Made by a program: the position numbers and the translations under genes. From a bacterium (GTDB lineage Bacteria; Zhuqueibacterota; Zhuqueibacteria; Residuimicrobiales; Krinioviventaceae), in assembly GCA_029561455.1 (NCBI GenBank), contig JAKQIY010000033.1:1-63456 (forward strand): a stretch of DNA of 63,456 bases, given 5' to 3'. The notes under the pieces were generated by a model that worked only from the letters and a program-made list of their open reading frames with translations, ran no database searches and was not told the DNA's origin. Below are positions 1 through 63,456 of this stretch, piece after piece; position 1 is the first letter of the stretch, and every line of letters starts with the position of its first letter.

Positions 1-288
1 GAGACTGTGTGAAAACGCCTGCAAAAGCCAGGTTGTCAGTGCTTGGAAGTAGCTCGGATTCTCCCGAATCCGGAGTACAGTCCCTTTATGGACTGTGGGC
101 CGCCGCAGGCGGCCTCGAATTGTTTTATCGCTTCAATAAAAACATATAGTTACCTAAGACAAAGATTATCTGTAATAATCGGTAAGCATTTCTTATTACA
201 GATAATATTAGGACCTGCGGTCCGAAGCATCGCATAAAGGCGATGCACTCCACTTTTTACAGTATTATTTTCGTTTTCACACAGTCTC
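1..288. repeat. Hairpin-rich short element with 17-bp terminal inverted repeats
   Basis: The first 17 bases (GAGACTGTGTGAAAACG) are matched perfectly in inverse orientation at 272-288. Inside lie five hairpins: 77-83/90-96, 98-104/108-114, 165-178/193-206, 211-215/219-223 and 227-233/240-246. There is no convincing coding region. A second, diverged copy in the same orientation starts at 63273. The structure suggests a non-autonomous mobile element or structured repeat; the GAGACTGTGTGAAAA end resembles ends of some IS256-like elements, but this is only an impression. The left flank is outside the window, so a target duplication cannot be tested here. Confidence 0.7.
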
Positions 289-364
289 TCCCGGCTTGGT
301 ACCCATATTACCCGGCTCTGCCGGTTTACTGCGCTTGTTTAAACTTTGATCGTTCGTAAACGAA

Positions 365-439
365 ACAGGGGCTGTGCCCCTGTAATATTTTCAGAGGGCC
401 AAGCCCTCCTGCTTTCTCCGCACCGGGGTGCAACCCCGG
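365..439. repeat. Three regularly spaced GC-rich hairpins
   Basis: Three short perfect palindromes follow one another: 365-372/376-383 (loop TGT), 394-399/403-408 (loop CAA) and 423-429/433-439 (loop GCA). Their centres are 27 and 30 bases apart and all loops are three bases. No coding region overlaps convincingly. They look like a REP/BIME-type cluster of palindromic units. Confidence 0.55.
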
Positions 440-483
440 CGCGATCTAAAACCTGGTATTCATCTAATCCCCATGATAATTCT

Positions 484-517
484 CCCGTCCCGGCGCACAA
501 CACCGGGACGGGTTTTT
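484..517 (+). terminator. Hairpin with U-tract downstream of the isomerase gene
   Basis: A 10-bp perfect stem (CCCGTCCCGG at 484-493 with CCGGGACGGG at 503-512) is followed by five T on the plus strand. It lies 13 bases beyond the stop codon of the minus-strand gene ending at 530, where it also could end transcription, although the minus side has only AGAATT after the stem. Direction is therefore uncertain. Confidence 0.5.
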
Positions 518-529
518 CAGTAAACCTGC

Positions 530-1528
530 TTATTTCTTTTTCGTAAACGCTTCATCAAACACACCGGCGGGAACCGGGTAGATAAAGTTCTTTAAATACT
601 GCACGGCATCGGCGGCTCCGAATTCACGATCCATGAACGGGTCTTCCCACTCTACGGAATAGGGACCTTTATAGCCCATTTTATTCAACTGGCGGACGAT
701 CGCTTCAAAATCCACATCGCCGCGGCCGACTGAGCAGAATTCCCAGCCGCGTCCCGGTTCGCCAAAATTCAAATGCGAGCCGAGAATGCCGTTGCTGCCG
801 TCCAGCAGCACTACGCAATCTTTCATGTGCACATGCACGATCTTGTTGCTGAATTCTTGCAAAAACTTGACCGGCTCGATGCCCTGCCACTGTAAATGGC
901 TGGGATCAAAATTAAAGCCGAAAGCTTTACGATTTTTAATCGCTTCCAGGGTTTTACGGGTGGTGGGTATATCATAAGCGATCTCGGTCGGGTGCACTTC
1001 CAAACCAAACTTGACGCCGCATTCATCAAACACATCCAGAATGGGATTGAACATATCGGCAAAGAACTGGTAGCCTTTTTTAATCTCATTCCAGTCCGTG
1101 GGCGGAAAAGAATACAGCATGTGCCAGATGGGCGAGCCGGTAAAGCCGTTAACGACCTTGACGCCCAGGTTTTTGGCGGCGCGGGCCGCGGCTTTCATGG
1201 AATCCACACCATACTGGCGTTTCTTTTCCGCATGGCCGGCGCAGTTGGCGGGTGCAAAACCGTCGGAGCGACTGTCGTTATTCGGGTCGCAGATCAATTG
1301 TCCGGCCAGGTGATTGCTGATTGCCCAAACATTAAGACCGTACTTTTTCAACGTGGCTTTTTTCGCATCGCAATAGGCCTTGTCTTTGGCGCCCTGGAAC
1401 ACATCAAAATGATCGCCCCAGCAGGCCAGTTCCAGGCCTTCGTAACCAAAATCTTTGGCTTTTTGACACATGGTTTCAAAGGGTAGATCCGCCCATTGTC
1501 CGGTAAACAGTGTGATCGGGTTATTCAT
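530..1528 (-). CDS. Sugar phosphate isomerase/epimerase (xylose isomerase-like TIM barrel)
   Basis: The 332-residue protein has the features of the AP endonuclease family 2 / xylose isomerase-like barrel: GLEVHPTE around residues 175-182 (metal-binding Glu), FDPSHL near 207-212, HVHMKD near 232-237 and VEWEDP near the C-terminus, the usual metal ligands and active-site positions. Such proteins isomerise or epimerise sugars, inositols or sugar acids; the substrate cannot be read from the sequence. No signal peptide is seen, so it is cytoplasmic. The ATG at 1528 has GGAGAAATGT immediately upstream. It follows the oxidoreductase gene after 39 bases in the same direction, a common pairing for catabolism of uncommon sugars or polyols. 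Confidence 0.85.
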   Translation of the reverse strand: MNNPITLFTGQWADLPFETMCQKAKDFGYEGLELACWGDHFDVFQGAKDKAYCDAKKATLKKYGLNVWAISNHLAGQLICDPNNDSRSDGFAPANCAGHAEKKRQYGVDSMKAAARAAKNLGVKVVNGFTGSPIWHMLYSFPPTDWNEIKKGYQFFADMFNPILDVFDECGVKFGLEVHPTEIAYDIPTTRKTLEAIKNRKAFGFNFDPSHLQWQGIEPVKFLQEFSNKIVHVHMKDCVVLLDGSNGILGSHLNFGEPGRGWEFCSVGRGDVDFEAIVRQLNKMGYKGPYSVEWEDPFMDREFGAADAVQYLKNFIYPVPAGVFDEAFTKKK

Positions 1529-1567
1529 ACATTTCTCCGTATTAAATGATTATCATTAAAACAGTAA

Positions 1568-2749
1568 TTATTTCATTTTGACCCATTTTTGCGCGCTCTT
1601 GCTGCTTTCGATGACGGTTTCAATAAACGACAAACCTTTTATGCCGTCGTCCACCGTCGGAAAATCCAGTTCCAGTTCGGAAGGGGTGCGCCCTTCCATT
1701 TTGGCAATGATCGTATCGGTAACATTTTTGTAGAGGTTGGCAAAGCCTTCGATATAGGCTTCGGGATGCCCGGTCGGTGTGCGAGTGCCGCGCTGCGCCG
1801 CTTCGCATAAATAGCCGTTGGCGCGGGTATAAATTTGCGTCGGGCCGTCGGCGGGATAATAAAACAACTCGTTGGGATTTTCCTGCACCCAGTACAAGCC
1901 GCCTTTCGTCCCGAAAATGCGGACATTCAGATCGTTTTCCCGTCCCGTACAAATTTGCGAAGAATGCAGCACCCCTTTGGCGCCGTTGTTATAATGCAGC
2001 AGCACGTTCACGTCGTCATCCAGTTTGCGGCCCTTGACGAATATCGTCAAATCCGCGCACACCTCGACCAATTCCAGACCGCTGATATAACGCGCCAGGT
2101 GTTCGGCGTGGGTGGCAATATCGCCCAGACAGCCGCCGCCGCCGGCAATTTTGGGATCGGTGCGCCAGGCCGCCTGTTTTTGACCGGTATCTTCCAGCTT
2201 GTCGATCAGCCAGCCCTGCGGGTATTCGGCTATGATCTTGCGGATTTCACCCAGCATACCGGTCTTTACCATGTGCCGCGCCTGCTTGACCAGGGGATAA
2301 CCGGAATAATTATGGAACAGGGCAAACACCTGGCCGGATTTCTCCACGATCTTTTTCAGATCGCGCGCCTGCTGCAAAGTCATGGTCATGGGTTTTTCGC
2401 AAACCACATGAAAACCTGCTTCAAGAAAAGTTTTGGCAATATCAAAATGCCACAGGTTCGGCGTGGCAATAGTGACAAAATCGATTCTTTCATTTTCCGG
2501 CAGTGCCTGCTCCGCTTTGGCCATGTCCTGGTAATTTGCATAGACCCGTTTCGGGTCCAGGTTTTGTTCTTTGCCGGTAATTTTGGATTTGGCCGGATCT
2601 GAAGAAAAAGCGCCGGCTACCACCTCAACACGGCCATCCATGCGCGCGGCTTTGCGATGAACTTCGCCAATGAACGCCCCGGGGCCGCCGCCGACCATCC
2701 CCATCCGCAGCTTGCGGGTTACGCCTTCAGATTCTCTACCCTCTATCAT
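1568..2749 (-). CDS. Gfo/Idh/MocA family NAD(P)-dependent oxidoreductase
   Basis: The 393-residue protein begins with a Rossmann nucleotide-binding segment (GMVGGGPGAFIGEVHR, about residues 17-32), has the family EKP motif (CEKPMT, about 117-122) and a later GDIATHAEHL segment in which the conserved Asp and His of the catalytic region occur. The family oxidises or reduces sugars, inositols and pseudo-sugars; the substrate here is unknown. The ATG at 2749 is preceded by CAGGAGGTGCT, a strong ribosome binding site. A promoter-like TTGACA-17-TAGTTT lies 70-98 bases upstream on the same strand. It is probably co-transcribed with the isomerase gene that follows it, suggesting a two-step sugar or inositol conversion. 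Confidence 0.88.
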   Translation of the reverse strand: MIEGRESEGVTRKLRMGMVGGGPGAFIGEVHRKAARMDGRVEVVAGAFSSDPAKSKITGKEQNLDPKRVYANYQDMAKAEQALPENERIDFVTIATPNLWHFDIAKTFLEAGFHVVCEKPMTMTLQQARDLKKIVEKSGQVFALFHNYSGYPLVKQARHMVKTGMLGEIRKIIAEYPQGWLIDKLEDTGQKQAAWRTDPKIAGGGGCLGDIATHAEHLARYISGLELVEVCADLTIFVKGRKLDDDVNVLLHYNNGAKGVLHSSQICTGRENDLNVRIFGTKGGLYWVQENPNELFYYPADGPTQIYTRANGYLCEAAQRGTRTPTGHPEAYIEGFANLYKNVTDTIIAKMEGRTPSELELDFPTVDDGIKGLSFIETVIESSKSAQKWVKMK

Positions 2750-2818
2750 AGCACCTCCTGGTTTATGGTTGGTGAGAATTTATAGTTAATAAAATTATTT
2801 TGTCGATCACTGAATTGC

Positions 2819-2847
2819 AAACTAACAAAAATTCTGTAAATTGTCAA
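2819..2847 (-). promoter_or_regulatory. Probable promoter of the oxidoreductase-isomerase operon
   Basis: Read on the minus strand, TTGACA (2842-2847) is followed after 17 bases by TAGTTT (2819-2824). Transcription would start near 2812, giving a leader of about 60 bases before the ATG at 2749. The -35 matches the sigma70 consensus; the -10 is weaker. Confidence 0.5.
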
Positions 2848-2917
2848 GCATTTCAAATTTAATCCGCTTTCTGTTCAGAACGCCAGTAATTGCTAAAAGA
2901 TGTAAAAATTAAAAGTC

Positions 2918-2946
2918 TTGACATTAATAATAAAAACATTTAATTT
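2918..2946 (+). promoter_or_regulatory. Probable promoter of the cold-shock gene with long leader
   Basis: A consensus TTGACA (2918-2923), a 17-base spacer and TAATTT (2941-2946) form a good promoter; the -10 region also reads TAATTTTG, which fits the TAnnTTTG -7 box known from Bacteroidota. Transcription would begin near 2953, leaving a leader of roughly 170 bases before the ATG at 3122. Long leaders of this kind are known for cspA-type genes. The remainder of 2750-3121 is AT-rich and non-coding. Confidence 0.6.
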
Positions 2947-3121
2947 TGGTCAAAATCAATTCATTACCGGATTTTTTAATTTTATCTATTTTGATACTTT
3001 GTCCTAACCGGCAGTTTTTTGTCAGCATTACTAAAATAAATTTTCGTTAATTACACATCTGGTTCTGGTCGGGCCAAACCGGGGTATTTACACTTGTAAA
3101 CTATTGTGAAAGGATTACCTG

Positions 3122-3334
3122 ATGGAAAAGGGAACGGTCAAGTGGTTCAGTTCAGCAAAAGGGTTCGGATTTATTACCAAAGAATCTGGTGAAGATATTT
3201 TTATTCATTATTCCGGCATCGTCGGTGATGGCTTTCGCTCGCTGCGGGAAGGCGATCCGGTAGAATTTGAAATTGAAAATACGGATAAAGGACCACAAGC
3301 GATCCAGGCAAGCCGTATCAAGACGGTTAGTTAA
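3122..3334 (+). CDS. Cold-shock domain protein (CspA family)
   Basis: This 70-residue protein is a single cold-shock domain with both RNA-binding motifs, KGFGFI (RNP1, residues 14-19) and DIFIHY (RNP2, 25-30), and the usual GTVKWF start. It binds single-stranded RNA or DNA and acts as an RNA chaperone in the cytoplasm. The ATG follows GAAAGGATTACCTG. It stands alone on the plus strand between minus-strand genes, with its own promoter, a leader of about 170 bases and its own terminator. Whether it is cold-induced cannot be told from the sequence, though the long leader fits post-transcriptional control. Confidence 0.93.
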
Positions 3335-3342
3335 CTGACAAA

Positions 3343-3368
3343 AAAGCCCCGATATATTTCGGGGCTTT
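3343..3368. terminator. Bidirectional intrinsic terminator between csp and the mutarotase gene
   Basis: AAAGCCCCGA (3343-3352) pairs with TCGGGGCTTT (3359-3368) around a short AT loop. A-tract on one side and T-tract on the other allow termination from both the plus-strand cold-shock gene and the convergent minus-strand gene ending at 3384. Confidence 0.85.
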
Positions 3369-3383
3369 ATCATTCTTCCATGT

Positions 3384-4361
3384 TTATATACGTTCCACCT
3401 TGTATCTGATCCACATTTCTTTGGTTTCTCCGGGGGCGGCAATTAACAAATGTGCTTCTTCTTCCAGCCCCTTTTTAAATAAATTGGGGGCATTTGGAGA
3501 ACCGGTCAGGTTTTCCATACAAAAAAAGTCCGGCGGTTCCGAATAGATAATAAAATGGGTAAATTCAGCCGAAGCCGATAAGGTGCAGCGAACGCCCTGT
3601 TCCCGCGCTTCCCACCAGCTTTTTTCCTCCCGCGTCATACCCAGATAGACATCATTCAGGAACAATTCCGAAAGCGGTAGAGGTTTACGAACGTCCGGTT
3701 TTACTGAATCCATATCTTCAATCCGCCCGGTTGGCATTAACTCCCTCAGTATCATGTGTTTCTTGACCGGTGCGCATAGAACCGTATTGGCGCGGCTGGA
3801 TATATAATTAAAAAACGGGTGCAAGCCGAAACTGAATGGAATGGGTTTTACATCCCGGTTTTCCAGACTAAAGGTGATCTTGACGCTGTTTTCATCCAGA
3901 TGATATCGTAGATAGAGCCGATGCCGGAAAGGCCATAACTGGAATAATTTCTCATCAGGATTAAAATCCAGAAAAGTCGTCACCTGTACTCCCCGGTCAT
4001 CAAGGAACGGTTTGGTGATAAACCATGGCGCATCATACACCAACCCATGCAGCAAATGTTTGCCGCGGTTGGGTGGAAAGTTATATGTTTCGCCATTGAA
4101 AGTAAAGCGGGCGTTGCGCAGCCGCCCGGGGGTCGGGTAAAGCACCGGCGTGCCGTAATTGCGCATCTGTAGATCCTTGATACAAGGCGCCTGGCGTAAT
4201 AATTCATCCTGACCAAGACGCAAAGAATACATGTTTGAACCAGCCCGGGGAGCAATATTTACCGACAAGGTTCGGTCCAAATCATAATTACAAAACTCCA
4301 AGCTCACCACATCCCAGTTCGTGGCGCGGTCTTTGAGAAATTCTGCTGTAAACTTTTCCAT
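3384..4361 (-). CDS. Aldose 1-epimerase (galactose mutarotase-like) family protein
   Basis: The protein has the mutarotase-superfamily landmarks: LLHGLVYDAP with a first active-site His, SFGLHPFFNY with a second conserved His, and FFCMENLTGSPNAPN containing the late Glu that acts as base. These enzymes interconvert alpha and beta anomers of aldoses; the exact sugar is not evident. An upstream TTG at 4391 would add ten residues, but the ATG at 4361 with GGGGAAAAAAG upstream is preferred, giving 325 residues. No signal peptide is seen. It begins 34 bases after the 416-residue dehydratase-like gene, so may share its transcript; a functional link between the two is not obvious. Confidence 0.8.
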   Translation of the reverse strand: MEKFTAEFLKDRATNWDVVSLEFCNYDLDRTLSVNIAPRAGSNMYSLRLGQDELLRQAPCIKDLQMRNYGTPVLYPTPGRLRNARFTFNGETYNFPPNRGKHLLHGLVYDAPWFITKPFLDDRGVQVTTFLDFNPDEKLFQLWPFRHRLYLRYHLDENSVKITFSLENRDVKPIPFSFGLHPFFNYISSRANTVLCAPVKKHMILRELMPTGRIEDMDSVKPDVRKPLPLSELFLNDVYLGMTREEKSWWEAREQGVRCTLSASAEFTHFIIYSEPPDFFCMENLTGSPNAPNLFKKGLEEEAHLLIAAPGETKEMWIRYKVERI

Positions 4362-4394
4362 AGCTTTTCTTTTTTCCCCAACAATAAGCAATTC

Positions 4395-5645
4395 TTATGC
4401 CGCTTTGTGTTCTGTCCTGCGGAAATTCCGGGCTAATTCCATAAATATTTCCAAATCGCTGTGCAGGGCGCTTTGTGTACCGTCAAAATAAAGTACCCGG
4501 ATCGGGAATCCGTTCAGGTCTTTACTCAAACGCGGATAGACCGCCTCGGTGATGATACCGTTCATACAGGTAAAAGGGCTGATGTCTATTACTCCCGCCG
4601 CGCCCTTTTCATAATACCATACGGTGCGTCCGGCGCTCATTACCATTTCACCATGAGCGCCATCGCGGGGTAAATAAGGCTGACTGCGCTGCAACAAATC
4701 AAGAACATGAGGGGGTTCCTCATACCCTTTAAAATCATCGCTAAAATATTTTAACAAACGGTGCTCGTCCCTTTTCAGAATAAAATGACGCAGCCGGCAT
4801 TGCAGCATTCGCCGGGAAAATCGCTTGCCCAGGCGTATTAACCGCACCCGCTCTTCATCGTTGGTGTACCACACCCATTCGGATACATCCGACATCCACA
4901 CTTCACCGCCCAGTTCCTCGATCTTGACTAGTAAATTATTATTACTGAAATCATCCAGCCGGCAAAATATTTCCCCAACAATGCCGATCAGAACTCTTTT
5001 TTGCGAACGGTCTACCGGAATAGCGCGGAACTCATTGCGGCTTTCCAAAAGGGCCTGGTTAATTTTATCCATTCTTTTTTTATGTGTAACTCCCTGGGTC
5101 GCAATCGCTTTGCCAACCAGATCCATGCTCCGGGTGAAAACCTCATCAGTCCGGCCTTTTTCCACCTCATACGGCCGGGTTTTTAACTGCATTTTGCGTA
5201 AAATATCGGAACTAATCACCGCATGCCACGAGGTGCGCAACAGGTCATTCGCTTCGCTGCCAATGTCGCTGTAGCCCCGGGAACTGGATGGGGAAAACAG
5301 CAACACATTATCGCCGCGATTTTGGAAAACTTTACGCGCCAGCGGTAAATAGTGTCCGTACCGGCATGGCCCGTTTGAAGTCGGCAGGAAAAATGCAGTC
5401 TTGTCCGGATCATAATCCGGCATTTCGGCAATTTTAAGAAAATTACCCAGGGTAATTGCTTCGGGCAGGCATTCATCGCCGGACAGGTATTTGTGCGCCA
5501 GTTCCAGGGTGCGGGCATCGCTGTCCGGCAAGGGCTGCGCATTTACCCCCAGCGAGCGGAAAGCGGCCGCCACAAACCTGGCGCCAATATATGACATTTG
5601 TGGTATATAGAGGGTTCGCCCCTGCAATTCTTTAAACAAACTCAT
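4395..5645 (-). CDS. 2-hydroxyacyl-CoA dehydratase-like protein (COG3581 type)
   Basis: This 416-residue protein resembles the C-terminal third of very large (about 1400-residue) activase-dehydratase fusion proteins found in anaerobes. Conserved cysteines that could hold an iron-sulfur cluster occur in GDECLPE (about residues 56-62), NGPCRYGHY (91-99) and FTCMNGI (near 358). Known relatives of the fold are dehydratase subunits that accept an electron from an ATP-driven activase, but for this branch no reaction has been established to my knowledge. It lies 91 bases downstream of the gene for the matching activase (5737-8820), and the pair evidently works together. A frameshifted single gene is unlikely, since both have clean ends and a normal intergenic gap. 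Confidence 0.75.
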   Translation of the reverse strand: MSLFKELQGRTLYIPQMSYIGARFVAAAFRSLGVNAQPLPDSDARTLELAHKYLSGDECLPEAITLGNFLKIAEMPDYDPDKTAFFLPTSNGPCRYGHYLPLARKVFQNRGDNVLLFSPSSSRGYSDIGSEANDLLRTSWHAVISSDILRKMQLKTRPYEVEKGRTDEVFTRSMDLVGKAIATQGVTHKKRMDKINQALLESRNEFRAIPVDRSQKRVLIGIVGEIFCRLDDFSNNNLLVKIEELGGEVWMSDVSEWVWYTNDEERVRLIRLGKRFSRRMLQCRLRHFILKRDEHRLLKYFSDDFKGYEEPPHVLDLLQRSQPYLPRDGAHGEMVMSAGRTVWYYEKGAAGVIDISPFTCMNGIITEAVYPRLSKDLNGFPIRVLYFDGTQSALHSDLEIFMELARNFRRTEHKAA

Positions 5646-5736
5646 GCTTTAATATCCGTAAATTTAAATCTGTTCTGCTATCCATTTCGGAAAACCGTTC
5701 TTGACTGCAATCATCAAAAGCCAAATGAAATGATCT

Positions 5737-8700
5737 CTACCGTAATTCCGGCTGACCGATTGTGGCCAATCTTGCAGATGGATTTGCCATAACCAATAAA
5801 TTCTTACTGGACAGGTATGCTTCGCAACGGGTCATTATACCGGCATCATTGCTATGATCATCAAATTGCAGCGATAAATACGGTGACCCTAAACAATCCG
5901 GTATAAAATGCCGGATATAGGAATCGGGTCCGCATTTAAAGTTGGTAATATAAATAGCCGCTAAATTTTTATGCTTGCCGGTATAGAGTGCGGCCTGCAT
6001 GATCCGCCGCCCGTAATTCCAGAACATGTTTTCGTGATAAGGTTTAATATCAATATGATCATCTGGCAAAAAATCCATGGGTATTACATTAATTCCATAG
6101 ATTTCGCGCAGCTTGGCCGGCACATTCAAATTAACCCCGGAATCATAAAGGTTATATGGACGGCCCAGCAGCACTACCGCTTTTTGTTTTTCATTATTTA
6201 GCTGCGATAAGGCTTTAACGCCGAGTTGCTTTAACTGACTTGAAAAATAAGCCTGGGCGGTATATGCTGCTTCCACAGCGCGGTCGCTGAGCCGGGCGCT
6301 TGCCCCCAGTTGTTTGGCGAACGGCCGCATAGTCCGCTTGATATAATCCATGCCGTTGCGAAAACGGATCACCGGCGTCAGCATTTTATCAAGGTAAGCG
6401 GGGTTGTCCTGTGCAGCGCGTACTATATAAGGGATGGTTTGTTCCCACGGGCAATACCAGGATTCGGTCTCCGGCGTTTCGGTTTCTTCGCTGACCACAT
6501 TGGGTGTAAAAATAAAATCAATTTTTTTATGCAGCAGATCGACAATATGCCCCTGCGCGGCAATAATCGGAAAGCAGGGCTCGGCGACGCTGAATTCCCG
6601 GCCTTTTTTTATGATCTCCTTGTTGGTTCGTTCCGAAACCAGCACTTCTGCGCCAATGTGGTTAAAATAGGTCTGCCAGAATGGAAAGCGGTCATAATAA
6701 AATGTGGTACGCGGGTAACCGATGAGAGCGTTGCGGCCGCCGTTCACCGGCATATCTTTGTTTAGTAATTCCTGGTAGGCTTTAACCAGGTCGGGGATGA
6801 CCAGGTTACCGGTAAATTTACGGGGCTTGCGGAATCGCTCCGAACATTTATCGCCCCAATAGGTTTTTTCACCGGCGATGGTACATTCCTGCACATCGCA
6901 GTGGTTGGTGCAGCCTTTGCAGGTAATATTGCGCAGGGTAAAATGTACCTGGGAAAGATCGAACCCGCGAAACCGCGATTCCCCGCCCCATTCCTGCATT
7001 TTTTTACCGGCCAGCAGCGCGGCTCCGATGGCGCCGATTACGCCATTATGCGGTGGAATAATGATCTCCTGCCCTAAAATATTGGCAAAAGCCGAGGCTA
7101 CGGCGCTGTTGTATGCCGTGCCGCCCTGGAAATAGATGGTCTTGCCGATTTTTCGGCCCCGCACTACCCGGTTGATATAATTTTGCGCCACTGCATACGC
7201 CAGTCCTGCTGCAAGATCGGTTTTTTTATAACCCTGTTGTAAAAACGCGGTAACATCTTTTTCCATGAAAACAGTACACCGCTCGCCCATTTTAATTGGC
7301 TGGCGGGACGCGAACGCCAGGCCGGCAAATTCATCCTTGATGGAAATACCCATTTTGGAAGCCTGTTCTTCCAGAAACGAACCCGTGCCGGCAGCGCAGG
7401 CTTCATTCATGGTAAAATCCACCACAACACCCTGGTCAATTGAAATATATTTGGAATCCTGCCCGCCAATCTCAAAAATCGTATCCACCTGCTCATGGAA
7501 CAGGGTATCGGCAATTGTACAGGACCCGGTTTTATGCGCGGTTATTTCATCGCAAACCACATCGGCGCCCACCAACTCGCCGATTAGTTCCCGCCCCGAT
7601 CCGGTGGCGCCAACTCCGGCAATCTCTACAACAGCGCCCCACTTTTTCTCCCATGCCGCCAGTTCCCGCTGGACGACCTGCACCGGTTTACCCTCGGTGC
7701 GGGTATATACTTCATCGATGACGCAATTATCATCATCCAGCAGCACCAGGTTGGTGCTCACAGAACCCACATCCAACCCCAAATATGCCCGTACATAACC
7801 ATCGGTGCTTTTAGCGCTGCTCAATTTCCTGACATTTTCAAAACGCACCCGGCTATGATCCAAAACCGGGGAAAACATCCCCGCTTCGGCTTTATGCTTC
7901 CGGGTTACCAGGGCTTTTTTTAATTCTTTATATTCTGTTTTTAAGCCGCCCGGTAATAAAGCGCATCCCAGTGCGCCGGTGTGCATATACCCGGCGGGAA
8001 TGATCAACTCTTTTTCCTGTATCTGCAAAACGTGGGTCATGGCCTGAACCACGCCGAGATTGGCGGCAACCCCGCCGATAAAAACTACCGCGGGTTCCAG
8101 ACTTTTGCCATGCAAAACCGTGCCTTTGTAATTACGCACAACAGCTTCGCACAATCCTTTAAAAATTGCAGCCGGTGAGTAACCGCGTTGCTGGGCGTGG
8201 ATCATATCCGACTTGGCAAAAACCGAACACCGCCCGGCAATATTCGCTGTGGCCTGGGCGCTCAGCACCAGTTCGCCAATATCGCTTACATTCAAATTCA
8301 ACCGCTCCGCCTGCTGGTCTATAAACGACCCGGTGCCGGCGGCGCATTCGCCATTACGGTTATAATCCAGAATTGATAATTTTTCTGTGACTGCATCATA
8401 ATTGATCCTGATGAACCGCGATTTATCACCGCCAATTTCCAGTATAGTTCTGGCCTGCGGAACCAGTTGCGCCACACCCCGACCAATTGCGCGGAATTCA
8501 TTAATATATGGACATTCAAGCAATTCGGCAATTATGCCGCCCTGGGACCCGGTTACCTGCACATGTAATTCATAACCGGACAAGTCTATAAGATTTTCCA
8601 GCAATCGCAGCGCCGCATTGAGCGGGTCGCCCAGCACCTTGACCGGTTCGCTAATGAACAACCGTCGCTTGCTGTCCGGACCTTCAACTAAAGTAATGGA

Positions 8701-8820
8701 ATTGTTCAGTTTTCGCGCAACAACCTGATCATTTTCACAGGGCGTCAGTATTGCCAGTTTGGCGCTTACAGAGCCTATATCCATTCCAATATTTAATACT
8801 TGTTGCCGTTGTATATTCAT
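5737..8820 (-). CDS. Acyl-CoA dehydratase activase-related protein, two BadF/BcrA ATPase domains plus DUF2229
   Basis: The 1027-residue protein has two ASKHA ATPase domains of the BadF/BadG/BcrA/BcrD type. The first (about 10-290) carries DIGSVSAK, EIGGDKS and CAAGTGSF; the second (about 345-610) carries DVGSVSTN, EIGGQDSK and CAAGTGSF. The Cys in each CAAGTGSF is where activase dimers bind a bridging [4Fe-4S] cluster. A cysteine-rich linker (CKGCTNHCDVQEC, near 640) and a DUF2229-type region follow. Characterised activases use ATP to drive a low-potential electron into a dehydratase. The partner here is presumably the product of 4395-5645, directly downstream. The substrate is unknown. Confidence 0.85.
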   Translation of the reverse strand: MNIQRQQVLNIGMDIGSVSAKLAILTPCENDQVVARKLNNSITLVEGPDSKRRLFISEPVKVLGDPLNAALRLLENLIDLSGYELHVQVTGSQGGIIAELLECPYINEFRAIGRGVAQLVPQARTILEIGGDKSRFIRINYDAVTEKLSILDYNRNGECAAGTGSFIDQQAERLNLNVSDIGELVLSAQATANIAGRCSVFAKSDMIHAQQRGYSPAAIFKGLCEAVVRNYKGTVLHGKSLEPAVVFIGGVAANLGVVQAMTHVLQIQEKELIIPAGYMHTGALGCALLPGGLKTEYKELKKALVTRKHKAEAGMFSPVLDHSRVRFENVRKLSSAKSTDGYVRAYLGLDVGSVSTNLVLLDDDNCVIDEVYTRTEGKPVQVVQRELAAWEKKWGAVVEIAGVGATGSGRELIGELVGADVVCDEITAHKTGSCTIADTLFHEQVDTIFEIGGQDSKYISIDQGVVVDFTMNEACAAGTGSFLEEQASKMGISIKDEFAGLAFASRQPIKMGERCTVFMEKDVTAFLQQGYKKTDLAAGLAYAVAQNYINRVVRGRKIGKTIYFQGGTAYNSAVASAFANILGQEIIIPPHNGVIGAIGAALLAGKKMQEWGGESRFRGFDLSQVHFTLRNITCKGCTNHCDVQECTIAGEKTYWGDKCSERFRKPRKFTGNLVIPDLVKAYQELLNKDMPVNGGRNALIGYPRTTFYYDRFPFWQTYFNHIGAEVLVSERTNKEIIKKGREFSVAEPCFPIIAAQGHIVDLLHKKIDFIFTPNVVSEETETPETESWYCPWEQTIPYIVRAAQDNPAYLDKMLTPVIRFRNGMDYIKRTMRPFAKQLGASARLSDRAVEAAYTAQAYFSSQLKQLGVKALSQLNNEKQKAVVLLGRPYNLYDSGVNLNVPAKLREIYGINVIPMDFLPDDHIDIKPYHENMFWNYGRRIMQAALYTGKHKNLAAIYITNFKCGPDSYIRHFIPDCLGSPYLSLQFDDHSNDAGIMTRCEAYLSSKNLLVMANPSARLATIGQPELR

Positions 8821-8885
8821 AATCTCTCAAAAGTAACAGGCTGATGCCTGGAATATTACTAAAAGGGAAAATTTACTATTGCCAT

Positions 8886-8951
8886 CCAGTTATCCCGAAA
8901 AGTGGCTTACTTTTCTTATGGCTTTTTCGGACACTACGCCAGATAACCTGG
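8886..8951. repeat. Long imperfect inverted repeat upstream of the activase gene
   Basis: CCAGTTATC (8886-8894) pairs with GATAACCTGG (8942-8951, one bulged C), and an inner CCGAAAAG pairs with CTTTTTCGG. It lies 66-131 bases upstream of the ATG at 8820, in the gap between the reductase and activase genes. It has no U-tract, so it is not an obvious terminator; it could be a leader structure or an isolated repeat. Confidence 0.45.
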
Positions 8952-9061
8952 AATTTATTTATTCTCCGGGAGCTAACAGAGTGGTGGTTCAATGCCACAC
9001 ATTTTGAACAGGTAATAAATTAAGAAACAGTAATGAATGATTCAAGAAGAAAATCGACAGC

Positions 9062-9760
9062 TTAGTAACCGAAAAACGCTTCCGAATGAATTTTAGCCTG
9101 GGCAATACCGATTGTTTGCAGTTCCTGAGATATTTGCTCGACCATTAATATTGTTCCGCAAATATAATAATCATATTTAACATGATCCGGTAAATATTCT
9201 TTTAACACCGAGAGGTCAAAACGGCGTTTTTCGCCCGGCCAGTTTTTATCGCCGGTAATGATTGGAATATAACGAAAATTATCGCTCTGATAATTACTAA
9301 AAAAATTGTGATATGCCGCGCTGGCTAAAACTTTGTTTGAATAAAACAGCATCACCGGATCGCTCAAACCCTCATCATGCCTTTCTGTCAGCATAGATTT
9401 AAATGGTGTGATACCAATTCCACCGGCGATGAAAACCAGCGGCGCGCCGCTTATCCATTCCATACCTCCCATAGGCCCTATTAATTCCAAATCAACCGAA
9501 TAAGGTATTTCCAGCAGGGTTCTTTTATAACCGCTGCCGGTCATTCGGGTCGTGATGGTAATATAAGGTTCTTTGGGGGCGGATGAAATGGTAAAAGTAC
9601 GCCTGGGGCCCTTTTTATCCGGATATAATACACCGGGGAGTTTTAAATTAATATTTTGCCCGGCCCGAAATTCAAAGCTGCCCGGCTTGTCCAGTACAAA
9701 CTCTATAGTATTTTCGGCAATTTCACTTTTGCTGATCAGTTTTGTTTTGTAAACCTGCAT
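9062..9760 (-). CDS. FAD/NAD(P)-binding ferredoxin reductase-like protein
   Basis: This 232-residue protein is a stand-alone ferredoxin-NADP+ reductase-type flavoprotein. The N-terminal barrel has the FAD motif RRTFTISSAP (about 53-62), and the nucleotide domain starts with FIAGGIGITPFKSM (about 109-122). A cysteine near the C-terminus lies in YYICGT, the position of the conserved FNR Cys. There is no [2Fe-2S] domain, so an external partner is needed. The ATG at 9760 has GGGAAAAATAA upstream. It follows the RNase R gene by about 80 bases. The electron acceptor cannot be told; relatives reduce ferredoxin, hemoproteins or oxygenase components. Confidence 0.82.
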   Translation of the reverse strand: MQVYKTKLISKSEIAENTIEFVLDKPGSFEFRAGQNINLKLPGVLYPDKKGPRRTFTISSAPKEPYITITTRMTGSGYKRTLLEIPYSVDLELIGPMGGMEWISGAPLVFIAGGIGITPFKSMLTERHDEGLSDPVMLFYSNKVLASAAYHNFFSNYQSDNFRYIPIITGDKNWPGEKRRFDLSVLKEYLPDHVKYDYYICGTILMVEQISQELQTIGIAQAKIHSEAFFGY

Positions 9761-9840
9761 TTATTTTTCCCATTAAACCAGGCAATACACTTGTTAAAAC
9801 CACCCTGTTTTCCCTTGCAAACGAATCAGGCTCTAAATGT

Positions 9841-11937
9841 TTATGTTGCTAAAATAAAATCAATAATTCTTTCATTTCGATCAACATGACTGACGCGGAT
9901 TTTTACCGTATCCCCCAGTTTATATTTTTTCCCCGTATACTTGCCGATAAAAGTATAATTTTTCTCATCCAGAATGAAATATTCATCCAGGGTAGTAACA
10001 TGCACCAGCCCATCGATCAGCAATTCCGGAATTTCCACAAAAAAACCAAAAGATACCACGCGGGATATAATGCCGGTAAATTCCTGACCAAGGCGGGCTT
10101 CCATATATTCCGCTTTTTTCAGTTTTAAACAAGCCCGTTCCGCTTCCTGGGCGCGGATCTCGCGCTCGGTGCTGATATTACATTTATTTTGTAACTCTTT
10201 TTTATTGATCACCGGCGTCGCCAGCCTGGCGTACTTTTTTAATAACCGGTGCACCATCAAATCCGGATAACGACGGATCGGCGAAGTAAAATGCGTATAA
10301 TAAGTATAGGCCAAGCCAAAATGACCAATATTATCTGTAGAATACCGCGCTTTCATCATCGTACGGATCAGGATATCCTCAAGGATTACTGCAGATTGAT
10401 GCCCTTCAAACTGTTTTGCCATTTTTTGAAAAAACCCGGGGGTAACACGTTTTGGCATGCTGATACTAAATCCAAAGGCGCGGGTGAGGGCAAGGAATTC
10501 CCTGATCTTTTTTTCATCCGGCTTTTCATGAATACGATACACAAAAGGTAGTTTTTGTGGCTGGTTCTCCTGTAAAACTACCCCAACATGCCGGGCCACG
10601 GTTTCATTGGCCAGCAGCATAAATTCCTCGATCATACGGTTGGACTCGCCATGCTCTTTGCGGACAATATCGACGGGATGTCCCTGGTCGTCAAGCGTTA
10701 CCCCTACCTCTAAACTGTCAAAATCCACGCCACCGCGCTTTTGCCGCTTCAAGACCAGCTTTTTAGCTATCGCCAGCATTTCGCTCAACAGCGGTTGTAA
10801 CGGATTAGACAGCTTGCCGTCCAGAATATCCTGCGCTTCGCGATAGGTGAAACGTTTGACGCTTTTGATGATCGTTTCCCTGATCTCATAACCGGTAACA
10901 TTGGCATACTCATCCAGATCCATCAACACACTGTAACACAACCGATCCCGGCCTTCCACCAGGCTGCACAACACATTCGATACTTTTTCCGGCAGCATGG
11001 GAATCACCCGGTCAACCAGGTATACCGAAGTGCCGCGCTCGGCAGCCTCCTGCTCTGTAACGCTGTTTTCCGGGATATAGTAACTCACATCGGCAATATG
11101 CACACCAAGTCGGTATATGCCGTTGATATTTTCCAGGGAAATAGCATCATCAAAATCTTTGGCCTCGTCCGGGTCAATTGTAAATATGGGTATATTGCGC
11201 AAATCGAGGCGTTTTTGATACTCATCCGCCGGAATTGCACTTGGCAGATTTTCAGTTTCACGGTTTACCGCCAACGGAAAGGTAACCGGTAATTCAAAAT
11301 GATGTACCAGCGAAGTAATATCCACCCCCGGCGTCGCCGGATCGCCCAATATCTGCACAATTTCCCCGGCAGGACTGAGTTTGCGGTGTTCCCAGGAATC
11401 TATGGTTACCACCACTTTATCGCCATCCTGCGCGCCCTGTTCACGGCCCGACGCTATAATAATATCCTGGTTGATTTTCAGATCGTCCGGGATGACGAAA
11501 TTATAATGTTTACCCCTGGTAAACGTGCCGACCAGTTGTTTTCTGCTGCGCGATAGTACTTCAGTTATAATGCCTTCAGGACTCTTGCCCCTGGTCGATG
11601 CCAACAGCCTGACCCGCACCGTATCTTTGTGCAATGCCACGCCCATGTTCTTTTGGCTGATAAATATATCTTCCCCCTCTTCCTGGCTGACAAACCCGTA
11701 GCCCTGCGAATTGACCAGTAATTGTCCGGTAATTTCCGCAACTTTGGCCGGGTAACCATACAGGTTCTTTTTTAACTTGACAATCTTGCCTTCTTTGGCA
11801 AGAGTGCGAACCGTATCACGTAAACTTTGATATTCATGCTGAGGTATTCCTGCCCGACGCGAAATTTCTTTAACTTTAAAGGTGCGATACGGTTCGGATT
11901 TTAATATTTCCAGAATTGTTTTTTGTAATTTTTTCAA
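9841..11937 (-). CDS. rnr: Ribonuclease R (RNase II/R family 3'-5' exoribonuclease)
   Basis: The 698-residue protein has the order typical of RNase R: an N-terminal winged-helix-like segment (about 1-60), cold-shock domains (about 65-220), the catalytic RNB domain starting with DPDEAKDFDDAIS (about 256-268, metal-binding Asp residues) and continuing to TSPIRRYPDLMVHRLL (about 550-565), and a C-terminal S1 domain (about 618-697). It degrades structured RNA processively in the cytoplasm. It lacks the long basic tail of E. coli RNase R, hence the shorter length. The gene begins two bases after the lipoprotein gene at 11940, in an apparent run from the phosphomannomutase gene. Confidence 0.93.
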   Translation of the reverse strand: MKKLQKTILEILKSEPYRTFKVKEISRRAGIPQHEYQSLRDTVRTLAKEGKIVKLKKNLYGYPAKVAEITGQLLVNSQGYGFVSQEEGEDIFISQKNMGVALHKDTVRVRLLASTRGKSPEGIITEVLSRSRKQLVGTFTRGKHYNFVIPDDLKINQDIIIASGREQGAQDGDKVVVTIDSWEHRKLSPAGEIVQILGDPATPGVDITSLVHHFELPVTFPLAVNRETENLPSAIPADEYQKRLDLRNIPIFTIDPDEAKDFDDAISLENINGIYRLGVHIADVSYYIPENSVTEQEAAERGTSVYLVDRVIPMLPEKVSNVLCSLVEGRDRLCYSVLMDLDEYANVTGYEIRETIIKSVKRFTYREAQDILDGKLSNPLQPLLSEMLAIAKKLVLKRQKRGGVDFDSLEVGVTLDDQGHPVDIVRKEHGESNRMIEEFMLLANETVARHVGVVLQENQPQKLPFVYRIHEKPDEKKIREFLALTRAFGFSISMPKRVTPGFFQKMAKQFEGHQSAVILEDILIRTMMKARYSTDNIGHFGLAYTYYTHFTSPIRRYPDLMVHRLLKKYARLATPVINKKELQNKCNISTEREIRAQEAERACLKLKKAEYMEARLGQEFTGIISRVVSFGFFVEIPELLIDGLVHVTTLDEYFILDEKNYTFIGKYTGKKYKLGDTVKIRVSHVDRNERIIDFILAT

Positions 11938-11939
11938 AT

Positions 11940-12599
11940 TTATCGTTGAAACCTTATAGTCTGCCTGCTTTCTTCCAGTAAAGATTTCCAGGCGGAAGCA
12001 GGATATTTTTCAATAAAATAATCTTCGACCGGGCCAAAATTCAGCACTACTCCGTTAGCCAGTTTATAATCTTTGATACTGAATTTTTGAATGGTGTTTA
12101 CCTGGCCGGTCTGGGCGCTCATATCGTCCAGTTTGAATATGTTATTCTGCAAACTGGCAATACGACCAACCGGTTCAAAGGGATAATACAAAGCATTAAA
12201 AGTGATGGGTTGCTCCGAATTGGTTACCCGGTATGGATCGGTTGAGCGACGTAAACTGTTGGTTATGGTAACAGCGCTGCTGCGGCCGATGATGGAACGA
12301 ATACCCTTGATCGCATACTCACCCATCGGCACATCCGCCAGGGCAAAATATCCGTTTTCATCTGTTTTAGCCCACAAACCTAACTCTTTACCGTCGCTGG
12401 TTTTTCCATTAATGGCAACTTCGATGTTGGCGGTGTAGGAACCGGTTTCTTCAGAATAATAGTCATCCTCGATAATGACATGACCGATGACCAGCATGGT
12501 GGCATCGCTGGTTGGTTCAATAAAACCGCCGGTAGTTGTAGCGCAGCTCATAAATGCCATGCAGACAGCTATTACCAACAGGATAATTGTGTTTTTCAT
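11940..12599 (-). CDS. Lipoprotein with carboxypeptidase regulatory-like fold
   Basis: The 219-residue product begins with a lipoprotein signal peptide, MKNTIILLVIAVCMAFMSC, with the lipobox FMSC and Cys19 as the probable acylation site. The middle (about 70-105) contains DENGYFALADVPMGEYAI, the pattern of transthyretin-like beta-sandwich domains found in outer-membrane and surface proteins. No enzyme motif is present. It probably sits in the outer membrane facing the periplasm; its role is unknown. It lies 18 bases downstream of the phosphomannomutase gene and two bases upstream of rnr. Confidence 0.7.
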   Translation of the reverse strand: MKNTIILLVIAVCMAFMSCATTTGGFIEPTSDATMLVIGHVIIEDDYYSEETGSYTANIEVAINGKTSDGKELGLWAKTDENGYFALADVPMGEYAIKGIRSIIGRSSAVTITNSLRRSTDPYRVTNSEQPITFNALYYPFEPVGRIASLQNNIFKLDDMSAQTGQVNTIQKFSIKDYKLANGVVLNFGPVEDYFIEKYPASAWKSLLEESRQTIRFQR

Positions 12600-12617
12600 T
12601 TTGTCGCCCTTTCCTGG

Positions 12618-13997
12618 TTAGAATGTAAACTCTTTGTCTGAAAATTTTACGGCAGGATATTTTGCCAGTTTCTCTTTAAACAGATTGATGATTTCCGTCA
12701 GTTTTTCCCTGGTTTTTGCTTCAAAACGTAAGACCAGGGTCGGTTCGGTGTTGGACGCCCTTACCAGGCCCCAGCCGTCGCCAAATTCAACCCGCGCTCC
12801 GTCAATATCGATAACATGATGTTTCTCACTAAAGTCCCTGACCAGCGCTGCCACGACCCGAAATTTTTCTTCATCGGCGCAATGGACGCGGATTTCCGGA
12901 GACGAGGCAAATTTTGGAATTTCATTGACCAGCGCCGAAAAAGGCTTGTTCGCTCCGGCTACAATCTCCAGCAGACGCCCTGAGGCATAAATACCATCGT
13001 CATAACCATAATAATCATCGGCAAAGAACATGTGCCCGGACATTTCCCCGGCAAACACGGCTTTGGTCTCTTTCATTTTTGCTTTCAACAGGGAATGCCC
13101 GGTTTTCCACATGGTCGGTATGCCGCCATGTTTTTTAATAATTTCGGGCACCGCCTGGGAGCATTTAACATCGAACAAGATCTGCGCGCCCGGCTTTCTT
13201 TTCAACACATCTATACAAAACAACGATAATAACGTATCGGCAAAGATCAGGTTGCCTTTTTCATCAACTGCGCCGACCCGGTCCGCGTCGCCGTCATACG
13301 CCAAACCAATATCCGCTTTTTCTTCGAGCACCTTTTTAATTAAACCCTGCATATATTTGGGTACCGCCGGATCGGGCAAATGATTGGGAAAACTGCCATC
13401 CGGTTCGCAATACAACGGCACCACCTCCATACCCATTTCCTGCCATAATCCGGGGGCAATCGGCCCGGCAGTGGCATTGCCGGCGTCTACAACCACTTTT
13501 AATTTTTTGGCAAAATGGAACTTGCTTTTCAGCATCTTTAAATAATCGGGCATGACAAGTACCTGCCGCACCTGGCCCGGTTTGGCGGTTATGAATTCAT
13601 TCTGGTGAATAAGCCTTTTTAATTCCTGAATATCCTTGCCGAAAACCGAACCTAATCCTTCGCACATTTTAAAACCGTTAAATTCGATAGGATTATGACT
13701 GCCGGTTATCATCACACCGCCGTCGCTTTTTAGGAACACAATAGAAAAATATAAGGTCGGCGTGGTAACCTGACCGATGCTGTTCACATCGAGTCCTGTG
13801 GAAAGAATGCCTTTAATATAAATCTCTGCCAGGTGCGCGGAAGAAAGACGTAAATCGTATCCCACATTCACAATTTTATGGTTACGCTTTGCCATCAATG
13901 TTCCATAGGCTTTGCCCAGATTTAAAACCACATCATCGGTTAAATCCCTGGTAACAATGCCGCGAATATCATATTCACGAAAAATACTATCGTTCAT
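12618..13997 (-). CDS. Phosphomannomutase/phosphoglucomutase
   Basis: The 459-residue alpha-D-phosphohexomutase carries all four family signatures: the phosphoserine loop ITGSHNP (about 98-104), the metal loop DGDADR (about 241-246), the sugar-specificity loop GEMSGH (about 322-327) and the phosphate-binding loop RASNTEP (about 412-418). It interconverts hexose 1- and 6-phosphates, feeding GDP-mannose or UDP-glucose synthesis for cell-surface glycans. The GEMSGH loop is the one associated with dual mannose/glucose specificity. It lies 13 bases after prmC and is probably co-transcribed with the translation-termination genes upstream, an unrelated function. Confidence 0.92.
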   Translation of the reverse strand: MNDSIFREYDIRGIVTRDLTDDVVLNLGKAYGTLMAKRNHKIVNVGYDLRLSSAHLAEIYIKGILSTGLDVNSIGQVTTPTLYFSIVFLKSDGGVMITGSHNPIEFNGFKMCEGLGSVFGKDIQELKRLIHQNEFITAKPGQVRQVLVMPDYLKMLKSKFHFAKKLKVVVDAGNATAGPIAPGLWQEMGMEVVPLYCEPDGSFPNHLPDPAVPKYMQGLIKKVLEEKADIGLAYDGDADRVGAVDEKGNLIFADTLLSLFCIDVLKRKPGAQILFDVKCSQAVPEIIKKHGGIPTMWKTGHSLLKAKMKETKAVFAGEMSGHMFFADDYYGYDDGIYASGRLLEIVAGANKPFSALVNEIPKFASSPEIRVHCADEEKFRVVAALVRDFSEKHHVIDIDGARVEFGDGWGLVRASNTEPTLVLRFEAKTREKLTEIINLFKEKLAKYPAVKFSDKEFTF

Positions 13998-14010
13998 ACC
14001 AGCTCCCTTG

Positions 14011-14907
14011 TTATCTTTTTTTTACTTTTATAATCCGGTCTTTTCCGGCCAGGTCGCAGAAAATTTCCACCGGCTCAAATTCCGGCCGGTTGAATATTTG
14101 TTTAATACTTGACGCCTGCAACTCGCCGATCTCAAAAAAAGCTATTCCTTTTTCTTTTAATAAATATATAAAAAAATCAGGAAAATGTATATAAAAATCA
14201 AGGCCCTCTTGCCCGGCCAGCAAAGAAATTTGCGGCTCATGGGCTTTAATTTCTTCAGGCAACCGCTCATAGCCGGCGGCGTCGATATAGGGCGGATTGC
14301 TGACAATAATATCAAAATAATTATGTAAATGTTCCAGTTTACAATTCATAATATCCATTTGTATAAATTGTATGCAGGATTCAACATTATTCAAAACAGC
14401 ATTACGGCGCGCAATATTCAAAGCCGCTTCAGAAATATCCACCGCGGTTATCTGACAATCCGGATTATAATGCGCCAGGGATATGGCAATATTCCCCGAA
14501 CCGGCGCCAATATCCAGAATAACGGGATGCGGATTGTTCTCTACTAGAGTTTTACAATGCTCCAGGGTTAATTCAACCAGCATTTCGGTTTCGGGGCGGG
14601 GGATCAGCGCCCCGGGCCCTACAGTAAATGGCAAAGACATAAACTCGCATTGCCCGGTAATATACTGCAGCGGTTCGTGATTCAACCTTCTTTTCAACAA
14701 CACTTTAAATTCGGCCAGTTCATCCGCCTGCAGGGGGCGGTCAAAATCAAGGTATAATTTCACCCGGTTACATTTGAGAGTGTGGGCAAGCAAGATTTCC
14801 GCATTAAGACGACTGTTTTCAAACCCCTTTTCCATTAAATGTTTGGTCGTCCAATTGATTAATTGTATAATGGTCCAGCGATTTTGTTTTTCTTGTGTTT
14901 GAGACAA
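14011..14907 (-). CDS. prmC: Peptide chain release factor N5-glutamine methyltransferase
   Basis: The 298-residue S-adenosylmethionine-dependent enzyme methylates the Gln of the GGQ motif in release factors. An N-terminal helical domain recognises the release factor, ILDIGAGSGNIAISLA (about 130-145) binds SAM, and the catalytic NPPY stands at about 198-201. The gene begins six bases after the end of prfA, its substrate's gene, which is the widely conserved arrangement. Confidence 0.95.
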   Translation of the reverse strand: MSQTQEKQNRWTIIQLINWTTKHLMEKGFENSRLNAEILLAHTLKCNRVKLYLDFDRPLQADELAEFKVLLKRRLNHEPLQYITGQCEFMSLPFTVGPGALIPRPETEMLVELTLEHCKTLVENNPHPVILDIGAGSGNIAISLAHYNPDCQITAVDISEAALNIARRNAVLNNVESCIQFIQMDIMNCKLEHLHNYFDIIVSNPPYIDAAGYERLPEEIKAHEPQISLLAGQEGLDFYIHFPDFFIYLLKEKGIAFFEIGELQASSIKQIFNRPEFEPVEIFCDLAGKDRIIKVKKR

Positions 14908-14913
14908 AACTGT

Positions 14914-15981
14914 CTATTCCACCAGTTGTAATTTTTCTGCCCGGTCGGCCAGTTTCAGCTGTGCAATAAATTCTTCCAGTTCGCCATGCAGAACGTCCTC
15001 AAGCCGGTAGACGGTCAATGAAATACGATGATCTGTAACCCGACTTTGCGGAAAATTATAGGTTCGGATCTTGGCGCTGCGGTCGCCGGTGCTGACCATG
15101 GAACGCCGTTCTTTAGTCAGTTTCTCCTGTTCTTCCTGCAGGGCTTTTTCATATAACCGGGCGCGCAACACCTTTAATGCTTTAGCGCGGTTTTTATGCT
15201 GTGATTTTTCATCCTGGCAGGTTACTACCAAACCGCTGGGAATGTGGGTTATACGAACTGCGGAATCGGTGGTGTTGACGCTTTGTCCACCCGGCCCTGA
15301 TGAGCGGTATACATCAATCCGCAAATCATTGGGGTCGATCTGTACGTCAATTTCTTCCGCTTCCGGCAATACCGCTACAGTGGCGGCCGAGGTATGAATA
15401 CGTCCGCTGGTTTCTGTGGTCGGCACCCGCTGCACCCGGTGCACCCCGCCTTCGTACTTGATATTGCCATATACATCAGTCCCGGACAGTGAAAAGATTA
15501 CTTCACGAAAACCGCCGATTCCCTGGGCATTGGAACTCAATATTTCCAGCTTCCAACGATGTTTTTCAGCATAGTACTGGTACATGCGGAACAGATCCCC
15601 GGCAAACAAACCTGCTTCATCACCGCCGGTGCCGGCGCGTATTTCAACAACCGCATTCCTTGAATCGCGGGGGTCTTTGGGAACCAGTAAATATTTTAAT
15701 TGTTCTTCACAAGTCGATTTTTGTTTTTCCAGATCTTCCAGATCGGCCTGTGCCAGCTCTTTTAATTCCGCATCTTTGGTTTCGTTCAACACAGATTTAG
15801 CGCTGTCAATATCGGCAAGCGCTTTTTTATACTTGCGGTATTCCTTAACAATAACGCTTATTTCACTCGCTTCTTTGGCAAGTTCCCGGAACAGGCTGTT
15901 ATTACTGATCACCTGGGGATCACTGAGTTTGGCTTCTATTTCCAGAGACCTCTTCTCCAGGTTTTCGAGTTTATCTAACAC
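14914..15981 (-). CDS. prfA: Peptide chain release factor 1
   Basis: The 355-residue protein recognises UAA and UAG and triggers peptide release. The GGQ motif lies in [16 protein letters not shown] (about 225-240). The tripeptide in the stop-codon reading loop is PTT (in [10 protein letters not shown]), fitting the PxT of RF1 and not the SPF of RF2. The length is normal. It is followed after six bases by prmC. Upstream lie rpmE with its terminator and rho. Confidence 0.96.
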
Positions 15982-16301
15982 GGGCTATCCTTTAACATAT
16001 TCAATTTTAAATGATCGGCAGCAATTTACAGATTTTAATCGCCGCTCTCTGAAAATCAGAACCAACCAAAATAATACAATTTTTTGGACTAGCGCTCCCG
16101 GCTGAAAAAAATGAGTGCCGCACATACCGGATAATTATTTCGGAAATGACTCGCCCCCATATTAATCGCATTCAAACAGAATAGCATAACTTCACCTTGC
16201 TCCGGGCCGCATTAACAATAAACAGCCCCGCCGGGACAAAAAAAAACGGAATGCCTCCCCGGTTTGGGGAAATACTATTCCGCTTGCTAAAAAAAAACCG
16301 G
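15982..16301. other. Intergenic region between rpmE and prfA
   Basis: These 320 bases hold the rpmE terminator at 16237-16282 and presumably the promoter of the prfA-prmC operon. Apart from the terminator I see no structured RNA or coding region. Confidence 0.5.
16237..16282 (-). terminator. Intrinsic terminator of rpmE
   Basis: Read on the minus strand, CGGAAT pairs with ATTCCG (16277-16282 and 16247-16252) with an inner CCCC/GGGG stem, followed by a run of about nine T (16238-16246). It lies 20 bases beyond the rpmE stop codon. Confidence 0.85.
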
Positions 16302-16526
16302 TTAAGCTTTTTGCTCGGCTTGTTTCTGAAATTTTTCATATTTGCGGCGGAATTTATCTACACGTCCTGCCGTATCGACCAGCTTCTGTTTACCGGTAAA
16401 ATAGGGGTGGCATTCCGAACAAATTTCAACCTGTATATTGCCTACCGTTGTGCGGGTTTGAAAGGTATTGCCACAAGCACAGCTTACCGTGCTGACTTCA
16501 TATTTAGGATGAATTCCCTCTTTCAA
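16302..16526 (-). CDS. rpmE: Large ribosomal subunit protein bL31
   Basis: The 74-residue protein is a standard bL31, starting MKEGIHPKY. It retains the zinc ligands as CACG (residues 16-19) and CSEC (36-39), so it is the zinc-binding (C+) form. The N-terminus and length are normal. It sits between rho and prfA, a widespread order, and has its own terminator. Confidence 0.96.
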
Positions 16527-16624
16527 GGCTTTTTCTCCTTATCCTTATATAAATAGATGTACAATAATTGCCGTTTACAAATGAATAATTTAATAAAAAT
16601 TTTACAAGATTGCAAGCAAAACAA

Positions 16625-17872
16625 TTACATGCTCATCGATTCCAGGAAAGATTTATTGGATTTACTACCCTGTATTTTTCCAAGTAAAAATTCCATTGCC
16701 TCAACTGTATTCAATTCGGCCAGCAGCTTGCGTAAAATCCATACCCGGTTCAGTTCTTTATCGGTCAGTAACAATTCTTCCTTGCGCGTACCGGAACGGT
16801 TTACATCGATGGACGGGAATACGCGGCGGTCGGACAAGCGGCGATCCAGCACCAGTTCCATATTACCGGTTCCCTTGAATTCCTCAAAAATAACTTCATC
16901 CATACGGCTGCCGGTATCGATAAGCGCGGTAGCAATGATCGTCAAACTGCCGCCTTCTTCGATATTACGGGCGGCGCCGAAGAACCGTTTGGGACGATGC
17001 AGGGCATTGGCATCCACACCACCGGACAATATTTTGCCGCTGTGCGGCACCACGGCGTTGTGTGCGCGCGCCAGACGGGTTATACTATCCAGCAAGATCA
17101 CCACATCCTGGCCATATTCAACCAGCCGCTTGGATTTTTCCAGCACCATATCGGCAACCTGCACGTGCCGCTCCGCCGGTTCATCAAAAGTCGAGCTGAC
17201 AACCTCGGCAGCCACCGACCGTTCCATATCCGTCACTTCTTCCGGGCGTTCATCGATCAATAACACGATCAGCTTGATTTCCGGGTGATTCTTGGTAATG
17301 CTGTTGGCAATTTTTTGTAATAGGGTGGTTTTGCCGGTTTTAGGTTGCGCAACGATCAAGCCTCTTTGTCCCTTGCCGATCGGGGTTAGCAAATTCATAA
17401 TACGCATCGAGTATTCTTTGGGCAGGGTTTCAAGATCTATTTTTTCATTTGGATAAAGAGGGGTAAGATTGTCGAACAGCATTTTGGTTTTGGCTTCTTC
17501 CGGGTTTTCGAAATTGAGCGCCTCTACTTTAAGCAAGGCAAAGAAACGCTCATTTTCTTTGGGCGGGCGGATTTGCCCGGAAATCGTATCCCCGGTACGC
17601 ATACCGAACCGCTTGATCTGCGATGGCGATACATATATATCATCCGGCCCCGGCAGGTAATTATAATCCGGTGAACGTAAAAAACCATAACCATCCGGCA
17701 GCACTTCCAAAACGCCTTCGGCAAAGATCAAACCTTCCTTTTTGGTTTGTTCTTCAAGGATTTTGAAGATGAGTTCGGCCTTTTTAAGGCCGGTGACGCC
17801 GGATACACCCAGTTCCTGAGCCATGTGAGTTAATTCGGCAATCTTTAGATTTTTGAGTTCCGCTATGTCCAT
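16625..17872 (-). CDS. rho: Transcription termination factor Rho
   Basis: The 415-residue hexameric RNA-dependent ATPase has an N-terminal helical domain (about 1-45), an RNA-binding cold-shock-like domain (about 50-125, with GYGFLRSP), a Walker A in [12 protein letters not shown] (about 170-181), Walker B ([13 protein letters not shown]) and the loop [20 protein letters not shown] that contacts RNA. It terminates transcription of untranslated RNA. It lacks large N-terminal inserts seen in some FCB and actinobacterial Rho proteins. Confidence 0.96.
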
Positions 17873-18058
17873 TTTCTCCTCGTAATTAATATTATTAATT
17901 CAAATAGTCACATTTCAAATGCAAAATGCCAGTCTGCTTCTATGTACTATACGTATTTTTATTAAGTTTAAACAATCAAACAGGTTTAATCGGCAGGTAT
18001 TTTTCCTTGTTTTGAATACTTACCTGGTAAATCATCTACCTCCCCGCAAAGTTCATAT

Positions 18059-19177
18059 TCAATTTTGTTTAGTATAAACTTGTAAAGCCTCCTCAGTTTG
18101 TGGATTAAAAAAATGCGCTTTTTGTAAATCAAGACCAATGGCAATATCTGAATTGACCTGCGGTTTTTCAGTTAAATTTAAACGTGCTACCAGTATTTGT
18201 CCGGCGGCTTTTAAATATAAAAACATTTCGTTACCCATTGGTTCAACAACTTCCAGTCGGGCTGTGATATTATGCAATCCGTCGGTCTGCGGCGCTGTAT
18301 TCTTTACGCTCAAATGTTCCGGCCGGATACCCATTACTACTCTGGTACCCGCAAGCGATTCCAACTCCTGGCGGCGGCTATCCGGCATTTTTATTTTCAG
18401 GTCCTGACAGATAAACCACAATCCATCATCGCGAACCAACTCGCCATCGAGAAAATTCATGGCCGGGCTGCCGATAAAACCGGCCACAAATTTATTGGCC
18501 GGATAATGATACAAATTTAACGGCGTATCCATTTGCTGAATACGGCCATCCTTTAACACCACAATGCGTTCACCCATGGTCATAGCTTCTACCTGGTCGT
18601 GGGTAACATAGATCATGGTCGAACTCAGGCGGGTATGCAGTTTGGATATTTCCGTCCGCATTTGCACCCTGAGCTTGGCGTCAAGATTCGATAATGGCTC
18701 ATCGAATAAAAATACTTTGGGTTTGCGGACAATTGCCCGCCCGACTGCCACTCTTTGCCGCTGTCCGCCGGAAAGCGCCTTGGGCTTGCGATCCAGTAAA
18801 TGGGTTATATCCAGAATTTCTGCCGCTTCGTTAACCCGTTGCGTAATTTCATCTTTGCTGAATTTGCGTAGCTTGAGGCCGAAGGCCATGTTTTCATAAA
18901 CTGTCATGTGCGGATACAGGGCATAGTTTTGAAAAACCATGGCAATGTCCCGGTCCTTGGGAGGCACCTGGTTGACTACTTTACCGTCGATAGCTATTTC
19001 ACCTGAGGATATATCCTCCAGCCCGGCGATCATACGCAGCAGGGTCGATTTTCCACAACCTGAAGGCCCTACCAGTACTACAAATTCGGTATCTTTGATA
19101 GAAATATTGGCCGCACTGACTGCGGTTACTTTTTTGTCAAAAACCTTGGTTACATTCCGTAATTCTACACTAGCCAC
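18059..19177 (-). CDS. ABC transporter ATP-binding protein, MalK/UgpC type
   Basis: The 372-residue ATPase has Walker A GPSGCGKST (about 37-45), signature LSGGQRQRVAVGR, Walker B VFLFDEPLSNLDAK and switch THDQVEAM, then a C-terminal TOBE/regulatory region (from about 240, including RPEHLSV) typical of the CUT1 carbohydrate importers. It would power uptake of sugars or glycerol-3-phosphate at the inner membrane. No permease or binding-protein gene lies next to it, so like MsmX of Bacillus it may serve transporters encoded elsewhere. It stands apart, with gaps of about 160-190 bases on both sides. Confidence 0.9.
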   Translation of the reverse strand: MASVELRNVTKVFDKKVTAVSAANISIKDTEFVVLVGPSGCGKSTLLRMIAGLEDISSGEIAIDGKVVNQVPPKDRDIAMVFQNYALYPHMTVYENMAFGLKLRKFSKDEITQRVNEAAEILDITHLLDRKPKALSGGQRQRVAVGRAIVRKPKVFLFDEPLSNLDAKLRVQMRTEISKLHTRLSSTMIYVTHDQVEAMTMGERIVVLKDGRIQQMDTPLNLYHYPANKFVAGFIGSPAMNFLDGELVRDDGLWFICQDLKIKMPDSRRQELESLAGTRVVMGIRPEHLSVKNTAPQTDGLHNITARLEVVEPMGNEMFLYLKAAGQILVARLNLTEKPQVNSDIAIGLDLQKAHFFNPQTEEALQVYTKQN

Positions 19178-19336
19178 AATGCACCCCGACGCTGCAATTA
19201 ATTAATAAATTAAAATAATTATACGATTTCAAACCAACACGAACCTTTTACACGGCAGCTTTATATGGAGAATATATTGGTGTGTTATTTCCTTGAGGTA
19301 ACGCAGGTTACTTTTTATTAAGATAAAAAAAATTAT

Positions 19337-20614
19337 TCACCTTGTCAAGTTATTTATTTCATCCAACACTTCTCCCACCAGATAATGAGACCCGGTTACA
19401 CAAAAAAGCTGTCCCGGTTGATAGTCCTGAATAGCATGGCGAAAACCTGCCTTTACCGTACTAAAAGTTTGCACCGGCACCCTGCCGCCAAACTGCTGAG
19501 CTATTATTTCCGGATCGAGTGAGCGCTCGCTTTCCACCCGCACAATGTAAACCGCCTGAGCCAGGGGGGCTAGGATTTGAACCGATGCGGGCAGGTCCTT
19601 GTCCTTTAACAATCCAAAAATAAACTTTATTTGATAATCTGCAAACACTTTATGCAAATGGGCGGCCAGTTGAGCAAAAGCAGCCGGGTTATGCGCCACA
19701 TCAATTATTATATAAGGATCGGTGCACACTGTTTGCAATCTGCCCGGCCAGCATACACTGCTTAAACCGTCGCTAAAGCTCTGATTTTGTATTGTAACGT
19801 TATTATCACGCAATACCGCCAAAGCTGCGGCGGCAATTTGCGCATTTGCTGCCTGGTGCATACCAGGCAGCGGCAGGCTTATTCTGCCGATCAACTTGTG
19901 GTCGATAGTTAAATCAAAATCCGTACTGCCGGACAGCAGTGTAACACGATCACACCGACATCGCTGCTCCGCCCGTACCAGGGCGCTGTTATTTTGTTTA
20001 CAGGTATTGATAATTTCTTGTTCAGCAGCCGCCGGTAATTGCCCGATTACGCATGGTACTCCCGATTTGATGATACCGGCCTTTTCATGAGCAATCATAG
20101 CAATTTCTGTGCCTAAATGTTCGGTATGTTCCAAATCTATACCGGTAAAGACGGAAACCATGGGTTTTATTATGTTTGTGGCATCCAGCCTGCCCCCCAA
20201 CCCGGTTTCTAGCGCCACATAATCGACCGGGTATGAGGCAAATGACACAAATGCCAGGGCAGTAATAACCTCAAAAAAAGTGCATTGCATGTCGTCGCAA
20301 ACGGGTTTCAGGCGCGTCATTATCGACGCAAACTCTTGTTCTGTGATCATTGCCCCGTCAAGCCTGATCCGCTCCCGTACATTTTGCAAATGCGGCGAGG
20401 TATACAAGCCGGTGCGGTATCCGGCGCTGCGCAACACCGATTCCACCATTGCGGCAACCGATCCTTTACCGTTGGTTCCGGCAATATGAATATAGCGAAT
20501 TTTATCCTGTGGATTATCCAGGGAGTCCATCAGGGTGCGCATACGATCCAGTCCCAGTTTCCAGCCGAACCGTTCCAATCCATACAGATAATCAACTGCC
20601 TGCTGATAATTCAT
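19337..20614 (-). CDS. folC: Folylpolyglutamate synthase / dihydrofolate synthase
   Basis: The 425-residue Mur-ligase-like enzyme adds glutamate to dihydropteroate and folates. The ATP loop GTNGKGSVAAM is at about 46-56, the family signature ALETGLGGRLDATN at about 134-147, and VAHNPAA in the C-terminal domain. The length is normal for the bifunctional bacterial enzyme. The ATG at 20614 has GGGAAAA upstream. It follows the propeller protein gene by 80 bases. Confidence 0.93.
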   Translation of the reverse strand: MNYQQAVDYLYGLERFGWKLGLDRMRTLMDSLDNPQDKIRYIHIAGTNGKGSVAAMVESVLRSAGYRTGLYTSPHLQNVRERIRLDGAMITEQEFASIMTRLKPVCDDMQCTFFEVITALAFVSFASYPVDYVALETGLGGRLDATNIIKPMVSVFTGIDLEHTEHLGTEIAMIAHEKAGIIKSGVPCVIGQLPAAAEQEIINTCKQNNSALVRAEQRCRCDRVTLLSGSTDFDLTIDHKLIGRISLPLPGMHQAANAQIAAAALAVLRDNNVTIQNQSFSDGLSSVCWPGRLQTVCTDPYIIIDVAHNPAAFAQLAAHLHKVFADYQIKFIFGLLKDKDLPASVQILAPLAQAVYIVRVESERSLDPEIIAQQFGGRVPVQTFSTVKAGFRHAIQDYQPGQLFCVTGSHYLVGEVLDEINNLTR

Positions 20615-20694
20615 TTTTCCCGCACCTGTTTTACCAATTTGTATACAATTTGGTGAATATTATCATACTTTTATTCAATGTATCTTTAAAACCA

Positions 20695-22398
20695 TCAATC
20701 CATGCGCCAGGGCGAATTCCAGTAAAACCGGGTCAAGCCCCTGGCGGTGCCGAACCAGATATAATCGCCATCCAGACACAGGGAATAAACCTGGTCATCC
20801 GGCAGGCCATCCATAACCGTATAATGAACCCAGCGTTCACCGGCCCGGTCATATTTTAACACACCGCTATTGGTCGCCACCCACACCGCATCCCTGGCGG
20901 CCAGTATGCGGTTTATCCCCGCATCCGTATTGTTCATTTTTGCCGGGGGCGTCAGCCAGTTTTTGGTATCAACATTCAAAGCGGCTACTCCTGCTTCCGT
21001 GCCGAACCATACTTCATTACCATAACAAGACACCGCAAATATTTCCTGGTCGGATGGCCCTTCCACACCTTTATAAAAACCGCCGGAATCTGCCTCTGTA
21101 TCATAAACAAAAATGCCATACTCGGTTGCCATCCACAATAAATTAAGCTGCTTTTCCAGATCATAAACCGTAATTTCACCCAGGCTGGGATACATTACAT
21201 GCCTGATACGCAAAGAATCGCTGCCCCAGGGCGCTTTATTCAAACGCGATACGCCCTGGCTTGTAGCAGCCCATATATTATCTTTATCGATCACAATATC
21301 GTGTATAAAATTACCAACCAGGTTATCAACCACCGTTAACGTCCGCCAGTTGTTCCTGTTGCGATCAAAACGCGTTAACCCGTCCTGGGTGCCGAACCAC
21401 ACAATATCGCCATCTACCGCAATTGCAGTGATCCGGTCATTATCAAAACCCGTAAGTTGATTTGGTTCATAATACAATGCGGACTGATCGCCGGGGTTCC
21501 AATCCGTAACTCCAGATGGCTCGTCATGATCGGGAACGCCGCCCAGCCAGAACCTGTCTCTATCCCTTGCAATGGCATCTACCGTTTCATCCCACAAACC
21601 ATGAGAAAGCAAGTCGAGACGGATAGAATTCAGATCGCCCCGGCCGGCGCCCAGTCCCCAGGTGCCCAGCCACACTTTACGCCATTTATCAAAAGCCCAG
21701 CAGGTTATCGGGTAGCGGCGGAACCGTATATCGCTGATCAGCCGTTTATTTTCATCAAAGAAATAACCGTCGGTCATGAATAAATTGACCAGTTTGGGCT
21801 GCCGCGGCGCCAACAAACCATGCCATTGAATTATTTCGCTCTCATCTTTGGCGCTATTCAGAATAGCCGGCTGGTCGGATAGATAAAAATTAGCCTGGGT
21901 ATTGGTGGAAACAAACAACCGGTTTTGTGATGTTACCAAATAAACCTGGAAATCGCCAAAACCAATAGAATTGATCGTTTCATCGGACCAGAACGGTAAC
22001 TCATCATAATAAACATTATTCCATAATTGCGAGGCTGGTTCCAGATAGGCAAGCCCGTCATTGTGCACACACCACAAATACCCGGTGGCAAAATCCAGCC
22101 CTACAATAAATATATCATTACTCGCCAGGCCATTGCTTATCGTCCAGGGAAAGTCCCATTTATCGCTAAAAAAGTTATAGCGGGTTATCCCGCCGGTAGT
22201 AGCAAAATAGATATATTGATCGCCGATTGCCAAATCACGGACAAAGCGGGTGGCGCTCCAGGTGATCCAGTCGCCCTGCTGATAATTCCGGTTAGTGCCA
22301 TGTATCCGCTCCACAGCGTTTGCCCGGTGAGAAAAAAGCCCAATCGCCGCCCAGGAAACCAGCCACATTAGAGTAATGCTTTTTTTCAATCCCGACAT
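20695..22398 (-). CDS. Exported beta-propeller protein of two-component-regulator propeller type
   Basis: The 567-residue protein starts with a Sec signal (MSGLKKSITLMWLVSW, cleavage probably after RANA) and then consists of repeats such as IWFGTQDGLTRFDR, VWFGTEAGVAALN and IWFGTARGLTRFY. These are the short blades of periplasmic sensor propellers seen in hybrid two-component proteins. Here nothing follows the propeller: no transmembrane segment, kinase or regulator domain. The ATG at 22398 has GAGGGG eight bases upstream and is preferred over a TTG at 22425. It directly follows the NtrC-type regulator gene; the two may act together, but this is inference. Confidence 0.75.
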   Translation of the reverse strand: MSGLKKSITLMWLVSWAAIGLFSHRANAVERIHGTNRNYQQGDWITWSATRFVRDLAIGDQYIYFATTGGITRYNFFSDKWDFPWTISNGLASNDIFIVGLDFATGYLWCVHNDGLAYLEPASQLWNNVYYDELPFWSDETINSIGFGDFQVYLVTSQNRLFVSTNTQANFYLSDQPAILNSAKDESEIIQWHGLLAPRQPKLVNLFMTDGYFFDENKRLISDIRFRRYPITCWAFDKWRKVWLGTWGLGAGRGDLNSIRLDLLSHGLWDETVDAIARDRDRFWLGGVPDHDEPSGVTDWNPGDQSALYYEPNQLTGFDNDRITAIAVDGDIVWFGTQDGLTRFDRNRNNWRTLTVVDNLVGNFIHDIVIDKDNIWAATSQGVSRLNKAPWGSDSLRIRHVMYPSLGEITVYDLEKQLNLLWMATEYGIFVYDTEADSGGFYKGVEGPSDQEIFAVSCYGNEVWFGTEAGVAALNVDTKNWLTPPAKMNNTDAGINRILAARDAVWVATNSGVLKYDRAGERWVHYTVMDGLPDDQVYSLCLDGDYIWFGTARGLTRFYWNSPWRMD

Positions 22399-22408
22399 TT
22401 TATTCCCC

Positions 22409-23764
22409 TCATGGCTTGATGCCAAAAGTTTTCAGCTTTTTATGCAGGTTGGCACGGTCGGTTTGTAAAACCTGGGCCACCTTGCTCACATTGCCGTTAT
22501 ATTTATGGTAAACCTGCATAATTGCCGCTTTTTCCTGCCGGGCCAGGTATTCTTTTAAAGGTATTGCTTCATCATAAGGTAAATCGTCTGTTCGCCCGGT
22601 TTCCTGACCGCCGCCAATAACAAAGCCGACATCGGCAACGCCAATTGTATCTCCGGAAATCATAATACCCAAACGCTCGACGATATTTTTAAGTTCCCGA
22701 ATATTACCCGGCCAGTTATACCGTTTTAACAGGGCGATGGCTTGTGAACTGAAAACTTTGGGTTTTTTACCGTTCCGCGCGGAATACATGGCGGCAAAAT
22801 GTTCAATCAACAGGGGAATATCTTCAACATGCTCCCGCAACGGCGGTACGACAATGGGAATAACATTCAAGCGAAAATACAAATCCTCACGGAAATAACC
22901 CTGTGATATTTCATGTAACAAATTTTTATTGGTAGCGGAAATAATCCGCACATCAAATTTTTGCGGTTTGGCGCCGCCCAGTCGTGTGAACTCGTTTTCC
23001 TGTAATACCCGCAACAGTTTTGCCTGGGTTTCCAGCGCCATATCGCCCACTTCATCGAGCAGCAGAGTGCCACCTTCGGCCTGTTCGATTAAACCCTGTT
23101 TGCGGCGTACCGCACCGGTGAACGAGCCTTTTTCATAGCCGAATAATTCGCTTTCGATCAAATCGCGTGGAATGGCGGCGCAGTTCAACTGAATGAAAGG
23201 CCCGTTTTTGCGCAGGCTGTTCAGATGGATTTCGCGCGCTACTAGTTCCTTGCCGCTGCCGTTCTCGCCATAGATCATGATACGGCCCTCACTGGGAGCG
23301 GCCCGTTCGATCATCTCCCGCAATTCCCGCATTTTGGGCGAATCACCCAGCATCTGGTGATCCAGGTCCACCAACTTTTGCAGCTCGGCCACCCGCGCGC
23401 TGACCGCCTGCTGTTCACGGAGCTTGCGCATCTCCAGGATCAGCTTTTCCGGGTTGAGCGGCTTTTCTAAAAAATCACAGGCACCCAGTTTAGTCGCTTT
23501 AACCGCTGTGGCAATATCCGCCTGCCCGGAAATCATATACACCCGCAGATGGGGCTGTAATTTCAGCACTTGTGTCAACGCCTCTATTCCACTCATACCG
23601 GGCATCATCACATCCATAAAGGCAACATCAAAATGTTCCTGCCCGGCCAAAGCTATGGCTTGCTCGCCGTCACGGCAGGTTTTTACATCATGCCCTTCTT
23701 TGTTCAACAGCCATTGCAGGGATGTACCGATATTTTTATCATCGTCCGCTACTAGAATATTCAT
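22409..23764 (-). CDS. Sigma-54-dependent response regulator (NtrC family)
   Basis: The 451-residue protein has a receiver domain (about 1-120, phosphorylation Asp in AFMDVMMPGMSG near 51), an AAA+ sigma-54 interaction domain (Walker A GENGSGKE about 168-175; GSFTGA about 218-223; GTLLLDEVGDM as Walker B) and a C-terminal Fis-type helix-turn-helix (about 405-451). When phosphorylated it should activate sigma-54 promoters. The loop that touches sigma-54 reads GSFTGA and not the canonical GAFTGA. No histidine kinase is encoded nearby. The start overlaps the hflX stop by four bases (ATGA). Confidence 0.93.
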   Translation of the reverse strand: MNILVADDDKNIGTSLQWLLNKEGHDVKTCRDGEQAIALAGQEHFDVAFMDVMMPGMSGIEALTQVLKLQPHLRVYMISGQADIATAVKATKLGACDFLEKPLNPEKLILEMRKLREQQAVSARVAELQKLVDLDHQMLGDSPKMRELREMIERAAPSEGRIMIYGENGSGKELVAREIHLNSLRKNGPFIQLNCAAIPRDLIESELFGYEKGSFTGAVRRKQGLIEQAEGGTLLLDEVGDMALETQAKLLRVLQENEFTRLGGAKPQKFDVRIISATNKNLLHEISQGYFREDLYFRLNVIPIVVPPLREHVEDIPLLIEHFAAMYSARNGKKPKVFSSQAIALLKRYNWPGNIRELKNIVERLGIMISGDTIGVADVGFVIGGGQETGRTDDLPYDEAIPLKEYLARQEKAAIMQVYHKYNGNVSKVAQVLQTDRANLHKKLKTFGIKP

Positions 23765-25035
23765 ACGCTGTCCGGCGTAATGTTTAATAACCGGTTTACT
23801 TTATCTGCGTTAACCGGTAAAACTGTAAATTTCACAATCACTTTATTATCGACATACTCTATATCGTTCACCCTCGTCAACTCATGCAGTTGCGATACCA
23901 CCCTGGTTTGGTCGTTCGGTAATTCTACCTGCATGGTTTTACATACCTGTTCAGCGGCGGCCAAAATCTGTTGCTCCAGTTCCTGCAAAAAAATACCGCG
24001 CTGCGCCGAAATAAAAACACAGGGCTGTTCGGTTTGCTTCAGTTCGGCAATAAGCGAGGTGTCTTGCAACACATCGATCTTGTTAAAAACCTTGATCACC
24101 GGCCGGTCGTTCACTTTTAATTCTTGCAACACGTCGTGCACCACCTTCATCTGCTCACGAAATTCGGGCAATGATACATCGATCACATGCAGCAACAAAT
24201 CGGCTTCCGTTACTTCCTCAAGGGTGCTTTTGAATGAAGCCACCAAGTGATGCGGTAATTTTCGGATAAATCCAACCGTATCGATCAACAACACTTTACG
24301 GTCATCTTTTTGCATGGTGCGGATAGTGGAATCCAGAGTGGCAAAAAGCTGGTTTTTAACCAGTACATCGGCATTGGTGAGCACATTTAACAGGGTCGAT
24401 TTTCCAACATTGGTATAGCCCACCAGCGCGGCTTTGAATTCATCCTGCCGACTTTTACGGCGAATGCTGCGCTGCCTGGCGATTTGCTGCAACTCTTTTT
24501 CCAGTATGGCGATCCGCTTGCGGATAAGCCGCCGGTCGACTTCCAACTGGGTTTCGCCGGGGCCGCGCACACCGATACCACCCACCTGGCGGGACAAGTG
24601 CTTCCACTGCCGGGTAAGACGGGGCAGCAGGTATTTCAACTGCGCCAGTTCCACCTGGGTGCGCGCCTCGCGGGTGCGGGCATGGTTGGCAAAAATATCC
24701 AGGATCAGCCCGCTGCGATCCACAACTTTAACCTGGCACAACTGTTCAATATTTTTTGCCTGCGCCGGGGATAAATCATCATCAAAGATCACCAGGTCGG
24801 CGTCAAGGTATTTGGCGGTATCGGCCAGTTCTTTGGCTTTGCCGCGGCCGATCATATAGGCGGAATCGATACGGTCGCGCGTTTGCACAATCCGTTCCAG
24901 CACTTCAGCGCCGGCGGTATCGGCCAGCAATTCCAGTTCATCCAGGTATTCATCCACCAGGTGGCGTTCCTGCCCGTCCCGTACCAGGCCAACCACAATG
25001 GCGCGTTCTTTATTTTTAATTTCTGTATCTAACAA
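23761..25035 (-). CDS. hflX: Ribosome-associated GTPase HflX
   Basis: The 424-residue GTPase has the HflX N-terminal domain, the family signature GVRGPGETQLEVDRR (about 151-165) and the G motifs GYTNVGKST (G1, about 208-216), DTVGF (G3) and NKID (G4). HflX splits stalled or stress-inactivated 70S ribosomes. The start is a TTG at 25035 with GAGGT six bases upstream. It is translationally coupled to the NtrC-type regulator gene. Confidence 0.93.
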   Translation of the reverse strand: MLDTEIKNKERAIVVGLVRDGQERHLVDEYLDELELLADTAGAEVLERIVQTRDRIDSAYMIGRGKAKELADTAKYLDADLVIFDDDLSPAQAKNIEQLCQVKVVDRSGLILDIFANHARTREARTQVELAQLKYLLPRLTRQWKHLSRQVGGIGVRGPGETQLEVDRRLIRKRIAILEKELQQIARQRSIRRKSRQDEFKAALVGYTNVGKSTLLNVLTNADVLVKNQLFATLDSTIRTMQKDDRKVLLIDTVGFIRKLPHHLVASFKSTLEEVTEADLLLHVIDVSLPEFREQMKVVHDVLQELKVNDRPVIKVFNKIDVLQDTSLIAELKQTEQPCVFISAQRGIFLQELEQQILAAAEQVCKTMQVELPNDQTRVVSQLHELTRVNDIEYVDNKVIVKFTVLPVNADKVNRLLNITPDSV

Positions 25036-25081
25036 TTCTACCTCAGTTATTTTTCCGTAATTTAGCGTCGGCGTCCGTCTT

Positions 25082-27169
25082 TTATTTTATTTTTTCAGTC
25101 AGGGACTCGTCTCCCGCCCGGTATAATATCATTTCAACAATCAACAAAACCAGCGCCGCCAGGGCAAAATACTTCCACAACTCGACCCCATAGCGGTTTT
25201 CCAAAATCAGCTTGTGAATATCCGCATCCCGTGCCGCCATCCGCAGAGTGTATCTGTCCTTCAGGAATGTTTCCGCTACCGGCGTCAGATCGGACTCCAG
25301 GGGGTCACTGTTGACCGCCCATTGCATAATCGGCTGGTTATTAGCCAGCAGGGTATATATACCGGGAATGTCGGTGGCGGTATATTCCAGCCAGGCGCCG
25401 GTCGGCCGTATAACCGGCTCAATCCGTTCGATGATCTCATCGGGACGTTGCATTTCCAGGTCATTTTGTACAATATTAGCGGCAAGTTTCTCACTCAACG
25501 CCTGGTTAATGGCATAATTCTGCTGCCGGGCATATTTCCAGGTAGCCGCATAACTGAACATGCGCGTCATCAACGGCGCAAATATAGTGCGCTGCGACAG
25601 ATCCGTCAATTCCGGATTCATCCCGCTGGTCATCAGCAATATAGTGCCGTTTTCAAACTTTTTTTCCAGTAAAAAGGCGTCGCCGCTGCTATACCTGATT
25701 ATTTGATCGCAGCCGGCCCGGTTCTGTATATGCATGGCAAAACGGAAACGGGGTTTGTCAAAACGGGCGTTTTCGCTTTCAAACATACCCAGAAAAATCG
25801 GATGGGTGAGGTCGTCGCTGCTCAGGGAAATGATTGCGCGCTCATCCTGCAAACTACCCATAACGCCCTGAATCTCCGGTAAACCCAACAGCGGTAAAAT
25901 GCGGTTGAATGCCTGTATATTAGTATTTTCACCAAGGATGATAACCAGTCCGCCGCCGTTGCGAACATACTCGACCATATAGTCGGCAGCTTCTGCCGGG
26001 ATTTCCGCCACGTTGACCAGGGCCAGCACATCGTACTGTGCGGTGTTGGCCGCAGATAACTGCGTCGCCGTGATCTTGTCCACAGCCGGACGGGTTTCCC
26101 TGTCTGATCCGGGATTTAAAGCCAGTTGAATAATATCCGCATCATAACCCGCCCCGGCCAGCATACCAATTTTTACCTGTTGCGGTACATACAATGAAAA
26201 GAAGCGCCGGTTATCGGTTTCCATATCATCGTCTTCTAACAACACATATCCGGCAAGAAAACCGGTGTGATTGAGAATAAATTTGAAATTTACCGGTATG
26301 CTGGAACCCGGTTCCAGGTCGACCATGGTTTGCGCCAGTTTTTCATTATTTACAAATAACTGCGCTAGTTTGTTTCCAAAAGCCTCGTTGCCGGTATTGG
26401 TAATTATCGCTTCCAGTTCAAAAGGTTTATCTTTTTCAAAAATTGTGGTAACAATTTTCAATCCGGTTACTGCAAGATTGTGAACCGGCTCGCTGTGCAT
26501 CGGCAAGCCCACCACCCGAATATCGGGATCGCCTTTTTTAACAGAATCGCCGCTAAACGCCGTCCGTTGAAAATCGGACAATACAAAAATTTCACGGTTA
26601 ATAGCAGCGCTGGATCGCAATAACTGCTGCGCTTTATCGAGCGCCGCCGACAGATTGGTAAGCCGGTAATCTGTTTTAATGGCGTCTATGTCCTGCTGCA
26701 ACGCAGTAAAATCCGGGTAACCAGGATAATGCGTGGTTCTATTCGTATCTGTGGCCGAAACCAGGTATACCGCATCGCCCGGCTGCATCTCTGCGGCAAT
26801 TTGCTGCGCCTTGCCTTTTGCCAGGTGAAAATTTGCTTCTTTTCCCTGCCGGCAGGTCATACTAGACGAATTATCCACCACGATTACCGCACTGGAACGG
26901 GCATTGGCAGCCAACTGTCCGCTCAAACTGCCGCGCAGCGATGGCCGCGCAAAGGCCAGCACCAGCAGGATGATGATCAGGGTTCTCAAGATCAACAACA
27001 ACACCTGCTTAAATTTTATCCTGCGTATCTTTTGCTGCTGCAACTCTTTAAGAAATACCAGGGTGCTGAACGGGATATTTCTGAATTTGGTGCGGTGTAA
27101 AAAGTGGATGAGGAGCGGAATTGCCGCGGCAACCAGGGTGAATAATATTGCGGGATTTAGAAAGGTCAA
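25082..27169 (-). CDS. BatA-type membrane protein with von Willebrand factor A domain
   Basis: The 695-residue protein begins with the BatA/aerotolerance-type N-terminus: a membrane segment (about 5-24), RTKFRNIPFSTLVFL, a second membrane segment (about 57-75), then a VWA domain starting VVDNSSSM (about 97-104), which keeps the DxSxS metal site. A long periplasmic region follows (a glutamine amidotransferase-like stretch around 300-420) and a last membrane helix at about 664-683. Such proteins are common in FCB bacteria, usually with a MoxR ATPase; none is seen here. The start is a TTG at 27169. Function unknown. Confidence 0.8.
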   Translation of the reverse strand: MTFLNPAILFTLVAAAIPLLIHFLHRTKFRNIPFSTLVFLKELQQQKIRRIKFKQVLLLILRTLIIILLVLAFARPSLRGSLSGQLAANARSSAVIVVDNSSSMTCRQGKEANFHLAKGKAQQIAAEMQPGDAVYLVSATDTNRTTHYPGYPDFTALQQDIDAIKTDYRLTNLSAALDKAQQLLRSSAAINREIFVLSDFQRTAFSGDSVKKGDPDIRVVGLPMHSEPVHNLAVTGLKIVTTIFEKDKPFELEAIITNTGNEAFGNKLAQLFVNNEKLAQTMVDLEPGSSIPVNFKFILNHTGFLAGYVLLEDDDMETDNRRFFSLYVPQQVKIGMLAGAGYDADIIQLALNPGSDRETRPAVDKITATQLSAANTAQYDVLALVNVAEIPAEAADYMVEYVRNGGGLVIILGENTNIQAFNRILPLLGLPEIQGVMGSLQDERAIISLSSDDLTHPIFLGMFESENARFDKPRFRFAMHIQNRAGCDQIIRYSSGDAFLLEKKFENGTILLMTSGMNPELTDLSQRTIFAPLMTRMFSYAATWKYARQQNYAINQALSEKLAANIVQNDLEMQRPDEIIERIEPVIRPTGAWLEYTATDIPGIYTLLANNQPIMQWAVNSDPLESDLTPVAETFLKDRYTLRMAARDADIHKLILENRYGVELWKYFALAALVLLIVEMILYRAGDESLTEKIK

Positions 27170-27202
27170 CGTTTTTACCGCTTTAATAAATTTACCGATG
27201 AA

Positions 27203-27787
27203 TTATTTTTCAGGAAACAAGGTCTTTTCAATCATTTCACACCATAAATGGATTATAGTGATGTGCCCCTCCTGGATCTTTTGAGATGTTTGCGAAGGGA
27301 TTATCATTTTATAATCCGCTAAACCCGCCAGAGTTCCACCGTTTTTTCCCAACAGCGCGATTGTAGTCATTTTTTTGCTTTTAGCTGCATGAACAGCCTG
27401 AATAACATTGCCGGAATTACCGCTGGTGCTTATACCGACCAGGATATCCCCGACCTGCCCCAGCGCTTCTACCTGGCGGGCAAAAATTTCGTTAAACGAA
27501 TAATCATTGGCAACGGCGGTGAGAATAGAGGTATCGGTTGTCAGGGCAATAGCCGGCAGGGCGGCGCGATGGTAATTCAGACGCCCGACCAGTTCAGCGG
27601 CGAAATGCTGTGCATCGGCAGCGCTGCCGCCATTGCCGCAAATCAACAACTTGCCGCCGGCTTTATAACAATCGACCATCTTGACGCCGGTTTGGGTTAT
27701 ATCATCAACCAGCTTTTCAGTGATAAACTGCAAAACCTGTGCACTCTGTTCCAGTTGTTCATTTATTAGATTTTTATAATCGGGCAA
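27203..27787 (-). CDS. gmhA: SIS-domain phosphosugar isomerase, GmhA type
   Basis: The 194-residue protein is a single SIS domain with CGNGGSAADAQHFAAELVGR at about residues 50-69 and VGISTSGNSGNV at about 116-127, the sugar-phosphate-binding loops of sedoheptulose-7-phosphate isomerase. GmhA makes D-glycero-D-manno-heptose 7-phosphate for LPS core or surface glycans. DiaA-like proteins share the fold, so the symbol is probable and not certain. The start is a TTG at 27787 with GGAGTAACGAG upstream. The CpsB-type gene lies just upstream, also a surface-glycan function. Confidence 0.82.
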   Translation of the reverse strand: MPDYKNLINEQLEQSAQVLQFITEKLVDDITQTGVKMVDCYKAGGKLLICGNGGSAADAQHFAAELVGRLNYHRAALPAIALTTDTSILTAVANDYSFNEIFARQVEALGQVGDILVGISTSGNSGNVIQAVHAAKSKKMTTIALLGKNGGTLAGLADYKMIIPSQTSQKIQEGHITIIHLWCEMIEKTLFPEK

Positions 27788-27824
27788 CTCGTTACTCCAC
27801 TATTATCTGATGCTACTCAAGCAA

Positions 27825-28634
27825 TCACCGCGTTTTCATGCCAAAAAAGGATTTAACCTTGTTCTGCCAATTCTGCGCCGGCTGCAAATCGATCTCTTTA
27901 GGCTCACCGATGCTGATAGTTTCACCGGCTATTACTTGAAGCGGATTTTCATAAAACAGCTTGTCGGCGCGTGGCTTGCCCCACTTTTCTTCAACAAATT
28001 TATACGCCTCGGCAAGTTTTAACGGCCGGGATGTGAGATTATGCGCATCGCTGGCGACCAGGTGCACCAAATTCGCATCCATTAACTGGATGGCTAAATT
28101 CTGTACTGTCGCGCCAAACCTGCCCAGCAGACTGCCGGCGGTTACTTGAAAAAAAGCACCGCGTTCCACATAATCATACGCTTTATGCGGATCTTCCAGA
28201 AAGCCGCTATTGCGTTCCGGATGAGCGAGGATCGGCGTTTTACCGTCAATTACAAAATTAAAAAATAATTGCGGCGCAAAAACCGGTATCGACGCCATCG
28301 GAAATTCTACCAGGAAATACTTGCCGTTTTGCGCCAGGGTAGCTATTTTATGATCGAGTTTCAGGTCGGGGGCGGCATACAACTCTGCTCCCATAAAAAT
28401 ATTTACAGCGATTCCGGCTTTAGCGGCGCGTTGTACCAGGTCCTCGTACAGCCCCCACACTTCATCAGCCTTGTCCTGTTCCATTTCCTGGCGGGAAAGT
28501 ATATGCGGTGTGCAAACGATTTGTTCGATCCCATCACTTTCCGCGTCCCGTAACATATCCAGTGAAATTTCCCAATTCGGCGAGCCGTCATCCCAGTAAG
28601 CGATTACGTGAGAATGGGTATCTATTAAAGGCAT
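27825..28634 (-). CDS. CpsB/CapC-type PHP-domain phosphatase
   Basis: The 269-residue protein starts with the PHP metal motif DTHSHVIAYWDDGSPN (about 5-20) and continues with CTPHIL (about 40-45), PILAHPERN (about 134-142) and LVASDAHN (about 192-199), which are metal ligands of the CpsB/YwqE group. Characterised members are manganese-dependent protein-tyrosine phosphatases controlling capsule or exopolysaccharide assembly. No tyrosine kinase gene is seen in the window. It lies 77 bases downstream of the GGGP synthase-type gene. Confidence 0.85.
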   Translation of the reverse strand: MPLIDTHSHVIAYWDDGSPNWEISLDMLRDAESDGIEQIVCTPHILSRQEMEQDKADEVWGLYEDLVQRAAKAGIAVNIFMGAELYAAPDLKLDHKIATLAQNGKYFLVEFPMASIPVFAPQLFFNFVIDGKTPILAHPERNSGFLEDPHKAYDYVERGAFFQVTAGSLLGRFGATVQNLAIQLMDANLVHLVASDAHNLTSRPLKLAEAYKFVEEKWGKPRADKLFYENPLQVIAGETISIGEPKEIDLQPAQNWQNKVKSFFGMKTR

Positions 28635-28711
28635 AATTTATATATATTTTTTTCTTTCTTTTCGTAACAACCCGATCAATAACTTTTTTCCTGCAATGTT
28701 ATTGATTTGTT

Positions 28712-29461
28712 CTAACTTTTTTTAATATGAACAGCGTCGGCAAAGGCCTTGATTATTTTCGGGTCGTTATTCTTTTCCAACACATTGCCGGTAACAATAA
28801 AACTGGCGCCGGCCAGCACTTTATTCCTGGCATCTTCCGGGGTGCGAATGCCGCCGCCGACGATCAGGGGAATGGTGGTATATTTCATCAGGGCGCTGAT
28901 CAATTCATCAGGCACTGAATTCTTGGCGCCGCTGCCGGCTTCCAGGTAGGCAATGCGCATACCCAGGTATTCTGCCGCCAGCACATGGGCAATGGCAATA
29001 TCCGGCTTTTCGCGCGGTATTGCCCGGGTATCGCTGATAAACAGGGCGGTGGTCATATTGCCGGATTCGATGAACATATAGGCGGTCGAGATCGCTTCCA
29101 GCCCCATCGACTTGATTATCGGTGCGGCCGTCACCTGCTCGCCGATCAGTTTGTCCGGGTTGCGCCCGCTGATCAGCGAAATGAATAATATGGCGTCGGC
29201 AAACGGAGAAATTTGCCTGGTGCTGCCCGGAAAGATGATAACCGGCAAAGACACCTCAGCTTTAATTGCCTGGATCAGTTCATCGAAATAATGAGCGAAT
29301 AACAGGCTGCCGCCCACCAACAGGGCGTCGACCTCGGCTTGCTCACATTTTTTTGCCATTTGCACGGCTTTTTGTATATCCTGCTTGTCAGGATCGATGA
29401 GCACGAAATAACCCGCGCCTTTGGTCTCTTTAGCCTGAAAAAGTTTATCGATAACCTTCAC
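28712..29461 (-). CDS. Geranylgeranylglyceryl phosphate synthase family protein
   Basis: The 249-residue TIM-barrel protein matches the GGGPS/PcrB family: LIDPDK (about 22-27, glycerol-phosphate and metal site), VGGSLLF (about 49-55), AYLEAGSGAKNSVP (about 172-185) and the phosphate loop VGGGIRTPEDA (about 202-212). Family members join glycerol-1-phosphate to a polyprenyl diphosphate. In archaea this starts ether-lipid synthesis; bacterial PcrB makes heptaprenylglyceryl phosphate. The YLEAGSGA stretch and length suit the group II enzymes found in archaea and FCB bacteria. Chain length and product are unknown. It follows alaS by 35 bases. Confidence 0.87.
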   Translation of the reverse strand: MKVIDKLFQAKETKGAGYFVLIDPDKQDIQKAVQMAKKCEQAEVDALLVGGSLLFAHYFDELIQAIKAEVSLPVIIFPGSTRQISPFADAILFISLISGRNPDKLIGEQVTAAPIIKSMGLEAISTAYMFIESGNMTTALFISDTRAIPREKPDIAIAHVLAAEYLGMRIAYLEAGSGAKNSVPDELISALMKYTTIPLIVGGGIRTPEDARNKVLAGASFIVTGNVLEKNNDPKIIKAFADAVHIKKS

Positions 29462-29496
29462 TTATTGCAAGTCCTTTCGGATTGATCTGATGTTTA

Positions 29497-32115
29497 TTAT
29501 AATTTCCGGCTAATTATATGTTCAGCTTCCGATAACGCCAGCCCGGCCTTGGATACATCCTTGCCACCGGCTACCGCCAGGTGTGGACTGCCACCGCCGC
29601 TGCCGCCGGCTATTGCGGCGATCTCTTTGATCAACTCACCGGCTTTTAACTGTTTCTTTTCGGTTACATCTTTGGTTACCACACAGACAAAATTCAGTTT
29701 ATCATTAATAATCGCCGTCAGTACGCCAACCCCGGAGCCCAGACGGTTGCGTAACATATCGCCCGCCGCCCGTAATTCATCCATATTTCCGGCTTGGATC
29801 TGCCCGGTTGCCAGGTTTATATCACCAACTTTTTTTACATTTTTAAGCAGGGTCTCTATATCATCCTGGGAACTCTTTTCATGCAGCTTTTTTAATTCAC
29901 CTTCCAATGCTTTGCGTTCATCCAGCAGCGCCTTGAGGCGGCCTGGCAGGTCTTCGCGGGAGCAGCCCAGCAGTCCTGCGGCCTCGTGCAGCAGGGTTTC
30001 CTGTTGGCGCAGATAGTCTAGCGCTTTCAAGCCCGTAATTGCCTCGATACGCCGTGTGCCTGCGGCTATAGCGCTTTCGGCGGTGATCACAAATTCGCCG
30101 ATCTCGCCGGTGGCGGAAACATGGGTGCCGCCGCACAACTCGCGGGAAAATCCGTCAATTTCCACCATACGCACTTCATCGCCATACTTTTCTCCGAATA
30201 AAGCCATAGCGCCCAGGGCTTTGGCCTGATCGATGGGCATTACCCGCCAGGTTGTTGTGCGATTTTCCAGGATCGTATGATTAACAATATCTTCAATTTT
30301 CTTCAGGTCTTCATTGCTCACTTTTTCAAAATGAGAAAAATCGAACCGCAAATAATCAGGCCCGACCAGAGAACCGGCCTGGTGAACATGCTCGCCCAGG
30401 GTTTGCCGTAATGCTCTATGCAAAATATGGGTAACGGTATGGTTACGTTCCGTCGCCCGGCGTTTGTTGATGTCGATCGTCGCCGTCACTTTATCACCAA
30501 CTGCGGGCGTGCAGCCCGATACCAGTTCTCCAAAATGCACGATCACTTCGCCGATATTGCGGGTATTGTCGACCCTGAATTCAAAATATTCGTTTTTAAT
30601 ATTACCGGTATCACCAAGCTGGCCGCCCGATTCCGCATAAAATGGCGTGCGCTGTAATACGAGTTTGCCGTCTTCGAAATGGCTTACCTGGGTTTCGACA
30701 GCATCTTCAACGTAACCGATAAATTCTGATTTTACGGTAGATGGATCAATATCGAGCGATTCATAAACCGCCTTGCGTTCCTTTTGCGACCGTTCCCGCT
30801 GTTGTTCCATTTCCTCATTAAAAGCGGACACATCAACCGTCAGACCTTTTTCTTCGGCCAGCAATTGTGTCAGGTCCAGGGGGAATCCGTAGGTGTCGTG
30901 CAGTAAAAACGCATCGGCGCCGGGGAAAACCTGGCTGTTTTTAACAGCTGGACTCTCTGCTTTTTGCGCAAAGATTTCCAGTCCCCGGTCGAGTGTTCGT
31001 CCAAAGCTCTCTTCTTCGGCGCGTATAACGCGGGCGATATATTCATGCCTCTGCCTGATTTCCGGATACGAATCGCCCATAACGTCGGCAAGTGGTTTAA
31101 CCAACCGGTAGATAAACGGGTTATGCATACCCAACACCCGGCCAAAACGCGCCGCGCGCCGTAAGATTCGTCGCAGCACATAGCCCCGGCCCTCGTTGCC
31201 GGGGATGGCGCCGTCGGCAATAGCAAAAGACAAAGCGCGGATATGGTCGGCAATTACCCGAAATGCGACTCCTGCTTCGCCATCGCTATAAGGCGCGCCG
31301 GTAATTTCAGCAATTGCAGCTAAAATCGGGGTAAATACATCCGTATCATAATTGGAAGATTTTTTTTGCATTACCGAAACCAGCCGCTCAAAACCGGCGC
31401 CGGTATCCACATGCTTGGCCGGCAGGGTTTGTAATTTCCCGTTTGTATCACGGTTATACTGAATGAACACCAGGTTCCATAATTCTATGTAACGGGCGCA
31501 GCCGCTGTTTACCGCGCAAACATGGTTCGGATCTTTGCTGTCGCAAAAACCTTCGCCGCGGTCGATATGAATTTCCGAGCAGGGGCCGCAGGGACCGGTA
31601 TCACCCATTTCCCAGAAATTATCTTTTTTACTGAACCGTAATATATGTGTTGGATCTATATCGGTGCGTTTTTGCCATTCGTTTTCCGCCTCTGTATCGG
31701 CGGGCACCCCGTCGCGCGCATCGCCGGCAAACACGGTGGCATACAGCTTGTCTTTGGGCAGACCCCATACTCCGGTGATCAGTTCCCAGGCCCAGGCAAT
31801 TGCCTCGGCTTTAAAATAATCGCCAAAACTCCAGTTACCGAGCATTTCAAAAAATGTATGATGATAGGTATCGCGGCCCACCTGTTCCAGGTCGTTGTGC
31901 TTGCCGGAAACCCGGATACATTTTTGTGAATCGGCAATGCGCTTGTGCTGGATGGAGCGGTTACCTAAAAAAATATCTTTGAATTGGTTCATGCCGGCGT
32001 TGGTAAATAACAAGGTCGGATCGTTTTGCGGCACAACCGGCGCGCTGGGCACAATATGATGGGTCTTGCTTTTAAAAAAATCAAGAAATGATTGTCGGAT
32101 TTCATTCGCTGTCAT
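29497..32115 (-). CDS. alaS: Alanyl-tRNA synthetase
   Basis: The 872-residue class II synthetase has the catalytic domain (about 1-240, with FTNAGMNQFK), the tRNA-recognition domain, the editing domain with zinc ligands HTVTHILH (about 557-564) and CGGTH (about 657-661), and the glycine-rich C-terminal domain (GGSGGGSPHLAVAGG near 845). Length is standard. The ATG at 32115 follows a leader of about 60 bases from a good promoter, and a palindrome lies at the probable transcription start. Confidence 0.96.
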   Translation of the reverse strand: MTANEIRQSFLDFFKSKTHHIVPSAPVVPQNDPTLLFTNAGMNQFKDIFLGNRSIQHKRIADSQKCIRVSGKHNDLEQVGRDTYHHTFFEMLGNWSFGDYFKAEAIAWAWELITGVWGLPKDKLYATVFAGDARDGVPADTEAENEWQKRTDIDPTHILRFSKKDNFWEMGDTGPCGPCSEIHIDRGEGFCDSKDPNHVCAVNSGCARYIELWNLVFIQYNRDTNGKLQTLPAKHVDTGAGFERLVSVMQKKSSNYDTDVFTPILAAIAEITGAPYSDGEAGVAFRVIADHIRALSFAIADGAIPGNEGRGYVLRRILRRAARFGRVLGMHNPFIYRLVKPLADVMGDSYPEIRQRHEYIARVIRAEEESFGRTLDRGLEIFAQKAESPAVKNSQVFPGADAFLLHDTYGFPLDLTQLLAEEKGLTVDVSAFNEEMEQQRERSQKERKAVYESLDIDPSTVKSEFIGYVEDAVETQVSHFEDGKLVLQRTPFYAESGGQLGDTGNIKNEYFEFRVDNTRNIGEVIVHFGELVSGCTPAVGDKVTATIDINKRRATERNHTVTHILHRALRQTLGEHVHQAGSLVGPDYLRFDFSHFEKVSNEDLKKIEDIVNHTILENRTTTWRVMPIDQAKALGAMALFGEKYGDEVRMVEIDGFSRELCGGTHVSATGEIGEFVITAESAIAAGTRRIEAITGLKALDYLRQQETLLHEAAGLLGCSREDLPGRLKALLDERKALEGELKKLHEKSSQDDIETLLKNVKKVGDINLATGQIQAGNMDELRAAGDMLRNRLGSGVGVLTAIINDKLNFVCVVTKDVTEKKQLKAGELIKEIAAIAGGSGGGSPHLAVAGGKDVSKAGLALSEAEHIISRKL

Positions 32116-32169
32116 AATAAATTTGGCTTTTCACCTTCCAATAATGCTGAGTATCGTTATCCAGAAAAA

Positions 32170-32183
32170 TTGCCAAATGGCAA
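32170..32183. promoter_or_regulatory. Palindrome at the alaS transcription start, operator candidate
   Basis: TTGCCA (32170-32175) and TGGCAA (32178-32183) are exact inverted repeats separated by AA. The site covers the predicted start of alaS transcription (about 32176). In E. coli AlaRS represses its own gene by binding a palindrome flanking the start; a similar role here is inference. Confidence 0.4.
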
Positions 32184-32211
32184 GTATACTACAAGATAAG
32201 AAAATAATCAA
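32183..32211 (-). promoter_or_regulatory. alaS promoter
   Basis: On the minus strand TTGATT (32206-32211), a 17-base spacer and TATACT (32183-32188) form a good sigma70-type promoter, with transcription predicted from about 32176. Confidence 0.6.
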
Positions 32212-32416
32212 AATAAATCTATTAAAAAACAAAATAATTCATATTGATAACATATTTTCATACAATAAATTATAACTCAATTAGAAATTTTACTACACCG
32301 GCAGAACTTGTTATTTTTGCCGGCATCTTTGCTGCTCAATCACCCTTTTATTACCCGGGCGGATCAGGCATTATTCTATACTCTATTCCCTGATACTCCG
32401 GGATTAAAGCAAAATT

Positions 32417-33607
32417 TTACACCTTGGCCAGCGCCTGTTCCAGGTCGCCGATCAGGTCTTCAATATTTTCAATGCCCACGGACAGACGTATCATCCCGTC
32501 GGTCACTCCTATCGCTTCCCGCTCCTGCGGGGTCAGGGATACATGCGAGGTCGACGCCGGGTGCATAATAAGAGTATCGATTTCACCGAGACTCACCACA
32601 AAACTGCACACTCTGACGTTGTTCATAACCGTCTTGCCGGCATCCAGTCCGCCTTTGACCTCAAACGCCATCATCCCTCCATAACCATGCAATTGCGCAG
32701 CGGCAACCTTGTGAAACGGGTGCTGCGGCAAGCCGGGGTAAAAAACTTGCGCAACCTTGGGATGTTTACTCAAATACTCCGCCAGGCGCATGGCATTATC
32801 ACAATGCCGCTCCAGCCGCAAGTTCATCGTCTTTAAGCCGCGTATCGCCAGCCAGGCATTGAACGGGCTCATCACGCCGCCAAATTTACTGAGCGTTTTG
32901 CCAATGAGTTGCATTTTCTCCAGACTGGTAACAATAACCCCGCCGATAATATCGCCATGCCCGCCGATATACTTGGTGGCGCTGTGCACAACAATATCGG
33001 CGCCGTATCTGAGAGGATACATCACCGGGGGCGGCGTAAATGTATTATCCACAATAAATAATTTTTGCGCAGAGCGGGCTATTTTCCCAAGCGCAGCAAT
33101 ATCGGCCACTACCAGGTTGGGGTTGCCGACGACTTCGGTATACAAAATTTTGGTTTTATCTGTTATAGCAACCCGCACCGCATCCAGGTCGGTTATATCG
33201 ACAAACCGCACAGTGATGTTAAAACGCTGTAAATGCTCGGTGAACCAGTTCCTGGTTCCGCCATAGATTGCCGAAGAAGAAACGATTTCATCGCCGGGAT
33301 TTACAAATGGCAATATGGCATTGCTGATTGCCGCCATTCCCGAGGCGGTGGCTATACCGGCCTCACCTTCTTCAAGTAACGCAACCATGTTGACAAACAA
33401 ATCGGTAGTGGGATTGCCGTCCCGCGTATAAATGTATCCCGATTTTTTGCCCTGAAAAATATCCAGCCCCTGTTCCGCATCGGCATATTCAAAATTCACT
33501 GTCTGGTAGATCGGCGGAATATGCGACTGGACGACAATATCCGTATAGGCAGCCGCGCGGATCATCCGGGTGCCGGGTCGTAATGTTTTTAAATCTAATT
33601 TACTCAA
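32417..33607 (-). CDS. Cys/Met metabolism PLP-dependent enzyme (cystathionine gamma-synthase/lyase-like)
   Basis: The 396-residue enzyme belongs to the trans-sulfuration family; the PLP lysine lies in HSATKYIGGHGD (about 203-214). The segment SSAIYGGT has Gly where methionine gamma-lyases usually have the special Cys (YGCT), so cystathionine gamma-synthase, gamma-lyase or O-acetylhomoserine sulfhydrylase is more likely than methionine gamma-lyase. Substrate cannot be settled. The start is a TTG at 33607 that overlaps the end of recX by eight bases, so it is translated from the recA-recX transcript. Confidence 0.85.
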   Translation of the reverse strand: MSKLDLKTLRPGTRMIRAAAYTDIVVQSHIPPIYQTVNFEYADAEQGLDIFQGKKSGYIYTRDGNPTTDLFVNMVALLEEGEAGIATASGMAAISNAILPFVNPGDEIVSSSAIYGGTRNWFTEHLQRFNITVRFVDITDLDAVRVAITDKTKILYTEVVGNPNLVVADIAALGKIARSAQKLFIVDNTFTPPPVMYPLRYGADIVVHSATKYIGGHGDIIGGVIVTSLEKMQLIGKTLSKFGGVMSPFNAWLAIRGLKTMNLRLERHCDNAMRLAEYLSKHPKVAQVFYPGLPQHPFHKVAAAQLHGYGGMMAFEVKGGLDAGKTVMNNVRVCSFVVSLGEIDTLIMHPASTSHVSLTPQEREAIGVTDGMIRLSVGIENIEDLIGDLEQALAKV

Positions 33608-34250
33608 GGGTTTGCTCTTCCAGGTTATCCCATTTATCCATTATATCATTGACAATATCCCAGGAAAAACCGCGACGCAGTAAATGGTCGTTTACTTTTT
33701 TCCTGGCTTTAATTTCTTCGTCTTGCCGGTGCCTGGCTTTTAATTTTATTGCCAGTTCCAGGGCCTGGCGTTGCTCCGGTTTTTCCTGAAAAGCGGCATC
33801 GAGCCCGTTTTGTATGTCCTCTTCCGATAGCCCTTTGGCTTTTAGTTCCTGCTTGAGCATGTATTCGCCGGTAGGTTTGGTAATAACCCGGTTGCGGGCG
33901 AACATGACGGCAAAATCACTATCGTTCAGCAGTTTCAGCCGCTTTAATTCGGCGATCACCTCTTCGATGATACGCACAGAATATTTGGCCTGCCGGAGTC
34001 GGTCGGTCAGCTCTTTTTCGCTGCGCGCCCGTACCGCCAGCAGCCGCAGCGCTTTGTCGCGGGCATTTTTCCGTTCTTCCAGGCCGATCATAGCCTGCAC
34101 CTGCGCCGGAGTGAGCACATCGCCTTTGGCTATGCCGGATTGCAGTAACACATCCTGGTCAACGCCAAAGGCAAATTCGCCATCCAGAAATATGGAAAAC
34201 CGGTCTTTACGCTTTTCCTGTACCTGGATATCGGTTACTTGAGGACTCAT
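33600..34250 (-). CDS. recX: Regulatory protein RecX
   Basis: The 216-residue, helical, highly charged protein has the RecX three-helix repeats (for example [18 protein letters not shown], about 73-90). RecX binds RecA filaments and limits or modulates their activity. It overlaps the recA stop by four bases, the usual coupling. An extra N-terminal stretch of about 60 residues precedes the first repeat, as in many RecX proteins of this length. Confidence 0.9.
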
Positions 34251-35308
34251 TCGTCATTCTTTACTTCAGTTTCGGCTTTACCGGTTTGTTTATTCTCAGC
34301 TGCCGCCTCCATTCCCAGTCCCAGTGAAGCTCGTACCTTTTTTTCAATATCCTCAATCAACTTGGGATTTTGCTGCAGGTACTTTTTAACATTCTCACGC
34401 CCTTGTCCCAATCGTTCTTCACCATAAGAGAACCAGGTTCCCGATTTTTCAATTATATTGTAATTCACGGCGCAGTCCAGCAAATCACCGATTTTTGATA
34501 TACCGATTCCATAAATAATATCAAATTCGGTTTCCTTGAACGGCGGCGCCACCTTGTTTTTAACCACTTTGACTTTGGTGCGGTTGCCGATAACATTTTC
34601 GCCTTCCTTGATTGCGGCAACGCGGCGAATATCGAGCCGCACGGATGCGTAAAACTTGAGCGCCCGGCCGCCGGTGGTCGTCTCCGGGCTGCCGAACATG
34701 ACGCCGATCTTTTCGCGCATCTGGTTAATAAATATGACCGAACAGTGCGACTTGCTGATCGCGGCGGTCAATTTGCGCATGGCCTGCGACATTAACCTGG
34801 CTTGCAATCCCATCTGCGCATCGCCCATATCGCCTTCTATTTCTGCGCGCGGCACCAGCGCCGCGACTGAATCCACTACGATCACATCCAGGGCATTGCT
34901 GCGCACCAGGGTTTCGGTGATCTCCAGCGCTTGTTCGCCGGTATCCGGCTGGGAGATCAACAGGTTATCGGTGTTGACGCCCAGTTTTTTGGCGTACCCG
35001 GCGTCGAGGGCATGTTCGGCGTCGATAAATGCCGCCAGACCGCCCAGCATCTGCGCTTCGGCGATAACATGCAGCGCCAGAGTAGTTTTACCGGACGATT
35101 CCGGGCCGAATATCTCGATAATACGGCCCTTGGGAATGCCACCGATTCCCAGAGCGGCATCCAGGGAGATGGAACCGGTGGGAATACAGTCGATGGTCAC
35201 TTTTTTATTATCGCCCAGCCACATAATGGAGCCTTTCCCGAACTGGCGGTCGATTTGCGTCATCGCCAGGTCGAGAACTTTGCGTTTTTCATTTTTTTCT
35301 TCTGCCAT
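34247..35308 (-). CDS. recA: Recombinase RecA
   Basis: The 353-residue recombinase has Walker [13 protein letters not shown] (about 69-80), [19 protein letters not shown] with Walker B (about 143-161), and the L2 loop [20 protein letters not shown] (about 206-225). It drives homologous pairing and, if a LexA is present, SOS cleavage. No LexA-like box was recognised upstream; the gene follows thpR by 15 bases within a cinA-thpR-recA-recX operon, an order seen in several phyla. Confidence 0.97.
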
Positions 35309-35323
35309 GTTGTTTTCCCTGCT

Positions 35324-35884
35324 TTATAATTTGATCCGGAACAACGGCGTATATACAGCGCCGGTTGGCCTGAGATCGCTTTTCATAATAATTATTTCAT
35401 TTGCATTATATTCGCCAAATTCATATTCCTTGTGCGCCAGTTCCCGGGAAATAGCTTCCACAGCCTCCAGGCTTTTCACCCGGCCCAGGGTTAAATGCGG
35501 TGAAAATGCCCTTGCTTCGCGCGCAAAGCCATGCTTTTCAAGAGCAAGGTCGATTTGTTTCTGACATTCTGCCAGTTGTCCGGTGGCTTCATGTACGCCA
35601 ACCCAATACACCCGCGGCCGCCTGAGATTCGGAAAAGCGCCGGTTCCGGCAATCTTGATCGCGAGCGGTGCTAGTCCCTGCACAGTGTTTTTTACAGCTA
35701 TATTAATATCCTTTATTTTCACTTCGGGCACATCGCCTAAAAATTTCAGGGTCAGATGTATGCCGGCCGGATTGGTCCAGCTAACGCCCCGGCCGCAGGA
35801 TTTTAAGTGGTTTTGCAAAACCGCCAGTTGCTCGCGGATCGATGCGGGTATATCAAAGCATATAAATGTCCTTATGTCCGCCAT
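35324..35884 (-). CDS. thpR: RNA 2',3'-cyclic phosphodiesterase (2H family)
   Basis: The 186-residue protein has the two HxTL motifs of the 2H phosphoesterases, IHLTLKFLG (about 43-51) and PHLTLGRV (about 129-136). Bacterial members hydrolyse 2',3'-cyclic phosphate ends of RNA and can ligate tRNA halves in vitro. The ATG at 35884 lies one base from the cinA stop. Confidence 0.92.
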   Translation of the reverse strand: MADIRTFICFDIPASIREQLAVLQNHLKSCGRGVSWTNPAGIHLTLKFLGDVPEVKIKDINIAVKNTVQGLAPLAIKIAGTGAFPNLRRPRVYWVGVHEATGQLAECQKQIDLALEKHGFAREARAFSPHLTLGRVKSLEAVEAISRELAHKEYEFGEYNANEIIIMKSDLRPTGAVYTPLFRIKL

Positions 35885-35885
35885 A

Positions 35886-37130
35886 TTATTCTTCCCGGCT
35901 CAACAATTTTGTGCGCAGCAGGTTCATTGCCGCTTGCGAAAAACGCGCTTTGTTGCCCAGCCGATCCTGGAAAAACACATGCCGTGAAGCTACTGTTTCC
36001 TGCTCATCCGCATAACCAACATAAACCAGGCCAACCGGTTTGTCCGGGGTGCCGCCGGACGGCCCGGCTATACCGGTCGTGGAAATAGCATAGTCTGCTC
36101 CGAACCGTTTTCTGGCGCCCTCCGCCATTGCGCCGGCGACCTGCTCACTGACTGATCCAAATTGTACCAGCATTTCTCTGGGAACGCCCAGTAACGTCAT
36201 TTTGGCGGCATTACTATAACAGACAACGCTACCCATAAAGATCAGCGAACTGCCCGGAATATTCGTAAACTGGTGGCTGATTAACCCACCGGTACACGAT
36301 TCTGCTATAGCCAAGGTTTTTCTGTTTCCCGCTAACATTCGGGCAATTGCCTCTTCAAGTTTTATATCGTCATCGGCAAATATAAATTTTTCAATAGTAC
36401 TGCGTACCAGCTTTTCCGCTTCTTCCAGGTTACGCCTGGCGTGGTCATGATCCTGACCAGCGGCGGTGAGCCGTATTTTCACACCGGCCAGATCGGGCAA
36501 GAACGCCACACGGGCGAACCGCTCTATTTTCGCCATATCGCCCATTGTTTCAAACAGGGTACTCTCCGGTATACCGGTGGTGGCCAGGGTTTTACGCACA
36601 CTGAACGCGCCGCGATACCTGTCGAGCATATCGGGAATGATCTTTTCGGTCATCATGGCCTGCATTTCAAAAGGCACTCCCGGCATCACGTAAAAATTTT
36701 TGTTCCCTTTTCTGAATATCAGGCCGGGCGCTGTGCCCAACTTATTTATAATGATCTCGGCTATATCAGGCACCATAGCCTGTTCCTCATTGGCCTTGAC
36801 CATAACAATACCGCGTTTTTTAAAACGCTCTTGTACCATTTTCAGAACTCGCCGGTCAAGAATCAGTTTGGCTTTGAAATAATCACTGATCACTTTTTTG
36901 GTAATATCGTCATGAGTTGGACCCAAACCGCCGGTCATTAACACAAAATCCGCGCGGGATTCGGCCAGTTTCAGGGCGTCTACCAGGTGATCGTACTCAT
37001 CGCCGACTGTAGATACCCACTGCACCCGCATTCCGGCATTCAGCAATTGTTCGCCCATCCAGCCGGCGTTGGTGTTGATGGTTTGGCCGATGAGCAATTC
37101 ATCGCCAATAGATATGATCTCGATATTCAT
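35886..37130 (-). CDS. cinA: CinA, competence/damage-inducible protein with NMN deamidase domain
   Basis: The 414-residue protein has an N-terminal molybdopterin-binding-like domain (about 4-170, with GDELLIGQ and TGGLGPTHDD) and a C-terminal nicotinamide-nucleotide amidase domain (about 255-410, with AESCTGGLI and STTGIAGPSGG). The latter converts NMN to nicotinic acid mononucleotide for NAD recycling. It heads the cinA-thpR-recA-recX cluster. Confidence 0.94.
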   Translation of the reverse strand: MNIEIISIGDELLIGQTINTNAGWMGEQLLNAGMRVQWVSTVGDEYDHLVDALKLAESRADFVLMTGGLGPTHDDITKKVISDYFKAKLILDRRVLKMVQERFKKRGIVMVKANEEQAMVPDIAEIIINKLGTAPGLIFRKGNKNFYVMPGVPFEMQAMMTEKIIPDMLDRYRGAFSVRKTLATTGIPESTLFETMGDMAKIERFARVAFLPDLAGVKIRLTAAGQDHDHARRNLEEAEKLVRSTIEKFIFADDDIKLEEAIARMLAGNRKTLAIAESCTGGLISHQFTNIPGSSLIFMGSVVCYSNAAKMTLLGVPREMLVQFGSVSEQVAGAMAEGARKRFGADYAISTTGIAGPSGGTPDKPVGLVYVGYADEQETVASRHVFFQDRLGNKARFSQAAMNLLRTKLLSREE

Positions 37131-37146
37131 TTCACTATGCTTCCAC

Positions 37147-37608
37147 TCAGGCCGGTAATTTTATCAGCAAACGAAACAGGATCTGTAACACAATATTACT
37201 ATATATACCCGCCATAACATCATCGCTCATAATGCCCCAGCCGCCGGGCAGTTTTTCCATAACATTCACCGGCCAGGGTTTAAGCACATCAAAAAACCGA
37301 AACGCCAGGAATCCTGCGGCATAGATTATCCAGTGTTTGGGTAAAAAGAGCAGGGTGATCATCATCCCGGCTACCTCATCCCAGTTCACCCGTCCGGGGT
37401 CGACGCCCCAGGCCTTCTCGGCTATTCCCGAAGCCCAAACGCCAACAAAGTAACTGGCAATAAATACACTACCCAATACCGGGGTGGATAACGCCGGCAA
37501 AAACCATAATGCCACTACTGCAATAAAGGCGCCTACCGTACCGGGGGCTACCGGGCAATACCCGGAATAACATGTAGTTGCAAGGAATAATGCAAATTTG
37601 TTCATCAT
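37147..37608 (-). CDS. pgpA: Phosphatidylglycerophosphatase A
   Basis: The 153-residue membrane protein has the PgpA signatures SGYCPVAPGTVGAF (about 15-28) and VNWDEVAGM (about 74-82) and several hydrophobic helices. It dephosphorylates phosphatidylglycerophosphate in the inner membrane to make phosphatidylglycerol. It lies 16 bases upstream of cinA, a frequent pairing. Confidence 0.93.
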   Translation of the reverse strand: MMNKFALFLATTCYSGYCPVAPGTVGAFIAVVALWFLPALSTPVLGSVFIASYFVGVWASGIAEKAWGVDPGRVNWDEVAGMMITLLFLPKHWIIYAAGFLAFRFFDVLKPWPVNVMEKLPGGWGIMSDDVMAGIYSNIVLQILFRLLIKLPA

Positions 37609-37783
37609 GTCCGTTTTATCATCCTTAATCTAATCATCAAATTAAAACACAATCTCTGCACTGTTTGCTGATTGTCGGTTGAAATAAAATCGAGGGTTGT
37701 TTTATCAGCTTTATCACGCCGACGGGCACGCCTTAAATCGGTAACGACCGGCTTGCTGCAATAAACAACTTACCCATTATATT

Positions 37784-37810
37784 AAAAAAACTTGCTGATA
37801 AAGGCAAGTT
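37784..37810 (-). terminator. Terminator after recR
   Basis: On the minus strand AACTTGC (37804-37810) pairs with GCAAGTT (37789-37795), followed by a run of T (37784-37788). It lies 24 bases beyond the recR stop and would end the dnaX-ybaB-recR transcript. The rest of 37609-37783 shows no feature. Confidence 0.7.
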
Positions 37811-37834
37811 ATAAAAAACGGATGAGTAAAGAAA

Positions 37835-38431
37835 TTAAAATTCCATTCGCCCGGCCAGCGCCCGCACCAGCGTCAATTCATCGGCATATTCCAGATCGGC
37901 GCCAACCGGAATTCCCCTGGCTATGCGGGATAGTTTGATATTCATTGGCTTGATCAATTTCGACAGGTATATGGCCGTCGCTTCGCCTTCGGTATTGGGG
38001 TTTGTTGCCAGGATCACTTCTTTAACATTTTCACTCAGGCGTTTTAGCAATTCCCGGATGCGTAAATCATCCGGGCCTACGCCGTCCAGGGGAGAAAGCA
38101 CCCCGCCCAGCACATGATAGAGACCTTTATACTCGCCGGTGTTTTCCAGGGCAATAATATCATTGGCTTCCTCGACCACGCATATTGTACCGGTATCGCG
38201 CCGCGGATTACTGCATATATCGCAGGGATCCTGTTCCGTAATATTAAAACAAACCGAACAGTATTTAACCCGGCTTTTGAGATCGAGCAGCGCCTGCGCC
38301 AGTTCAGTCACTTCATCGGCAGATGACTTTAACAAAAAAAACACATGTCGCTGCGCCGATTTTCTGCCAATACCGGGCAGCTTGGCAAGCTCGTGGATGG
38401 CTTTTTCTACCGCTTCGGAGGAATATTTCAA
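37835..38431 (-). CDS. recR: Recombination protein RecR
   Basis: The 198-residue protein has the N-terminal helix-hairpin-helix (LPGIGRKSAQR, about 18-28), a C4 zinc finger (CSVCFN and CDICSN, about 58-75) and a Toprim domain (ICVVEEANDI, about 84-93). With RecO and RecF it loads RecA onto gaps. The start is a TTG at 38431 with GGAGGAATTACTG upstream. It follows ybaB, a classic dnaX-ybaB-recR order. Confidence 0.95.
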   Translation of the reverse strand: MKYSSEAVEKAIHELAKLPGIGRKSAQRHVFFLLKSSADEVTELAQALLDLKSRVKYCSVCFNITEQDPCDICSNPRRDTGTICVVEEANDIIALENTGEYKGLYHVLGGVLSPLDGVGPDDLRIRELLKRLSENVKEVILATNPNTEGEATAIYLSKLIKPMNIKLSRIARGIPVGADLEYADELTLVRALAGRMEF

Positions 38432-38469
38432 CAGTAATTCCTCCAGCCGGATTGTTGTTTTTTATCCAC

Positions 38470-38796
38470 TTAAAAACCCATCTTGCCCAATCCCGGCATC
38501 ATACCGCCGGTCACCTGGGCCAGTTCTTTTTCCGCTGTTGTTTTGGCATTGATCAGCGCCTGGTTAACGGCGGCCAGTACCAGGTCTTCCAGCATTTCCA
38601 CATCGGCAGGATCGACTACCTCCGGGGCAATTTTAACTTCCAGAACCTGTTGGGCCGCGTTCGCAGTAACATTGACCATGCCGCCGCCGGCTGTGCCTTG
38701 CACTTTAATATTCACCAGGTTTGCCTGTACCCGTTCCATCTCTTTTTGCATTTTTTGCGCCTGCTTTAGCAGACCGTTCATTGCGCCTCTGTTCAT
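38470..38796 (-). CDS. YbaB/EbfC nucleoid-associated protein
   Basis: The 108-residue protein has the family pattern: an N-terminal helix rich in Met, Gln and Lys (about 1-25), then VQGTAGGGMVNVTANA (about 32-47) and a charged C-terminal helix. It forms dimers that bind DNA. It lies between dnaX and recR. Confidence 0.93.
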   Translation of the reverse strand: MNRGAMNGLLKQAQKMQKEMERVQANLVNIKVQGTAGGGMVNVTANAAQQVLEVKIAPEVVDPADVEMLEDLVLAAVNQALINAKTTAEKELAQVTGGMMPGLGKMGF

Positions 38797-38813
38797 CGCT
38801 ATCTCCTGTATAA

Positions 38814-40511
38814 TTAATCCAGTAATTCAGTATTAAAGGTATCAACAATATTTTTAACCATATTATTTTCATTCACCAATTGCTCAAATTGCTTTTTCTT
38901 GTCCATAACCGGCGCTACTTTGCGGGTTTCTTTCAATATGCCCTTTTCATCTTTGACGCAGCGTATCTTGAATGCATCGCCCAGAGTTTCGGCAATAATG
39001 TTTTGCACAACGTCTTTATTACGTTCCACATTACTTTGCTGAAAATTGTTGTGTGGATCAAAAGAAATTTCCAGGATTTTCCCGCTCAAGGCTGTAGGCC
39101 ATGATTCCGCAAGACACGTGCCGACTGCGATCTTTTGCTTTTTAACCCGCTCGACGACTTCGTTCCACCTGCTCTCAATGGACGCCAGGTCGGCGCTGTG
39201 GGCAGCGGTTGCTTCCGGGACAGGAAGCGGGGCGGAATCGTGCAATGCGGGCGCAGGTCGCGGCTCGGCTGATGATTCTTTGACTTTATTTAAAAACCGG
39301 GGAGCGCTGTTTTGCGTACTAATATCTTGAGCAGGGGCGGCAGCAACAGGTTTGGGTTGGCTTACGGTATCAGCTTTTTTTTTTACATCATCAAATTGTT
39401 CCAGCAATTGCGACAAGCTGATGCTTTTATTCATATTGATCATTTTGATCAGCGCCATTTCAAAATGCAGCCGGGCATTACTGCTGCGGCGGATGAGATA
39501 CTCGGTATCGGAACTGATCTTGATCAGGCGCAACAGGTCCTCGACCGAAAACTGGTCGCGGATAGCCGTATATCTGGCGGTAAATTCTTCAGTTACATCC
39601 AGGCTGGCGGTCGATTGTGTGCTTTTGCAGACCAGGATATTGCGAAAGTGGTCGGCCAGGCCCAGCAGGAACTCGTTAAAATCGTATCCCTCAATAAAAA
39701 TTCCACTGGCCAGGGCAACCCCGCCGGCAACATCGCCTTTACCGATCAAATCCGTCACCCTGAAAAACATCTCCAGGTTGATAATGCCCAACAGGCTTTC
39801 CACATCCTGGGCGGTTATGGTTTTGCCGGCATAAGCAATGATCTGGTCGAGAATACTTTCTGAATCCCGCATACTGCCGTCGCCTTTGATGGTGATGTGG
39901 TGCAGGGCTTCATCTTCGATCTCGATCCCTTCGCTGGCGCATAGCTGCTTTAACTGCTCGATGATCTTTTGATTGGTGATGCGCTTGAAATCAAAACGCT
40001 GGCAGCGCGATAATATAGTGGCCGGCACTTTGTGCGATTCGGTGGTCGCAAACACAAACAACACATTTTTGGGAGGTTCTTCCAGGGTCTTTAACAAGGC
40101 ATTAAAAGCCTCGTTGGTCAACATGTGCACTTCATCGATGATATAAATACGATGCTTGCCGGGATTGGGCGAATAGCGCAGGCTTTCGCGCAGGTTACGC
40201 ACTTCATCTATACCGCGATTCGAGGCGCCGTCAATTTCAAATACATCCAGGCTGCGGCTTTCATTAATTTCCATACAGGAAGAACATTTATTACATGGGG
40301 AAATAGTAGGGCCCTGTTCGCAATTGAGCGCTTTGGCTAAAACCCGCGCCACAGTCGTCTTGCCTACCCCGCGCGGTCCGGAAAACAGGTAGGCATTGGC
40401 AATGCGTTTTTGCTGAATAGCGTTTTGTAAGGTCCGGGTTACGTGCTGCTGCCCCACAACGTCTTCAAAAAACATGGGGCGGTATTTTCTGGCCAGTACA
40501 AGATATGACAT
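38814..40511 (-). CDS. dnaX: DNA polymerase III subunits tau and gamma
   Basis: The 565-residue clamp-loader ATPase starts YLVLARKYRP and has Walker A GPRGVGKTT (about 45-53), a zinc module with CNKCSSC, IIDEVHML (Walker B, about 123-130) and an SRC motif in LSRCQRFDF (about 167-175). Domain III ends around residue 370. At codons 376-379 the gene has ten consecutive A on the coding strand (39375-39384), where a shift into either other frame reaches a stop within a few codons, giving a product of about 380 residues. This would be a gamma-like subunit beside full-length tau. The C-terminal tau region (about 380-565) is variable, as usual. Confidence 0.95.
   Translation of the reverse strand: MSYLVLARKYRPMFFEDVVGQQHVTRTLQNAIQQKRIANAYLFSGPRGVGKTTVARVLAKALNCEQGPTISPCNKCSSCMEINESRSLDVFEIDGASNRGIDEVRNLRESLRYSPNPGKHRIYIIDEVHMLTNEAFNALLKTLEEPPKNVLFVFATTESHKVPATILSRCQRFDFKRITNQKIIEQLKQLCASEGIEIEDEALHHITIKGDGSMRDSESILDQIIAYAGKTITAQDVESLLGIINLEMFFRVTDLIGKGDVAGGVALASGIFIEGYDFNEFLLGLADHFRNILVCKSTQSTASLDVTEEFTARYTAIRDQFSVEDLLRLIKISSDTEYLIRRSSNARLHFEMALIKMINMNKSISLSQLLEQFDDVKKKADTVSQPKPVAAAPAQDISTQNSAPRFLNKVKESSAEPRPAPALHDSAPLPVPEATAAHSADLASIESRWNEVVERVKKQKIAVGTCLAESWPTALSGKILEISFDPHNNFQQSNVERNKDVVQNIIAETLGDAFKIRCVKDEKGILKETRKVAPVMDKKKQFEQLVNENNMVKNIVDTFNTELLD
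39375..39384 (-). promoter_or_regulatory. Slippery A10 run in dnaX, candidate gamma-subunit slippage site
   Basis: The minus strand reads GTA followed by nine A, then GCT GAT. In the -1 frame (or with one extra A in the mRNA) the next codons are AGC TGA. In the +1 frame (or with one A missing) they are CTG ATA CCG TAA. Both stops truncate DnaX right after domain III, as known for E. coli (ribosomal -1 shift) and Thermus thermophilus (transcriptional slippage on an A9 run). No clear upstream Shine-Dalgarno stimulator or downstream hairpin was seen, which favours transcriptional slippage. Confidence 0.65.
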
Positions 40512-40596
40512 GATGGAACTCGATTAGGGATTAACAGTGTTTGCAGGTTTACTGAAAGAACAACTCTGTTTTGAAAAGATCCGGTTTGTATTAATA

Positions 40597-40693
40597 TGCC
40601 AGGTGATCCTGCGGCACACAGATTAAGTACTTACCGCTGCTATCTTCCGATCCTGACGGGGTTGGGCACGCATCTGTTGCGCAGGGCCTGGCA
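40597..40693 (-). ncRNA. ffs: Signal recognition particle RNA (small bacterial, 4.5S type)
   Basis: The minus strand contains GTCAGGATCGGAAGATAGCA, the conserved apical loop of SRP RNA with the GGAA tetraloop and asymmetric internal loop. The outer arms TGCCAGG and CCTGGCA and inner CCTGCG/CGCAGG close a rod of 97 nucleotides. There is no Alu domain, so it is the short form. It lies 86 bases upstream of dnaX, the neighbour of ffs in several phyla. With Ffh it targets membrane proteins to the translocon. Confidence 0.93.
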
Positions 40694-40764
40694 CTTTTAA
40701 ATGGCAAAAACCGGCAAGGGTGTTTATTGTTGTGGAATAAAGATAAACCGGTTTCTATTTTGCC

Positions 40765-40840
40765 TGGTGGAGCCGAAGAGATTCGAACTCTCGACCTATA
40801 CGTTGCGAACGTATCGCTCTCCCAACTGAGCTACGGCCCC
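40765..40840 (-). tRNA. tRNA-Ala (anticodon CGC)
   Basis: A 76-nucleotide cloverleaf: acceptor GGGGCCG/CGGCTCC, anticodon arm ATACG-TTCGCAA-CGTAT with anticodon CGC, T-arm GAGAG-TTCGAAT-CTC. The CCA end is encoded. Reads GCG codons. Confidence 0.95.
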
Positions 40841-40887
40841 GGTATTTTCCTGCTTCCATTTTAGGAATGCAGGGTGGTTACAAATAC

Positions 40888-40977
<90 letters not shown>

Positions 40978-40999
40978 ATAATCTTACTATTTGCCAAAG

Positions 41000-41085
<86 letters not shown>

Positions 41086-41093
41086 AAATTCAT

Positions 41094-41564
41094 TCACTTG
41101 TCGCTATTCCGGCGTTGCCGAACCTGCGCAAAAAAATCTTTAAGCAACAAACTGCATTCCGTTTCCAGAATTCCGCCGGTTATCGGCACGCGAATATCGA
41201 GCTTATCCTGTTCGGCCAGTTGCAGAACCGAACCGCAGGCGCCATACCTGGGATCGCGCGCTCCAAACACCAGGTGCGAAATCCGCGCCAGTAAAATCGC
41301 GCCTGTACACATGGCGCAGGGTTCCAGGGTTGTATACAGTATGGAATCGTTGAGCCGCCATGTTCGCTGTGACCGGGATGCGGCATTAATGGCCAGCATT
41401 TCCGCATGGGCGGTGGCATCCTGCAGGGTTTCGATCAGGTTGTGTCCTCTGCCGATGATGTGGCCGTCAAGCACGATAACCGCGCCTATCGGCACTTCCT
41501 GCTTACGATACGCTTTTTCCGCTTCCCGGAGCGCTTCCCGCATCCAGGTGAAATGCTCATCCAT
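41094..41564 (-). CDS. tadA: tRNA-specific adenosine deaminase
   Basis: The 156-residue zinc deaminase has the HAE motif in ATAHAEMLA (about 51-59) and PCAMC (about 82-86), the zinc ligands and proton shuttle. TadA converts A34 of tRNA-Arg(ACG) to inosine, essential for reading CGC/CGA in bacteria. A TTG one codon upstream is possible, but the ATG at 41564 is preferred. It is wedged between tRNA-Arg(ACG), 20 bases upstream, and tRNA-Ser(CGA), eight bases downstream, so it is almost certainly transcribed as part of the tRNA operon and freed by tRNA processing. Confidence 0.94.
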   Translation of the reverse strand: MDEHFTWMREALREAEKAYRKQEVPIGAVIVLDGHIIGRGHNLIETLQDATAHAEMLAINAASRSQRTWRLNDSILYTTLEPCAMCTGAILLARISHLVFGARDPRYGACGSVLQLAEQDKLDIRVPITGGILETECSLLLKDFFAQVRQRRNSDK

Positions 41565-41584
41565 CAATCTTGCTGCATTATGTG

Positions 41585-41658
41585 CGCGCCCGGAGGAGCT
41601 CGAATCCCCAACCTTCTGGTCCGTAGCCAGACGCTCTATCCAGTTGAGCTACGGGCGC
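41585..41658 (-). tRNA. tRNA-Arg (anticodon ACG)
   Basis: A 74-nucleotide tRNA with acceptor GCGCCCG/CGGGCGC, anticodon arm TCTGG-CTACGGA-CCAGA (anticodon ACG) and T-loop TTCGAGC. CCA is not encoded. It is the substrate of TadA, whose gene follows directly. Confidence 0.95.
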
Positions 41659-41682
41659 GTTTATTCTTAACAATCTATCTTG

Positions 41683-41755
41683 TAGCGCGTACGGGATTTG
41701 AACCCGTGTTACCGGCGTGAGAGGCCAGCGTCCTAAACCCCTAGACGAACGCGCC
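41683..41755 (-). tRNA. tRNA-Glu (anticodon CTC)
   Basis: A 73-nucleotide tRNA with acceptor GGCGCGT/ACGCGCT (terminal G-U pair), anticodon arm CTGGC-CTCTCAC-GCCGG (anticodon CTC) and T-loop TTCAAAT. CCA is not encoded. It is the first gene of the RNA cluster. Reads GAG. Confidence 0.93.
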
Positions 41756-41785
41756 GCTTGCAATCAAATTTCAGTAAAGCCCTTT

Positions 41786-41814
41786 AATATACACACTAAT
41801 TCAAATAAAGTCAA
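41786..41814 (-). promoter_or_regulatory. Strong promoter of the tRNA-tadA-SRP cluster
   Basis: On the minus strand TTGACT (41809-41814), a 17-base spacer and TATATT (41786-41791) precede tRNA-Glu. Transcription would start near 41779. The bases after the -10 (AAAGGGC) are G-rich, as in stringently controlled stable-RNA promoters. Confidence 0.7.
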
Positions 41815-41883
41815 CTCTTTTTAGAAAGCGATGCACAATTTCTGATCAGGAATGAAAGAATATTTTCCCTTCCGCCATTCCTT

Positions 41884-43584
41884 TTACTTTCCAACTTTCA
41901 GCACATTGCCTTGCATCAAAAATTCACTTTTCTCCGGCTCCAACACCTTTTTCACCAGACTCATATCATTATTCACAAACATCTGCATCCGGGTTACGTT
42001 TTGATGGGACAGAAATATACCGGTTCCCGGTTCAGCCACACAATTACGCACGATAACGCCGCTGCCGTCATTCAAGGCAATGGCGGCGCGGTTGTCGTTT
42101 AAATGCGGCTGGCGACCGCTAAAGCCGTCGATCAACACATCTACAAAATGTTCGCAATGAATCGCGTGATTCATAAATTCAGGCAACTTGTTTGCCCACT
42201 CTAATTTTAAGTCCTTGATTACCAAATTATTAATATGATTTGCATACAAACCCGGTATATCATGTTTAAAGATCTTTTCACCGGGGTTGCGGGTTGGCCG
42301 CAGGTCGAAATTGCCGCCGTATTCCGCATTTAACGGACTGTCATTGATCTTGAGCTGAATATGGTCAAAATGCACATCCAGCGCCGGTTTTGACTCTGTA
42401 CCCCACACTACAATACCGGTTTCCGCTTCAGCCAGGATATTGCTGAAACGAATATTTTTAATCTGCCCCAGTTCGTATCCTTCTGCCTGGGGTATGGCGG
42501 AAACATGGATCGGTTCGCCCTTGCCCCACCAATGCCCGGAGTGCAGCCGGGTTTGAATAATAATATCCGAAAACAGAATATTCTCTATCGAACCCAGGTC
42601 GCGGGCAAACACACCAATACCCCGATTGGAGCCATAAATTATAATATTCTGAAAAGTGCAGTTGCGGATGCTGTTATCGCCATAACCGACCCGGATGCCG
42701 CTGGAGCGGGAGGTCAATACACAGTTGGTCACGGTAACATTTTCAGCATAACCGGTTTTGTTGCCGATTGTGCGGTCAGTATAAACCTCCCGCGCAGAGT
42801 AATCCCCGGATACATCGGTTTTCAGGCCGAACCCGGTGACGATAATGGCATCATCGCCGGCGCGAATATCACAATCAGAAATACGCACATTACGCGAGGT
42901 AGTGCAATGAATGCCGTCGCTGTTGGGGATGAGCAGGTTATTCATAATATTTATACCGCGCACAGCCACGTTATCACAATCACCTAAACGGATCGTCCAT
43001 GACGGCGCATCCCTGAACGTTACATCGCTGAGCAGTACGTTTTCACATTTTAAAATCACCAGCAACATGTCAGGCCGGCGGGTATAAGCGACCGGTCCGT
43101 CGGCAAACAACTGGTCGGCCGGCATAAACTTTTCGCCCTGGCGGGTCATACTGCGTTCAAAATCTTCAGAAATATGCGACTTGTTCAAAAGCATAAAATG
43201 GGTGCCGTTGCCGAGTATTTCCCCACTCCCGGTTATGGAAATATTGACCGCTTCATCGGCAAAGATCAGCCCATGTTCTTCGCCCTCGAAAGTATAATCA
43301 GCCAGGTTCAGGCTGCCGGACAAGACCGCGCCCGCTTCCAAATACAGATTGACATTGCTCAACAACCGGATGGTTCCCGACACAAACACGCCCGCCGGTA
43401 TCGTTACTGTGCCGCCGCCGGCCTCGTGACAGGTATTTATTGCTTTCTGAATAGCCGCCGAATTAACTGTTACACCATCCGCTAAAGCGCCAAAATCTTT
43501 GATGTTATACTCTCCACCCTGTACCTGGGCGCTGCTAACCAATAATGCAACCAATAGAGTTATTAATAAATATTTTCGCTGCAC
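41884..43584 (-). CDS. Exported GH28-like (polygalacturonase-type) beta-helix protein
   Basis: The 566-residue protein has a Sec signal (KYLLITLLVALLVSSAQVQG), then the right-handed beta-helix start YNIKDFGALADGVTVNSAAI, as in polygalacturonases. NSDGIHC and AGDDAI match the NTD and DD catalytic motifs of GH28. The third motif, GHG, is replaced (SGIRVGYGDN) and no RIK is evident, so the exact activity is in doubt. The start is a GTG at 43584 with AAGGAGG five bases upstream; the longer in-frame start at 43677 has no such site. A 25-base palindrome lies about 50 bases upstream. It likely acts on plant or algal polysaccharides outside the cytoplasm. Confidence 0.8.
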   Translation of the reverse strand: MQRKYLLITLLVALLVSSAQVQGGEYNIKDFGALADGVTVNSAAIQKAINTCHEAGGGTVTIPAGVFVSGTIRLLSNVNLYLEAGAVLSGSLNLADYTFEGEEHGLIFADEAVNISITGSGEILGNGTHFMLLNKSHISEDFERSMTRQGEKFMPADQLFADGPVAYTRRPDMLLVILKCENVLLSDVTFRDAPSWTIRLGDCDNVAVRGINIMNNLLIPNSDGIHCTTSRNVRISDCDIRAGDDAIIVTGFGLKTDVSGDYSAREVYTDRTIGNKTGYAENVTVTNCVLTSRSSGIRVGYGDNSIRNCTFQNIIIYGSNRGIGVFARDLGSIENILFSDIIIQTRLHSGHWWGKGEPIHVSAIPQAEGYELGQIKNIRFSNILAEAETGIVVWGTESKPALDVHFDHIQLKINDSPLNAEYGGNFDLRPTRNPGEKIFKHDIPGLYANHINNLVIKDLKLEWANKLPEFMNHAIHCEHFVDVLIDGFSGRQPHLNDNRAAIALNDGSGVIVRNCVAEPGTGIFLSHQNVTRMQMFVNNDMSLVKKVLEPEKSEFLMQGNVLKVGK

Positions 43585-43931
43585 AACAACCTCCTTTATA
43601 CTTAATCCTGGGCGGCAATTAAAAATTAAAAATTTCATATTACACTGTAATATGAAAAATTCAGGGTAAAAATACAATAAAATATTACAGGGAGATGCAA
43701 CAAGTCCATTAACTCTTGTTATTGTCAGAATTTATTAATATACTATCCAGATAAAAGTATCGCTAATCATTTTCAGTAAACAACCGGATTCCTTCCAGAT
43801 GTTTGCTCCCTGCATGTATAACCGATTCTGTATTCATCCGCCGATACTGTAACATTCTTTTAAAATCCAGCATATAATAACTATATAGAACATGGAACTC
43901 AAAACGGTATTAAATACTAAGGACAATTACC
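43585..43931. other. Divergent promoter region between the GH28-like and hydrolase genes
   Basis: These 347 bases must hold both promoters. A TATAAT at 43873-43878 could serve the plus-strand hydrolase gene, although no good -35 was found. A 25-base palindrome at 43633-43657 lies in front of the GH28-like gene. No coding region seen. Confidence 0.5.
43633..43657. promoter_or_regulatory. 25-base perfect palindrome, operator candidate for the GH28-like gene
   Basis: TTTCATATTACA (43633-43644) and TGTAATATGAAA (43646-43657) are exact inverted repeats around a single C. The site lies 49-73 bases upstream of the GTG at 43584, where a promoter would be. The symmetry and lack of a T-tract suggest a protein-binding site, not a terminator. 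No regulator gene is adjacent. Confidence 0.55.
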
Positions 43932-45362
43932 ATGAAAAACAAAACTCTAATTATTGCCGGACTTTTGGCGTTGCTCGTTTTGTGCAGCGCTATTCTTTTT
44001 GCCGCGCCCCCCGTGGATAAATCTTCCACAATAACCGGGATATGGGTAGGCGCTCTGAAAATACCCGGAGCGGCAGAACTACGAATGGGGGTTACTATTA
44101 CTGAAAATGTGGATAATTCACTCAAGGCAACTTTAAGGATTATCGATCAAAATACCGGGGATATTCCCTGCGATGAAGCAGCTTTTACAGAAAACAAGTT
44201 TCGCCTTAAAATAAATAATCTTGGCATCGAAATAGAAGGCCCTGTTAGCCTGGAAAATAACAGCATAGCGGCTGAATTTCGCCAGGGCGGCGCCAGGTTC
44301 GACGTGCCTCTGACCCGTGTCGAAAAAATGCCGGAATTGAAGAGACCGCAGGAACCCAAGCGGCCCTTCCCTTATCAGGAAGAAGAGGTGGTTTATGAAA
44401 ATGTTAAAGCAGGCGTAAAACTTGCCGCGACCCTCACCTGCCCCAAATCCGGCGGCCCATTCCCGGCTGTTGTATTGATCACCGGCTCCGGCCAGCAAAA
44501 TCGCGACGAGGAAGGATTCGGCCATAAAACATTCCTGGTTCTGGCCGATCATTTAACCCGCGCAGGTATTGCTGTGCTCCGGGCAGACGACCGCGGCGTC
44601 GGTGGTTCCAGCGGGAATTTTGCCCTGTCAACCACAAAAGATTTTGCAGAAGATGCTCTCGCCGGAGTATCTTATTTGTCAAATCGTAAAGAAATAAATC
44701 CACAAAAAATAGGCCTGCTTGGTCATAGCGAAGGCGGTCTGGCTGCGCCCATTGCGGCTGCTGAATCTAAAGATGTCGCATTCCTGGTTTTAATGGCCGG
44801 CCCCGGAATCGGTTTTGAGCAATTAGTCATTTCCCAGGTGTTAGAACAATTAAAATTAGAGGGAACCAGCGCAGAAAATATGGAACTGGAACGTGCCTGG
44901 CGCACCAGTATTTACAGCCTGTTTAAACACGGCCTGGATTCCACAGCCATCGACGCCGGAATTCGAAAATTATATGCGGGATTAAGTGAAGAAGAAAAGA
45001 CCCGTATGAACTGGCCACAGGGCAGGCTGGAATATGAAATTAAACGCTCACTCAGTCCCTGGTGGTTTTATTCACTTTCATGCGAGCCACAATCTGTACT
45101 CTCACAGGTAAAATGTCCGGTACTGGCTATAAATGGCGAGAAAGACAAACAAGTTCCGGCCGAAATGAATTTACCGGCGATCAAGGCTGCTCTGGAACAG
45201 GGTGGCAATAAAAATTATCTTGTTAAAGCTCTGCCGGGGCTAAATCACCTTTTTCAAACAGCAGAGACCGGTTCCGAGTATGAATATGGTCGAATCGAAG
45301 AAACTATTGCTCCGGAAGCGTTGCAATTAATTAGCAATTGGATTGATCAACAGGTTAAATAG
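43932..45362 (+). CDS. Exported alpha/beta hydrolase (serine aminopeptidase/esterase type)
   Basis: The 476-residue protein has a Sec signal (MKNKTLIIAGLLALLVLC, cleavage after about residue 26, FAA), a beta-rich N-terminal domain (about 30-135) and an alpha/beta hydrolase domain. The oxyanion region is VLITGSGQQNRDEEG (about 177-191), the nucleophile elbow GHSEGG (about 263-268), and the likely acid and His lie in GEKDKQVP and GLNHLF. Substrate unknown; relatives hydrolyse esters or peptides in the periplasm. It is one of three plus-strand genes and ends at a bidirectional terminator. Confidence 0.82.
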   Translation: MKNKTLIIAGLLALLVLCSAILFAAPPVDKSSTITGIWVGALKIPGAAELRMGVTITENVDNSLKATLRIIDQNTGDIPCDEAAFTENKFRLKINNLGIEIEGPVSLENNSIAAEFRQGGARFDVPLTRVEKMPELKRPQEPKRPFPYQEEEVVYENVKAGVKLAATLTCPKSGGPFPAVVLITGSGQQNRDEEGFGHKTFLVLADHLTRAGIAVLRADDRGVGGSSGNFALSTTKDFAEDALAGVSYLSNRKEINPQKIGLLGHSEGGLAAPIAAAESKDVAFLVLMAGPGIGFEQLVISQVLEQLKLEGTSAENMELERAWRTSIYSLFKHGLDSTAIDAGIRKLYAGLSEEEKTRMNWPQGRLEYEIKRSLSPWWFYSLSCEPQSVLSQVKCPVLAINGEKDKQVPAEMNLPAIKAALEQGGNKNYLVKALPGLNHLFQTAETGSEYEYGRIEETIAPEALQLISNWIDQQVK

Positions 45363-45422
45363 TATCTTTACGCATTGAATTCATTATTTTTCTTGTATCT
45401 TTATAAAGCACCATACAAACAA

Positions 45423-45448
45423 AAAAGGGCGTCATGTGACGCCCTTTT
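45423..45448. terminator. Bidirectional terminator between hydrolase and DUF362 genes
   Basis: AAAAGGGCGTC (45423-45433) pairs with GACGCCCTTTT (45438-45448) around a four-base loop. A and T runs on the two sides allow termination in both directions between the convergent genes. Confidence 0.88.
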
Positions 45449-45461
45449 GATTAAGCTTTTC

Positions 45462-46874
45462 TTACTTTTGCAAAACCAGTTTTCGGGTGGTAGAGAACCC
45501 ACCGATTTGCAGTTTGTAGAAATATACTCCGCTTGGCAAATTACTGGCCGTCCAGGTAATAAAATACTCCCCGGCGGGCACATAGCCATCAACAACCGTA
45601 TCGACCAGCCGGCCCATTGTATCGTAAATTGTCAGCGATACATTGCCGGACTCTTTGAGCGTATAGTTAAAGGTTGTCGACGGGTTGAACGGATTGGGAT
45701 AGTTTTGCAGCAAGCGAATAGTTTCCGGTCGGTTCGGTCTGTTCACAGGGCGCACCGAGGTTTTGATTGTTGATGCGCCGTCGCCAACCAGTTCAATTTC
45801 GCTGATTATATTGGTGCCCATGCCCCGTTCCGCCAGCATTTTCAGATAATTGTCGGCGTATTCATTGACCGGAGTATAAAGTTTATCGGCTTCGGGATCG
45901 TTGCCCATCTGTACTGAAGCAATACTATCGGTGGCCACCGGGTCTTTGCCGGCCAGCAGTAAATGATACTCGGCCAGTTGAAAAGTGGAATTCCAGGGGC
46001 CTTCGCCGCCATCGGCGTTTTTAATGCCGTCGATGACTGCCAGGTTAACCGGTCGGGCCAGATTCAAATCACATATCGAACGCGGTAAATGCATACGAAT
46101 ATCGCCGCCGTCTTCATGCAATTTTGAGCGATACCCGCTCATGCCTTGCTTGATATAATTTTGTAAAGGCGTAATCCCGATCAGGTTTTTCATGGAATGC
46201 GTAACCGCTGCATTAAAATGATGCTTCATCTTGGGAATAGATACAAACACATTCACTTCATCTAAAATCCGGTTCAATGTAAAAGATTCATAATAACAAT
46301 GCTTGTCACCCGTAGATTTTTCCATAAAATCTGCAAAAGGCGCCGGCTTGTTCAAATCAACCAATTGGCAGCCCAGGGAGGTCTGTACATCTTTATAACC
46401 GTAATTATTATATGATTTTGCATCCCAGATCGCTTCGACAATATACAAATCTTCCGGTTTAACGCCGCAATCGAGGATCAGTTCTCCTACCGCGCGTAAA
46501 ACTTCGGGGTGAGTCCAGACATTGTCGACCAGACTGCCGCCCACCAGCTTGGAATTACTGGCATAGCCTGAACCACCGGTAAGGTTGATTTTTATTGCCA
46601 CTTTATCATTGGCATGCACCACATCGCTAATGCCGCCAAGGGCCTCGAACAAGTGCTGAACTTTGCTTTTAATAAACGCCCGGTCATAATTATCCGCGCG
46701 GGTAGCAGCTACTTTAGCTTTATATTCAGTCGGCAACAACGTCGAAGCGGATAATTTCCCGGCATTTTTTACCGGATTCAACAATAATGCCGCCGTCCCT
46801 GCGCCAACTGTTGAAATAAAATCCCGCCTGCTAAACTGTTCCGTTACGTTACCTTGAACTCTTTTCTTTCCCAT
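45462..46874 (-). CDS. DUF362 protein with Tat signal and type IX-type C-terminal sorting domain
   Basis: The 470-residue protein begins with a twin-arginine signal (SRRDFISTVGAGTAALLL, about 15-32). The centre (about 50-370) matches DUF362, a family often linked to iron-sulfur proteins, with SIPKMKHHFNAAVTHSMKNL as a typical stretch. The last 80 residues are a type A sorting domain: LLQNYPNPFNPSTTFNYTL (about 390-408), then beta strands ending SGVYFYKL and TRKLVLQK. Such domains are recognised by the type IX secretion system at the outer membrane. A Tat signal suggests that the protein folds, perhaps with a cofactor, before export. Catalytic role unknown. Confidence 0.85.
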   Translation of the reverse strand: MGKKRVQGNVTEQFSRRDFISTVGAGTAALLLNPVKNAGKLSASTLLPTEYKAKVAATRADNYDRAFIKSKVQHLFEALGGISDVVHANDKVAIKINLTGGSGYASNSKLVGGSLVDNVWTHPEVLRAVGELILDCGVKPEDLYIVEAIWDAKSYNNYGYKDVQTSLGCQLVDLNKPAPFADFMEKSTGDKHCYYESFTLNRILDEVNVFVSIPKMKHHFNAAVTHSMKNLIGITPLQNYIKQGMSGYRSKLHEDGGDIRMHLPRSICDLNLARPVNLAVIDGIKNADGGEGPWNSTFQLAEYHLLLAGKDPVATDSIASVQMGNDPEADKLYTPVNEYADNYLKMLAERGMGTNIISEIELVGDGASTIKTSVRPVNRPNRPETIRLLQNYPNPFNPSTTFNYTLKESGNVSLTIYDTMGRLVDTVVDGYVPAGEYFITWTASNLPSGVYFYKLQIGGFSTTRKLVLQK

Positions 46875-47012
46875 AAATAAATCTCCAGGTTTAAGTTATG
46901 TCATTTATCAATAGTAATAAGAAAAATACTGAAAAGCAATTATTAAGATTTATTATCTGTAAGGCTGGCGGTATTTTACAATATTTTACACAGTTACCCC
47001 ATGAAGTATTTT
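46875..47012. other. Upstream region of the DUF362 gene
   Basis: About 140 AT-rich bases before the mobile element; it should hold the promoter of the DUF362 gene. Nothing specific was recognised except the left copy of the target duplication at 47005-47012. With the element and 47512-47641 it makes up the 767-base gap between the DUF362 and M48 genes. Confidence 0.4.
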
Positions 47013-47503
47013 GGCTCTATATTGTTTCTAGTGGGTTATTTTGAAAAATAGACGCGAATCTTTTAAAACAAATAGACCCACTTTTTGTTGTAATAGACAA
47101 ATTTGCGTGTTGTCTATAAACAATTCATTATCTAAAGTATTTTTTAACTGATACTTGAAAGGAATACGATTTTTGATAATACATTCTTGTTTGTTCAATA
47201 AAAAATCTTTAGATAATCAACAAGAACAAGTAAATAATTTCATAAATAACAAACAGTTAAGATTTTCTCTGCGACCTCTGCGCCTCTGCGTTTTCATTTT
47301 TTTAACGCAGAGACGCAGAGAACGCAGAGGGAATAACAAATTATAATTATCTATTTTGTGGACGGGATGAAATATTAACCTGGTTCAATACCCGAGGTTG
47401 TTTTCTTTCAATCATAATACTGTAATAAATTATCAACCAGATTGTTTTTAGTAACCGCTTGATTAAGTACATAAAAAATACCCACTATAAACAATATAGT
47501 ACC
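47013..47503. mobile_element. 491-bp MITE-like element with terminal inverted repeats and 8-bp target duplication
   Basis: The left end begins GGCTCTATATTGTTTCTAGT and the right end, reverse complemented, begins GGTACTATATTGTTTATAGT; over the first 24 bases 21 match. The perfect direct repeat AGTATTTT flanks it (47005-47012 and 47504-47511). There is no transposase gene. Ends beginning GG with an AT-rich 8-bp duplication fit ISL3-like transposases, but that family assignment is tentative. It contains the large hairpin at 47267-47329. Confidence 0.78.
47267..47329. repeat. Large hairpin of tandem CTCTGCG units (copy A)
   Basis: Three CTCTGCG units on the left (47267-47292) pair with three GCAGAG units on the right (47304-47329), 23 of 26 positions, around a loop TTCATTTTTTT. 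The same pattern and loop recur at 50870-50940 and 61509-61573. It lies inside the 491-bp element. Confidence 0.8.
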
Positions 47504-47641
47504 AGTATTTTTATGTTTTAACGGAATAATATTCCCCCAAACATATTAATTCTTGTAGATCAAGGGCTGTCGCCGTGTTACAAATTTTTACACTGTAACT
47601 TACACAAAAAATTTGTCAACCGGCTACAGCCCCTGACTTGA

Positions 47642-49096
47642 TTACTTACCAACGACTTTGATTCTGGTATTAGCCGGGACTGTCTCATCCAGGTTCATAC
47701 CGTTGAGGATCGCCATTTCTTCCAGTTTATTTTGGGCTACTCCATAGCCGGTCAACATTGACCGCAACGTGGCGGCTTTGTTTTGGCTCTTCACTGCCAG
47801 CTTTACAGGTTTAACATTGAGTTTGGCCGGATCAGTCAGTTTATTAAATTTACTCATAGTATTTACAAACGGTGACTGAAATGTCGGGAAACTGGCTGTA
47901 TCGGTAAAGCCATGGAATGTATAAACTTTGCCGTCTTTTTCAATAAAAAATGATTCAACCTGCAACGCCTGTTCTTCCGAAGTAATGTTGCTGATGACCC
48001 GCTGCGCCCGCATGCCATTGACGGTGATCGCGTCCGAAGAAGTGACCTGTGCCCCGGCATTGGTGGTGAAATTTGTCGAAGCTTGTAAGGGTGATGAAGC
48101 ATTATCCATAGCAAAAATGATCGCGGCGTTTTCCTGGGGAGAAATGATCTGTACTTGCGCCGGGGTGTTGCTCAACTGCCATCCCGACGGTACCGGGAAG
48201 GTAAGCTGCAATCCCGGATGGTAAAAGGCATTGCCATCGACATAGCCCTGGCGCGGATCATCGCCAAACACTATTCCGTCAACCTGCTGTAAATACTCAT
48301 CGCGTTTCATAACAAAAGTCTGGCCGGGAATTTTTCGTTGCTCTTCCAGGGTTTTTTTCTTGACCGCCTGAATACGGTTAACCGGGTTAGGATGCGTGGA
48401 GAACCATTCCGGCAGACTGCCGCCTTCGGAACTCGGGCTCATCCGCTCCAGGGTAGTAAAGAATGTGGCCATACCGTTGGCATCATAGCCGGTTAATGTA
48501 GAATAAAGAACTCCCAGGTCGTCTGACTGGCGTTCATTATCGCGGCTGAAACGCAGGAATAACATGCTAACACCAAACTCGGCCAGTCCGGCGTATTGCC
48601 TGAATTTTTCGGAAAAGATCATGCCGACTCCCAGGCCCAGTTGCGCTAATTGCGCGCGACTATACTGCACGGCGGAATGGCGGGCGTTAACATGACCCAA
48701 CTCGTGCCCCAGCACTCCGGCAAACTCGGCTTCGTTATTCAGATAGCCCAGAATGCCGCGGGTAAAGTACACATAACCGCCGGGCACGGCAAAAGCATTC
48801 ACCACCGGCGTATCCAAAACCTTGAAAGAATAAGGTAAGTTTGGCCGGTGGGTTTTTTTAGCCATACTTTTTCCCAAACTTTCAATATAAGCGTTCAGTT
48901 CCGGGTCTTCATAAATACCATAAGTTTGTACGATTTCAGCATCGGTTTGCTTGCCCAGCGCTATTTCATCGGCTTCGGTGAGCAGCATGAATTCTTTTTT
49001 GCCGGTAACCGGGTTCACCGCGCAGGATATGATCCAGGCAGCCAGCCCCAAAACCATGATGCCGAGAATAATATAAATTGCCCTTTTATTTTGCAT
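47642..49096 (-). CDS. M48-family metalloprotease lipoprotein
   Basis: The 484-residue protein has a lipoprotein signal (LGLAAWIISC, Cys25) followed by AVNPVTGK, as in other Zn-dependent M48 lipoproteins. The zinc site is GHELGHVNARH (about 129-139), and the third ligand lies in FSRDNERQSDDLG (about 178-190). The C-terminus (about 430-484) has GVAQNKLEEMAILNGMNLDE and NTRIKV, resembling a LysM-like fold. Related BepA/LoiP-type proteases handle outer-membrane protein quality. It lies 24 bases after the 5'-nucleotidase-type gene. Confidence 0.88.
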   Translation of the reverse strand: MQNKRAIYIILGIMVLGLAAWIISCAVNPVTGKKEFMLLTEADEIALGKQTDAEIVQTYGIYEDPELNAYIESLGKSMAKKTHRPNLPYSFKVLDTPVVNAFAVPGGYVYFTRGILGYLNNEAEFAGVLGHELGHVNARHSAVQYSRAQLAQLGLGVGMIFSEKFRQYAGLAEFGVSMLFLRFSRDNERQSDDLGVLYSTLTGYDANGMATFFTTLERMSPSSEGGSLPEWFSTHPNPVNRIQAVKKKTLEEQRKIPGQTFVMKRDEYLQQVDGIVFGDDPRQGYVDGNAFYHPGLQLTFPVPSGWQLSNTPAQVQIISPQENAAIIFAMDNASSPLQASTNFTTNAGAQVTSSDAITVNGMRAQRVISNITSEEQALQVESFFIEKDGKVYTFHGFTDTASFPTFQSPFVNTMSKFNKLTDPAKLNVKPVKLAVKSQNKAATLRSMLTGYGVAQNKLEEMAILNGMNLDETVPANTRIKVVGK

Positions 49097-49120
49097 CGCA
49101 TTCTCCCTGTAAATAGTTTA

Positions 49121-50641
49121 TTATTTTACTTGTTGTATTCTGCCGTCCTTGTTACCGCTAATGGCCGGATGTTTTATGATATAATCGACCACTACGTCGG
49201 TCAGCAGTTGCCTGGTGTTTTCACGGTTGCCGGGAGTAAAAGCAAAAGTTTCCTCTACCGGCCCATCAAGTATAAAGTCTACAGAAGCGCCGTGGTATTC
49301 CTTACGTGGGTCAATTTTCTTTCCGCCTATTGTGGCCGATAGAATCTGAATATTCCCCGCCTTGTTCAGTTTGTAATTATAACGCAACCCGGAAATTTGC
49401 AAAACCCCGCTTTCGCCGTGCTGCCCGGCCTGAATGTTCTTTTTGATAAATGCCAGCGCCTGCTCGCCGCTGCATGTAAAGGTCTCCACATAATTGCGGA
49501 ACGGCAAGATTTCAGCTATGTCAAGCTTTTTCACCGGGCCGGCCGGCAATTCCTTGCGAATGCCGCCGTTATTCATTAATGCAAAATCAACGCCGGCGGT
49601 TTCCCGCATGGCATCAGCTATAAATGAACCAATATTTGATTCGCCTCGGTGGTTCTCACGCCAGTCCTGTTTTAACTGGCCAATGATGTGGTTATACTGC
49701 CGGTCGATCTCGGCTCTGTAGAATTCAACTTGTTGCACCAGTTCCGAGTTGGGATTTTTAACGCTATCCACCCAGGTATCAATCAGTTCGTAATTATAGT
49801 CTCTGACCCGGTCATCGGCAACACTCACCGTCAACCGGCCGAGGTTGGTAGTCCGGGAGCCAGCCTGAAAAATAAGAACATCGTTCACTTTTTGCGGCTG
49901 TTCCAGCCGGGTGTGCGTATGTCCGCCGACGATAATATCGGCGCCGCGGATTTGTTTGGCCAGTTCAACATCTGCCTCGATGCCCTGGTGGGTCAACAGC
50001 ACGATCAGGTCGGTTTTGGCGTCGATTCTATCAATTATTGGCTGTACCGTAGCCGCGGTCTCGTCTACACGTACGCCATCCAGGTTTGAAACAGCGGTCA
50101 TGCGGAACAGATCGGTCAGTATCAGGCCGATGATACCGATACGAATATTGCCCACTTTATAAATATCATAGCCCTTTTCAGTTACAAGGTCGGTGTTGAT
50201 GGTCAGGTTTGCGGCCAGGTAATCAAAATCGCTCATATCCATCAAGCGGTACAGGTTACCCTGCCCTTCGTCAAATTCGTGGTTGCCCAGGGTGACGACG
50301 TCATAACCCATCAGGTTCATCATATTCACAAAAGCGCCGCCATAAACGCTGTCCACTGCAATTTTCGAAAGCTGTGTGCCGGTGAGAATATCACCAGCAT
50401 TCAACAGCAGTGAATTGGGATACAACGCGCGCTGCTGGCGGATAAAATAGTCCAGCGCCACCATGCCGCCGATGAGAGGCTTGGGGTTTCCGGGCGCCCA
50501 GGTTGCCGGCGCCGGTAAATACTGACAATGCAAATCATTGGTGTGTAAAAAGGTGACCTGGCCGTTATGCCGTAAGGTGCAGCCGGCCAGGGAAATCATA
50601 AAACAAAACAACAATACGGTAATCCGCAGTAAATATTTCAA
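49121..50641 (-). CDS. 5'-nucleotidase/2',3'-cyclic phosphodiesterase-type lipoprotein (UshA family)
   Basis: The 506-residue protein has a lipoprotein signal (CFMISLAGC, Cys21), a calcineurin-like metallophosphoesterase domain with HTNDLH, NAGDILTG, LGNHEFDEG and GGHTHT (about 33-255), and a C-terminal 5'-nucleotidase domain with NNGGIRKEL and ILPFRNYVETF (about 355-385). Such enzymes hydrolyse nucleotides or UDP-sugars in the periplasm for phosphate and nucleoside uptake. Substrate preference is not readable. Confidence 0.9.
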   Translation of the reverse strand: MKYLLRITVLLFCFMISLAGCTLRHNGQVTFLHTNDLHCQYLPAPATWAPGNPKPLIGGMVALDYFIRQQRALYPNSLLLNAGDILTGTQLSKIAVDSVYGGAFVNMMNLMGYDVVTLGNHEFDEGQGNLYRLMDMSDFDYLAANLTINTDLVTEKGYDIYKVGNIRIGIIGLILTDLFRMTAVSNLDGVRVDETAATVQPIIDRIDAKTDLIVLLTHQGIEADVELAKQIRGADIIVGGHTHTRLEQPQKVNDVLIFQAGSRTTNLGRLTVSVADDRVRDYNYELIDTWVDSVKNPNSELVQQVEFYRAEIDRQYNHIIGQLKQDWRENHRGESNIGSFIADAMRETAGVDFALMNNGGIRKELPAGPVKKLDIAEILPFRNYVETFTCSGEQALAFIKKNIQAGQHGESGVLQISGLRYNYKLNKAGNIQILSATIGGKKIDPRKEYHGASVDFILDGPVEETFAFTPGNRENTRQLLTDVVVDYIIKHPAISGNKDGRIQQVK

Positions 50642-50869
50642 AACAACCTCCTTTTTCTCTTTTCTATTAACAAAAAATTTTAAGGATTAATTTGGGCATT
50701 GTCAAGATTATTTTGAAAATTTTTAAAAATTTCAGAAAAAATTATTCTTGCCTGGGTGGGCCGATTCATTTACTTTTCAATTTTTGTAATAATTAATATT
50801 CATGATTTTTTTGGTTGACTCGACATTTACTTTAAACAAAAAAAACGGAGCAACGATGCTCCTGTGCCA

Positions 50870-50940
50870 CTCGGCGCCTTCCGGGTTCTTTGCGGTTTCA
50901 TTTTTTTCATTATACGCAGAGGATGCCGATAATGCGGAGA
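50870..50940. repeat. Degenerate CTCTGCG-type hairpin repeat (copy B)
   Basis: CTCGGCGCCTTCCGGG and TTTGCGGTTTCATTTTTTTC are followed by ATACGCAGAGGATGCCGAT and ATGCGGAG. The arms still pair partly and the loop TTTCATTTTTTTCATT matches copies A and C, so this is a diverged member of the same family. Confidence 0.6.
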
Positions 50941-51007
50941 AAAACATTCAAGCAATTGTTATTATAGCGCTTATTGATGGTTATATACTTTGAATAGTGT
51001 AAGAATT

Positions 51008-51031
51008 ACCCACTAGAAACAAAATAGAATT
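51008..51031. repeat. Fragment resembling the right end of the 491-bp element
   Basis: ACCCACTAGAAACAAAATAG matches ACCCACTATAAACAATATAG at the right end of the element (47480-47499) at 17 of 20 positions. The outermost CC is absent and no left end or target duplication was found, so it appears to be a decayed relic. Confidence 0.45.
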
Positions 51032-51206
51032 AATCATATTATTGATCTATATCCCCAATCCCGCACTTTTTCCTCCGTACACAGCTCCCTGTTCAGCTTT
51101 TACGATACGGTTGTCGGATTGGCTGTAAGCTTGTCCCGTCCTGCTGCCCTGTAAAAATCACCAGAATACGTGTAGTAACATTTCTCGCGCCCCCCAACGG
51201 TCTCTC

Positions 51207-51416
51207 CTATTGCAAATCCTTTATCATGCGGGTCTTTTCATCATAACAGGTACATGATTTGGCGTCGTGGTGATGCTTGTGCAAAACAGCAGTATCGCAA
51301 TGGCCGCCGCCGCAACATCCGGAAGGGCGCTGCTTGTATTTGCTGAACCACAATGCAAAACCGAAAAACAGCAGCGCGGTAATAAAAAACAAAAAAATTA
51401 TTAAAAACTGTATCAT
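51207..51416 (-). CDS. nqrM: Small Cys-rich membrane protein, NqrM-like
   Basis: The 69-residue protein has one N-terminal membrane helix (about 3-26) and then CCGGGHC, HKHHH and CTC. NqrM proteins (DUF539) have one helix and a CGG...CxC cysteine pattern and supply iron for the membrane cluster of NqrD/NqrE. The extra His cluster is unusual. Position after apbE at the end of the nqr region supports this reading; sequence alone is not decisive in so short a protein. Confidence 0.65.
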   Translation of the reverse strand: MIQFLIIFLFFITALLFFGFALWFSKYKQRPSGCCGGGHCDTAVLHKHHHDAKSCTCYDEKTRMIKDLQ

Positions 51417-51426
51417 TTACTAACCT

Positions 51427-52476
51427 TTACTTTTCCAGTTCATCGAGCAATTTTTCAAAACCGGGCGTCATTTTCTCCACAAAGCCCGTATCACTTTTAA
51501 CGATCATAAACACCATCAAGTTCTGGTTTATTGCAAATTCATAGCCCTTTTCAGGCCCTAATACGTTAATTGCGGTAGCCAGGCCGTCCGCCACCATACA
51601 GGAATCGTGCAGGACCGTAACCGAAGCCAGCTTGTGGGTAATCGGCCGCCCGGTCGAAGGATCGATAGTGTGTGAATAACGAATGCCGTCTTTTTCAAAG
51701 TAATTACGATAATCGCCCGATGTCGCCACGCCACAATTGTCAACTGTAAGCACTTTTTGAATTCCCGGTTCGGTGACCGGTGAAGAAATACCAATGCGCC
51801 ATTTCTTATTATGATGATTATGCCCGGCAGACCGTATCTCCCCGCCAATTTCAACCAGAATATTTTTATATCCCCTGGCTAACAGATAATCGGCCACCAC
51901 ATCGACGCCATAACCTTTGGCAATAGCGGATAAATCACAATACATATCCGGAATAGCTTTTTGCAGAGCCGGCGGATCTTTTCGAACTTGCAGGTTTATA
52001 TAACCAACCAGTTGCTTCCGCTTCTGCACCTCGGCGTCGGGCGGCAGGTCATCCGGGGAAACCTCCGGACCAAAGCCCCACAGATTCACCAGTGGGCCTA
52101 CCGTAATATCAAACGCGCCGCCGGAAATAGCGCTGATATGTTGAGCATAGCCCATGACCAGCGCCATCGGCGGAGAAACCGGGAACCACTCGCTGCCACG
52201 ATAGGTATTGAATCGGGATAATTCAGAGGTTTCAAGATACGTGGACATTTGCATATTGACCGTGTCCAGCAGCGCGTAAATTTGCTTCTCGAGAGCTTCC
52301 TGTACCTGGCCGGAATTTTCCGGTATGGCTATTTTGATTGAAAAAGTCGTTCCCATCGTTCGCCCGGTCATTGTGACCAGGTCAAATTGCCTGGTTTTGG
52401 AACAATGCGCAAAAGTCAGGGTCAGTAATGCAGTTACAAAACCACATGTTCGAAATATGTTTTTCTTCATACTCAT
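51427..52476 (-). CDS. apbE: FAD:protein FMN transferase
   Basis: The 349-residue protein has a lipoprotein signal (LTLTFAHC, Cys25) and the ApbE fold: MTGRTMGTTFSIK (about 35-47), LSAIAKGYGVD (about 177-187), EIGGEIRSAG (about 205-214) and HTIDPSTGRPI (about 264-274). It attaches FMN to threonines of NqrB and NqrC on the periplasmic side. A four-base overlap (ATGA) couples it to the CBS gene. Its place in the nqr region fits its job. Confidence 0.93.
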   Translation of the reverse strand: MSMKKNIFRTCGFVTALLTLTFAHCSKTRQFDLVTMTGRTMGTTFSIKIAIPENSGQVQEALEKQIYALLDTVNMQMSTYLETSELSRFNTYRGSEWFPVSPPMALVMGYAQHISAISGGAFDITVGPLVNLWGFGPEVSPDDLPPDAEVQKRKQLVGYINLQVRKDPPALQKAIPDMYCDLSAIAKGYGVDVVADYLLARGYKNILVEIGGEIRSAGHNHHNKKWRIGISSPVTEPGIQKVLTVDNCGVATSGDYRNYFEKDGIRYSHTIDPSTGRPITHKLASVTVLHDSCMVADGLATAINVLGPEKGYEFAINQNLMVFMIVKSDTGFVEKMTPGFEKLLDELEK

Positions 52477-52946
52477 TTCTTTTTATGCGTCCATCTCCAG
52501 TTTTCGTAATATTCCCAGCTTACCATGGTATTAAGGTCTTCCAGCTCGTGTGATTTTTCCAGCAGGCAAACATGCATCACATCGCGCAATGAGATAAAGC
52601 CAATGTATTGGCCGTCTTTTTCAATTAACAGGTGCCGGCGTTTTCTGCCAACAAGTTTATCGAGCAACTTGTAGAGCGGTTCATCATACGGCGCAGAGAG
52701 TAAATCTGTGGTCATATAATCTTTGATCAGCGCTTTACGGGGATCAAAGCCCGGTTCAAGGGTATTGCGCATCAGATCGCGTTCGCTCCAGATGCCGACC
52801 ACCTGACCATCGCGGGTAACCACAATGGCGCCGATATTTTTCTCTACCATGATTTTTAATGCATTGTAAATCGTGGTTTCTTCGGGCACGGTGATCATTG
52901 CCGCTTCTTTATTGTCCAGAATATCCTGTAAGGTTTTCATAGACAC
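52473..52946 (-). CDS. CBS-domain protein
   Basis: The 157-residue protein is a pair of CBS domains (about 1-65 and 75-135) with TIYNALKIMVEKNIGAIVV and PLYKLLDKL as typical segments. CBS pairs bind adenine nucleotides and act as sensors. It has no enzyme domain or membrane segment. It sits between the PepSY-type gene and apbE; a regulatory role for the Na+ pump is possible but unproven. Confidence 0.85.
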   Translation of the reverse strand: MSMKTLQDILDNKEAAMITVPEETTIYNALKIMVEKNIGAIVVTRDGQVVGIWSERDLMRNTLEPGFDPRKALIKDYMTTDLLSAPYDEPLYKLLDKLVGRKRRHLLIEKDGQYIGFISLRDVMHVCLLEKSHELEDLNTMVSWEYYENWRWTHKKK

Positions 52947-52973
52947 TCCTCCGCTTAGAGGTTATTTTGCTCT

Positions 52974-53531
52974 TTAAAAATAAGCTATAATAAATATTAC
53001 CGGAATGATAATACCGAGGGCTGTTAACCAGGCGCCCCGCCCGGTGATACCGTTTTTCCCTTTTACCAAAAACAGACCGGTAATGGCAATTATAATTAAA
53101 CATACAGCAAACACATCCGAAAAAACCGTCCATACGCGGGCAGGATTGTAATGCAAGAAATTGAGTTGGTTCAAAACCGGACGTCTTTTTATGGTTTCTT
53201 TAACACCCTCGCCGGATTGCAAATCCACAGTAATGCTGCCGCCGTGTAGAAAAATTTTTACAAAACCGGTTTTGGGATAATAATGACTTTTGTAATTATT
53301 TTGTTCTCCAAATATATCGAGTAAAAGCTTTATTTGATCATTATCAAGTTGCGTTGGGGAACCGGTCAGCATATCTTTACAGTTAATTGTTTCATTGCGT
53401 ATATCATAGTTTGGATTCCAGTCGCTAAGATGATTTATAGCAATACCGGAAACGCAATAAATGATCGTCATGCCAAAAAACAAAAAGCCCAGTTCCCTGT
53501 GCAAAACACGATTTAATTTAGACCAGTTCAT
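52974..53531 (-). CDS. PepSY-associated membrane protein
   Basis: The 185-residue protein starts KLNRVLHRELGFLFFGMTII, the N-terminal helix of PepSY-TM proteins, has a periplasmic PepSY-like region (about 50-120) with HGGSITVDLQSGEG, and two C-terminal helices (about 135-155 and 165-184). Larger relatives are transmembrane electron or iron-reduction proteins; this short form lacks most of their helices. The conserved histidines (H11, H127) could bind heme. Function unknown. Confidence 0.72.
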   Translation of the reverse strand: MNWSKLNRVLHRELGFLFFGMTIIYCVSGIAINHLSDWNPNYDIRNETINCKDMLTGSPTQLDNDQIKLLLDIFGEQNNYKSHYYPKTGFVKIFLHGGSITVDLQSGEGVKETIKRRPVLNQLNFLHYNPARVWTVFSDVFAVCLIIIAITGLFLVKGKNGITGRGAWLTALGIIIPVIFIIAYF

Positions 53532-53583
53532 CCTGTAACAGCCTCAATACTTTAACCGGATCAGAGTATACCGTTTTCCTGAG

Positions 53584-54027
53584 CTATTCCACTTTTTGTA
53601 TGGATGAACATACAATCGAATAAACGGCCAAAGAATCAGTAGCGCAATCAATGCCTTTGGTTTTAGCAACGGCGCTATCCGGGGCTGCAACAGCAGTTTC
53701 CAGGGCAAATTTGCCCTGCACTTTAACCTGGCTGCCTTCCAGTTCAACGGCAAATTGCGGTATATTTTCACCGGTTACAACTTTGATCAATTGTTCGGGA
53801 GTTTGACCGGCGATGAACAACTTTTTACCGGTATGCCGGCACACATGGCTTACCAAACCACTCACTTCAATCTGTTTATCCAGGTAATTCTGCGGCGCTA
53901 CTAAAAGCGAATCGACACTGACGGTAATTACAGCTTCTGCTGCGGTTTGTTCTGTGTTTTCCTGCTTTTTGGCGCAGGCAATCATTAATGACACAACCAG
54001 TAAAACTCCAAGAACTTTTTTAAACAT
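53584..54027 (-). CDS. Lipoprotein with OB-fold-like domain
   Basis: The 147-residue protein has a lipoprotein signal (VLLVVSLMIAC, Cys18). The rest resembles small OB-fold domains: LLVAPQNYLDKQIEVSGLV, then HVCRHTGKKLFI, and VELEGSQVKVQGKF. The CRHTGKK segment recurs in similar proteins and might bind a ligand or metal. The ATG at 54027 has AGGAG eight bases upstream and is preferred over one at 54051. It starts 33 bases after nqrF and is followed by the PepSY-type gene, so it is probably part of the nqr operon. Confidence 0.65.
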   Translation of the reverse strand: MFKKVLGVLLVVSLMIACAKKQENTEQTAAEAVITVSVDSLLVAPQNYLDKQIEVSGLVSHVCRHTGKKLFIAGQTPEQLIKVVTGENIPQFAVELEGSQVKVQGKFALETAVAAPDSAVAKTKGIDCATDSLAVYSIVCSSIQKVE

Positions 54028-54059
54028 AACTTCTCCTCTTTTTTTTAGCATTTTCAGTT

Positions 54060-55295
54060 TTATAGACCAAAATCATCAAACATTATATTTTCCGGTTCTA
54101 CGCCCAGACCATCGAGCATTTTAAAAACGGCGGTATTCATCATGGGCGGTCCGCACAAATAATATTCACAATCTTCCGGGGCCGGATGATCTTTAAGATA
54201 GTTATTATACAACACCTGGTGAATAAATCCGGTATCGCCTTTCCACTTATCCTCAGCAAGCGGCTCAGAAAGAGCTATGGTCCAGCGGAAATTATCGTTT
54301 TGCGCCTGCAGGGCATCAAAATCCTGTTGATAGAAAATTTCCCGTAAGCTGCGAGCCCCATACCAGAATGTCATTTTACGTTTAGTATGGATTCGTTTTA
54401 ACTGGTCAAAAATATGCGAGCGCATGGGGGCCATACCGGCGCCGCCGCCAATGAACACCATTTCATGATCGGTATCGCGCGCAAAGAATTCGCCATACGG
54501 CCCGGAAATAGTCACCTTGTCGCCAGGTTTTAAATTGAATATATAGGAAGACATTTTACCGGGGGGCACATTCGGCTTGTTCGGCGGTGGTGACGCAATA
54601 CGCACATTCAGCATAATGATACCCTTTTCCTCCGGGTAATTGGCCATTGAATAAGCGCGCACCACCGGCTCATCCACTTTGGATATATATTGCCACATAT
54701 TATACTTGTCCCAATCAGCCCTGTATTCGTCTTCAACGATAAAGTCTTTATAATGGACGATATGTTTGGGCGCCTCGATCTGAATATAGCCGCCGGCGCG
54801 GAAATCGACATGTTCGCCGGCCGGTAAATCCAGTACCAGTTCCTTGATAAAAGTGGCCACATTGTGATTGGAACGCACCGTGCATTCCCACTTTTTAATT
54901 TCAAAGATATGCGGGGGAACCTGGATCTTCATATCCCCTTTTACCGGCACCTGGCAGGACAAGCGGTATCCCTGCCGTACCTGGCGGCGATTTAACTTGG
55001 CCTTTTCGGTGGCTAGTATATCGCCGCCGCCGGAAACCATGATCACCTTACACTCGCCGCAGGTGCCGCCGCCGCCGCACGCAGAGGGTACGAACACCTG
55101 TTTATCGGCCAAAGCGCTTAACAGCTTGCCGCCCAATGGTAATTCATAGGTATGATTGGGATCGTCGTTTATAACCACCTTTACTTTGCCGCTGGCCACC
55201 AGTTTGGACTTGGCGAATAAAATAACCACAACCAGCGCCAGAACAATAAAGGTGAACATGAATACGCCGAGTAAAATTAAATTCAAGCCTTGCAT
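54060..55295 (-). CDS. nqrF: Na+-translocating NADH:quinone reductase subunit F
   Basis: The 411-residue NADH-oxidising subunit has an N-terminal membrane helix (about 5-27), a [2Fe-2S] ferredoxin domain with [10 protein letters not shown] (about 72-81) and Cys in LSCQV (about 113-117), an FAD domain with [11 protein letters not shown] (about 212-222), and an NADH domain with [15 protein letters not shown] (about 276-290). It passes electrons from NADH to the rest of the complex. Length is standard. Confidence 0.96.
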
Positions 55296-55307
55296 TTGTC
55301 CTCCCTT

Positions 55308-55919
55308 TTATAATTGAATGCCGGAAAAAATCATAAATGCAATGGCCATAATGCCGACAGTTATAAAGGTAATGCCCAGGCCGCGCAATCCGGGGGGTAC
55401 ATTGCTGTATTTCATCTTTTCCCGGATGCCAGCCAAAGCTATTATCGCCAGGGCAAAACTGATACCCGATCCGACGCCGAACACCACACTTTCGGGGAAA
55501 TTATACCCTCTTTCCACCATAAACAGAGAGCCCCCCATAATGGCGCAGTTTACCGTTATCAGCGGTAGGAAAATTCCCAACGTATTATACAATTTGGGAA
55601 GGTACTTGTCTACCGCCATCTCCAGTATTTGTACAATAGCGGCTATAACGCCGATATAAGTAATCAGGCCAAGAAAAGTTAAATCCACATCCGGCAACCC
55701 GGCCCAGGCTAATGCGCCGGGTTTCAACACATGGGTCAAAATCAGATTATTAACGGGTAAGGTAATAGCCTGGACGACTACGACAGCCAAACCCAAGCCG
55801 ATTGCGGATTCCAATCGTTTGGATACGGCAAGAAAAGTGCACATACCCAGGAAAAAGGCCAGGGCCATATTTTCCATGAAAATCGATTTGATAAACAAAC
55901 TGAGATAATGTTCAAACAT
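55308..55919 (-). CDS. nqrE: Na+-translocating NADH:quinone reductase subunit E
   Basis: The 203-residue protein has six membrane helices and the conserved [18 protein letters not shown] (about 17-34, Cys of the membrane iron centre) and [10 protein letters not shown] (about 124-133, second Cys). NqrD and NqrE form an inverted pair holding an iron site that NqrM helps to fill. Confidence 0.96.
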
Positions 55920-55921
55920 AT

Positions 55922-56542
55922 TTATTCCTCTTCGACTTGCTCGGGTTTCCAGGTTCTAATGATCCATATTAACAAACCAATTAAAAAGAACGCGCTTGGC
56001 GACAGCACGAATAAACCATTCGCGCTATACCAACCGCCTTCAGTGTTTAAAGGAAGTATAGTATAGCCCAAGAGTTTACCACTTCCCAATAGCTCCCTCA
56101 CTGTGCCAACTGTAATTAATACAAAGCTGTAACCGAGTCCGTTGCCAATCCCGTCGAGAAAACTTTCAACCGGCGGGTTCTGTAGCGCATAAGCTTCCGC
56201 GCGGCCCATGAGTATGCAATTGGTAATGATCAGACCGACATAAACGGATAATTGCTTGCTGACATCATACGCATACGCTTTGAGAATCTGGTCGGCTATG
56301 ATCACCATTGAAGCGATAACTGTCATTTCCACAATAATGCGAATGCTGCTGGGGATATGATGCCGGATAAGACTGATCGCAAAATCGGAAAACGCCACAA
56401 CCAGGGTGACCGCCAGCGCCATAACAATTGAGGTCTCCAATTTGGATGTGACCGCCAGCGCCGAACAAATGCCTAATATTTGCTTGGCAATTGGATTGTT
56501 ATTAAAAACGGGATCCAGTAATATTCCTTTTACTTTACTCAT
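55922..56542 (-). CDS. nqrD: Na+-translocating NADH:quinone reductase subunit D
   Basis: The 206-residue protein has six membrane helices, with [14 protein letters not shown] (about 23-36) and [12 protein letters not shown] (about 108-119) holding the two conserved Cys of the membrane iron site, matching NqrE. It overlaps the end of nqrC by eight bases. Confidence 0.96.
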
Positions 56543-57347
56543 TTTTCAATACCTCCCGTTGTTTTGCCAGGAAAGCGCCATAACCGTTTTCACCCAGCCA
56601 GAATTTAACCAGGTAATCGACGCCGCGGGTAGTCAGTGTAGCGCCGGATAACCCATCCACCTGGTATTCTGCGCCAGGTTCCAGGGTATCTACTTTACCC
56701 TTGATCACAGTAATTTTAACGGTATTGTTTTCATCAAAAGCCTTTTTGCCCTGCCACAGCGCCTTCCAGAGCGGATTATCTATTTCACCGCCCAGGCCCG
56801 GTGTTTCACCATGCTCATAAAAAGTAATGCCTCCGATAGTAGTCAGATCACGGTTCAAAGCTAAAAAGCCATACATCGTTGACCACAGGCCATAACCATA
56901 AACAGGCAGAATAAACTGTTCAATTTGCTCATTATTTAATACCATATAAATTGCCATTACCCGCGGCATCTTTTTAATTGAAGCGATATCAAGGTCGCCC
57001 GCAATCCGTTCTCCATACTCCGGGCTGTCGGACATGGCTTTTATGTCAAATTTTTCAGGATTAAGTTTATCTGTATATTCACTTTCAGGGATAATATCGC
57101 CGGACTTTAAATCGATAATAGCCGGGCGAACCTGTTTATTATAAAGATCCATAATATAATCAGTATCATTCTTTTTTTGTTCATCCAGCAAGTTCCCGGC
57201 CTGTAAAATATTTTTTATCTTGTCAAGTTTCTTGTTTTGCAACTGGCGGCCCCGTAACGCAACGGTAGCTGAGGCAACAAGCACCGAACAGACAAGGCAC
57301 ACACCCAGCGCTACAATTATCGTTTTTTTGGTGCTATCATTAGACAT
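56535..57347 (-). CDS. nqrC: Na+-translocating NADH:quinone reductase subunit C
   Basis: The 270-residue subunit has one N-terminal membrane helix (about 9-29) and a periplasmic FMN-binding domain. FMN is attached to Thr in [12 protein letters not shown] (about 231-242), the consensus target of ApbE. Starts eight bases inside the end of nqrB. Confidence 0.95.
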
Positions 57348-58539
57348 TACGTAACAGCCTCCTTTTAATGTTTCTGTTAATTATAACCCGGTCGATGAGC
57401 GGTGAAAATATATTCATAAATAATATGGCAAGCATCGTCCCTTCGGGAAAAGCCGGATTTACCACCCTCACCATGATCGTTAACGCTCCGATCAGGAACC
57501 CGTACAGGTACTGTCCATTTATTGTTAACGGCGCGCTCACCGGATCGGTAGCCATAAATACGGCGCCGAAAGCAAATCCGCCCACCACCAGGTGCCATGC
57601 CGGGGTTACTGCAAACATGGGATTGGTAGCGCTGCCGACAACATTGAACAACAGCGAAAACGCAACCAACCCGGCAACAGCGCTAAGAATGATTCGCCAG
57701 GAACCGATTCCGGTTATGATCAGTAAAATCGCGCCGAGCAGGCATGCCAGCGCCGAAGTTTCGCCCATCGAGCCGGGAATGAGTCCCAGAAATGCGTCTT
57801 TCCAGGTATATGAAAGCTGCATGGCCGGATCGGCCAACTGCGCCAGCGGCGTCGCCTGGCTTAATCCGTCCACAGCAACCCACACTTTATCGCCTGAAAT
57901 CTGCGCTGGATAAGCGAAAAATAAAAATACCCGACCGGTTAACGCGGGATTAAATATATTCATACCCACGCCGCCAAATACTTCTTTACCCAAAACCACG
58001 CCAAAACTGATACCGACAGCCACCTGCCAATACGGTATGGTCGGAGGCAGGATCAGCGGAAATAACATGCTGGTAACGAAAAAACCTTCATTCACTTCAT
58101 GTTTTCGTATACAGGCAAACAATACTTCCCAAAAACCACCTACAGCCAGGGTAACTATATAGACCGGAAAGAAATACAATGCCCCGTGCAGCAGGTTACT
58201 CCACAGGTTTGCCGGATTGAATCCTACGCCCAGCCACTGCATAAATTGAGCTTGCCAGAATAGCTGGCTATCGCCAAGACCCTGCGCCAGAGCCAGGTTG
58301 GCCTGGTAGCCGGTGTTGTATAACGCCATCAGCACCGCCGGCATTAAAGCATACATTACCATCATCATGGTCCGCTTTAAATCAATCACGTCGCGGACAT
58401 GCACATTGGATTGCGTAACTTTGCCGGGAGTATAAAACAACGTGTCCATTGCTTCATACAGGTAAAACAGGCCGGCCAGTTTACCGCCTTTATGAAAATG
58501 TTTTCCCTGGGCGTCCAGGAATCTTCTTAATAATTTCAC
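57340..58539 (-). CDS. nqrB: Na+-translocating NADH:quinone reductase subunit B
   Basis: The 399-residue membrane subunit has ten or so helices and family segments KHEVNEGFFVTSMLFPLI and FMATDPVSAPLTINGQ. The FMN-attachment site reads DGLSQATPLAQ (about 224-234), with Gln in the place of the Gly of the common SGAT; the acceptor Thr is kept. The start is a GTG directly after the nqrA stop. Confidence 0.95.
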   Translation of the reverse strand: MKLLRRFLDAQGKHFHKGGKLAGLFYLYEAMDTLFYTPGKVTQSNVHVRDVIDLKRTMMMVMYALMPAVLMALYNTGYQANLALAQGLGDSQLFWQAQFMQWLGVGFNPANLWSNLLHGALYFFPVYIVTLAVGGFWEVLFACIRKHEVNEGFFVTSMLFPLILPPTIPYWQVAVGISFGVVLGKEVFGGVGMNIFNPALTGRVFLFFAYPAQISGDKVWVAVDGLSQATPLAQLADPAMQLSYTWKDAFLGLIPGSMGETSALACLLGAILLIITGIGSWRIILSAVAGLVAFSLLFNVVGSATNPMFAVTPAWHLVVGGFAFGAVFMATDPVSAPLTINGQYLYGFLIGALTIMVRVVNPAFPEGTMLAILFMNIFSPLIDRVIINRNIKRRLLRNV

Positions 58540-59883
58540 CTAGCCCTCCTTTTCAATTAAATTCAAATTCCTGCGCAAGTTGACTGTATGATCAATTTTG
58601 GAGGGACATACAAATGTGCACAATGCCAGGTCTTCTTCGATCAGTTCCAGGCAGCCAAGTTTTTCAGCTTCTTCCACATCATCAACCGCCAGAGCCCGTA
58701 ATAAATAGGTGGCCAGTATATCCATTGGCATTACTTTTTCATAACTACCGACCGGCACTATGGCGCGGTGGCCTCCATACGTGGAGGTGTTGAAAGGAAA
58801 TTTTTTGCGGGGTAACAGTTTGGAAAGTACTATGTTTTTTACGGAATACCTGTTAAAACCACTATTCAGCCAGCCAAAAAATTCCCGCTCATGATTTTCC
58901 CGGATAACGGAAATTTGCTGGTGAAACCGGCCCAGGTAAGCGGCGGCCCCGGCGGCCGTGTAACCGTACAATATCGAACCGGATATAAACCGGTTCTCGC
59001 CGGTGATCGTTTCTTTGGTCAGCAATTGCTCAATAGAGGCGCCGATGCGGGTTTTAATCAAGCGCGGTTTCACAACGCCGGCGCCGGTCAATGCAACCAC
59101 CCGTTCCATGTCCAACTTGCCGGTGGTAAATAAGCGACCGATCATGACCACATCCTGGGCATTGATATGCCACACGGTTTTATGCCGGCCGACCGGATCG
59201 AGGAAATGAATGTGCGTGCCGGCATTACCCGCGGGATGCGGCCCGGCAAATTCTGTTACGCAAACGTTATCTATAACAGGAATTGAACTGCCGGACGCTT
59301 TGCATAAATAAACAGTGCCTTCAGTCAATCGCGCCAGTACTTTTATACCATTTTTAAAATCCTGTTCATTTCCCTTTAATATAATCTCTACCGACGGCGC
59401 CAGGGGATTGGTATCCATTGCCGTAATAAAAATGGAATGAGGTTTATGGGTAGGATCGGCAACCCGGCCAAAGGGCCGCGCCCGCAAGCTGGTCCATGCC
59501 CCGGATTGCAGTAACTGTGCGGTAACCGTTTCCCTGGCCAAAGTATCAAGCTTATCGGCCGGGAAAGCCGTAAAAGTCATCTCGTCATGCCCGCCCAATT
59601 CGATAACCAGGGATACAAACGCCCGTTTATCGCCGCGGTTTATTTCTATAACCGTGCCGCTGCCGGGGGCTGTATAGTTTACACCCGGCATTTTTTTATC
59701 TGTAAAAAGAACCTGGCCGAGCTTGACCACATCGCCGGTCTTGACCAGCATGGTCGGCCTGAGACCGATGTAATCCTGACCCAGCAACGCCACCCGCGTT
59801 AACGGGTTGCCTGCGGATATTTCCTGCACCGGTTCTCCATAAACAGGTAAATTTAATCCCTTTTTGATTTTAATTATATTCAT
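58540..59883 (-). CDS. nqrA: Na+-translocating NADH:quinone reductase subunit A
   Basis: The 447-residue peripheral subunit starts IIKIKKGLNLPV, a typical NqrA N-terminus, and has the biotinyl-lipoyl-like segment GSGTVIEINRGDKRAF. It is the first gene of nqrABCDEF, which oxidises NADH, reduces quinone and exports Na+. About 300 bases separate it from the divergent ptsN gene; the promoter must lie there, but I could not fix it. Confidence 0.95.
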   Translation of the reverse strand: MNIIKIKKGLNLPVYGEPVQEISAGNPLTRVALLGQDYIGLRPTMLVKTGDVVKLGQVLFTDKKMPGVNYTAPGSGTVIEINRGDKRAFVSLVIELGGHDEMTFTAFPADKLDTLARETVTAQLLQSGAWTSLRARPFGRVADPTHKPHSIFITAMDTNPLAPSVEIILKGNEQDFKNGIKVLARLTEGTVYLCKASGSSIPVIDNVCVTEFAGPHPAGNAGTHIHFLDPVGRHKTVWHINAQDVVMIGRLFTTGKLDMERVVALTGAGVVKPRLIKTRIGASIEQLLTKETITGENRFISGSILYGYTAAGAAAYLGRFHQQISVIRENHEREFFGWLNSGFNRYSVKNIVLSKLLPRKKFPFNTSTYGGHRAIVPVGSYEKVMPMDILATYLLRALAVDDVEEAEKLGCLELIEEDLALCTFVCPSKIDHTVNLRRNLNLIEKEG

Positions 59884-60179
59884 ACCTGCCTTTCCATTGC
59901 TAATATTTTAAAATTTGAGAAAAGGGTATTGATTAAATTACTAAATAAGTAGTGTAAAAACAATTATTTTTTATGCAAACGTTTTCAGTAATGCCGTATG
60001 ATACAATGATTTACAGTTATTTTGTTTAGTTAATTTTTAACCCATCAACCCTCCTGACTGGGTAATAAAATTCTTTACTATTTGTTTTTTTAATTATTTT
60101 TTTGTACATTTATGGTTTGAAATTTGCAATATTAAAGTGACATTTTCTAATAGTCTGATTTAAGCGGAGGTTTTACAAA

Positions 60180-60635
60180 GTGAGAATAGCCGATTATTTA
60201 CAAGATCATTTGATTTTTTTAGATATAGACGCGGCAGACAAAAATTCTGCTATAACAAAAATTGTTGAGTTGATGGATCAGAATGATGTTTTTATGGATG
60301 CGGATAAGTTTTTAAATGAGGTTTTTCAACGCGAAAGCCTGGGAAGCACCGGCATTGGCAAGGGAGTGGCCATGCCGCACGCCCGTACCCAAAACGTGAA
60401 AAATATTGTTATTTCCATCACCCGCTTGAAAAAAGGCGTCGACTATGATTCCGAGGACAAGCAGCCGGTGCGCCTGGTGTTCCTGCTGGGCACCCCGCTC
60501 AAAGCTGTAGGCGAATACCTCAAAGTCCTTGCCAAACTGAGCAAACTATTGCGCGAAGATAAAGTCCGCAGCCTGATATTAAAAGCCGAAACCCCCCACC
60601 AAATCCGCAAGATATTTGAAGACGCCGAAGATTGA
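60180..60635 (+). CDS. ptsN: PTS EIIA-type (PtsN/EIIA-Ntr-like) protein
   Basis: The 151-residue protein is an EIIA fructose/Ntr domain. The phosphorylated His is in GVAMPHART (about 62-70), preceded by RESLGSTGIGKG. The start is a GTG at 60180 with GGAGG ten bases upstream. No EI, HPr, EIIB or EIIC gene is near, which favours a regulatory PtsN-like role over sugar transport. A possible promoter is TTGCAA-18-TAATAG at 60124-60153. It is divergent from nqrA. Confidence 0.85.
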   Translation: MRIADYLQDHLIFLDIDAADKNSAITKIVELMDQNDVFMDADKFLNEVFQRESLGSTGIGKGVAMPHARTQNVKNIVISITRLKKGVDYDSEDKQPVRLVFLLGTPLKAVGEYLKVLAKLSKLLREDKVRSLILKAETPHQIRKIFEDAED

Positions 60636-60719
60636 GGCTGCTGGATATACAATTCTTAATTAATTTTTGGAATTGGCACAATACTATTATCAACTTATCT
60701 CTGCATTTTAAATAGTATT

Positions 60720-61001
60720 TTAATATACCTCTTCATGCGATCCGATTGATTCTAAAAGAATGGCTTCATTTTCATTATATTTAACAAATCGAAAAACAAT
60801 TCTTAAATAGTAATTTATGCTACAAGCCCAGGAATCATGTAAATCCCCTTTTAATTTATGCGTCTTGAGATGTGGATGAAAAGCATCGGCAGACAGCAAT
60901 TCAAGAGTAGTTTGTAGTTCCATCGCTAAATTCGGTTGCCGGTTAATTAATTTCCTGGCAGTGTGAATAAAAGCGCTTGAACGCAAAAGAACTCTCGTCA
61001 T
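60720..61001 (-). CDS. RelE/YafQ-type mRNA-interferase toxin
   Basis: The 93-residue protein fits the RelE superfamily: LRSSAFIHTARKLI at the N-terminus, HKLKGDLHDSWACSI in the middle and LLESIGSHEEVY at the end, the latter like the IGTHDEVY of YafQ-type toxins. Such toxins cut mRNA on the ribosome when free. The start overlaps the upstream antitoxin stop by four bases (ATGA). Confidence 0.85.
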   Translation of the reverse strand: MTRVLLRSSAFIHTARKLINRQPNLAMELQTTLELLSADAFHPHLKTHKLKGDLHDSWACSINYYLRIVFRFVKYNENEAILLESIGSHEEVY

Positions 61002-61213
61002 TGAATTATTTCCTTCAACAACTCATCAGGCGAGGCTGGTTTACATTGCTTTTTTGCAAATTCCTTTTGAGCTGCTTTAACGTCTTGCACAATATCTGTT
61101 CTGCGTCTTTCATGGATACGCCGGTTCAAAATATCAATCAAAGTTTCCTGATCGTCTACAGGTAAATTATTTGCGGCTTCAAGTACATCATTGAACTTTA
61201 AAGAATCGGGCAT
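60998..61213 (-). CDS. Antitoxin of the RelE-like pair
   Basis: The 71-residue, mainly helical, charged protein (NLPVDDQETLIDILNRRIHE, then AAQKEFAKKQ) has no obvious DNA-binding fold; its C-terminal half would wrap the toxin. It is identified by position, size and translational coupling to the toxin gene. Confidence 0.78.
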   Translation of the reverse strand: MPDSLKFNDVLEAANNLPVDDQETLIDILNRRIHERRRTDIVQDVKAAQKEFAKKQCKPASPDELLKEIIQ

Positions 61214-61632
61214 AAAGAATCCCTTTCCTTGTATTTATACTGCTTTAAACCAGTGCGACAATATTATTTTTGAAATGTATGAAATTTTATTTACAGATGC
61301 AAATTTTACTGTAATTTAATTTCCGGTTACGCCTCTGTCACGACATGACTTGGTGAGTGACCGTTTTACAAAAAAATTAGCCTTATAGGCTTTTCAGCAG
61401 GTAATTTTACCGATTGAACTATTGTTCAAGTATGAAAGGCTTTATAAGAACTCTATTAATAATCAAGTTTTTATCAATAAAAAAGACCTGGAAAAGCTTA
61501 ACTTTTTTCCTCTGCGACCTCAGAGAACTCTGCGGTTTCATTCTTTTCATTTTACCGCAGAGCAGAGAATCTCACACCTAAAAAATTTTGCATGACTAAA
61601 ACAAACCAGGACGCGAAGAACGCAGAGAAAAA
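61214..61632. other. Intergenic region with hairpin repeat
   Basis: These 419 bases hold the CTCTGCG-type hairpin (61509-61573) and a further GCGAAGAACGCAGAG unit that runs to within a few bases of the stop codon at 61633. The rest should contain the toxin-antitoxin promoter; none was recognised. Confidence 0.5.
61509..61573. repeat. CTCTGCG-type hairpin repeat (copy C)
   Basis: CTCTGCGACCTCAGAG and AACTCTGCGGT are followed by a loop TTCATTCTTTTCATTTT and ACCGCAGAG, CAGAGAATCTC. Units and loop match copies A (47267) and B (50870). Confidence 0.7.
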
Positions 61633-62601
61633 TTATTCCACTACCGCATTTACATCGGGCGCTTCAATGCTGCCAATCCAGTAGCGGCCGCCTGAGATGG
61701 TACGCACTTGTTTTGGAATTCTTACCGGGTTGGCGAACCGGAAGCCACAGGAATACGCGCCCGCCGGTATATAGGGATAGCCTTTCAGCGATATAGTTCT
61801 TATCATTTTTTCACCTGGCGTTAACAAGGTGAACCAGGCCGATTCCCAGCTGTCATACGGCTCCGGCCGCTCAATTTGTTTGTATTCCGAGTAGTAATAA
61901 CAATCATCACCCCTAAAATCGACGCCGTTGGTAAAATAATGGAACAAGTCGCTGCCCATTTTGTCCGGATCGAGAACATAAAGTATGTCCGTATCTTTAT
62001 TTGTTACTATAAAAGTATATTCCACTGTCGCCGTATCGGAATTTTCAATAATTTGAATGTTGCCGACCGACACATCCAATCCATAATGTAATTTACCAAG
62101 ACCTTTTAAGGAATATTCTATTTCCTTATTTACCCGCTCATCAACAACGTCATCCCAACCTTCAGAAATATGTAAAACATCTTCAGGATAATAGGAAATA
62201 TCAATTTCACTAATATGCGGCATATATGGGGCTGTGGCAAGAAATCCATTATGTAATGCGCCAATATACTGCCGGTTCTCCAGCGCCAGAACAACAAATG
62301 GCTGATCCGGCATATTGTTCGGATCAATTCTATCGGCAAAAATTTCATCTTTACTTTTTGCTAAATAAATACAGTGGGATGAATAATCGTAATAATCAAT
62401 ATCCCTGGCTGTGAGTAAAGGCTCTTTATCAAGGATCAATTGGTTTATATTCATATTTTTTATTTGTTCAAAGCTTAGAGAATGATCCTGCAAAAGCGAG
62501 ATGGCAAAGGAATCCTGCCCTGTCGGCCCGGTGGGGGTTTTGTCACGGGTGCAGCCGGCAATAACAACAAACAGCGTCAAGATCAACATTACTTTTTTCA
62601 T
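61633..62601 (-). CDS. Lipoprotein of unknown function
   Basis: The 322-residue protein has a lipoprotein signal (ILTLFVVIAGC, Cys17) followed by a Thr/Pro/Gly-rich linker (TRDKTPTGPTGQ). The rest has no motif that I recognise; it looks like a mixed alpha/beta periplasmic protein. The ATG at 62601 with GGAGGAAAGC just upstream is preferred over one 18 bases earlier. Its 3' end runs into a repeat unit. Confidence 0.65.
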   Translation of the reverse strand: MKKVMLILTLFVVIAGCTRDKTPTGPTGQDSFAISLLQDHSLSFEQIKNMNINQLILDKEPLLTARDIDYYDYSSHCIYLAKSKDEIFADRIDPNNMPDQPFVVLALENRQYIGALHNGFLATAPYMPHISEIDISYYPEDVLHISEGWDDVVDERVNKEIEYSLKGLGKLHYGLDVSVGNIQIIENSDTATVEYTFIVTNKDTDILYVLDPDKMGSDLFHYFTNGVDFRGDDCYYYSEYKQIERPEPYDSWESAWFTLLTPGEKMIRTISLKGYPYIPAGAYSCGFRFANPVRIPKQVRTISGGRYWIGSIEAPDVNAVVE

Positions 62602-62630
62602 GCTTTCCTCCATAAACATAATTTGTTAAA

Positions 62631-63005
62631 TCACTTAAAATTTAACCAGCTCTCTGCAGTTACCTTCTCTAATTTTTTAAAATAGGCTTGATTGCCGTCT
62701 TCCTGCAGCGGTTCATTTCTTATGATATTGAAAAGCACCCCGGTCAGGGCGGTGGCAATGGCATGAATGGCATTATGGCGGCTGAGGCCGTCGGCCATTA
62801 ATTCTTCCAGTTTTTGCTGCACCTGCTCTATTCCTTCCGCCAGTTGGCTTTCCACAACCTGGTGAACAATCGCATGGATGCGTATATTCGGTACGCGTAT
62901 ATTAATGTCTTTATGATATTGTACCACAGCGTCGATGCGCACCCCTTCGTCGGCGTTCAGCCAGGTTTCTTTATCAACACCCAGTTCAGGATCGTATTTC
63001 AGCAT
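62631..63005 (-). CDS. Conserved protein of unknown function (possibly DUF1841-type)
   Basis: The 124-residue protein has YHKDINIRVPNIRIHAIVH (about 30-48) and VESQLAEG, then LSRHNAIHAIATALTGVLF. Several His and Glu residues sit in helices as might occur at a metal site, but no function is known to me. It has no signal peptide. It lies 29 bases upstream of the lipoprotein gene. Confidence 0.65.
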   Translation of the reverse strand: MLKYDPELGVDKETWLNADEGVRIDAVVQYHKDINIRVPNIRIHAIVHQVVESQLAEGIEQVQQKLEELMADGLSRHNAIHAIATALTGVLFNIIRNEPLQEDGNQAYFKKLEKVTAESWLNFK

Positions 63006-63272
63006 AAGGTATCTTTCAGATAAGGATTACAATCATCTTTTTTACACCCATTAAAAACGGAATAGCAAATAATAATCATTATCAGGTCAATTTAATTAAA
63101 GAACATGATGTCCAAGTTCCAACCCTTAACCGCCCGGAGTTCTCTGTTGTGAGATACAATAATTATATAATGAAATTAACTGAAAAAAGCAAGGGATTAT
63201 TTATTCTTGGTCAATAATCGCCGGCAATAATTTTAAAGTAAAAGTAACTTTGCTTCTGGTTCCCAATCTTCC

Positions 63273-63456
63273 GAGACTGTGTGAAAACTCCTGTAATAGC
63301 CTGGTCGTCAGCGCATGAAAGTAGCTCAGATTCTACCGGACCCGGAGTACAGTCCCTTTATGGACTGTGGGCCGCCGCAGGCGGCCTCGAATCAATTTAT
63401 TGTTTTAATAAAAACATATAGTTAAATGGCATGGAGCATATATGTAATAATCAGTA
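63273..63456. repeat. Second, truncated copy of the window-end repeat
   Basis: It begins GAGACTGTGTGAAAAC like position 1 and continues in the same orientation to the end of the window. Positions 63342-63392 are identical to 70-120 (51 bases, covering the first two hairpins), while the flanks differ at many places. The right half and inverted end are outside the window. The difference shows two separate copies, not the closing overlap of a circle. Confidence 0.85.

Follow-up and report, generated by a model that had tools for sequence, protein, structure and literature searches.

The nearest described system to the sequences reported here is that of RAYT and REP (REPtrons, TIRtrons), in which a gene for an HUH enzyme is flanked by GTAG-tagged repeats that it is thought to spread (PMC3733652). 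Likenesses to the system of PMC3733652 are the dispersed short palindromes, the gene flanked by them, the abundance of the repeat arms mostly in genomes that bear the gene and the occasional genome with one gene and many repeats. Unlike RAYT/REP as portrayed there (PMC3733652), the gene in question (GxxExxY) is of the PD-(D/E)XK kind (PF13366) and not an HUH tyrosine transposase (Y1_Tnp, PF01797), and its arms consist of three units of ~9-10 bp. Neither a GTAG nor a CGTC tag adjoins the foot of the palindrome at 47267-47329, the one palindrome inspected for it.

Homing endonuclease elements are similar in arrangement only, having a small nuclease gene between palindrome halves and a gene-free palindrome at many sites, and differ in that GxxExxY arms also spread without the gene. 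With ISL3 insertion sequences and the MITEs derived from them, the family described below has in common ~26-bp ends that start with GG, an 8-bp target duplication and several copies, as well as end blocks found in a complete ISL3 element (L115) and in genome G161. It differs from ISL3 insertion sequences by lacking a transposase, by its core of GxxExxY-type arms and by the fact that an ISL3 gene was not found in the genome. Searches of the open-access literature returned no paper for the CTCTGCG repeat strings (a related CTCTGTG string occurs there inside a PCR primer) and no account of the origin of CTCTGCG-type palindromes. Among the papers listed from the same literature on ISL3-derived MITEs or on PDDEXK-linked palindromic repeats, none dealt with a system of GxxExxY and arms; GxxExxY is met there in passing mentions, and its nuclease family has almost no literature there.

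The element, its copies and its ends

The window (the whole stretch of 63,456 bp that was analysed) is part of a genome of 5.85 Mb in 85 contigs (G000). The features discussed are as follows (coordinates, strand, feature and evidence).

47005..47012, no strand: target duplication, left copy AGTATTTT (sequence; 8 is the only length favoured over eleven copies)
47013..47503, plus strand: ISL3-type MITE, 491 bp (eleven aligned genome copies, paired ends, duplications)
47013..47038, plus strand: left terminal inverted repeat GGCTCTATATTGTTTCTAGTGGGTTA (21 genome-wide end-pattern matches, control 0)
47267..47290, plus strand: core palindrome, left arm with three CTCTGCG units at spacings of 2 and 1 (sequence; fold; same type beside GxxExxY genes)
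47306..47329, minus strand: core palindrome, right arm with three CGCAGAG units at spacings of 1 and 2 (sequence; fold; aligned in other copies)
47478..47503, minus strand: right terminal inverted repeat (21/26 match to the left end)
47504..47511, no strand: target duplication, right copy AGTATTTT (sequence)
~50851..51031, minus strand: decayed partial copy with palindrome and one end (87% over 110 bases in the best blastn alignment with the eleven copies)
~61384..61562, minus strand: decayed partial copy that retains the palindrome and a single degenerate end (75% over 183 bases by blastn with the eleven copies; sequence)

A sequence-only reading had described a non-coding element of 491 bp with ends that start with GG and a perfect 8-bp target duplication; its coordinates proved exact (47013-47503). 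Its ends, GGCTCTATATTGTTTCTAGTGGGT and GGTACTATATTGTTTATAGTGGGT, agree in 21 of 24 positions, or in 21 of 26 when taken as terminal inverted repeats of ~26 bp, and AGTATTTT is repeated without a mismatch at 47005-47012 and 47504-47511. No gene lies inside, the longest listed frame being one of 63 aa that crosses the core palindrome, and Rfam gave no match at the element.

Comparison of the element with its own genome yielded 31 matches, among them one other full-length copy (77% identity). The end pattern, allowing three mismatches, matched 21 times in the 5.85 Mb and its reversed control not once; pairing of these ends led to eleven copies of 305-491 bp that can be aligned over their whole length, with an internal gap in the shortest. 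Aligned copies of the MITE number at least eleven in this genome. When duplication lengths of 2-12 bp were tried on all eleven, 8 bp gave a mean identity of 0.89 (perfect in six copies, at least 7/8 in eight) and every other length 0.60 or less, while 4 of 110 mismatched pairs of left and right flanks scored at least 7/8. Transposition of an element without transposase, as the earlier reading had proposed, is borne out by the copies, their paired ends and their 8-bp duplications. An end-like fragment at 51008-51031, taken there as a sign of further copies, is the right end of the decayed copy at ~50851-51031, with another such copy at ~61384-61562, and the genome-wide search for the 24-base ends that the earlier reading had called for gave the 21 end-pattern matches and the eleven paired copies. 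The epithet "recent" given to the transposition is not supported: even the closest copy of full length has only 77% identity, the ISL3 transposase domain PF01610 was not found in the assembly and five other, diverged copies keep perfect duplications. The family is real and old. In the one congener (G001), where an empty site was sought, the left and right neighbours of the element match on different contigs.

Elsewhere in the window, the minus-strand gene at 45462-46874 encodes the string NYPNPFNPST (45650-45730), with dozens of matches in this and related genomes; we take this stretch to be a C-terminal sorting-type domain. A small SRP RNA and five tRNA genes form one minus-strand cluster at 40594-41755.

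A longer end pattern found a match in 14 of the 194 genomes searched. In G161, a genome outside the window's phylum, the end GGCTCTATATGATTTTTAGTGGGTTA (L354; the same end with GTAA at L065) is located ~50 bp ahead of incomplete frames with ISL3 domains (PF13542, E 1.5e-6; PF14690, E 1.5e-4, just under the cut-off). On a matrix built from 22 ends of the window's genome, which themselves score 24.1-42.5, the two G161 ends score 34.9 and 36.9 and are the best two among 45,518 positions in seven ISL3 loci; the matrix of own ends also picks out ISL3 elements. L115 is a complete ISL3 element in the window's order (1,305 bp, PF01610 E 9e-69) with an 8/8 duplication, AGAAAAAT, and has an outer GGTTCT block and an inner GTGGGTAA block in common with the ends studied here; its ends score only 11.5 and 3.7 on the matrix, the likeness being limited to these blocks. 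The first guess that the element is ISL3-like gains from both, the G161 ends being nearly identical. A full-length element with the same ends and a transposase had also been sought: a near-same end before incomplete ISL3 frames was identified in G161, and none in the genome of the window. L242 was considered as a helper insertion sequence and rejected, as a different end (GGGCTCTTCCGG) adjoins its transposase frame when read by eye; the matching end is found ~540 bp past that frame, with GxxExxY remnants between.

The IS1595 and IS256 families also generate 8-bp duplications. Membership of another family of this sort, with convergence at the ends, might be argued from this and from the lack of a match to the ISL3 transposase domain PF01610 in G000 (a draft in 85 contigs, from which repeated genes can drop out). 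It is very improbable in view of L115, which has both conserved end blocks, and of the G161 ends, which fall within the range of the own ends directly before ISL3 domains (a comparison with ISL3 ends only). The evidence from end sequences supports a non-autonomous ISL3-type MITE that would have been moved in trans by an ISL3 transposase. Such a transposase would have bound both ends, excised the element and inserted it into an AT-rich target cut with a stagger of 8 bp. The MITE is probably stationary now, because a transposase gene was not found in the present genome. By itself it is an ordinary member of the ISL3 type; its core is unusual.

The core palindrome and the GxxExxY genes

The palindrome at 47267-47329, absent from the earlier reading, has two arms, each composed of three ~9-bp units of the CTCTGCG type. 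As single-stranded DNA, 47255-47345 is predicted to fold with -26.8 kcal/mol (z -8.1). The palindrome occupies the same aligned position in all eleven copies, with diverged arms in one of them (C61).

When 84,980 species genomes were scanned for an exact arm together with one unit of the other arm, at least 117 stretches were identified, the matches listed including records titled Fischerella, Nostoc, Desulfobacca, Sphingomonas and Acidobacteria as well as Chloroflexi, Verrucomicrobia, Aequorivita and Pirellulaceae. Around the cross-phylum palindromes at 80 of these loci (L125-L204), no GG-ended inverted pair with an 8-bp duplication was found. Three of the 117 identified loci contain a GxxExxY gene, in each case no more than a few hundred bases from an arm. 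Another short element, from two Desulfobacterota genomes and alignable at 10 of 12 loci, has the palindrome at its midpoint. This element, in Desulfobacca and SURF_52, has ends of the TATA..GCGACATAAATAATTG type with the CTCTGCG palindrome at its centre (L132, L135, L141, L149, L158, L160, L195, L201, L202 and L203). Arm-type repeats adjoin one another several times, as a near-tandem set of palindromes, in the right flank of L255 and at L357 (own genome, C67).

The GxxExxY gene matches PF13366, a PD-(D/E)XK family (E 3.7e-42). Nine PF13366 matches were identified in the window's genome, and at each of seven loci read by eye triple-unit arms or their remnants adjoin the gene; these arms are of several motif types, two of them CTCTGCG. 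For a wider test, 70 loci were used, each from another genome, of which four truncated ones (L275, L279, L283 and L289) were dropped, and each left flank was compared, over 250 bp, with its reverse-complemented right counterpart (threshold score at least 17). Across many phyla, inverted arms flank the gene in 51 of the remaining 66 loci, whereas none of 57 control pairs of flanks, chosen at a distance of 750-1000 bp, reaches the threshold. Protein was obtained from 63 of 74 loci by an extraction that demanded G..E..Y and E.K. A strict triple pattern lies no further than ~320 bp from 40 of these 63 genes and in none of 115 far segments; under this rule the other 23 genes have no arm. The arms form two classes, ..AG (n=26) and ..AT (n=14), which change twice on the protein tree, where shuffled classes change 11.8 times on average and none of 500 shuffles as few. 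The association of GxxExxY genes with their arms is strong.

Conservation of the catalytic residues is partly circular, given the demands of the extraction (G..E..Y, E.K), which did not extend to the invariant D, Q, Y, N and F. An AlphaFold2 model of the protein built from three sequences reached a pLDDT of 70.8, and Foldseek with this model gave nothing significant. VIA-align placed BglII, EcoRV, I-Bth0305I and Holliday resolvases at Z 2.5-4.5 amid unrelated rows, values too low for use, and no sequence relative was found in the PDB. One query against phages gave no match to GxxExxY.

Among plasmids, 8 of 72,556 records hold the gene, and four of these loci (L363, L364, L365 and L370) have an inverted-flank score of at least 17, L370 with direct and inverted arm copies mixed. 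L366 scores 10 because its right arm falls inside coding sequence; L367 has direct repeats, L368 one short unit and L369 no clear arms. At L363 (Gemmatirosa kalamazoonensis plasmid 1) the gene is located between two complete palindromes and not between two single arms.

Arms and genes across genomes

The ..AG triple pattern was counted in 388 genomes that were also searched for PF13366, 306 of them outside the window's phylum. In these 306 it occurs in 34 of 70 gene-bearing and 10 of 236 gene-free genomes (p 4e-17, a value that ignores kinship, the genomes not being fully independent). At least eight copies are present in 18 of the 70 and in one of the 236; in this lone gene-free genome (G372), the copies listed are tandem arrays. 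Two complete genomes encode a single GxxExxY gene together with 61 (G127) and 103 (G282) arms. Unit spacing in ten listed dispersed copies from each of four genomes equals that of the gene's own arms in 10/10, 10/10, 9/10 and 2/10, the last genome having eleven gene matches. At four G127 loci that were viewed, the copies are single arms and not full palindromes.

Arms of this kind could also be regulatory hairpins (transcript ends or operators) that accompany GxxExxY and are neither mobile nor recognised by the nuclease. Such palindromes could serve as transcript hairpins, the fetched stretch has no GxxExxY gene at 114 of the 117 palindrome loci identified, and arms without the gene exist in the 10 of 236 genomes mentioned above. 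Against these points stand the inverted arms on both sides of the gene, the variation of arm type by protein clade, the spacing that fits the resident gene in three of four genomes and the high copy numbers in gene-bearing genomes, and a purely regulatory role is unlikely. Action of the nuclease on the arms, the reading preferred here, would follow from their association and co-variation with the protein, and we rate it as somewhat better than even.

The extent of the unit can be seen in Sphingomonas parapaucimobilis, in which a GxxExxY gene, bordered on both sides by an arm (TTCACGCGAAG... and ...CTTCGCGTGAA), is located between fabD and fabG. The fabD-fabG spacer is ~30 bp in S. paeninsulae and Rhizobium indigoferae, and in several other records both genes are matched over a span shorter by about the same amount. 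From this comparison, the unit consists of the gene and its arms, and its junctions coincide, or nearly so, with the outer arm edges. A further comparison within the genus of G127, an illustration only (one locus, a repeat-rich spacer, five genomes), concerns a spacer that presumably precedes a hemE-like frame: the triple is intact in G127 and near-intact in G389, both gene-bearing, degenerate in G392 and missing from G390 and G388, all three of which are without the gene (PF13366).

Probable history and meaning of the core

In related genomes, elements with the same ends were found to hold GxxExxY remnants next to similar arms. When 39 stretches with ISL3-type ends, 23 of them from relatives and 16 from the window's genome, were compared with GxxExxY proteins, eight gave a match at E of 0.01 or less, as against one match line in 780 shuffled sequences. 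Clear remnants are those at L074 (7e-15), L084 (1e-10), L083 (4e-10), L082 (3e-5), L071 (2e-4) and L242 (4e-4), with a further one in a relative at L072 (0.003). One stretch of the window's genome matched (E 0.002) and the other 15 of the 16 tested there showed no remnant, so that a history with a carried gene is drawn from the relatives. Both ISL3-type ends are present at L071, L074 and L082; the duplication at L071 agrees at 7/8, and L074 and L082 have no matching duplications.

A different gene was observed between ISL3-type ends in G048 (L069:746-1526), namely an IS200-like Y1_Tnp gene (PF01797, E 2.6e-28) with a duplication of 7/8 (GAGTTTGA/GACTTTGA). Its enzyme is of the RAYT kind; with it, another gene linked to palindromes is seen to be carried by ends of this type.

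The core might instead have arisen from an independent mobile palindrome that inserted once into an existing ISL3 MITE which never carried a GxxExxY gene. The absence of a clear gene remnant from the window's own family speaks for this, as do the palindromes that stand alone in many genomes and the same palindrome at the centre of the unrelated short element in the two Desulfobacterota genomes. ISL3-type ends around GxxExxY remnants in relatives speak against it, as does the palindrome's identical alignment in all eleven copies, by which one event would be enough for either history. We hold this origin to be possible and the less probable one. The ISL3-type ends around remnants favour a history in which gene-arm units were picked up, their genes decayed and the arms were left in the window's family. 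With good confidence, the element is regarded as an ISL3-family MITE whose core consists of GxxExxY-flanking arms, the gene most likely having been lost from an ancestral carried unit.

The core palindrome is a genetic entity separate from the MITE, made up of the two triple-unit arms known from the flanks of GxxExxY genes, here gene-free. The ancestor of the MITE was most likely an ISL3-ended element carrying a GxxExxY-arm unit, like the decayed elements in relatives; once the gene was lost, its two arms would have come to face each other as a palindrome and have been multiplied along with the MITE. The arms are probably recognised by the GxxExxY protein, which would help to disperse them, in the manner proposed for RAYT proteins and REP palindromes. 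By a slight preference, we regard GxxExxY and the triple-unit arms as an unrecognised mobile system of many phyla, a PD-(D/E)XK-based counterpart to RAYT/REP, in which the protein would know its own, co-evolved arms, arms and empty palindromes would spread in gene-bearing genomes, and the system would also ride in ISL3-type MITEs.

The core of the element matters more than the MITE around it. If the link is true, GxxExxY would be a candidate maker for the CTCTGCG-type palindromes, and dispersed palindromes tied to one gene would have arisen with a nuclease distinct from that of RAYT.
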